25,331 nt of DNA from a virus: the IMG/VR virus record IMGVR_UViG_3300010160_004173, positions 1 through 25,331 of that record, one strand, 5' to 3'. The notes beneath the pieces are model-generated. The model had not been told where the DNA came from, made no database searches, and worked only from the letters and a program-made list of their open reading frames with translations. Below, piece by piece: positions 1 to 25,331 of this stretch. The translations under genes were made by a program, and so were the position numbers. Every line of letters starts with the position of its first letter. Within the stretch, counting starts at the first letter, position 1.

Positions 1-1
1 C

Positions 2-142
2 AAAAATAAATTGTGGGAGATATGCGACAAAGGAATTAACGATGCAGCCATATTAGCTCTTACGAAAAGAATTAACGGTGGTACTCACGGATTAGCAGAT
101 CGTTCAGAAAAAACTAAAAAGTACTACGAATACGTTAAATAG
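2..142 (+). CDS. Endolysin, GH19 chitinase/lysozyme-like, C-terminal end only
   Basis: The window opens inside a reading frame that ends in TAG at 140-142, giving 46 residues. The end contains KRINGGTHGLADR followed by a short lysine/tyrosine-rich tail. An R-I-N-G-G-x-x-G-L-x-D-R segment is typical of the C-terminal part of the GH19 (chitinase-like) catalytic domain used by many phage endolysins to cut peptidoglycan glycan strands. The catalytic glutamates lie upstream of the window and cannot be checked. A holin-like gene starts 11 bases downstream, followed by two spanin-like genes, which supports a lysis role. The alternative is a virion-associated GH19 hydrolase, which is less likely next to a holin. 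Confidence 0.72.
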   Translation, partial: KNKLWEICDKGINDAAILALTKRINGGTHGLADRSEKTKKYYEYVK

Positions 143-153
143 GTAAATATAAT

Positions 154-579
154 ATGAAAACTTCACTTTTAATTACATTATCATTGACAACAGCTTGCGC
201 ATTTATCGGTTCATACTTTATGAATCTAACAGCAGATAACATCGAACAATACCTTTCAGTAGCATTTGTAATATTTGCTGATGGGTTCTTCGGAGTATGG
301 GCTGGAGTTAAGAGAGAAGGATTTCAGACTTTTAAAGCATTAAGTGTACTAAAAACTTTTATATTTTGGACAGTAATGCTTTCAGCCATATTGACAATAG
401 AAAAAGGATTTACTGGAACAGGCTGGTTAAGTGAGACTATCATGGCTCCCTTCCTAGTGTTCCAGTTAATTTCTATTTTAAAAAATGCCTCAATGGTAGG
501 TGTTGTAAAAAACGAATTACTTACTCAAATATTGGATAAGTTAGATAAACATAAAGGAGATAGAGATGTTACAGAATAA
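154..579 (+). CDS. Phage holin-like membrane protein
   Basis: This 141-residue protein has about four hydrophobic segments, near residues 4-22, 33-51, 65-83 and 93-111, and ends in a short charged tail rich in K, D and E. The stretch FADGFFGVWAGVKREG resembles the D-x-x-x-G-x-x-x-x-x-K-x core of the Phage_holin_4 family. In such phages the holin accumulates in the inner membrane and opens it at a set time so the endolysin can reach the cell wall. The position directly after the endolysin end and overlapping the next gene by 14 bases fits a lysis cassette. Family membership is inferred from topology, motif and context. Confidence 0.62.
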   Translation: MKTSLLITLSLTTACAFIGSYFMNLTADNIEQYLSVAFVIFADGFFGVWAGVKREGFQTFKALSVLKTFIFWTVMLSAILTIEKGFTGTGWLSETIMAPFLVFQLISILKNASMVGVVKNELLTQILDKLDKHKGDRDVTE

Positions 580-919
580 ACAAAACATTTTATTGGTTTT
601 AGTAATTGTATTAATAGGTTATAATATATTCACTACAAACAGTATTAGAACAGACGTTAAAGGATACGAAGCTAGAATAGAATCAGTTCAAACTAAAATT
701 GATTCAGCACAAGTAGTCAATAAACAAATCGATGTTAAGATCGATTCAGTAAAAGAGAATGTAGTTTCTATTACAAAAGAAATACACCACATAGATAATA
801 CCATAACAATTGTAAAAAAACAAACAGATGAAAAAATTAATACTGTTGATAAGTTTTCTAACGCTGAGCTTGAATTCTTTTTCACAAACAGATACAACCA
901 AGGTAACACTACCAACTAA
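566..919 (+). CDS. Spanin-like inner-membrane coiled-coil protein (Rz-like)
   Basis: This 117-residue protein has one N-terminal membrane segment (about residues 8-26, ILLVLVIVLIGYNIF). It is followed by a long polar helix with repeated K-I-D-S-type units and regular isoleucine and valine spacing, as expected of a coiled coil. That is the layout of an inner-membrane spanin (Rz type), which in Gram-negative hosts joins an outer-membrane partner to fuse the two membranes in the last step of lysis. It overlaps the holin by 14 bases and the next gene by 92 bases in another frame, much as Rz and Rz1 overlap. No sequence motif proves the assignment. A generic membrane-anchored coiled-coil protein is the alternative. 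Confidence 0.5.
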   Translation: MLQNKQNILLVLVIVLIGYNIFTTNSIRTDVKGYEARIESVQTKIDSAQVVNKQIDVKIDSVKENVVSITKEIHHIDNTITIVKKQTDEKINTVDKFSNAELEFFFTNRYNQGNTTN

Positions 920-1226
920 AGTAGTAAGACTAGCAGCAAAAGACTTAGTTCGCTATGATGGATGTAAGGTAGAATTAAAACTTACTCAAGATAAAGTAAT
1001 TAAATTACAGGAAAGAGAAGTACAGAAAGATACTATTATCAACTTCTTAACTGTTAAAGATAAGAACAATCAGTTCATCATTGGACAGAAAGATGTTCAA
1101 ATTGGAGAGTACAAAGGAATGACTGATGACTTGAAGAAAGAACTAAGAGGACAGAGGAATAAAACATTTTGGTATAAGGTACTCTCTTTTGTGAGTCTAT
1201 CAACAGCATTATACTTTGCAAAATAA
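828..1226 (+). CDS. Secreted protein with C-terminal membrane anchor, spanin partner candidate
   Basis: The 132 residues begin with a clear signal peptide (MKKLILLISFLTLSLNSFSQ). The SFSQ end is typical of Bacteroidota signal peptidase I sites, where the mature protein starts with Gln. The middle, about residues 40-110, is a charged, probably coiled-coil region. A hydrophobic segment (WYKVLSFVSLSTALYF) sits at the extreme C-terminus. No lipobox cysteine is seen, so it is not a standard Rz1-type lipoprotein; the only cysteine is in RYDGCKVE. The start lies inside the preceding spanin-like gene, which is typical of spanin pairs. It may bridge the membranes alone or with that partner. A terminator follows immediately. 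Function is inferred from topology and location. Confidence 0.45.
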   Translation: MKKLILLISFLTLSLNSFSQTDTTKVTLPTKVVRLAAKDLVRYDGCKVELKLTQDKVIKLQEREVQKDTIINFLTVKDKNNQFIIGQKDVQIGEYKGMTDDLKKELRGQRNKTFWYKVLSFVSLSTALYFAK

Positions 1227-1233
1227 TTAAACC

Positions 1234-1258
1234 AAGGCTTGTTTTTACAGGCCTTTTT
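1234..1258 (+). terminator. Rho-independent terminator after the lysis genes
   Basis: AAGGCTTG (1234-1241) pairs with CAGGCCTT (1248-1255) over eight positions with one T-G wobble, around a TTTTTA loop. TTT follows directly, inside a longer T run. It lies 7 bases after the stop of the preceding gene and before the next promoterless-looking start at 1279. The same stem recurs at 2335-2356. Confidence 0.8.
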
Positions 1259-1278
1259 AATCACAAACAGTTATACAT

Positions 1279-2331
1279 ATGCAAGAAATTAAGAAAAGAA
1301 TATTCCCATTCATTATAGCACTATCAGCACTATCAGTAAGTGCTTCAGCAGCTTACTATTCCGTTACAGGACTTAGTAAATTATTTGCAGGAGCCTCTAC
1401 TCAAGTAATGGTAATGGCAGGAAGCCTAGAGGTAGCTAAACTTGTTATAGCGTCTCTACTGTACCAGTATTGGAATGAGTTAAACAAAGTACTACGAACG
1501 TATTTAGTAGTAGCAGCAACAGTATTAATACTTATTACATCTATAGGGATTTACGGATACCTATCTGCTGCATACCAAACAACAGCCTCTCAAGCTGGAA
1601 ATGCAGAAGCACAAGTTGTATTATTAGAAACAAAAAAGCAGAACTTTGTACAGCAGAGGGATTTATATGCTAGAGAAAAAGATAATCTAGTAAAAGGAAT
1701 TGAGCAACTACAGACAGGATTATCGAATAGTAGAAATAGCCGTGTAGATAAAAGAGGTAACTTGATACAATCCTCTGATGCAGCAAGCAGGAAATCTTTT
1801 GAAAGACAATTAGATAACTCTACAACAAGGCAGAGTGAAGTTAGTACTAAACTGGACGAACTAAACAATAAAATATTTGAACTAGACTCTCAGATTGTAG
1901 AAACGAGGACAGGAAATGATAAAGCAGGAGAATTAGGTCCATTAAAATATATAAGTACATTGACAGGTACTTCTATGGATAGAATTATAAACTGGTTACT
2001 TCTTATTATTGTATTTGTATTTGATCCTCTAGCTATTGCACTTGTTATAGCTGCCAATTTTGCCTTTAGTAGAATAACTGCTGTAGAGAAGAAACAGGAA
2101 GAACATTTTATTGAAGAAATTCCAGAAGAGGAAATAAAGGTGGTATTAGAAAAAATAAAAGAAGAACCACAAGATAAAGAAGAGGAGAGGGTTGAAGAAG
2201 AAATACCGCAGGAAGGTAAAAAATACTCCCCAGGAAGGATACTACGTAAACAGCCAAATAAGTACTTAGTTGATTTAGGTAACGGAGTACAAGAGTGGAT
2301 GAGGAAGAGAGATTACTTCAAAAGAAAATAG
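1279..2331 (+). CDS. Multi-pass membrane protein with large coiled-coil domain
   Basis: The 350-residue protein has three hydrophobic segments near residues 10-30, 42-62 and 73-97. A long Q/N/K/E-rich coiled-coil region follows (about 105-210), then a fourth membrane segment around 235-265 containing FDPLAIALVIAAN. Next comes a strongly acidic stretch (about 270-312, many EE pairs) and a basic C-terminus ending in RKRDYFKRK. The small-residue-rich segment VMAGSLEVAKLVIASLL resembles membrane proteins I recall from marine T4-like phages, annotated only as coil-containing proteins. The role is unknown; an inner-membrane scaffold or superinfection-related factor would be a guess. The gene stands alone between two matching terminators, so it is probably its own transcription unit. 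Confidence 0.6.
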   Translation: MQEIKKRIFPFIIALSALSVSASAAYYSVTGLSKLFAGASTQVMVMAGSLEVAKLVIASLLYQYWNELNKVLRTYLVVAATVLILITSIGIYGYLSAAYQTTASQAGNAEAQVVLLETKKQNFVQQRDLYAREKDNLVKGIEQLQTGLSNSRNSRVDKRGNLIQSSDAASRKSFERQLDNSTTRQSEVSTKLDELNNKIFELDSQIVETRTGNDKAGELGPLKYISTLTGTSMDRIINWLLLIIVFVFDPLAIALVIAANFAFSRITAVEKKQEEHFIEEIPEEEIKVVLEKIKEEPQDKEEERVEEEIPQEGKKYSPGRILRKQPNKYLVDLGNGVQEWMRKRDYFKRK

Positions 2332-2334
2332 AGA

Positions 2335-2360
2335 AAGGCTTGCTTATGCAGGCCTTTTTT
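2335..2360 (+). terminator. Rho-independent terminator after the membrane coiled-coil gene
   Basis: AAGGCTTGC (2335-2343) pairs with GCAGGCCTT (2348-2356) over nine positions with one T-G wobble. The loop is TTAT and TTTT follows. It begins 4 bases after the upstream stop. The stem matches the terminator at 1234-1258 base for base over eight pairs. Confidence 0.85.
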
Positions 2361-2390
2361 CTTATATTATAGTTATATAAAAATGTTATT
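2359..2390 (+). promoter_or_regulatory. Candidate promoter region upstream of the DUF3310-like gene
   Basis: The 30 bases between the terminator and the ATG at 2391 are almost pure A/T and include TTCTTATATT (2359-2368) and TTATATAA. A new transcript must start about here if the preceding terminator is effective. The TTCTTATATT 10-mer recurs at 24325-24334, also a few tens of bases before a gene start. No consensus for this phage is known to me, so this is a weak call based on position. Confidence 0.3.
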
Positions 2391-2660
2391 ATGAATGATA
2401 GAGAAGCCATCTTTACTATTGACGAACCAAGTCAAAAGAAAGAATTAGTAAACCACCCAAACCATTACGGAGGAAAAGATAATCCCTACGAAGCCATAAA
2501 AGTTATTGAAGCCTGGAAGTTAGGTTTCTGTTTAGGAAATACTATTAAGTATATTTCAAGAGCTGGAAAAAAAGATGATACAGTCCAGGAGCTTGAAAAA
2601 GCTTTATGGTATTTAAAAAGAGAAATCAAAAACTTAAAAGATGGCAAAGAAAACTCTTAA
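2391..2660 (+). CDS. DUF3310-like small phage protein
   Basis: The 89-residue protein carries the pattern of the DUF3310 family, seen in many phages and labelled in some databases as a nucleotide-kinase-like protein without firm proof. It has VNHPNHYGG near residue 20, YEAIKVIEAW, then GNTIKYISRAGKK and a final ELEKALWYLKREI helix. Conserved H, Y and R-A-G positions are all present, so the fold should be intact. It is the first gene after a terminator and overlaps the nuclease gene by 20 bases (2641-2660), so the two are likely translated together. A role in phage DNA or nucleotide metabolism is plausible because of that pairing, but the biochemical activity is not established. Confidence 0.75.
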   Translation: MNDREAIFTIDEPSQKKELVNHPNHYGGKDNPYEAIKVIEAWKLGFCLGNTIKYISRAGKKDDTVQELEKALWYLKREIKNLKDGKENS

Positions 2661-3582
2661 GCAGGTAAGCCTGATAAGAGACTTCTGTAATCCAGTTATA
2701 GATTACAATATCAGCAAATCCATATCGTATAGTCAAACCCTGGCATATAATACTTGTCCACATCAATGGGCATTAAAATATGTTAAAGGATTACAGGAGT
2801 ACAAGCCTTCCATTCATACAGTCTTTGGTACAGCAGTACACGAAGTGATGCAGGAATGGTTAACAGAACTCTATGAAGGAACAGTAAAGAAGTCAAATGA
2901 AATGGATTTGAATACTCTCTTACTGGAGAAGATGCAAACAATTTATGCTCAAGAGAAAGAAAAGTATGGGAAACATTTCTCTACCTCTCAAGAGTTATCT
3001 GAGTTTCATAATGATGGTATTGAAATTCTAGAGTACGTTCGTAAGAAACGCTCTGTTTACTTCGGTACCAAGTACTACAAGCTTGTTGGAGTAGAAATTC
3101 CTCTTATACATAAAATAGCCGAGAATGTATTCTTTAAAGGATATATCGATATTGTTCTATATGACGACCAAGATGACAAATATATTATTCTAGATATCAA
3201 AACATCAACCTCAGGATGGAATGATTGGGCAAAGAAAGACGATAAAAAGCTAGCACAGTTACTTCTTTATAAAGAATTCCTGGCAAGACAATTTGACATA
3301 GATGTCGATAAGGTAGATGTAAAATACTTTATTGTAAAGAGAAAAGTTCCTAAAGATCCAGAATTTGCCGCAATGGGAAGAAGAGTTCAAGAGTTTGTAC
3401 CTCCTTCAGGAAAGATCAAAAGAGGTCAAGCAACAACTGCTCTTACAAAATTTATTAACGATGCCTTTGATAGTCATGGTCAGTATATTGATAAAGAGTA
3501 TGATAAGACTCCTTCAAGATCAAACTGTATGTTTTGCGAGTTTAAAGGAACAGAGCACTGTCATGCAGGTGTTTTAGGATAA
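2641..3582 (+). CDS. PD-(D/E)XK nuclease, Cas4/RecB-like, probable Fe-S cluster
   Basis: This 313-residue protein shows the full motif order of the Cas4/RecB/AddB nuclease group. It has YNTCPHQW with C39, FGTAVHEVM with H67, an acidic VEIP (E152), GYIDIV with D170, LDIK (D185 and K187), and Q206...Y210 after it. Near the end SNCMFCEFKGTEHC supplies C296, C299 and C307. One cysteine before and three after the nuclease core is the arrangement that holds a 4Fe-4S cluster in Cas4, AddB and Dna2. It should be a metal-dependent DNA exonuclease acting in phage recombination, DNA end processing or host DNA breakdown. No cas genes or CRISPR repeats are nearby, so it is a stand-alone phage enzyme. Confidence 0.82.
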   Translation: MAKKTLKQVSLIRDFCNPVIDYNISKSISYSQTLAYNTCPHQWALKYVKGLQEYKPSIHTVFGTAVHEVMQEWLTELYEGTVKKSNEMDLNTLLLEKMQTIYAQEKEKYGKHFSTSQELSEFHNDGIEILEYVRKKRSVYFGTKYYKLVGVEIPLIHKIAENVFFKGYIDIVLYDDQDDKYIILDIKTSTSGWNDWAKKDDKKLAQLLLYKEFLARQFDIDVDKVDVKYFIVKRKVPKDPEFAAMGRRVQEFVPPSGKIKRGQATTALTKFINDAFDSHGQYIDKEYDKTPSRSNCMFCEFKGTEHCHAGVLG

Positions 3583-3588
3583 GGGTAT

Positions 3589-3608
3589 ATTTATATATGT
3601 ATATAAAT
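3589..3608 (+). promoter_or_regulatory. 20-nt AT palindrome, candidate operator for the RHH protein
   Basis: ATTTATATA (3589-3597) and TATATAAAT (3600-3608) are perfect inverted repeats around a TG spacer. The element sits in the 40-base gap before the ribbon-helix-helix gene at 3623 and overlaps the AT-rich stretch that would serve as its promoter. RHH proteins bind palindromic operators and often repress their own gene, so an operator is a reasonable inference. Purely AT composition makes chance palindromes more likely. Confidence 0.45.
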
Positions 3609-3622
3609 TATAAACTATAGAA

Positions 3623-3811
3623 ATGATTAACACTAGCAAAAAATTAACATCAGTTAAAGTAGAAGAGGATCTTCTACAGGAATTCAAAGAACAATGCGTA
3701 AGGCATAAATTTTCTCTACAAAAGCTTGTAGACAGAGCAATTTTTTTATATCTTACAGAAGATAGCTTTAAACAAAAGCTTCACACACAAACAAATATTA
3801 AATTAAAATAG
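3623..3811 (+). CDS. Ribbon-helix-helix DNA-binding protein
   Basis: This 62-residue protein fits the Arc/MetJ/CopG fold. A short basic N-terminus leads into a beta strand (LTSVKVEEDL), then helix A (LLQEFKEQCVRHK), a turn, and helix B (SLQKLVDRAIFLYL). Such proteins dimerise, insert the paired strands into the DNA major groove and act as repressors or antitoxins. There is no toxin-like partner: the next gene is a glycosyltransferase. An autoregulatory phage repressor at the head of the glycan cluster is therefore more likely. A palindrome lies 15-34 bases upstream of the start. It ends 4 bases before the first glycosyltransferase, so it may be co-transcribed with the whole cluster and set its level. 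Confidence 0.65.
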   Translation: MINTSKKLTSVKVEEDLLQEFKEQCVRHKFSLQKLVDRAIFLYLTEDSFKQKLHTQTNIKLK

Positions 3812-3815
3812 TTAC

Positions 3816-4316
3816 ATGAAAGAAAAATTTCGTTATGTTAAGAAAGAGGATCGTAAAAAGATTCTTCTGTTATGCGATGATATTAGGATGCATTCCGGTA
3901 TCGCAACTATGGCCAGAGAGATTGTTATTGGAACATCTCAACACTTTAATTGGATTAATCTAGGAGCGGCTCTTAATCATCCTGAAGCAGGAAAAGGTTT
4001 TGATATCTCAGCAGAGGTAAATAAAATAGCAGGGTTAGAAGATTCGGATGTAAAAGTACTTCCTAATAACGGTTACGGAGATGCAATGCAGATTAGAGGA
4101 CTAATTAACCAGGAACAGCCAGATGCAATTTTCATTTTTACAGATCCAAGATACTGGACTTGGTTATTTGAAATCGAAAGAGAGATTAGAAATTCAATTC
4201 CAATCTACTACCTAAACATTTGGGATGATTATCCAGCACCGCTTTACAACAAACCGTACTACGAGTCATGTGATTTACTAATGGCAATCTCAAAACAAAC
4301 TAAAAATATTAATTAA
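3816..4316 (+). CDS. GT-B glycosyltransferase, N-terminal half before an in-frame stop
   Basis: These 166 residues form the N-terminal Rossmann half of a GT4-like glycosyltransferase. They start with a strand (KKILLLCDDI), then HSGIATMAREI as the glycine-containing acceptor loop, and end at LLMAISKQT where the linker to the second domain begins. The frame then meets TAA at 4314-4316 but continues open in the same frame (from ATA at 4317) through IPHGINEKYF into the ORF at 4395-5258. The two pieces are therefore one 480-residue gene with a single nonsense codon. AAA or GAA at that codon would restore it. As it stands only the acceptor domain would be made, which should be inactive. It follows the RHH gene by 4 bases. 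Confidence 0.7.
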   Translation: MKEKFRYVKKEDRKKILLLCDDIRMHSGIATMAREIVIGTSQHFNWINLGAALNHPEAGKGFDISAEVNKIAGLEDSDVKVLPNNGYGDAMQIRGLINQEQPDAIFIFTDPRYWTWLFEIEREIRNSIPIYYLNIWDDYPAPLYNKPYYESCDLLMAISKQTKNIN

Positions 4317-4394
4317 ATAGTTTTAGGAGAAAAAGCTAAAGATAAAATTATTAAATACATTCCTCATGGAATAAATGAAAAGTATTTCTTTCCT

Positions 4395-5258
4395 ATGACC
4401 TCAGTAGAACAATTAGAAGTGTTAGGTGAATTTAAGAAAGACTTATTTCAAGGAAAAGACATTGAATTCGTAGCATTCTTCAACTCTAGAAACATTAGAA
4501 GAAAATCTCCAGGAGACGTAATTCTATCTTATAGAATGTTCTGTGATTTAATTGGAGAGGAGAAAGCTAAGAAATGTGCCTTAGTAATGCACACACAAGC
4601 TGTAGATGAAAATGGTACAGACCTTAATGCAGTAAGAGAAGCAATTTGTGATGACAGTTATGTAAATGTATTCTTCTCACAAGAGAGATTAGATACTGCA
4701 CAAATGAACTTACTTTATAATATAGCAGACGTAGGAATGCTTATCACTTCAAATGAAGGATGGGGATTATCTCTAACTGAAACTATGATGGCAGGTAAAA
4801 TGATTATTGCCAACGTAACAGGAGGTATGCAAGATCAAATGAGATTTACAGATGAAAATGGTAAGTGGATTGACCTCACCCCAGACTTCCCTTCAAATCA
4901 TAGAGGAACATATAAGGAGTGTGGAGAGTGGGCAATCCCTGTATTTCCTTCAAACATTTCAATGGTTGGCTCAGTTCCAACTCCTTATATCTTTGATGAT
5001 AGATGTAAACCAGAAGACGTAGCTAATGCTTTATTAGAAGTCTATAACATGGGTAAAGAAGAAAGAACAAGAAGAGGTTTATTAGCTAGGGAATGGGTAA
5101 CATCAGACGAATCAGGAATGTCAGCAAGACAGATGTGTGAAAACATTATTGAAGCAATGGATGAAACATTTGAAAAGTTTGTACCAAGATCAAGATACGA
5201 CCTATATAAAGTAGCTGACAGACCAAAAAAATATATCACACATAAATTAATATACTAG
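4395..5258 (+). CDS. GT-B glycosyltransferase, C-terminal (nucleotide-sugar binding) half
   Basis: These 287 residues form the C-terminal domain of the gene that begins at 3816, in the same frame. The signature of GT4-type retaining enzymes is present as SNEGWGLSLTETMMAGK, the E-x7-E motif at local residues 121 and 129. It is followed by GGMQDQM, which normally holds the donor phosphates. The first ATG after the internal stop is 4395, but 26 further coding triplets (4317-4394) precede it and look homologous to the family linker, so 4395 is probably not a natural start. If translated alone the fragment could bind a nucleotide sugar but lacks the acceptor domain. The next gene starts 2 bases after its TAG. 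Confidence 0.7.
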   Translation: MTSVEQLEVLGEFKKDLFQGKDIEFVAFFNSRNIRRKSPGDVILSYRMFCDLIGEEKAKKCALVMHTQAVDENGTDLNAVREAICDDSYVNVFFSQERLDTAQMNLLYNIADVGMLITSNEGWGLSLTETMMAGKMIIANVTGGMQDQMRFTDENGKWIDLTPDFPSNHRGTYKECGEWAIPVFPSNISMVGSVPTPYIFDDRCKPEDVANALLEVYNMGKEERTRRGLLAREWVTSDESGMSARQMCENIIEAMDETFEKFVPRSRYDLYKVADRPKKYITHKLIY

Positions 5259-5260
5259 TT

Positions 5261-5608
5261 ATGAGCAAACCCACATTAGTAGTAAGTTGCCCAATTGACA
5301 CCTACTCAGGATACGGAGCAAGAGCAAGAGATTTCGTACAATCAATTATTGACCTAGATAAATACGAAGTAAGAATAATGTCTCAGAGATGGGGCAATAC
5401 AAGATTTGGATATTTAAAAGATCATCAAAACGAATCTCTAGCATCTAGAATAGTTACAGGATTGAACCAACAGCCAGATGTCTGGATTCAAATTACTGTA
5501 CCGAATGAATTCCAAAAGGTTGGTAAATATAACATTGGAGTAACAGCAGGAATTGAAACCACCATTTGCGATGCTTCATGGATTAAGGATGTAATAATAT
5601 GGACTTAG
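5261..5608 (+). CDS. GT-B glycosyltransferase, N-terminal part before a frame change
   Basis: This reading frame encodes the N-terminal domain of a second GT4-like enzyme: TLVVSCPIDTYSGYGARAR with the glycine-rich acceptor loop, then VWIQITVPNEF and GVTAGIETTICDASWIK. In this protein type W-I-[EK]-G-C/V-N-x-M-D-L follows. Here the frame instead reads KDVIIWT and stops at 5606-5608. Shifting back one base at 5587 gives K-G-C-N-N-M-D-L, which joins the ORF at 5599-6597 exactly. The gene is therefore one unit, 5261-6597, with one missing base, most simply a G lost from an AAGGG run. No slippery heptamer is visible, so programmed frameshifting is unlikely. The final seven residues are not native sequence. 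Confidence 0.68.
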   Translation: MSKPTLVVSCPIDTYSGYGARARDFVQSIIDLDKYEVRIMSQRWGNTRFGYLKDHQNESLASRIVTGLNQQPDVWIQITVPNEFQKVGKYNIGVTAGIETTICDASWIKDVIIWT

Positions 5609-6597
5609 TAATAGTATCTTCTGAGCACGCTAAGAAAGTGTTTCAAGAAAGTAAATTTACTAAACAAGATAGTAATAAACAAGTAATAGGGGAGATAAGC
5701 TTAAAGAGTAGAGTAGAGGTTTTATTTGAAGGAGCTGATATAAGAAAATATACACCCTTAGCTCTTCCAGTTAAATTAGATCTAGATGAGATTGATGAAC
5801 AATTCTGTTTCCTAACAGTAGGACATTGGTTACCGGGAGCAGTAGGAGAGGATAGAAAGAATATTGGATATACAATTAAGTCTTTCTTAGAAACGTTTAA
5901 GAATAAGCCTAAAGTAAAAAGACCAGCCTTAGTATTAAAAGTACAAGCAGGTTCAGGGACATCTATTATGGATAGAGAAGCTGTACTGGATAAGATTGAT
6001 ATAATAAGAAAAACAGTAAAAGGAGATTTACCAAACATATATGTACTTCATGGAGAGATGACAGATGCTGAGGTAAACGAATTATACAATCACGGTAAAA
6101 TAAAAGCAATGGTTTCCCTTACCAAAGGGGAAGGATTTGGAAGACCGTTATTAGAATTTAGTTTAGTAAATAAGCCAATTATAACATCAGCCTGGTCAGG
6201 ACACATTGACTTCTTAGATAGAGAATTTGTTAAGTACATAGGAGGAAATCTAACACAAGTACATCCTTCAGCATCAGTTGATAAAATGATCTTGAGAGAG
6301 AGTTCATGGTTTAGTGTTGATCCAATTGAAGTAGGAAGAGCCTATAAAGATGTTTATGATAATTACGAAAAGTGGAAAACTTTAGCTAAGAGACAGGGCC
6401 ATAAGAGTAGAACACAGTTTTCATATGAAAGTATGAGAGATACGTTAAATACCATTCTTACACAGTCTATTCCTGAGTTCCCTAAACAGATGCAGTTAAA
6501 ACTACCGCAACTTAAGAAGGTAGGAGCACCCCAAGCTAGGCAGATAGAGTTACCACAACTTAAAAAAGTAGAACTACCAAAATTACAAAAACTATAG
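5599..6597 (+). CDS. GT-B glycosyltransferase, C-terminal part with PQLKKV-repeat tail
   Basis: These 332 residues continue the gene at 5261 after a one-base frame change. The MDLVIVSSEHAKKVF linker leads into a donor-binding domain with FLTVGHWLPGAVGEDRKN and LKVQAGSGTS. The E-x7-E motif appears as GEGFGRPLLEF, followed by TSAWSGHIDFL. The domain matches GT4-like glycosyltransferases. The ATG at 5599 is the methionine of the conserved N-x-M-D-L stretch and probably not a real start. After the enzyme domain comes a tail of about 35 residues built of L-P-Q-L-K-K-V type units (LPQLKKV twice, plus LPKLQKL), basic and proline-spaced, which may be a binding or anchoring peptide. The next gene follows after 2 bases. 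Confidence 0.72.
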   Translation: MDLVIVSSEHAKKVFQESKFTKQDSNKQVIGEISLKSRVEVLFEGADIRKYTPLALPVKLDLDEIDEQFCFLTVGHWLPGAVGEDRKNIGYTIKSFLETFKNKPKVKRPALVLKVQAGSGTSIMDREAVLDKIDIIRKTVKGDLPNIYVLHGEMTDAEVNELYNHGKIKAMVSLTKGEGFGRPLLEFSLVNKPIITSAWSGHIDFLDREFVKYIGGNLTQVHPSASVDKMILRESSWFSVDPIEVGRAYKDVYDNYEKWKTLAKRQGHKSRTQFSYESMRDTLNTILTQSIPEFPKQMQLKLPQLKKVGAPQARQIELPQLKKVELPKLQKL

Positions 6598-6599
6598 TA

Positions 6600-7055
6600 A
6601 TGGAAAAGATGATAGATTGTCCACGTTGTGGAGGAAATGCTTGCTATGAACAGCAGGTTAGTGAAGAAGTAACAACAAGCTTCTGCTTTGGTTGCGGATT
6701 TACCACTAGTACTCTAATGGAAGTAAACAGTAAACTATTAACTGAAACATTAGAAACATCTCCGGAACTCTTTAAAGATCTTATGTTCACAGGAGCAGAC
6801 AATAAAGTATGGTTTCCAGCAACAGTTACTCTTCCAAATAAAGGAATGGTATTCTTAGATGGAACATCCAAAGAAAATTGGAGATGGGCTGCAGTACAGT
6901 CTGTAGAAATCCTAGCAGAAGAGAAAGACAAATTCCCAGAAGAACAAACCCATAAGATGGATATGAAAAACATCCAGTACTTTAATCAAAAAGATTTTAT
7001 GGAAGCATTAGACCGTATTGACTTTTTTGATATAGAAGTTGCTTCTGCAGAATAA
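6600..7055 (+). CDS. Zinc-ribbon protein of unknown function
   Basis: The 151-residue protein starts with CPRCGG (C7, C10) and CFGCGF (C29, C32), a C4 zinc ribbon in the first 35 residues, with an extra cysteine at C15. The remaining 115 residues are acidic and include two W/F-rich strands (VWFPATVTLP, NWRWAAVQSVEIL) and a C-terminal acidic helix. I recognise the layout as common in large phages but know of no assigned function. It lies between two glycosyltransferase genes with a 2-base gap upstream, so it is transcribed with them. Whether it takes part in glycan work or is simply a resident phage gene cannot be told. A transcription or protein-binding factor would be the usual guess for a zinc ribbon. 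Confidence 0.6.
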   Translation: MEKMIDCPRCGGNACYEQQVSEEVTTSFCFGCGFTTSTLMEVNSKLLTETLETSPELFKDLMFTGADNKVWFPATVTLPNKGMVFLDGTSKENWRWAAVQSVEILAEEKDKFPEEQTHKMDMKNIQYFNQKDFMEALDRIDFFDIEVASAE

Positions 7056-7073
7056 ATTTCATATCTTAATAAG

Positions 7074-7688
7074 ATGAAAATAAGTTATGCAATAACAGTT
7101 TGTAATGAATTGGAGGAAGTGAAAAGACTAGTCAACTTCCTCCTTTCCAACAAACGAAGAGAAGACGAGATAGTAATACTATACGACCAAAGTGGAGGCA
7201 CTCAAGAAGTACTCAACTACCTAGATACAATTAAAACACAAGTACAATTAAGAAGTGATTTTTTTAAAGGACACTTTGCCGATTGGAAAAATTTACTGAC
7301 ATCACACTGTACAGGAGATTATATCTTTCAGATAGATGCTGATGAGATTCCACATATCAATTTAATTGAAAACCTACCTGAAATGCTGAAGACTAACGAT
7401 GTTGATATGGTTAGAGTTCCTAGAGTAAATACTGTAGAGGGTTTAACTCAAGAGCATATACAGAAGTGGGGATGGAATGTAAATGAAAAAGGATGGGTGA
7501 ATTGGGCCGATTGGCAAATGAGAATCTATAAGAATGCCCCTCACATTAAATGGGTTAATAAAGTACATGAGGTATTAGAAGGATTTAAGATCCATGGAAT
7601 GCTTCCACCAGAAGAGGAATGGGCTTTATACCATCCAAAGACAATTCAACGACAAGAAAAACAAAATAATTATTATGACACATTATAA
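7074..7688 (+). CDS. Family 2 (GT-A) glycosyltransferase
   Basis: This 204-residue single-domain GT-A enzyme starts with ISYAITVCNELEEVKRLV, the usual first strand and helix of GT2 proteins. VILYDQSGG (D38) matches the D-x-S nucleotide contact. FQIDADEIP carries the D88-A-D90 metal motif that positions the donor sugar diphosphate. The HIKWVNKVHEVLEG segment resembles the HE pair seen in the WaaE/KdtX-like branch of GT2. Length is short but complete for the soluble members. Its last 14 bases overlap the start of the dehydrogenase gene at 7675. Donor and acceptor cannot be read from the sequence. A short palindrome (ATCTTA-A-TAAGAT) covers the start codon region. Confidence 0.8.
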   Translation: MKISYAITVCNELEEVKRLVNFLLSNKRREDEIVILYDQSGGTQEVLNYLDTIKTQVQLRSDFFKGHFADWKNLLTSHCTGDYIFQIDADEIPHINLIENLPEMLKTNDVDMVRVPRVNTVEGLTQEHIQKWGWNVNEKGWVNWADWQMRIYKNAPHIKWVNKVHEVLEGFKIHGMLPPEEEWALYHPKTIQRQEKQNNYYDTL

Positions 7689-8502
7689 AGTAGGTATCAT
7701 AGGAAATGGCTTTGTTGGAGAGAGTCAAGCGTTTGCTTTTTCACCAACAGCTGAAATAAGAATTTACGATATCGATCCAATGAAAGCCACTCATACATTG
7801 GAGGAAACATTAGATACAGATTTCGTATTTGTTTGTGTACCAACCCCAATGAGAAAAGATGGATCACAAGACATCACCTACATAGAAAAAGTATTCACCT
7901 CAGTTAAACCAGGTCCAGTTTATATTATTAAATCAACAATACTTCCTGGAACAACCTCTAAACTAATAGAGAAATATTCTAACTTAGATATTATATTTAG
8001 TCCTGAGTTCTTAACAGAAAGAACAGCTAAACTAGATATGATGACTCAGGCAAGAATTATCTTTGGAGGAGATAAAAAGCTAACAGACAGAGTACAGGAT
8101 TTATTTGAACAGAGATTTATGAATAAACATTTTATACATACAGACTCTACAACAGCAGAACTTATTAAGTATATGAATAATACTTTCTTTGCTACAAAAG
8201 TATCTATCATGAATGAGTTTAAAAGACTCTCAGATGTATTAGGAGCTAAATGGGAAGATGCTTTATATGGATTTGCAGCAGATGGACGAATAGGAGACAG
8301 CCATCTTCATGTACCAGGTCCAGACGGTAAATTAGGGTACGGCGGTACTTGCTTTCCTAAAGATGTAAATGCTTTAATTACTCTAGGAAGAGAGTATGGA
8401 ATACCGATGAATACATTAGAGGCAGGTTGGAAGACTAACTTAGAAGTAAGGCCGGAAGCAGACTGGAAGGATATGGTAGGTAGAGCTGTTAGTGAAAATT
8501 AA
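7675..8502 (+). CDS. UDP-sugar 6-dehydrogenase-like, lacking the C-terminal domain
   Basis: The preferred ATG at 7675 starts a Rossmann fold (VGIIGNGFVG), as in the UDP-glucose/GDP-mannose dehydrogenases that oxidise a sugar nucleotide to a uronic acid with NAD. Family residues are present: VCVPTP, KSTILPGTT, SPEFLTE, the K165/N169 region (IKYMNNTFFATK), and catalytic C226 in YGGTCFPKD with D230. The protein is only 275 residues, whereas enzymes of this family usually have about 390-450. The C-terminal UDP-binding domain is missing, although the reading frame ends cleanly with TAA. It may work as a minimal form or depend on a partner. The longer ORF from 7594 would run over the upstream gene and is rejected. 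Confidence 0.8.
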   Translation: MTHYKVGIIGNGFVGESQAFAFSPTAEIRIYDIDPMKATHTLEETLDTDFVFVCVPTPMRKDGSQDITYIEKVFTSVKPGPVYIIKSTILPGTTSKLIEKYSNLDIIFSPEFLTERTAKLDMMTQARIIFGGDKKLTDRVQDLFEQRFMNKHFIHTDSTTAELIKYMNNTFFATKVSIMNEFKRLSDVLGAKWEDALYGFAADGRIGDSHLHVPGPDGKLGYGGTCFPKDVNALITLGREYGIPMNTLEAGWKTNLEVRPEADWKDMVGRAVSEN

Positions 8503-8526
8503 AAATAAATAATAATACGATAGCTT

Positions 8527-9216
8527 ATGAAAAATGTGATGATATACAATATTGTAGACAGTAAACGGCGCCATGCTGATGAAGAGCTATCTAAACTATT
8601 TCAAGCACAAATTGACAACTCATTACATTACGGATGGCATCCAGATGATATTATATTAGGTACAAATTTTGATTTTGAATATAAAGGTGTAAAGTCACAT
8701 CATTTATCAGATATTTGTGAATTTAATATCTTCAATAATAAATGGTACGGTATGTTAGAGTTAATGAAACTAGGCATACTAAATGATGATTTTTGGTTTC
8801 ATGATCAAGATAATTGGCAAGTAAATCATTTTGACTTTCCAACATTCCCAGGAGAGGTCGCAGCCTGTATATACGTTAATACACCTGAATGGAATACTGG
8901 ATCAGTCTTTGTAAAACATTCAGCTCTTGAAATACTTGAATACATAGTTGAATCAATGAAGCTTAATCCAATTGAATATCAAAGTGACGAAAATTGGATA
9001 TCATTTCTACGTAATCAATCTGAAGTTTCTAACTTTTTATCAAGTGTAAATACTGAATACTGTGTAGGGTATACATTCTTTAATGAGAGGTTTAATGTAG
9101 CAAATAAGCCTGTTAAGGTTTTAGGTTATATGCCAAATACTAAGTCATATGAATTATTTGATAGTAAAGAACTTATACCTGCACATTTAAAAAAGATACA
9201 TTATCCTACCTTGTAA
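8527..9216 (+). CDS. Putative GT-A-like glycosyltransferase
   Basis: I cannot name a family for this 229-residue protein with certainty. An opening strand (NVMIYNIVD), a KWYGMLELMKLG helix and then DDFWFHDQDNWQ give a D93-Q-D95 motif at the place where GT-A enzymes bind metal and the donor diphosphate. Later NTGSVFVKHSALEIL resembles the acceptor-side strand-helix of nucleotide-diphospho-sugar transferases. Length and position among glycosyltransferase genes agree with this. Its stop (TAA) shares a base with the ATG of the acetyltransferase at 9216, so the two are translationally coupled. A non-catalytic homologue or another nucleotidyl-sugar enzyme is possible. Confidence 0.5.
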   Translation: MKNVMIYNIVDSKRRHADEELSKLFQAQIDNSLHYGWHPDDIILGTNFDFEYKGVKSHHLSDICEFNIFNNKWYGMLELMKLGILNDDFWFHDQDNWQVNHFDFPTFPGEVAACIYVNTPEWNTGSVFVKHSALEILEYIVESMKLNPIEYQSDENWISFLRNQSEVSNFLSSVNTEYCVGYTFFNERFNVANKPVKVLGYMPNTKSYELFDSKELIPAHLKKIHYPTL

Positions 9217-9701
9217 TGATATTTAAAAAACTAGATAATATAATAATCAGACCAATGGTACTAAGTGACCTTAGCGATGTTAAGGTAGTTAGAGACCAGT
9301 GTTTGGATTTTATACATGATAGTAAAAGTTATAGTTTAGATGAAACTGTAAGGTGGTATTTGAATACACTACCTCACTACTTAAGTGTTCTTTGTGATAC
9401 TGAACTCATAGGTTATTTTAGATTAACTAACATAACTTCAAATTCATGTTACGTAGGAATGGACTTACATCAAGACCATAGAGGTAAAGGGATAGCCTTA
9501 AAGACATATAATACTGTAATCGAAGAACTGACTAAGTATGGAATTGATACTTTTCACTTAAACGTACTAAGCAGTAACACCCATGCCATTCTATTATACG
9601 AGTACATTGGATTTAATATTATATCAGAAGAAGGTACTATTAAAAGACATAACAATGATACTGTAATAAATTTACTAATGACTAAAACAATACAAAGATG
9701 A
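9216..9701 (+). CDS. GNAT-family N-acetyltransferase
   Basis: The 161-residue protein has the GNAT fold in order. An IIIRPMVLSDL opening is followed by helices, then beta strands with GYFRL and VGMDL. The acetyl-CoA pyrophosphate loop is HQDHRGKGIA (R89-G-K-G92). NVLSSNTHAILLYEYIGF is motif B, with the tyrosine that usually serves as general acid. These enzymes move an acetyl group to an amine. Among sugar genes the likely substrate is an amino sugar nucleotide, as with PseH or FdtC-like proteins. The DegT-type aminotransferase at 19118 could supply that amine, although it lies 9.4 kb away. It is coupled on both sides: TAATG at the start and ATGA at its end. Confidence 0.85.
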   Translation: MIFKKLDNIIIRPMVLSDLSDVKVVRDQCLDFIHDSKSYSLDETVRWYLNTLPHYLSVLCDTELIGYFRLTNITSNSCYVGMDLHQDHRGKGIALKTYNTVIEELTKYGIDTFHLNVLSSNTHAILLYEYIGFNIISEEGTIKRHNNDTVINLLMTKTIQR

Positions 9702-10633
9702 ATCTAGCCTTAGTTGTAGATAATACACGAACAGAATCTTTTAAGATAGTTGACAGTAAGAGTTACCAACTAACCTCTGACGAAATATACAGATTTCCAC
9801 ATTCTATATACAATGAATGTAATATTGGATTCTGGGCATATCCTAAGTTACTAGGAGATGGATACTTTATAAGGATAGACGAGTCTCCACTCCCTGACTT
9901 GAATCTAGATATTATTATAGCTGCTTTGCAATTAGATAACTGGGCAGATAGTTTACGTAGATTAAGAAGTAAGTATAAGAATGCCATAGTTATAGGCACT
10001 ATCAAAGAACTGGGAGAGACGAGGATAGAATTTTTAAATAGCTGTGATAAGATAGCACTACCATTCTTAACTCAAGACCCTAGCGCACTATTCAAAGCAA
10101 TAGGTAATCCTACAAAAGAATTCTTCTACCTACCTCAACCAGTTGATGTTAATTATTTATATGATAACTTTTTCTGTCAAAGTAAAAAGATACAATTATT
10201 TGAATACACTCACCATGTACATCATAGAAGAGGTCAAACAGCAGAGTTTACAAAATATATCAGCAATAAATATAACATACCAATAGTGTCAGCAGTTACT
10301 ACAAATGATAATATTAATCAATGGAGAGATTTTATATTAGCTTGGAGAGAAAGTCTATTCCATATTAATTTAGATCCATATATTTTTAGTGTACAGCAAA
10401 CCTGTCAATGTGCAACATTAGGCGTAGTTAATGTTGGAGGAAATACTGATCCGTATTATAGCTTATTCCCATCTACAGCAACCAATGATTTTTCAGTATT
10501 AGAACAGCAAATAAGTAAATGCCTAGATGATCGTAGTTACTTAACTTCATTGATTGAATCAGCATGGGTTAGAGTAAATGAGCTATACTCTATGGAATCT
10601 GTTAAGAACGTACTACTGAGTAATGTAAAGTAA
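9698..10633 (+). CDS. Putative GT-B-like glycosyltransferase
   Basis: This 311-residue protein lacks a textbook motif but has GT-B features. Hydrophobic strands (LDIIIAALQL, AIVIGTIKEL) sit in the first half. LPQPVDVNYLYDNF is the sort of sequence that opens the second domain in GT4-like proteins (P-x-x-V-D). Another is CQCATLGVVNVGGN near the usual donor-loop position, with a C-terminal helix typical of the fold. The E-x7-E motif is absent. This suggests a divergent or non-GT4 member, or a non-catalytic relative. It starts at an ATGA overlap with the acetyltransferase and is followed by another putative glycosyltransferase after 9 bases. Context carries much of the weight in this call. Confidence 0.45.
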   Translation: MNLALVVDNTRTESFKIVDSKSYQLTSDEIYRFPHSIYNECNIGFWAYPKLLGDGYFIRIDESPLPDLNLDIIIAALQLDNWADSLRRLRSKYKNAIVIGTIKELGETRIEFLNSCDKIALPFLTQDPSALFKAIGNPTKEFFYLPQPVDVNYLYDNFFCQSKKIQLFEYTHHVHHRRGQTAEFTKYISNKYNIPIVSAVTTNDNINQWRDFILAWRESLFHINLDPYIFSVQQTCQCATLGVVNVGGNTDPYYSLFPSTATNDFSVLEQQISKCLDDRSYLTSLIESAWVRVNELYSMESVKNVLLSNVK

Positions 10634-10642
10634 ATACCGGTA

Positions 10643-11413
10643 ATGAAAATAGCATATACAATTAACGGATTAATAGGAGGACTATCAGGTAAGAATTTTC
10701 AACTACGTGACCAAGAAGTAGCACCGTTGATTGTTAACTATACTAGTAATACTGTTAACAGTTTTATTAAGCAGAATAATGATGTAGATTTTTTTATATA
10801 CAGCTGGCAGCCAGAACTAGAAGAGGCTTTTAACAGTGCTTATTCTCCTAAAGCTTCTTGTTACACAGAGCAGAAAAACTTTAGAATACCTTCTTGCATA
10901 CCAGACGATATACGATCACAGGCTCATTACTCTAGATGGTATGGAGTAAAGAGTTTAAGTGAAATGATACAGAAAACTGGAGTACAGTATGACTTGGTTG
11001 TTAATTGTAGAATGGATACATGTTGGAATAGGGAAATTGACTTCACTAAATTTAATACAGAGAAAATACACGTAGCATATCATCCAACACATACAGAGTA
11101 CTTACCATTTAATAAAGAAGGAAACGATATGTGTGACCATGTATTTGTATCTAATCCAGAAAACTTTTATAAAATTGCATCCTTGTTCGATAATCTAGAT
11201 GATTATGTTCAACCGACTAAACATAAATGCCACTACTCACATATTTCTAATCATTTATTAATTCCTCAACATTTAAGAGCAATTAACATAGTCGATAAGC
11301 TTGAAGCATCTATCCTTAATGACTTAGATGTAGGAAAAGGTACAGGAGATTACGACATATTCAGATATAAAAATATAACAAAAAAACAACTAACACAGCA
11401 GTATGAATTATAA
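10643..11413 (+). CDS. Putative glycosyltransferase-like protein (R-x-D motif)
   Basis: The 256-residue protein begins with KIAYTINGLIGG and continues through DVDFFIYSWQPEL. It then has SRWYGVKSLSEMIQ followed by YDLVVNCRMDTCW, with R123-M-D125. A W-[YS]-x-hydrophobic-K-helix before a Y-D-L-V-x-x-x-R-x-D strand is a pattern I associate with viral and bacterial nucleotide-sugar transferase-like proteins, where the aspartate acts in metal or donor binding. The rest (a H/S-rich second half with LIPQHLRA) is not diagnostic. It overlaps the cupin gene at 11403 by 11 bases. The family is not secure: glycan context and fold impression support a transferase, but no activity is shown. Confidence 0.45.
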   Translation: MKIAYTINGLIGGLSGKNFQLRDQEVAPLIVNYTSNTVNSFIKQNNDVDFFIYSWQPELEEAFNSAYSPKASCYTEQKNFRIPSCIPDDIRSQAHYSRWYGVKSLSEMIQKTGVQYDLVVNCRMDTCWNREIDFTKFNTEKIHVAYHPTHTEYLPFNKEGNDMCDHVFVSNPENFYKIASLFDNLDDYVQPTKHKCHYSHISNHLLIPQHLRAINIVDKLEASILNDLDVGKGTGDYDIFRYKNITKKQLTQQYEL

Positions 11414-11747
11414 AGAACAACGCCCATGGGGTCAATTTGAAAATTTACTAGATAGTGAACTATGCAAAGTAAAGCAGATTACAATTAAACCAGGACAAGC
11501 ACCAAGTTATCAATACCACTTTAAAAGAGAAGAAGTTTGGGTTGTTGTAAAAGGTACAGGACATTTAAAACTAAACGATAGTATCTTCCCTGCCCGACCT
11601 GGAATCATCTTCCACATACCTGTAACAGCTAAACATCAAATTAAGAACACAGGAGAAGAAGATCTAATCTTTATTGAAGTTCAATTAGGAAGTTATTTCG
11701 GAGAAGATGATATTGTAAGATTAGAAGACAACTATGGCAGAGTATAA
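11403..11747 (+). CDS. Cupin of the mannose-6-phosphate isomerase type II family
   Basis: This 114-residue single cupin domain matches the C-terminal domain of type II phosphomannose isomerase/mannose-1-phosphate guanylyltransferase along its whole length. It has RPWGQFENL at the start, IKPGQAPSYQYHFKREE with a metal-binding His and Glu, WVVVKGTG, IPVTAKHQIKNTG with the late histidine, and GEDDIVRLEDNYGR at the end. The usual guanylyltransferase half is not fused; instead the next gene is a different nucleotidyltransferase, overlapping by 14 bases. It may isomerise fructose-6-phosphate to mannose-6-phosphate, or serve another sugar phosphate made by this locus. In the first motif the usual HHH-type run is YHF, so metal binding is worth testing. 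Confidence 0.82.
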   Translation: MNYKEQRPWGQFENLLDSELCKVKQITIKPGQAPSYQYHFKREEVWVVVKGTGHLKLNDSIFPARPGIIFHIPVTAKHQIKNTGEEDLIFIEVQLGSYFGEDDIVRLEDNYGRV

Positions 11748-13269
11748 GGTATTAATAACAACAAGCGGATTAGGGAGCAGGTTAGGTGAGTTAACTGACT
11801 ATACAAACAAGTCGTTAGTTAGAGTTGCTGATAAGCCAGCAATATCTTATATTGTAGAATCATATCCTGAAGATACTGAGTTTGTAATTACGTTAGGACA
11901 TTTTGGCGATCATGTAAAACAGTTCCTTCAATTAGCTTATCCAACTTATAATTTTACATTTGTCGAAGTGAATAACTATAAAGGCCCTGGCTCAAGTCTA
12001 GGCTATTCAATATTACAATGTAAGCATGAAATAAACTGCCCTTTTATATTTCATGCATCGGATACTGTTATTACGAACTTTTCAATTCCTAATACAGATA
12101 CCAACTGGGTGGCAGGTTCTCATAAAGAAGAATCCTCTCAATACAGAACACTAAACCTCAATAGTAATAAACTAGTAAAGGTTAATGAAAAAGGAGAGTT
12201 AGGTTACGATTTTTCCTATGTAGGGTTAGCTGGAATTAAAGACTATGAATTATTCTTTTATAATTTAGAGAAACTAATCTACAAAGGTCATGAAGATACT
12301 TCAGATATTCATGTGATTAATAATATGGTTAGCGAAGTAGAGTTCCTGTACAAAGATATTCCGTATGGGAATTGGTTCGATATAGGAAATACCTCAGAGT
12401 TAATTAAAACAAGAAAGCAATTTAATTCAAGTATAGAGGTACTAGACAAGAAGGATGAGTCTATATTCTTCTTTGATGATTTTATTATTAAATTCTTTAG
12501 CGATAAGACTATTAATGCCAATCGAGTTAAAAGAGGAATCCAATTAAAACATTTAGTACCAGAGATAATAGGTTCATCTAATAACTTCTATAAGTATAAG
12601 AAAGCTGAAGGAAAGTTATTTTCAAAATCAGTTAATATTGATAAATTTAAAAAGTTTTTAGATTGGACATATGAAAATTTATGGATTACATCTGATAGTT
12701 CAATTGACGATAAGTGTTATGATTTTTATATAAACAAGACTAAAAAGAGATTATCACAATACCTAAACTCTAATACAGACACTATAGAGGTAATTAACGG
12801 AATTAATACTCCCTCAGTATATGAAATGCTAAGCAGTATAGATGAGGAGTGGTTATGTAATGGAATAGCATCACAATTTCATGGAGACTTTATTTTAGAT
12901 AATATTATTGAAACTGAAGATGGATTTACATTAATCGATTGGAGACAAGACTTTGCAGGTGATTTAGAAGTAGGAGATATATATTATGATTTAGCTAAAT
13001 TAAACCATAACTTAACTTTAAACCACGATATACTAAATAGAAATTTATTTAACTTCTCGAAGGAAGATTGTTACATATTAACAAATAGTAAATTAAATGA
13101 ATGTCAAAAAGTTTTACATCAATTTATTATAGATAAAGGATTTGACCTTAATAAAGTAGAAGTACTAACTTCCATTATTTGGTTAAATATGGCTCCATTG
13201 CATGAGTATCCATTAAATAAGTTTTTATTCTATTTCGGAAAATATACTTTAAACCAAAAATTAAATTAA
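11734..13269 (+). CDS. Fused sugar nucleotidyltransferase and APH/choline-kinase-like phosphotransferase
   Basis: This 511-residue protein joins two enzymes. Residues 1-230 are a sugar-phosphate nucleotidyltransferase: SGLGSRLGELT is the nucleotide loop, K26 in TNKSLV follows, HASD110 is the metal aspartate, and GNWFDIGN closes the domain. Residues 240-511 resemble aminoglycoside/choline kinases: FHGDFILDN gives catalytic D385 and N390, and LIDWRQ gives metal-binding D402. The protein could phosphorylate a sugar or small alcohol and activate it with a nucleotide, as LicA and LicC do for choline with separate proteins, or as HldE does for heptose with other folds. It overlaps the cupin by 14 bases and is followed by a methyltransferase, an aldolase-like gene and a phosphatase. 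The substrate is unknown. Confidence 0.8.
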   Translation: MAEYKVLITTSGLGSRLGELTDYTNKSLVRVADKPAISYIVESYPEDTEFVITLGHFGDHVKQFLQLAYPTYNFTFVEVNNYKGPGSSLGYSILQCKHEINCPFIFHASDTVITNFSIPNTDTNWVAGSHKEESSQYRTLNLNSNKLVKVNEKGELGYDFSYVGLAGIKDYELFFYNLEKLIYKGHEDTSDIHVINNMVSEVEFLYKDIPYGNWFDIGNTSELIKTRKQFNSSIEVLDKKDESIFFFDDFIIKFFSDKTINANRVKRGIQLKHLVPEIIGSSNNFYKYKKAEGKLFSKSVNIDKFKKFLDWTYENLWITSDSSIDDKCYDFYINKTKKRLSQYLNSNTDTIEVINGINTPSVYEMLSSIDEEWLCNGIASQFHGDFILDNIIETEDGFTLIDWRQDFAGDLEVGDIYYDLAKLNHNLTLNHDILNRNLFNFSKEDCYILTNSKLNECQKVLHQFIIDKGFDLNKVEVLTSIIWLNMAPLHEYPLNKFLFYFGKYTLNQKLN

Positions 13270-13278
13270 AATAAAATT

Positions 13279-13818
13279 ATGAACAGAACATTAAATCACG
13301 CAATTACCTTACTTCATCCTGAGTACAAACATGTACTTGAGTTTGGAGTAAATACCGGAGGAACAATTACACAGTTACGAAACTCTCTACCAGAAGAATA
13401 TAAACTTTATGGATTTGACTCCTTTGAAGGATTACCTGAGGCTTGGACCGGCACATGGGCAAAAAAAGGAGACATGTCAACTAACGGAGTTATGCCTACT
13501 ATACCTAACGTTACATTATATAAAGGATGGTTTACAGATACAATACCTCAGTATAGAGAAGTAGCTGCTCCATTTGCATTACTTCATGTAGATTGTGACT
13601 TATATAGTTCAACCATAGATGTACTTTATGGATTAAAAGAATACATACTTCCAGGAACAGTTATTGTATTTGACGAATGGTATTACAATCATAAAAATAC
13701 TGAAGAGAATAGACAACACGAACAAAAAGCTTTCTACGAATGGGTTAATGAATTTGGAATCGAGTACCAACTACTAGACCAAGTAGAAGACGAAAGACAA
13801 ATTGTAGTAATATTATGA
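13279..13818 (+). CDS. SAM-dependent methyltransferase, TylF/macrocin-O-methyltransferase-like
   Basis: The 179-residue class I methyltransferase has LEFGVNTGGTI (E21-F-G-V) as the SAM-binding glycine motif and LYGFDSFEGLPEAW as the acidic-loop signature typical of TylF-like sugar O-methyltransferases. It also has LLHVDCDLYSSTIDVL (D105, D107) and VIVFDEWYYN with metal-site D132/E133. These residues form the divalent-metal centre used to deprotonate a sugar hydroxyl. It should O-methylate a sugar or sugar nucleotide made in this cluster. The length is about 60 residues shorter than TylF, mainly at the ends, but the core is whole. Its TGA overlaps the start of the next gene (ATGATG at 13815-13820). 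Confidence 0.83.
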   Translation: MNRTLNHAITLLHPEYKHVLEFGVNTGGTITQLRNSLPEEYKLYGFDSFEGLPEAWTGTWAKKGDMSTNGVMPTIPNVTLYKGWFTDTIPQYREVAAPFALLHVDCDLYSSTIDVLYGLKEYILPGTVIVFDEWYYNHKNTEENRQHEQKAFYEWVNEFGIEYQLLDQVEDERQIVVIL

Positions 13819-14717
13819 TGCCAAAAATTTACATAGGCCCTATGACTAAAAATGTTGTAGATGCCATAATAGAATATTCTAATCAAACAAAAACGGCTAT
13901 AGGATTAATACCTTCACGTCGTCAGGTTGAGCTTAATGGCGGTTATGTAAATAATTGGACCACAGAAGAATTTAGTAAGTATGTGAAAGCAAACTCTACT
14001 ACCATATTACTAAAGAGAGACCATTCAGGCCCGTCACAAGGACAGTTTGAGGATGATGGTCTGGAGTCGTTAACTGAAGATTGTAAGTATCTAGACTTAA
14101 TTCATATTGATCCTTGGAAAAAATATTCGGAATTTAAGTTAGGGGTACAAGAGACAATTAGAATGATTAACCACTGCTATAACTTAAATCCAGAAATAGA
14201 GTATGAAGTTGGTACAGAAGAAGCTATAAGAAGATTTGAAGTTAATGAATTAGATGAATTAGTTACTATATTAAGAGATGCTCTAGCTCCTGAAGTGTTT
14301 ACTAAGATAAAGTATTTAGTTATACAATCAGGTACTTCGCTAAAAGGAAACACCCAAACAGGAGCTTACGATAGTAAAAGGTTATTAGATATGATAGCAG
14401 TAGCTAAGAGCTCTAATCTACTAACAAAAGAACATAACGGAGATTATATACCAGTATCAATTGTTCATGAAAAATTTAATCTAGGACTAGATGCAATTAA
14501 TATAGCACCAGAATTTGGACTAATTGAAACACAGACTTATTTAGATTTCATAACAGACAAACAATTCATAAATGACTTTTGGAAGATCTGTTATGACTCT
14601 AAAAAATGGACTAAGTGGGTAGATAGTACTTTTGATCCTATAGAGAACAAAATAGAGTTAATAAAAATCTGTGGACATTATGTAATATCTTCTCCTGAAT
14701 TTGTTGGATTAGCGTAA
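13815..14717 (+). CDS. KbaZ/GatZ-like (tagatose-bisphosphate aldolase accessory subunit fold) protein
   Basis: The motif series of this 300-residue protein lines up with KbaZ/GatZ, the TIM-barrel subunit paired with class II tagatose-1,6-bisphosphate aldolases. KRDHSGP (67-73) corresponds to GDHLGP, LIHIDPWKKY to the KIHLDxS strand, and YEVGTEE to YVIGTE. LVIQSGTSLKG corresponds to LVVQPG, VHEK to the next histidine strand, and AINIAPEFGLIET to the last phosphate loop. In E. coli the protein is a helper without proven activity of its own. No KbaY/GatY partner is seen here, so this copy may act alone on a sugar phosphate. It lies between a methyltransferase and a HAD phosphatase in a block with a nucleotidyltransferase-kinase. 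Either ATG at 13815 or 13818 could start it. Confidence 0.72.
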   Translation: MMPKIYIGPMTKNVVDAIIEYSNQTKTAIGLIPSRRQVELNGGYVNNWTTEEFSKYVKANSTTILLKRDHSGPSQGQFEDDGLESLTEDCKYLDLIHIDPWKKYSEFKLGVQETIRMINHCYNLNPEIEYEVGTEEAIRRFEVNELDELVTILRDALAPEVFTKIKYLVIQSGTSLKGNTQTGAYDSKRLLDMIAVAKSSNLLTKEHNGDYIPVSIVHEKFNLGLDAINIAPEFGLIETQTYLDFITDKQFINDFWKICYDSKKWTKWVDSTFDPIENKIELIKICGHYVISSPEFVGLA

Positions 14718-14776
14718 AAGTTCGTATCTTGATAGAGAGATACAAGATAGAGTTATACAGAAACTAGTACAATTAG
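14718..14776 (+). promoter_or_regulatory. 59-nt spacer with two mutually exclusive small hairpins
   Basis: This is one of the few real gaps in the cluster. GTATCT (14724-14729) can pair with AGATAC (14738-14743). Alternatively TATCTTG (14725-14731) pairs with CAAGATA (14743-14749). The two stems share bases so only one can form. No T run follows, so it is not a standard terminator. It may hold a promoter, a processing site or a translation control element for the phosphatase gene at 14777. Evidence is structural only. Confidence 0.3.
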
Positions 14777-15136
14777 ATGGATAGTAGGCCAAAAACAATA
14801 ATATGCGATGTAGACGGAACCTTGGTAGAGCATGTCAATCCTGCAACAGCTGCTAATATATACCACGATATGAAATTACTGCCAGGCACTTTAGAAAAGT
14901 TAATGGAATGGGAAGCAAATGGATATAAAATAATATTACTTACCGGACGTAAAGAATCAATGAGAGCTGTTACTGAAACTCAACTATCTAGAGTAGGTAT
15001 TTTTTATGACGAGTTAATAATGGGAGTAGGCGGAGGAGCTAGGTACTTAGTTAATGATGTAAAACCAGACGGTGAAAAGGCTGCATTTGCTATTAATGTA
15101 AAACGTAATGAAGGTATAACTAGTATTAAGATATGA
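14777..15136 (+). CDS. Small HAD-family phosphatase
   Basis: This 119-residue minimal HAD hydrolase has motif I as IICDVDGTLV with nucleophile D11 and D13, and motif II as IILLTGR with T56. Motifs III/IV appear as YLVNDVKPDGEKA with D94 and nearby lysines. There is almost no cap domain, so it could act on fairly open substrates such as sugar phosphates. In heptose pathways a HAD enzyme (GmhB) removes the C7 phosphate between the kinase and nucleotidyltransferase steps. A comparable job here, next to a kinase-nucleotidyltransferase fusion and an aldolase-like protein, is a reasonable inference. It ends in ATGA shared with the next glycosyltransferase. A polynucleotide 3'-phosphatase role is possible but not favoured by context. 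Confidence 0.78.
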   Translation: MDSRPKTIICDVDGTLVEHVNPATAANIYHDMKLLPGTLEKLMEWEANGYKIILLTGRKESMRAVTETQLSRVGIFYDELIMGVGGGARYLVNDVKPDGEKAAFAINVKRNEGITSIKI

Positions 15137-15924
15137 AAAAAAATATAATATTTTGGATTGGTGTAAAGAGTAGTGATGAGAATATATCACAAAAGCATGG
15201 AAATTTTGAATACTTAGAGTACTCTAAACAGACATGGAAATATTGGTGTGATAAAAATGATGTTATATTCTACGAATACAATACACCTGCAGATAGTGAT
15301 ACTCGTAAACATTTAGTAACATGGCAACGTTGGTTTGATGTATTTGACCAAGTAGAGAAGTTAGGTATTGATTATAATAAAATTGCGTTAGTAGATGGAA
15401 GTAGTATGATACATTGGAATGCACCGAATATGTTTGACCTAGTATCAGATAACCTAACAGCATTTAGATCAGTAGAGAATTTACGTTGGATATATGAAGG
15501 AATGGAAGGCTATCGATCGCTATTTGATTCATATGAATTTGATATAAGAAAATATATTAGTTGTGGATTTCAGATATTTGATAAAAACCATAAATCATTT
15601 ATAACTGAGTTAAAAACTTTCTATTATGATAACTATGATACTATAATGGAATTACAACAAAACATAAAAAGAGGAACTGACCAGCCAGTATACAACTACC
15701 TACTACAGATGAAAGATATTAAAGTAGATACACTACCGGCACCTTTCATGATAACACACATGACTCGATTTGATTGGTTTTCTTATAATTGGCAATTGCA
15801 AGAAGATCATACACCTTTCTTTATCAAGTATGGATACATATGGTTCTTTAGTGGCTTTGACAGAACACAGCGAAATTCATTAATGAAACAGACGTGGGAT
15901 ATTATTAAACAAAATTATCAATAA
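15133..15924 (+). CDS. GT-A-like glycosyltransferase with degenerate DxD motif (paralogue 1)
   Basis: This 263-residue protein is a clear paralogue of the next gene. Shared blocks are TWQRWFDVFD, YNKIALVDGSSMIHWNAPN, the GGFQIF-type strand (here ISCGFQIFDKNHKSF), GTDQPVYNYLLQ and a late T-R-F stretch. In the paralogue the metal motif is D-A-D; here it is D88-G-S90, so the second aspartate is lost. The enzyme may be inactive, metal-independent, or use another residue. The GTDQ motif, where the donor or acceptor is usually gripped in such proteins, is kept. Its coding region overlaps the phosphatase by ATGA and the paralogue by TAATG. No secretion or membrane signal is seen, so it acts in the cytoplasm. 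Confidence 0.65.
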   Translation: MKKNIIFWIGVKSSDENISQKHGNFEYLEYSKQTWKYWCDKNDVIFYEYNTPADSDTRKHLVTWQRWFDVFDQVEKLGIDYNKIALVDGSSMIHWNAPNMFDLVSDNLTAFRSVENLRWIYEGMEGYRSLFDSYEFDIRKYISCGFQIFDKNHKSFITELKTFYYDNYDTIMELQQNIKRGTDQPVYNYLLQMKDIKVDTLPAPFMITHMTRFDWFSYNWQLQEDHTPFFIKYGYIWFFSGFDRTQRNSLMKQTWDIIKQNYQ

Positions 15925-16694
15925 TGAGTAAGAACATAATTTTTATACCATATATACGTCGCGACAATCGTAGTAAGACATACAATTACTCTATCAAGAG
16001 TTGGGAGCATTTCTGTGCAAAGCATGACTGTGAATTACTTCTACTAGAAGATCTATTACTTCCAATTGAAGAAATGAGAATCACATGGCAAAGGTATTAT
16101 ATATTTGATCTATTAGAAGCTAACAATATTGACTACGATCAAGTAGCAATGATTGATGCCGATACCATAGTACATCCAGACTGTCCAAATTTCTTTAATA
16201 TTGTAAATTACAAATATGGAGGAGTTGTTAATTTAGGAAGTCAGGATTGGATCCTACGAAGCATTGAGAATTATAAAAAGTATATTTTTAATAACACAGA
16301 CACTACTGTACCGTACTACCAGTACATAAATGGAGGATTTCAAATATTTAATAAGTCACATAAAGAATTTTTTAAGAAAGTATTAGACTTCTACTTTACT
16401 AATAAAGATAATCTAATAGAAATGCAAAGTACTTTCCATACAGGTACTGACCAGACACCTATAAACTACTTATTGCAGCAGGAAAAGATTGATGTAGAAT
16501 ATCTACCATATGAATTTAATATGTGCGATATGAATCGATTTGAAATATTAGGAGAGGATTTACTATTCACAAAGATAGGGTGGATATACCATTTCAACGC
16601 TATACCAGATAATAAAGATTCTATACGAACACATTACTTTATGGAAAAGACATATAAACATTTATACGAATCAAATACAAACTTAACAAAATAA
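15924..16694 (+). CDS. GT-A-like glycosyltransferase with intact DxD motif (paralogue 2)
   Basis: This 256-residue protein belongs to the same family as the preceding gene. ITWQRYYIFDLLEANNIDYD leads into VAMIDADTIVHPD with D78-A-D80, the metal- and nucleotide-binding motif of GT-A enzymes. YINGGFQIFNKSH and GTDQTPINYLLQQ follow, as in family members that bind a sugar acceptor beyond the DxD. The C-terminal half (WIYHFNAIPD) contains the last strand-histidine commonly found in these proteins. It should transfer a sugar from a nucleotide donor. The neighbouring paralogue probably arose by tandem duplication. A methyltransferase gene starts 4 bases after its TAA. Confidence 0.7.
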   Translation: MSKNIIFIPYIRRDNRSKTYNYSIKSWEHFCAKHDCELLLLEDLLLPIEEMRITWQRYYIFDLLEANNIDYDQVAMIDADTIVHPDCPNFFNIVNYKYGGVVNLGSQDWILRSIENYKKYIFNNTDTTVPYYQYINGGFQIFNKSHKEFFKKVLDFYFTNKDNLIEMQSTFHTGTDQTPINYLLQQEKIDVEYLPYEFNMCDMNRFEILGEDLLFTKIGWIYHFNAIPDNKDSIRTHYFMEKTYKHLYESNTNLTK

Positions 16695-16698
16695 TACT

Positions 16699-17271
16699 AT
16701 GATATCATTCACTGACATTCCAGATAAGACTGAGTTTAAAGATACTACTAGTTTAAAGTTTAAACAAGATGTAGCTGAATTCTTTAAAGATAAAAACTTG
16801 AATACTTGTTTAGAGATAGGTACTAACAAAGGATGGACTACTAGAATATTAAGTGACTTATTCAAAGAGGTACATACTGTAGACTACACTCTACCTAATA
16901 CCGAAGCTGCTAAATTTAATAATAGTAAGAAGAGTAATATACACTACTATACAGCAGACGCTTATAAGAGAGAAACATTCGCAGGTATGCCTAAAATGGA
17001 TGTTGTCTTTATAGATTGTGTTCATACATATGATGCTGTGCTTTTTGATATTAATACAGCGTTATCATTAATCGATACAGAGCAAGGAATGTACTTCTTA
17101 TTTGATGATTACGGACATCCAGAATCAACAGGAGTTAAAAAAGCTATACTACAAGCTATAGACGAAGGATTAAAGATAGAGACATACGTAGGACAGCCAG
17201 CAGGGTATCAATACAACTCGGCTACTACTACAATTGATCATGAAGGAATTATTTTAAGTTATGGTAAGTAA
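16699..17271 (+). CDS. SAM-dependent methyltransferase (Methyltransf_24-like)
   Basis: The 190 residues have a class I methyltransferase core. CLEIGTNKGWTTRIL (E39-I-G-T-N-K-G45) binds SAM and VHTVDY carries the acidic residue at the end of strand 2. MDVVFIDCVHTYDAVLFDI is the D-x-x-H-x-Y signature of the Methyltransf_24 group. YFLFDDYGHPESTGVKKAI holds the acidic metal-type residues. It differs from the methyltransferase at 13279 in these motifs, so the two probably act on different positions or substrates. A sugar or amino-sugar hydroxyl is the likely target given the neighbours. Its end overlaps the next glycosyltransferase by 11 bases. Confidence 0.82.
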   Translation: MISFTDIPDKTEFKDTTSLKFKQDVAEFFKDKNLNTCLEIGTNKGWTTRILSDLFKEVHTVDYTLPNTEAAKFNNSKKSNIHYYTADAYKRETFAGMPKMDVVFIDCVHTYDAVLFDINTALSLIDTEQGMYFLFDDYGHPESTGVKKAILQAIDEGLKIETYVGQPAGYQYNSATTTIDHEGIILSYGK

Positions 17272-18232
17272 AACTAGCTTTGCTATTGGATGTCTTGTAC
17301 AGTGGTATGAGGTTGATATAATTAAAGAGTATGTTGATAGTTTAAAATCAGCCTTACAAAATTATACCGGCCAGGTTCATGTTGATATGAGACTAATAAT
17401 GAATCAGCAACTAGAAAAAACTACAATGTCTGAGGATGAATTTCAAAGCATAGAGAGAAAAGTTCACAATATGTTTACGGACCTTCAACAGTATTGTAAT
17501 GGAGGATTGGTAACTATAGGTACACATCGTAACATCTATACGATTGCTGACTACAGGAGAGAGTTTAATGATTACTTTTGTGACTATGCAGATGTATTGA
17601 TCTGGGGTGAGTCTGATATGTTACTCCCTAAGCCAATGTTTGTAGTACTTGATAGCTTACATCAATCACAATCAACACAAACTCCAAAATATCTAGCAAC
17701 ATTCTCAGGATGTAAGATGTGGGATGATTCTTGGAAGCCTTTAGAGCATGTAGATTTTACAGATAAGCCTTTTATTGAAAATGATTATGACAATTGGTGG
17801 TCAGTTAAGTATACTATGTCTCAAGAAGAGATGAATGCTATAAATGAAAAAGTAGAAGAGTTAGAGGTATGTGTAATAGCTCCTCATAAGTTCAACGGAT
17901 GTGGATTAGTTATATCCTCAGAGATTATTAAAGCTGGTGTTAATATTCCTAGATCAGTATTCTTTGTTCATGAAGATACTTCCTTTATGTTAATGACTCA
18001 GAAAATATTAGGAAATATTCCTCAGTACCATTTCAGAAATATACTATTAGTTCATAATAGAAATCATCCTAACAAGAGAATGTATGTTAAAGAGGAGGTA
18101 GGAGATACTTTGAATCAAAAGAGAAGAAGTAATGAATGGTATGTAAAAGCAAATAAGTACTGCGAAGAGAATTGTTACAATATATTTAATCCTGCATACA
18201 AAGCAAAGACATGGAAAGACGTCCTACAGTAG
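17261..18232 (+). CDS. GT-A-like glycosyltransferase (E-S-D motif)
   Basis: The 323-residue protein opens with FAIGCLVQWYEVDIIKEYV. In the place of the GT-A metal motif it has VLIWGESDMLLP (E117-S-D119), followed by a long insertion and then GCGLVISSEIIKAG. RSVFFVHEDTSFMLMTQKILG resembles the E-D acceptor/catalytic motif of family 2 enzymes (H-E-D-x-x-F). HNRNHPNKRMY supplies a late histidine-rich loop. The protein is larger than the other GT-A members here, mainly from residues 50-90 and 160-200. It is soluble by sequence. It overlaps the methyltransferase by 11 bases and the next glycosyltransferase by 22 bases. The donor sugar is unknown. Confidence 0.6.
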   Translation: MVSKTSFAIGCLVQWYEVDIIKEYVDSLKSALQNYTGQVHVDMRLIMNQQLEKTTMSEDEFQSIERKVHNMFTDLQQYCNGGLVTIGTHRNIYTIADYRREFNDYFCDYADVLIWGESDMLLPKPMFVVLDSLHQSQSTQTPKYLATFSGCKMWDDSWKPLEHVDFTDKPFIENDYDNWWSVKYTMSQEEMNAINEKVEELEVCVIAPHKFNGCGLVISSEIIKAGVNIPRSVFFVHEDTSFMLMTQKILGNIPQYHFRNILLVHNRNHPNKRMYVKEEVGDTLNQKRRSNEWYVKANKYCEENCYNIFNPAYKAKTWKDVLQ

Positions 18233-19137
18233 CATTTTTTACAGAGATGGGCTTTCAAGGAAGAATTCCTAGAGACCATAATAATATGAGAACTGAGTTT
18301 GCTTGGATGGTTGCTCTAGAGGCAGATCATTACAACATTCATGCAGTACCTACTACTCAATATGACCTAGGGATAGTTATTATTCCTAAAAAGAATCCAG
18401 ACTTTGATATTAATAAGGTAAAGCAGTATTGTAAGAAGGTTGCAGTAATGCAAGAAGGCCCTAATTGGTATTGGCAAGACTACGAACTAGCCAAACAGGT
18501 ATGGTATTTTAATACGCTAACCTCAGCAGATATTATATTTACTCACAATCAAGCAGATAAGAAATACTATCAAGGACTTACCTCACATCCTGATGTTAGA
18601 GTAATGCAATCGTTGATGATAGAAGAAGCTATAGGAGAGGTTAAAGCTGTAGAGAGAGACGGTGTAATCATTGGAGGAAACTTTGTATCATGGTATGGAG
18701 GCTTTGATTCATTTATGATTGCACAAGAGTTAGGAAATGAAGTATGGGCACCTTCCATGGGAAGAAAGCAAGAAGGAGAAGATCAATTGATAAAGCATTT
18801 ACCTTATCTGAACTGGCAGGATTGGATTCATACATTAAACAATTACAAGTACGGAGTACATCTTATGAGAACTCATGCAGCAGGTACCTTTGCTTTAAAT
18901 TGTGCTTACTTAGGAATACCTTGCATAGGCTATAAAGGATTGGACACACAAGAGATTCTACACCCGGACTTAACAGTAGAGGTAGGAGACCTACAATCAG
19001 CAAAAGAATTAGCATTACGTATTAGGAAAGATGAAAAATTTTACTTATATTGTAGTAATGTAGCAATTGAAAGCTATAGAGAGAATTACACAGAAGATAA
19101 TTTTAAAAAGAAGTTTTATGAACATTCCATTATTTAA
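18211..19137 (+). CDS. GT-B-like glycosyltransferase
   Basis: This 308-residue protein starts with TVAFFTEMGFQGRIPRDHNNMRTEFAW split over a first strand and acceptor loop. LGIVIIPKKNP and VAVMQEGPNWYW belong to the first domain, and IIFTHNQADKKYY is the domain-linking strand. The second domain has VIIGGNFVSWYGGFDS and VHLMRTHAAGTFALNCAYLG, the donor-binding helix region, then IGYKGLDTQE where GT4 enzymes have the C-terminal glutamate of the donor site. The overall shape is a compact GT-B enzyme. The classical E-x7-E is replaced by H-A-A-G-T-x-x-L-N-C, so donor use may differ. The gene overlaps its neighbours on both sides. Confidence 0.62.
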   Translation: MERRPTVAFFTEMGFQGRIPRDHNNMRTEFAWMVALEADHYNIHAVPTTQYDLGIVIIPKKNPDFDINKVKQYCKKVAVMQEGPNWYWQDYELAKQVWYFNTLTSADIIFTHNQADKKYYQGLTSHPDVRVMQSLMIEEAIGEVKAVERDGVIIGGNFVSWYGGFDSFMIAQELGNEVWAPSMGRKQEGEDQLIKHLPYLNWQDWIHTLNNYKYGVHLMRTHAAGTFALNCAYLGIPCIGYKGLDTQEILHPDLTVEVGDLQSAKELALRIRKDEKFYLYCSNVAIESYRENYTEDNFKKKFYEHSII

Positions 19138-20302
19138 AGTATTTATGTCACCAACAGCTGCTGAGGAAGTAGGTAAGGTGCTTAATAGCGGTTTTATTGG
19201 TCAAGGACCTAAAGTTAACGAGCTTGAAAAGAAATTAGAAAGCTTTCTTAAAGTAGAGAACTCAGAAGCAGTTACCTATAATTCTGCTACATCAGCAGAG
19301 CATTTAGCATACCATTTATTAAAGAAGCCTTCTAAAATATCAGTAGGATTTGATGGAGCGGCTATAGTATCAGAGAACTGGCCAGGACTTGAAGAAGGTG
19401 ATGAAGTGTTAACAACAGCATTGACTTGTACAGCGACCAATTGGCCTATACTAGCAAATGGACTAAAGATTAAGTGGGTAGATATTGATCCTACTACAAT
19501 GAATATTTGCTTAAAAGATTTAGAAAGTAAATTAACAGAAAAGACTAAAATTGTTACGGTAGTACACTGGGGAGGATATCCAGTAGACTTAATAGAACTT
19601 CAAGCTATTCAAAAAAGATATAGAGAGAAATATGGCTTTCCTTTTATGATTATGGATGATGCTGCTCATGCTATGGGAAGTAAGTTAGATGGAAAAAACA
19701 TCGGTACATTTGAAACTATTACTACATTCTCATTACAGGCAATTAAACATATAACATCTGTAGATGGAGGATTCTGGACATCTCCTTTCATAGAATTAAA
19801 CAGAAGAGCAAGACTAACCAGATGGTACGGTATTGATAGAGAAGGTCCTAGAGCAGACTTCAGATGTGAATCAGATATTCCTGAGTGGGGTTTTAAATTC
19901 CATATGAATGATATCTGTGCAACCGTTGGGCTTTCAAATCTAAATCATGCAGAAGAGATTATATCAAAGCATAAAGCAAATGGAGTTTTTTATAATAAAG
20001 AATTGCAAGGAGTAAAAGGAGTTACTCTATTGGATAATGATCCTAGAAAAGAATCAGCTTATTGGCTGTACACTATGAGAGTAGAGAACAGAGATGCTTT
20101 TATGAAGTATATGTCTGAGAATGGAGTAGCAACTTCTAGAGTTCATGAAAGAAATGATAAGCATACTTGCACTAGAGAATTTTTAGCTCCTCTTCCTAAT
20201 GTAGATTTAGTATCAAAAGATATGATCTGTATTCCTGTAGGGTGGTGGGTAACAGAAGAAGAGAGACAATACATAGTAGACTTAATTAAGAAAGGATGGT
20301 AG
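19118..20302 (+). CDS. DegT/DnrJ/EryC1-type PLP-dependent sugar aminotransferase
   Basis: From the ATG at 19118 the protein has 394 residues, the usual size for the family. The N-terminus MNIPLFKVFMSPTAAEEV is standard, whereas the 17 residues possible from 19067 would only overlap the upstream gene. SGFIGQGPKVNELE, NSATSAEHLAYHLL (phosphate loop), ALTCTATNWPIL, MIMDDAAHAMGS with D181 for the pyridine nitrogen, and FSLQAIKH with the PLP lysine at K210 are all present. GGFW follows as usual. The enzyme moves an amino group from glutamate to a keto-sugar nucleotide. The keto substrate's source, such as a 4,6-dehydratase, is not seen in the window. The acetyltransferase at 9216 is a natural next step. 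It overlaps the following small gene by 7 bases. Confidence 0.9.
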   Translation: MNIPLFKVFMSPTAAEEVGKVLNSGFIGQGPKVNELEKKLESFLKVENSEAVTYNSATSAEHLAYHLLKKPSKISVGFDGAAIVSENWPGLEEGDEVLTTALTCTATNWPILANGLKIKWVDIDPTTMNICLKDLESKLTEKTKIVTVVHWGGYPVDLIELQAIQKRYREKYGFPFMIMDDAAHAMGSKLDGKNIGTFETITTFSLQAIKHITSVDGGFWTSPFIELNRRARLTRWYGIDREGPRADFRCESDIPEWGFKFHMNDICATVGLSNLNHAEEIISKHKANGVFYNKELQGVKGVTLLDNDPRKESAYWLYTMRVENRDAFMKYMSENGVATSRVHERNDKHTCTREFLAPLPNVDLVSKDMICIPVGWWVTEEERQYIVDLIKKGW

Positions 20303-20520
20303 ATACAAACGTTAACCTAAAATCATCAGTCACAGAAGTAGCAGGAGAAATTACAACTCAGATTATACATTTTGTAGGAGGTGAGAAGAGAACATTCAAC
20401 GATATAGAATCAACAACAATAAGACAGGGACAGTTTACTAAGTTCAGACAAAAAGATGGTACTTGGATTATGATCAATGATAAGAATGTTCTGTGTATAG
20501 AAGTATTTAAACAAGAGTAA
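20296..20520 (+). CDS. Small conserved-looking phage protein, unknown function
   Basis: This 74-residue soluble protein overlaps the aminotransferase by 7 bases and ends 1 base before the next start, so it is clearly part of the operon. It looks like a small beta-rich domain: TQIIHFVGGEKRTF, then TIRQGQFTKFRQKDG, WIMINDKNVLCIEVF. The alternation of short strands and polar turns suggests a small barrel or sheet. I know of no function. It could be a regulator or accessory protein, but nothing in the sequence says so. Tight packing and conserved-looking sequence argue against a spurious ORF. Confidence 0.55.
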   Translation: MVDTNVNLKSSVTEVAGEITTQIIHFVGGEKRTFNDIESTTIRQGQFTKFRQKDGTWIMINDKNVLCIEVFKQE

Positions 20521-20521
20521 A

Positions 20522-21226
20522 ATGAAAATACAGTTTATAATAGTAGGATGGCACTTTGATAACTTCCCAGAATTTATAGAAGGCTTGATAGGCTTACAGG
20601 AAAGTAACTCAGATGTAATAAACATTTTTTGGACTTGCCATAAAGAGCCAAGCCAGAAAGTAAAAGATAATTTTAAGTATAAAGTATTTCCTAATCTAGG
20701 ATTAGAAGATGGAGCTTATCAACAAGCATTAGACTATTTGAAGCTAGAAGATGATACTGTTCTATTCTTAATGCATGATGATATTGTAGTAAAGGATTGG
20801 AACTTTATTAATATATGTCTTGAGCAATTGCAACAAGGAGCTGCTTTTGTAGGAAATGGAATGAACTATCCTGCTTTCTTTGATCCAAATGAAGTTGTGA
20901 GAGGTAAGAGAGCTATAGAATGGGTTAAAGAAGATACTAAAGAAATATTTAACTCAGCAGAACAAGTACTAACCCTTAGAGAAAGTTTCATCTGTAGTAC
21001 AGTAAAGCATTTTAATGACATAAAAGGTTTTGAAGTAATTTGGGAAGAAACACAACCAGATGCTGAAGGAAAGTACCATATAGGAGGGATAGGGAACCTA
21101 CAGCAAACCATGCTAGGGTATAAAATACATAAGATATTTGGACCAGAAACAGTACGTTATCTTTCAAATACCTATCAAGATAGTGAGTTTTTATATGAAT
21201 GTGCAAGAGGAAGTAAACAAGAATAA
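20522..21226 (+). CDS. GT-A-like glycosyltransferase (D-D motif)
   Basis: The 234-residue protein starts with IQFIIVGWHFDNFPEFIEGL. EDGAYQQALDYLKLEDD follows, then VLFLMHDDIVVKDWNF, where H85-D86-D87 sits on the metal-binding strand of GT-A enzymes. GNGMNYPAFFDPNEVVRG and a later GGIGNLQQTMLGY follow. The order (nucleotide strand, helix, D-D motif, acceptor loops) suits a compact soluble family 2-like transferase. It starts 1 base after the preceding stop, and its own stop sits 1 base before the epimerase ATG at 21228. Donor and acceptor are unknown. Confidence 0.62.
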   Translation: MKIQFIIVGWHFDNFPEFIEGLIGLQESNSDVINIFWTCHKEPSQKVKDNFKYKVFPNLGLEDGAYQQALDYLKLEDDTVLFLMHDDIVVKDWNFINICLEQLQQGAAFVGNGMNYPAFFDPNEVVRGKRAIEWVKEDTKEIFNSAEQVLTLRESFICSTVKHFNDIKGFEVIWEETQPDAEGKYHIGGIGNLQQTMLGYKIHKIFGPETVRYLSNTYQDSEFLYECARGSKQE

Positions 21227-21227
21227 A

Positions 21228-22145
21228 ATGAAAGTATTAGTAACAGGAGGAGCAGGATTCATTGGCTCTAATTTAGTAAATGCTCTAATAGAGAAGGGCT
21301 ATGAGGTAGGAATTATAGATGATTTTTCTACCGGTAAGCGTAGTAATGTTAATGCAAAAGCAACATTGTATGAAATAAGTCTACATAAAGCATCAATTGA
21401 GGAGTTGACAAAAATATTAACAGGATATGAAAAGGTATTTCATACAGCAGCTTTTGCTCGTGTACAGCCAAGTATTATAGATCCAATTAAATTTAACGAA
21501 GTTAACGTTAACGGTACTCTTAATTTACTATTTGCCTGTACTAAAGCAGGAGTAAAAAGAGTTATATATAGTGCTTCAAGTTCAGCTTACGGCGAAACAC
21601 AGATATTCCCGACACCAGAAACAGCAGGTACAGATCCGATGTCTCCTTATGGATTACAAAAGTATATTGGAGAACAGTATTGTAGAATGTTCAGTTTAGT
21701 ATATGGATTAGATACTGTAAACTTACGTTACTTTAATATCTATGGCCCTAGAATGAACTTTGAAGGAGCTTACAAGACAGTTATAGGAGTATTTGGCCAG
21801 CAGAAAGCATTAGGCAAACCTCTTACAATTACTAACGATGGAGAACAGAGTAGAGACTTCACTCATGTATACGATGCAGTAGATGCTAACATTAAAGCAG
21901 CTGAGTATGAAGGTCTTTTAAATGGAGAGGTGTTTAATATAGGTAATGGAAGAGATGTTAGTATTAACACTATAGCAAATCTAGTAGGAGGAGAGAAATT
22001 ATACACCGGTACTGTTCTAGAACCTAAAAAGACATTTGCCGATAACAGTAAAGCCAAGCAAGTGTTAGGATGGCAACCTAAACATAATATAGAAGACTTC
22101 ATACTAAACGGCTTAGATGAGGAAGTTAGTAAATTAAGTTTGTAA
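21228..22145 (+). CDS. NAD-dependent UDP-sugar 4-epimerase (GalE-like extended SDR)
   Basis: Counted from ATG 21228 the protein is 305 residues, with MKVLVTGGAGFIGSN as the NAD loop directly at the start. The longer frame from 21138 would overlap the upstream gene and is rejected. Extended-SDR epimerase features follow: IIDDFSTGK, HTAAFARVQPSI, SASSSAYGE with the catalytic serine, Y141-x3-K145 in SPYGLQK, and NLRYFNIYGPR. RDFTHVYDAVDAN and VFNIGNGRDVSI complete the set. Dehydratases of the same superfamily carry a D-E pair in the serine motif, which is absent, so epimerisation at C4 of UDP-glucose or an N-acetylhexosamine is the best reading. It sits between two glycosyltransferase genes with an 11-base gap downstream. 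Confidence 0.9.
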   Translation: MKVLVTGGAGFIGSNLVNALIEKGYEVGIIDDFSTGKRSNVNAKATLYEISLHKASIEELTKILTGYEKVFHTAAFARVQPSIIDPIKFNEVNVNGTLNLLFACTKAGVKRVIYSASSSAYGETQIFPTPETAGTDPMSPYGLQKYIGEQYCRMFSLVYGLDTVNLRYFNIYGPRMNFEGAYKTVIGVFGQQKALGKPLTITNDGEQSRDFTHVYDAVDANIKAAEYEGLLNGEVFNIGNGRDVSINTIANLVGGEKLYTGTVLEPKKTFADNSKAKQVLGWQPKHNIEDFILNGLDEEVSKLSL

Positions 22146-22156
22146 ATAGCCCAGCA

Positions 22157-23347
22157 ATGACTAAGATAACATTCGTAATACCTTCTAGAAATAATTTAGA
22201 GTTTCTTCAATTAGCTTATAAATCAATTAGAAATCTTAAAACTAAACATGAAGTCTTAGTATTAGATGATGCCTCTACAGATGGAACTGCTGAATGGATT
22301 AAATCACTTAATGACAAAGATCTTATCACACATGTTAATCCAGGTCCAGAAAGGATAGGAATTGTAGGAATGTTTGATAAAGGAATTGAGATGGCAAGAA
22401 CAGAGATCATATTTGCCTTCCATGCCGATATGATTGCAGGCCCAAATCTAGATACAAATATCTTAAAGCATTTAAAAAGAGGAACAGTTGTAAGTGCTAC
22501 TAGAATAGAACCTTCTCTTCATCCATCAGGACCGGAGAAGATTACTCAAGACTGGGGAGTAGAGGTAGAGGAGATAGATTTTACTAAAGTAATAGACTCC
22601 ATAGGGCATTTTGAAAGTCAAAATAAAGATAAAACAACCGAAGGTATATTTGCCCCTTGGTGTATGTATAAGGAAGACTTTCTAGCAGTAGGAGGACATG
22701 ATGAAGTATTTGCACCTCAATCAAAAGAAGACTCAGATCTATTTAACAGATTTGTATTGAACGGATATAAAGTTATTCAGGCCTGGGATGGATTAGTATA
22801 TCATTTTACATCTAGAGGAAGTAGGTTTAATAAACATGCCGGAGGAGCTGCTGGACAGAATAGTCAAGAGTGGATCTATACAACTACTAAAAATGGTAGA
22901 GAATTTATTCGTAAGTGGGGGTCATTTATAAAGCATGATCCTTTAATGAAGCCAATTGTACCTCCAAAGTACAATGTAGGTTTTGTAATTAAAAATTGTA
23001 ACTTAGAGATGTTAGAAGTGTTTGAACCTTGGTGCGATAGAGTATACATCGATGACACTATGCAGGTAATTACTCCACACTACATAGACAAAGAGCAGCC
23101 AAATACTAAATTTGATCTATCAAAAAGAATCTATACTATAGAATATAACGATCCTAAATTAGAAAATGATATCGTAGTAGAGTTTGATATGAAAAAGTTT
23201 GACCAACAATCATTTAATATTATTCAACAACTTCCAGAGATTATAAAAGAGAGCGGAGAAGTAGGAGAGTTTGAATTAGATGTATTTAAAATAACTATTA
23301 ACTCTCTCACAGAGTATCAGAATGATCTGATAGTATGTAAAAACTAA
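22157..23347 (+). CDS. Family 2 glycosyltransferase with a 120-residue C-terminal extension
   Basis: The first about 260 residues of this 396-residue protein are a GT2 enzyme. TFVIPSRNNLEFLQLAY and VLVLDDASTDGT are the nucleotide-binding strand with D37/D38. IIFAFHADMIAG gives H-A-D91 as the metal motif. WCMYKEDFLAVGGHDE and SKEDSDLFNRF are the acceptor-side glycine strand and E-D catalytic motif. Residues about 275-396 form an extra domain (YNVGFVIKNCNLEMLEVF, then CDRVYIDDTMQ, and a charged end) that I do not recognise. It may bind the acceptor, as extra domains in other phage glycosyltransferases do. It is the last gene of the glycan cluster; a 20-base AT-rich gap follows. Confidence 0.82.
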   Translation: MTKITFVIPSRNNLEFLQLAYKSIRNLKTKHEVLVLDDASTDGTAEWIKSLNDKDLITHVNPGPERIGIVGMFDKGIEMARTEIIFAFHADMIAGPNLDTNILKHLKRGTVVSATRIEPSLHPSGPEKITQDWGVEVEEIDFTKVIDSIGHFESQNKDKTTEGIFAPWCMYKEDFLAVGGHDEVFAPQSKEDSDLFNRFVLNGYKVIQAWDGLVYHFTSRGSRFNKHAGGAAGQNSQEWIYTTTKNGREFIRKWGSFIKHDPLMKPIVPPKYNVGFVIKNCNLEMLEVFEPWCDRVYIDDTMQVITPHYIDKEQPNTKFDLSKRIYTIEYNDPKLENDIVVEFDMKKFDQQSFNIIQQLPEIIKESGEVGEFELDVFKITINSLTEYQNDLIVCKN

Positions 23348-23367
23348 ACTATTTATATTAAAAACAT

Positions 23368-23724
23368 ATGAGCTTGATAAACGAAATAAAGGAGATGTTA
23401 TCTGAAGTTACAAAAGTAAATTTCAAAGGAAACAAATTTGTACTTAAGATAGATGTAAATGAAGATCCAAATAAGAAAGGAATCAAAGTACAATTCCTTC
23501 CAACTACCTTCTCAGGAATGTCTAAACAACAACAAGACGATATCGCTATTGACTTAGGAGCTAAACTAAATCAAGGATTAGCACCTCTAGGGTTAACAGT
23601 AGAGAGAGACAGAGAGTTAAAGGATAAGACGATTGTAGGGTTCTTTATCTATATCGAATACTTAGACAAGATTATTATTAATGCTCTATCACAAGCAGCA
23701 AAAGAACCAGATACTAATATCTAA
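23368..23724 (+). CDS. Unknown phage protein
   Basis: The 118-residue soluble protein begins with an amphipathic helix (LINEIKEMLSEV), followed by strands FVLKIDVNED and IKVQFLPTTF. A polar helix (KQQQDDIAIDLGAKLNQGL) and a last strand pair (TIVGFFIYIEYLDKIII) complete it. It looks like a small alpha/beta domain. I do not recognise a family. It starts 20 bases after the glycan cluster and is followed by other short unknown genes, as in the early or accessory regions of large phages. Clean frame, ATG start and tight packing support it as real. Confidence 0.6.
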   Translation: MSLINEIKEMLSEVTKVNFKGNKFVLKIDVNEDPNKKGIKVQFLPTTFSGMSKQQQDDIAIDLGAKLNQGLAPLGLTVERDRELKDKTIVGFFIYIEYLDKIIINALSQAAKEPDTNI

Positions 23725-23734
23725 TATAAAAAAT

Positions 23735-23947
23735 ATGGCAAAGTTTTGTTTTTATTCAAAAAGTAATCCTACACAAGAACCAGTAGGAGTAGTAGATGCG
23801 CTGACTAAAGAAGAAGCAATAAAATTCTTCTCATTGTCAAAACAGTTACCAGTAAACGATTTTTTAACAATTTTTGAAGTAAAGAATTACACGTATGGTA
23901 CACAAGAAGGACTTAAGGAAAACACTAAACAGCTTCTTAAAGGCTAG
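23735..23947 (+). CDS. Small unknown phage protein
   Basis: The start at 23735 (10 bases after the preceding stop) is preferred to 23681, which would run inside the previous gene. The 70-residue product begins MAKFCFYSKSN and contains EEAIKFFSLSKQLP and VNDFLTIFEVKNYTYG. It is soluble, with mixed strand and helix, and basic at the end. No family or motif is recognised. Proteins this size that handle a repeat of the type F-x-V-x-x-Y are common in phage genomes without known function. It is probably co-transcribed with its neighbours on both sides. Confidence 0.5.
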   Translation: MAKFCFYSKSNPTQEPVGVVDALTKEEAIKFFSLSKQLPVNDFLTIFEVKNYTYGTQEGLKENTKQLLKG

Positions 23948-23969
23948 TATTAGTATAAAGGAAAAGGAT

Positions 23970-24305
23970 ATGGCTAGAGAGGTAATCGAAAAGAAACTCT
24001 TCATAGAAAATATTATCCTTTTAAGAGAGATAGAGGATAGGAGAGACTTCATGGAAGAAGAGATCGGAGTAGATATGTCTATCTATGAAGAAAAGTTCCT
24101 ACAAATAATAGAAAATCTATTTAAGATACACTTCAGCAAAGAACAATTTGCATTAATACAATACTACCTATACCAAGTACCTACAATAGACAACTGGGAT
24201 GGAAAGATAGATCTCTCAGATGGAAAGAAAATGATTACAGTTGACTTTGAAACACCTGAGCAGGTTTGGAATGTAATAACTAGCTTAAAAGAAGTGAAGA
24301 AATAG
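23970..24305 (+). CDS. Unknown acidic phage protein
   Basis: Two starts are possible: 23895, which overlaps the upstream gene by 53 bases, and 23970, which lies 22 bases after that gene's stop and has the purine-rich AAAGGAAAAGGAT just before it. The latter is chosen and gives 111 residues. The protein is helical at first (EKKLFIENIILLREIEDRRDF, an amphipathic stretch rich in E and I), then FSKEQFALIQYYLYQVP. It ends with a strand and helix (ITVDFETPEQVWNVITSL). I do not recognise a family. It ends before a 57-base gap that may hold a promoter for the zinc-finger gene. Confidence 0.55.
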   Translation: MAREVIEKKLFIENIILLREIEDRRDFMEEEIGVDMSIYEEKFLQIIENLFKIHFSKEQFALIQYYLYQVPTIDNWDGKIDLSDGKKMITVDFETPEQVWNVITSLKEVKK

Positions 24306-24324
24306 TTGCTAGAACGAATCTTTA

Positions 24325-24362
24325 TTCTTATATTTAGATATAATTATTAAACAAAAACGGTT
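24325..24362 (+). promoter_or_regulatory. Candidate promoter region before the zinc-finger gene
   Basis: The 57-base gap between 24305 and 24363 contains TTCTTATATT (24325-24334), identical to the 10-mer at 2359-2368, which also precedes a gene after a gap. TTTAGATATAATTATTAAAC follows. No known consensus applies, so the call rests on location and the repeated 10-mer. Confidence 0.25.
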
Positions 24363-24761
24363 ATGATAGAGCAAATTAAGTGTACAAGATGTAAGAACGA
24401 CATGCCTAAGCTACGATTGGACAACTACGGATATGATTTCTGTATTAATTGTTCAGATGTTAAACCTAAGGTAGGACGTATTAGAGTAGTGGGAGAAGGA
24501 GACTATACTGCTACGGAACTAGACGTATTGGATCAAGACACTGCAAGAAGACTTCAAGAGATGGAAAATACTTCAAGAGGAGTAAGAAATGTTCCACTAG
24601 AGATCCTAAACTTTGACGAAGATGAAATAACTGATGATGCAAAAGCATTAGACGCTGTTATTGAAAAGACTCTAGACGATGAATTAGAAATCGAAGAAGA
24701 GGAAGATGACTTAGAAGATCTAGAGGATATAGACGATCTAGAAGACGAAGATGAAGACTAA
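24363..24761 (+). CDS. C4 zinc-finger protein with acidic C-terminal tail
   Basis: The 132-residue protein starts with CTRCKNDMPKLRL and CINC: C7-x2-C10 and C27-x2-C30, with R-L placed between them. That spacing, including the R-L, is close to the zinc finger of DksA/TraR proteins that bind the RNA polymerase secondary channel, though the coiled-coil fingertip helices of those proteins are not present. After a short middle domain (VGRIRVVGEGDYTATELD) the last 45 residues are almost all D, E and L, giving a strongly negative tail that could mimic DNA or bind a basic protein. Its stop is immediately followed by the ATG of the next gene. A role in transcription control is suggested, not shown. 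Confidence 0.6.
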   Translation: MIEQIKCTRCKNDMPKLRLDNYGYDFCINCSDVKPKVGRIRVVGEGDYTATELDVLDQDTARRLQEMENTSRGVRNVPLEILNFDEDEITDDAKALDAVIEKTLDDELEIEEEEDDLEDLEDIDDLEDEDED

Positions 24762-25331
24762 ATGCCAGCAGCTAAATTTATATCTAAAGATGATTGTCTC
24801 AGAGCAATGGACAACACTAAAAGTAATAGAGGAGCAGCTCGATTTCTTCGTTGCAGCTTTGTCCATTATAAGAAGTATGCCAGAACTTATGTAAACGAAG
24901 AAGGAATAACTCTATGGGAGGTTCATAAGAATCCAGCCGGAATAGGTATTCCTAAATACCTTCCTAACAAAGGCAAGCAAGCACCTCTTAAGGAATTAAT
25001 AGAAGGAAAGATCTCAGTAGCTTCTTTTGAGCCGGCTAAGATCAAACAGAGATTAATCTTTGAAGGGTACTTGAAAGAGGAATGCAATCGATGTGGCTTT
25101 CATGAAGAGAGAGTAACAGATCATAAAATACCTTTGATACTTCAATTCAAGGATAAGAATAAGGTCAACTACGAGCTTACTAATATTGAGCTTATGTGTT
25201 ACAATTGTTCTTTCCTGTACTCGGTATCACCTATTACCGACAAGCAAGTAGCAGCAGCAGAGGATTCTGTAGACAGACAAGTAAGAGATTTTGATTGGGA
25301 GGTAGATGATGCAATGAAAGAGCATCTAGAA
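24762..25331 (+). CDS. HTH plus HNH-like zinc-binding protein, 3' end outside the window
   Basis: An ATG immediately after the preceding stop opens a frame that runs 190 codons to the window edge without a stop. Residues about 18-40 (TKSNRGAARFLRCSFVHYKK) look like a small helix-turn-helix of the kind found beside phage homing-type nucleases. Residues 108-149 carry C108-x2-C111-G-F, then V-T-D120-H121-K-I-P, and C146-x2-C149. This is the order of an HNH nuclease core (C-x2-C, D-H, then C-x2-C), with a longer insert between D-H and the second cysteine pair. A final catalytic H or N is not obvious, so the protein may cut DNA or only bind it. It is incomplete here. Confidence 0.6.
   Translation, partial: MPAAKFISKDDCLRAMDNTKSNRGAARFLRCSFVHYKKYARTYVNEEGITLWEVHKNPAGIGIPKYLPNKGKQAPLKELIEGKISVASFEPAKIKQRLIFEGYLKEECNRCGFHEERVTDHKIPLILQFKDKNKVNYELTNIELMCYNCSFLYSVSPITDKQVAAAEDSVDRQVRDFDWEVDDAMKEHLE

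Follow-up and report, generated by a model that had tools for sequence, protein, structure and literature searches.

A four-gene phage cassette with a putative route to a nucleotide-activated rare sugar

A 25,331 nt stretch of viral DNA (IMG/VR record IMGVR_UViG_3300010160_004173; the whole stretch is referred to here as the window) carries genes for a cupin (CUP), a nucleotidyltransferase-kinase fusion (FUS), a GatZ/KbaZ-like barrel protein (BAR) and a small phosphatase (HAD), which form one module with co-occurrence far above chance. Together the four proteins probably suffice to turn a ketose-phosphate of the host into a rare sugar activated with a nucleotide. Five plus-strand ORFs were confirmed at 11403-15136 (Table 1), where a preliminary description had placed a single block with overlaps or short gaps. 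The block sits within a mixed glycan cluster, the other genes of which differ between phages. No description of the cassette or pathway was found in the openly licensed literature searched.

Table 1. Genes of the block, with positions in the window and predicted functions
Gene	Protein	Position	Strand	Length (aa)	Remarks
CUP	Cupin, MannoseP_isomer (PF01050)	11403..11747	+	114	Putative ketose/aldose-phosphate isomerase
FUS	Nucleotidyltransferase (aa 1-235) + APH-type kinase (aa 238-511)	11734..13269	+	511	Overlaps CUP by 14 bases
MT	TylF/Methyltransf_24-type methyltransferase	13279..13818	+	179	9-base gap after FUS; optional insert
BAR	GatZ/KbaZ-like TIM barrel	13815..14717	+	300	4-base overlap with MT; putative ketose-phosphate epimerase
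HAD	Small HAD phosphatase	14777..15136	+	119	59-base gap after BAR; proposed to strip the non-anomeric phosphate

For the proposed pathway, fructose-6-P would be the simplest starting compound, with sedoheptulose-7-P as the main alternative. BAR would first epimerise this compound, most likely at its C4, in a metal-dependent retro-aldol/aldol reaction, and CUP would convert the resulting ketose phosphate to an aldose phosphate. In FUS, the APH-type kinase half may then place a phosphate on the anomeric carbon, HAD would remove the original phosphate, and the nucleotidyltransferase half could join the sugar-1-phosphate to a nucleotide, such that kinase and phosphatase would stand in for a phosphomutase, as in NDP-heptose synthesis. 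The analysis itself shows which genes are present, how they are linked and fused, what folds and conserved catalytic residues the proteins have, and that some are replaced by non-orthologous enzymes; from this we infer every one of the reactions, the order of the steps, the nucleotide and the sugar, which would be a heptose or, if made from fructose-6-P, one of the talose/galactose series. Glycosyltransferases and sugar-modifying enzymes encoded in the surrounding cluster would then use the activated sugar, possibly for a surface coat. The preliminary description had suggested NDP-heptose-like logic (isomerase, kinase, phosphatase and nucleotidyltransferase) and synthesis of an unusual activated sugar by phage enzymes; both suggestions find support here.

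Predicted functions of the four proteins

CUP matched the Pfam MannoseP_isomer family at 101 bits (6e-29, cut-off 23.6) as well as the PMI domain of NCBIfam TIGR01479; against this bifunctional GMP/PMI equivalog model, which spans two domains, it scored 107.7, below 372.95. Loss of the metal site was suspected given that an HxH reading fails, a suspicion dropped once the pattern QxHx4E...H was found to be conserved, with H39, E44 and H78 present in 57/57 aligned sequences and Q37 in 55/57. Both features of type II PMI and GMP-PMI proteins, the MannoseP_isomer domain and the cupin metal residues, are present in CUP. HAD matched several HAD families in Pfam and NCBIfam, scored 26.5 bits with the NCBIfam model for HAD-IIIA, the class of GmhB (cut-off 44.6), and has relatives with the DxDGT motif in all 51 cases checked.

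The window BAR alone gave no match at E ≤ 1 in Pfam (including PF08013) or PHROG, and its aldolase/GatZ matches in NCBIfam were sub-threshold. A profile of 19 relatives matched a KbaY-type class II aldolase best in the PDB (8q57, 1e-6), with a GatZ-like match at 0.0016, and BARs of bacterial cassettes exceeded the PF08013 cut-off of 26.7 bits (L234, 36.3; L226, 39.9; L092, 32.5). The predicted structure (AF2 pLDDT 89.9) was closest to GatZ (2fiq, VIA Z 25.6 over 295 residues), followed by 3txv (24.0), tagatose 4-epimerase (9kcs, 21.6), UxaE (21.0) and class II aldolases (≤19.1). The earlier guess that the protein starting at 13815 is KbaZ/GatZ-like therefore holds, since the profile of its relatives finds GatZ-like structures and the fold is nearest to GatZ; neither the HMM nor the structure searches put it outside this family. 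An apparent frameshift near the 3´ end of the gene (~14,700-14,712) costs a C-terminal helix of ~20 aa, outside the conserved core.

H70, E135 and H207 of BAR, invariant in the 19 relatives, align with the GatZ metal ligands His88, Glu171 and His257 (PMC11907403). BAR thus has the His/Glu/His arrangement of GatZ, where FBP aldolase has three His. Two GatZ pocket residues that are reportedly conserved across the family differ (K279 to N229 and E44 to I32), with the same N and I found in a branch associated with PTS operons (L082). GatZ's own substrate is thus unlikely for BAR. Judged from these two changes and from a window protein under the Pfam cut-off, BAR is not a GatZ orthologue; BARs from cassettes group in a single clade (support 0.86). 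C4 epimerisation between fructose-6-P and tagatose-6-P has been demonstrated for GatZ/KbaZ proteins (PMC11907403), which makes an epimerase role for BAR more likely than the skeleton-forming one implied when the barrel was first placed at a sugar-phosphate-forming step. A retro-aldol mechanism has been described for UxaE (PMC11194214).

It is unlikely that BAR is instead a true aldolase, joining DHAP or dihydroxyacetone to an aldehyde to give a longer, branched or unusual ketose phosphate for activation by CUP, FUS and HAD. This reading is the nearest to the preliminary picture. The top PDB match of the BAR profile is consistent with it, as is the Asn at the GatZ Lys279 position, where GatY apparently also has Asn (KINVATE, by eye, no formal alignment), but in fold comparison GatZ and the epimerases score higher (Z 20-25.6) than the aldolases do, and BAR shares with GatZ a Glu as second metal ligand where aldolases have His. 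Moreover, where BAR is replaced, in L225, L219 and L247, its place is taken by an RPE-family epimerase and by no aldolase. We thus favor a role for BAR as an epimerase.

The N-terminus of FUS matched NTP-transferases (Arch_glmU, 3e-12, Pfam/NCBIfam), and residues G12, G14, K26, D110 and W214-D216-G218 are invariant in this domain. By fold, the phosphocholine enzyme LicC (1jyk, VIA Z 26.9) and UDP-glucose pyrophosphorylase (26.5) tie, sugar enzymes coming within 1 Z unit of LicC; LicC ranks first by both fold and sequence, and HddC-type proteins are also among the matches. The C-terminus gave a weak APH match with intact HGDxxxxN and DW motifs (HGD383-385, N390 and D402-W403 invariant in 23/23), and all nine kinase domains scanned matched PF01636 weakly. 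Assignment of a putative APH-type kinase fold rests on these motifs and weak Pfam matches, because the kinase domain profile had no significant match among solved structures and the fold search with the entire FUS was filled by matches to the nucleotidyltransferase domain.

The first rank of LicC would suit a CDP-activated polyol or alcohol made in LicA/LicC-like fashion, with the ketose reduced to a polyol, phosphorylated and coupled to CMP, as would the AroE-like dehydrogenase that is present at every CUP-FUS fusion locus and adjoins FUS in L233, where the contig edge comes right after CUP. We regard this possibility as about as unlikely as an aldolase, given that sugar pyrophosphorylases tie with LicC, that most cores, the window included, are without a reductase (AroE in 14/76 full-flank FUS loci), and that such a route leaves the cupin isomerase without an obvious function. 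An activated sugar, for which CUP would act as the isomerase, remains our preferred product.

Linkage, spread and exchange of the cassette genes

Among 48 loci around BAR relatives, FUS was found in 48, and CUP and HAD in 46 each. A search with FUS alone detected an adjoining BAR in 76/79 loci, with two of the three exceptions at contig ends. When the count was limited to distinct FUS loci of phages whose flanks were complete (n = 76), BAR was present in 75, CUP in 74 and a phosphatase in 75 (including two HAD-CUP fusions), at least 97% for the core versus 11-17 loci (14-22%) for each optional neighbor. MT, which matched the TylF-type family PF05711 (6e-14, Pfam), was present in 6/48 BAR-relative loci and 11/76 full-flank FUS loci; because of these low counts it was rejected as a core member, and the methyltransferase previously included in the pathway is better seen as an optional insert. 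A CUP-FUS fusion occurs at 16 phage loci, and at two (L163 and L167) HAD is fused to CUP. The AroE-like dehydrogenase of many loci is unexplained by the proposed scheme.

The neighborhood search for the families documented co-occurrence in ~100 distinct phage loci and several bacterial genomes of several phyla, and the four-gene set appears to be common in marine phages, almost always together. In one locus (L236, genome G469), FUS and CUP are present and BAR was not seen nearby, while a plasmid search with FUS gave distant capsule relatives only. Marine Flavobacteriaceae have BAR without a FUS relative, suggesting that BAR can function outside the cassette.

Individual steps of the cassette are also taken over by unrelated enzymes with a similar function. 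HAD proteins of three families substitute for each other, the window type being replaced by a BcbF-like or KdsC-like HAD. In phages L219 and L247 and in Bacteroidota L225, an RPE-family (ribulose-phosphate-3-epimerase) protein and an HxlB-type isomerase stand in the place of BAR and CUP; the two L225 proteins exceed their NCBIfam cut-offs (219.9 vs 212.6 and 184.1 vs 160, respectively). The L219 FUS matched only itself as a single query, and an alignment of it brought in L247. The HxlB family interconverts 2-ketoses and 3-ketoses, not ketoses and aldoses, a point against the proposed scheme.

The chances seem about even that the cassette encodes an undescribed, modular nucleotide-sugar pathway, spread chiefly by T4-like phages of the sea. 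In it, a fused anomeric kinase-nucleotidyltransferase would be supplied by an epimerase and an isomerase that can each be exchanged (GatZ-like for RPE-like, and cupin for HxlB-like, respectively), and the rare sugar (talose-type or other) would be one that is not known to be made by phages or in this way. It is very improbable that the genes share no pathway and are unrelated glycan genes gathered in a variable phage glycan island: the surrounding cluster is indeed mixed and phage-variable, but the linkage counts largely refute this explanation, and the gene fusions, the several bacterial phyla and the like-function replacements also argue against it.

If the proposed pathway is correct, a common class of marine phages brings along all the enzymes needed to make an unusual activated sugar, and would reveal what phages put into their own or host surface glycans. 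GatZ-type epimerases, so far known from sugar breakdown and rare-sugar production, would gain a biosynthetic role. The stand-alone BAR relatives, which occur in Flavobacteriaceae of the sea and in gut bacterial PTS operons, would then make sense as well. With the repeated swaps by unrelated enzymes of like function, four small proteins are enough to test the logic of the pathway.

Comparison with known systems

A small HAD phosphatase adjoins a nucleotidyltransferase-APH fusion, as in the cassette, in BcbF/EcbF capsule loci (Citrobacter plasmid L222) and Enterococcus phage Planchet (L223), but FUS identity is ~20-28% and no BAR or CUP neighbor is annotated. BAR has the fold and His/Glu/His metal site of the GatZ/KbaZ C4-epimerases and the UxaE/tagatose 4-epimerases; it differs from GatZ in the two pocket residues, in being shorter (300-330 aa) and in its location in glycan biosynthesis clusters rather than sugar breakdown operons. 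GDP-mannose synthesis by bifunctional GMP/PMI (ManC/AlgA type) likewise joins a PMI-type cupin to a sugar nucleotidyltransferase. The domain order there is NT-CUP, in contrast to CUP-NT-kinase in the cassette, which has a kinase and phosphatase instead of a phosphomannomutase step, plus the epimerase.

NDP-heptose synthesis (GmhA, HddA, GmhB and HddC, or the HldE fusion) shares with the proposed scheme a ketose-to-aldose phosphate isomerase, anomeric kinase, phosphatase and nucleotidyltransferase, with kinase and transferase fused in HldE as in FUS. However, the cassette isomerase is a cupin whereas GmhA belongs to the SIS family (SIS proteins, of the HxlB type, occur in cassettes only in L219, L247 and L225), the kinase is APH-type rather than GHMP (HddA) or ribokinase-type (HldE), and the GatZ-like epimerase is extra. 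Marine virus AG-345-E15 carries the cassette together with HddA- and HddC-looking genes (by eye), and since it seems to have both, the cassette and the NDP-heptose route are not simple alternatives.

Composition of the cassette

All five ORFs of the preliminary description were recovered on the plus strand at their original positions (table); two of the four junctions are overlaps (14 and 4 bases) and two are gaps (9 and 59 bases). The 25,331-base virus record, in which no tRNA genes were found, surrounds them with a glycan cluster encoding family-1 and family-2 glycosyltransferases, a GNAT acetyltransferase, a UDP-glucose/GDP-mannose dehydrogenase-type protein, a DegT aminotransferase and an NAD-dependent epimerase. 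Past the stop codon of the barrel gene BAR (14717; window 14700-14787), the next frame encodes RKSSYLDREIQDRVIQKLVQLDG. This stretch is similar to the helix at the C-terminus of L001, the closest relative, with a score of 38 against at most 27 in 500 shuffles; no comparable signal came from three other relatives. Judged from the sequence, the 3´ end of BAR looks frameshifted, whether really or through sequencing.

Positions of the window ORFs and of features at related loci
Feature	Locus	Position	Remark
CUP, cupin	window	11403-11747	plus strand
FUS, nucleotidyltransferase-APH-type kinase fusion	window	11734-13269	plus strand
MT, TylF-type methyltransferase	window	13279-13818	plus strand
BAR, GatZ/KbaZ-like barrel	window	13815-14717	plus strand
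HAD, phosphatase	window	14777-15136	plus strand
AroE-like protein	L002 and other CUP-FUS fusion loci	9378-9992 (L002)	~203-228 aa in phages
AroE-like protein	L233	7138-7995	285 aa
HAD-CUP fused ORF	L163	9310-10014	234 aa
HAD-CUP fused ORF	L167	9292-10014	240 aa
HddA-like kinase, second cupin, HddC-like transferase	L224	10756-12768	by eye
Two ORFs resembling transketolase halves	L219	6548-7626	by eye

A search with BAR returned 48 IMG/VR loci (46-73% identity), among which FUS was present in 48, CUP in 46 and a HAD phosphatase in 46, but a methyltransferase of the window's type in just 6; the five genes proposed as one set thus hold together as four, without the methyltransferase. In the reverse search with FUS, BAR lay within the fetched stretch at 76 of 79 new loci, and of the three others two were ended by contig edges and one was the phage contig L219. 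After pooling and de-duplication, 76 different FUS loci remained that were fully flanked, with BAR at 75, CUP at 74 and a directly matched phosphatase at 73, or 75 once L163 and L167, where the phosphatase is fused to CUP, are added. Since the pooled set contains loci found via BAR, the FUS-only search is the fairer figure. Optional genes at these 76 loci encode a C-methyltransferase-like protein (17), a TylF-type methyltransferase (11) or an AroE-like dehydrogenase (14).

Fusions and replacement of single steps

Gene fusions are a usual mark of a common pathway. CUP and FUS form a single ORF of ~640 aa at 16 phage loci, each followed by an AroE-like gene and then BAR, and the bacterial loci L061 and L063 are arranged similarly; an AroE (shikimate dehydrogenase)-like protein accompanies every CUP-FUS fusion. 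The cassette phosphatase is of three kinds: the small HAD of the window; a HAD of 125 aa whose similarity to the BcbF/EcbF capsule phosphatases is sub-threshold (TIGR01689, 38.4 vs 162 bits); and a KdsC-like HAD of 150-196 aa (L066, L067, L069, L070, L092, L219, L225, L226 and L234), below the KdsC model cut-off in those scanned.

At the Bacteroidota locus L225, the neighbours of FUS include neither BAR nor CUP; they are a KdsC-like HAD and proteins passing the models for ribulose-phosphate 3-epimerase (RPE; 219.9 vs 212.6) and HxlB (184.1 vs 160). The phage contigs L219 and L247 carry the same four types, the L219 RPE- and HxlB-type proteins scoring below cut-off and its RPE-type ORF being short (155 aa). 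Given the gene content of these three loci, epimerase-type and isomerase-type proteins occupy the usual place of BAR and CUP, which is the main argument for assigning epimerisation to BAR and isomerisation to CUP. Upstream of the L219 set lie the two transketolase-like ORFs (table), which suggests a transketolase-derived ketose as substrate there. The extra genes beside the HAD-CUP-FUS-BAR cassette of L224 (marine virus AG-345-E15) seem to form a separate heptose-type route.

Distribution and relatives

Of 10 searched contigs >100 kb, 8 encode Gp23, the T4-type major capsid protein, so most of the carriers that have enough sequence look T4-like. Among the bacterial genomes sampled, 3 of 395 from Bacteroidota and 7 of 398 from Pseudomonadota encode FUS (E<=1e-40); these samples contain the two centre genomes. 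BAR adjoins FUS in seven of these ten (G047, G278, G049, G580, G612, G465 and G477); G296 has an RPE/HxlB pair, the contig end was reached in G500, and no BAR was seen near FUS in G469. Further cassettes occur in MAGs with the labels Gribaldobacteria, Yanofskybacteria and Bacteriovoracaceae, and in one labelled as an archaeon.

A FastTree of 113 proteins, whose tips leave out the L226 and L234 BARs, places the BARs of cassettes, phages and Flavobacteriaceae in a single clade (support 0.86), with the PTS-operon branch (0.96) next to it. Marine Bacteroidetes/Flavobacteriaceae (L050-L060, L062, L065, L068) carry a BAR gene 52-61% identical to that of the window, separate from other cassette genes and with no convincing FUS relative in these genomes; in L052 and L056 it lies beside genes for succinate dehydrogenase, and in the tree it nests within the phage clade. 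The GatZ/KbaZ-like branch (L071-L129 minus L092; 30% identity) comes from enterobacteria, enterococci, streptococci and clostridia, and at the two loci read the barrel lies within PTS IIB/IIC operons; the Klebsiella operon (L082) also encodes a transaldolase, and that of Streptococcus suis (L096) a PTS-type regulator. Records named Listeria phage (OR848179, OR846727, OR846732, OR848100) hold a barrel homologue (29% identity) like this branch and possibly contain bacterial sequence.

Proposed pathway and comparison of BAR with GatZ

Sequence, fold and context are the basis on which we infer all cassette functions. CUP belongs to the MannoseP_isomer cupins and conserves the metal pattern QxHx4E...H. 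The FUS model is confident (pLDDT 92.6); its N-terminal half has a nucleotidyltransferase fold, with LicC top by Z, sugar pyrophosphorylases <=1 unit away and signature residues invariant in 23 sequences, and its C-terminal half retains the APH motifs HGDxxxxN and DW and matches PF01636 weakly in 9 of 9 members scanned. A profile of the kinase domain matched no solved structure. In the most probable scheme, BAR would convert a ketose phosphate to its epimer and CUP the epimer to an aldose phosphate; the FUS kinase and HAD, in either order, would then give an aldose bisphosphate, or an aldose-1-phosphate after prior dephosphorylation, and the FUS transferase would then form a nucleotide sugar. 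Going by the general behaviour of such enzymes, a talose-series product would be expected if fructose-6-phosphate underwent C4 epimerisation of the GatZ type and was then acted on by a mannose-type isomerase.

Searched alone against Pfam and PHROG, the window BAR matched no family; in the PDB, a profile built from 19 relatives matched an aldolase of KbaY type (1e-6) and a structure similar to GatZ (0.0016). Its AlphaFold2 model (pLDDT 89.9) is closest to GatZ (2fiq, Z 25.6, 295 residues), followed by 3txv (24.0), tagatose 4-epimerase (21.6) and UxaE (21.0), compared with at most 19.1 for class II aldolases. Interconversion of fructose-6-phosphate and tagatose-6-phosphate has been shown for GatZ and KbaZ, and the GatZ metal ligands are His88, Glu171 and His257, compared with three His in FBP aldolase (PMC11907403). 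H70, E135 and H207 of BAR align with the GatZ ligands and are invariant in 19 of 19 relatives. Of the pocket residues reported as conserved across the GatZ family, two are altered in BAR: Lys279 is replaced by Asn and Glu44 by Ile. UxaE has been proposed to epimerise via retro-aldol cleavage, rotation and re-addition (PMC11194214). On the basis of the fold ranking, the metal ligands, the changed pocket and the UxaE mechanism, we read BAR as a predicted epimerase of the GatZ/UxaE group with a substrate of its own.
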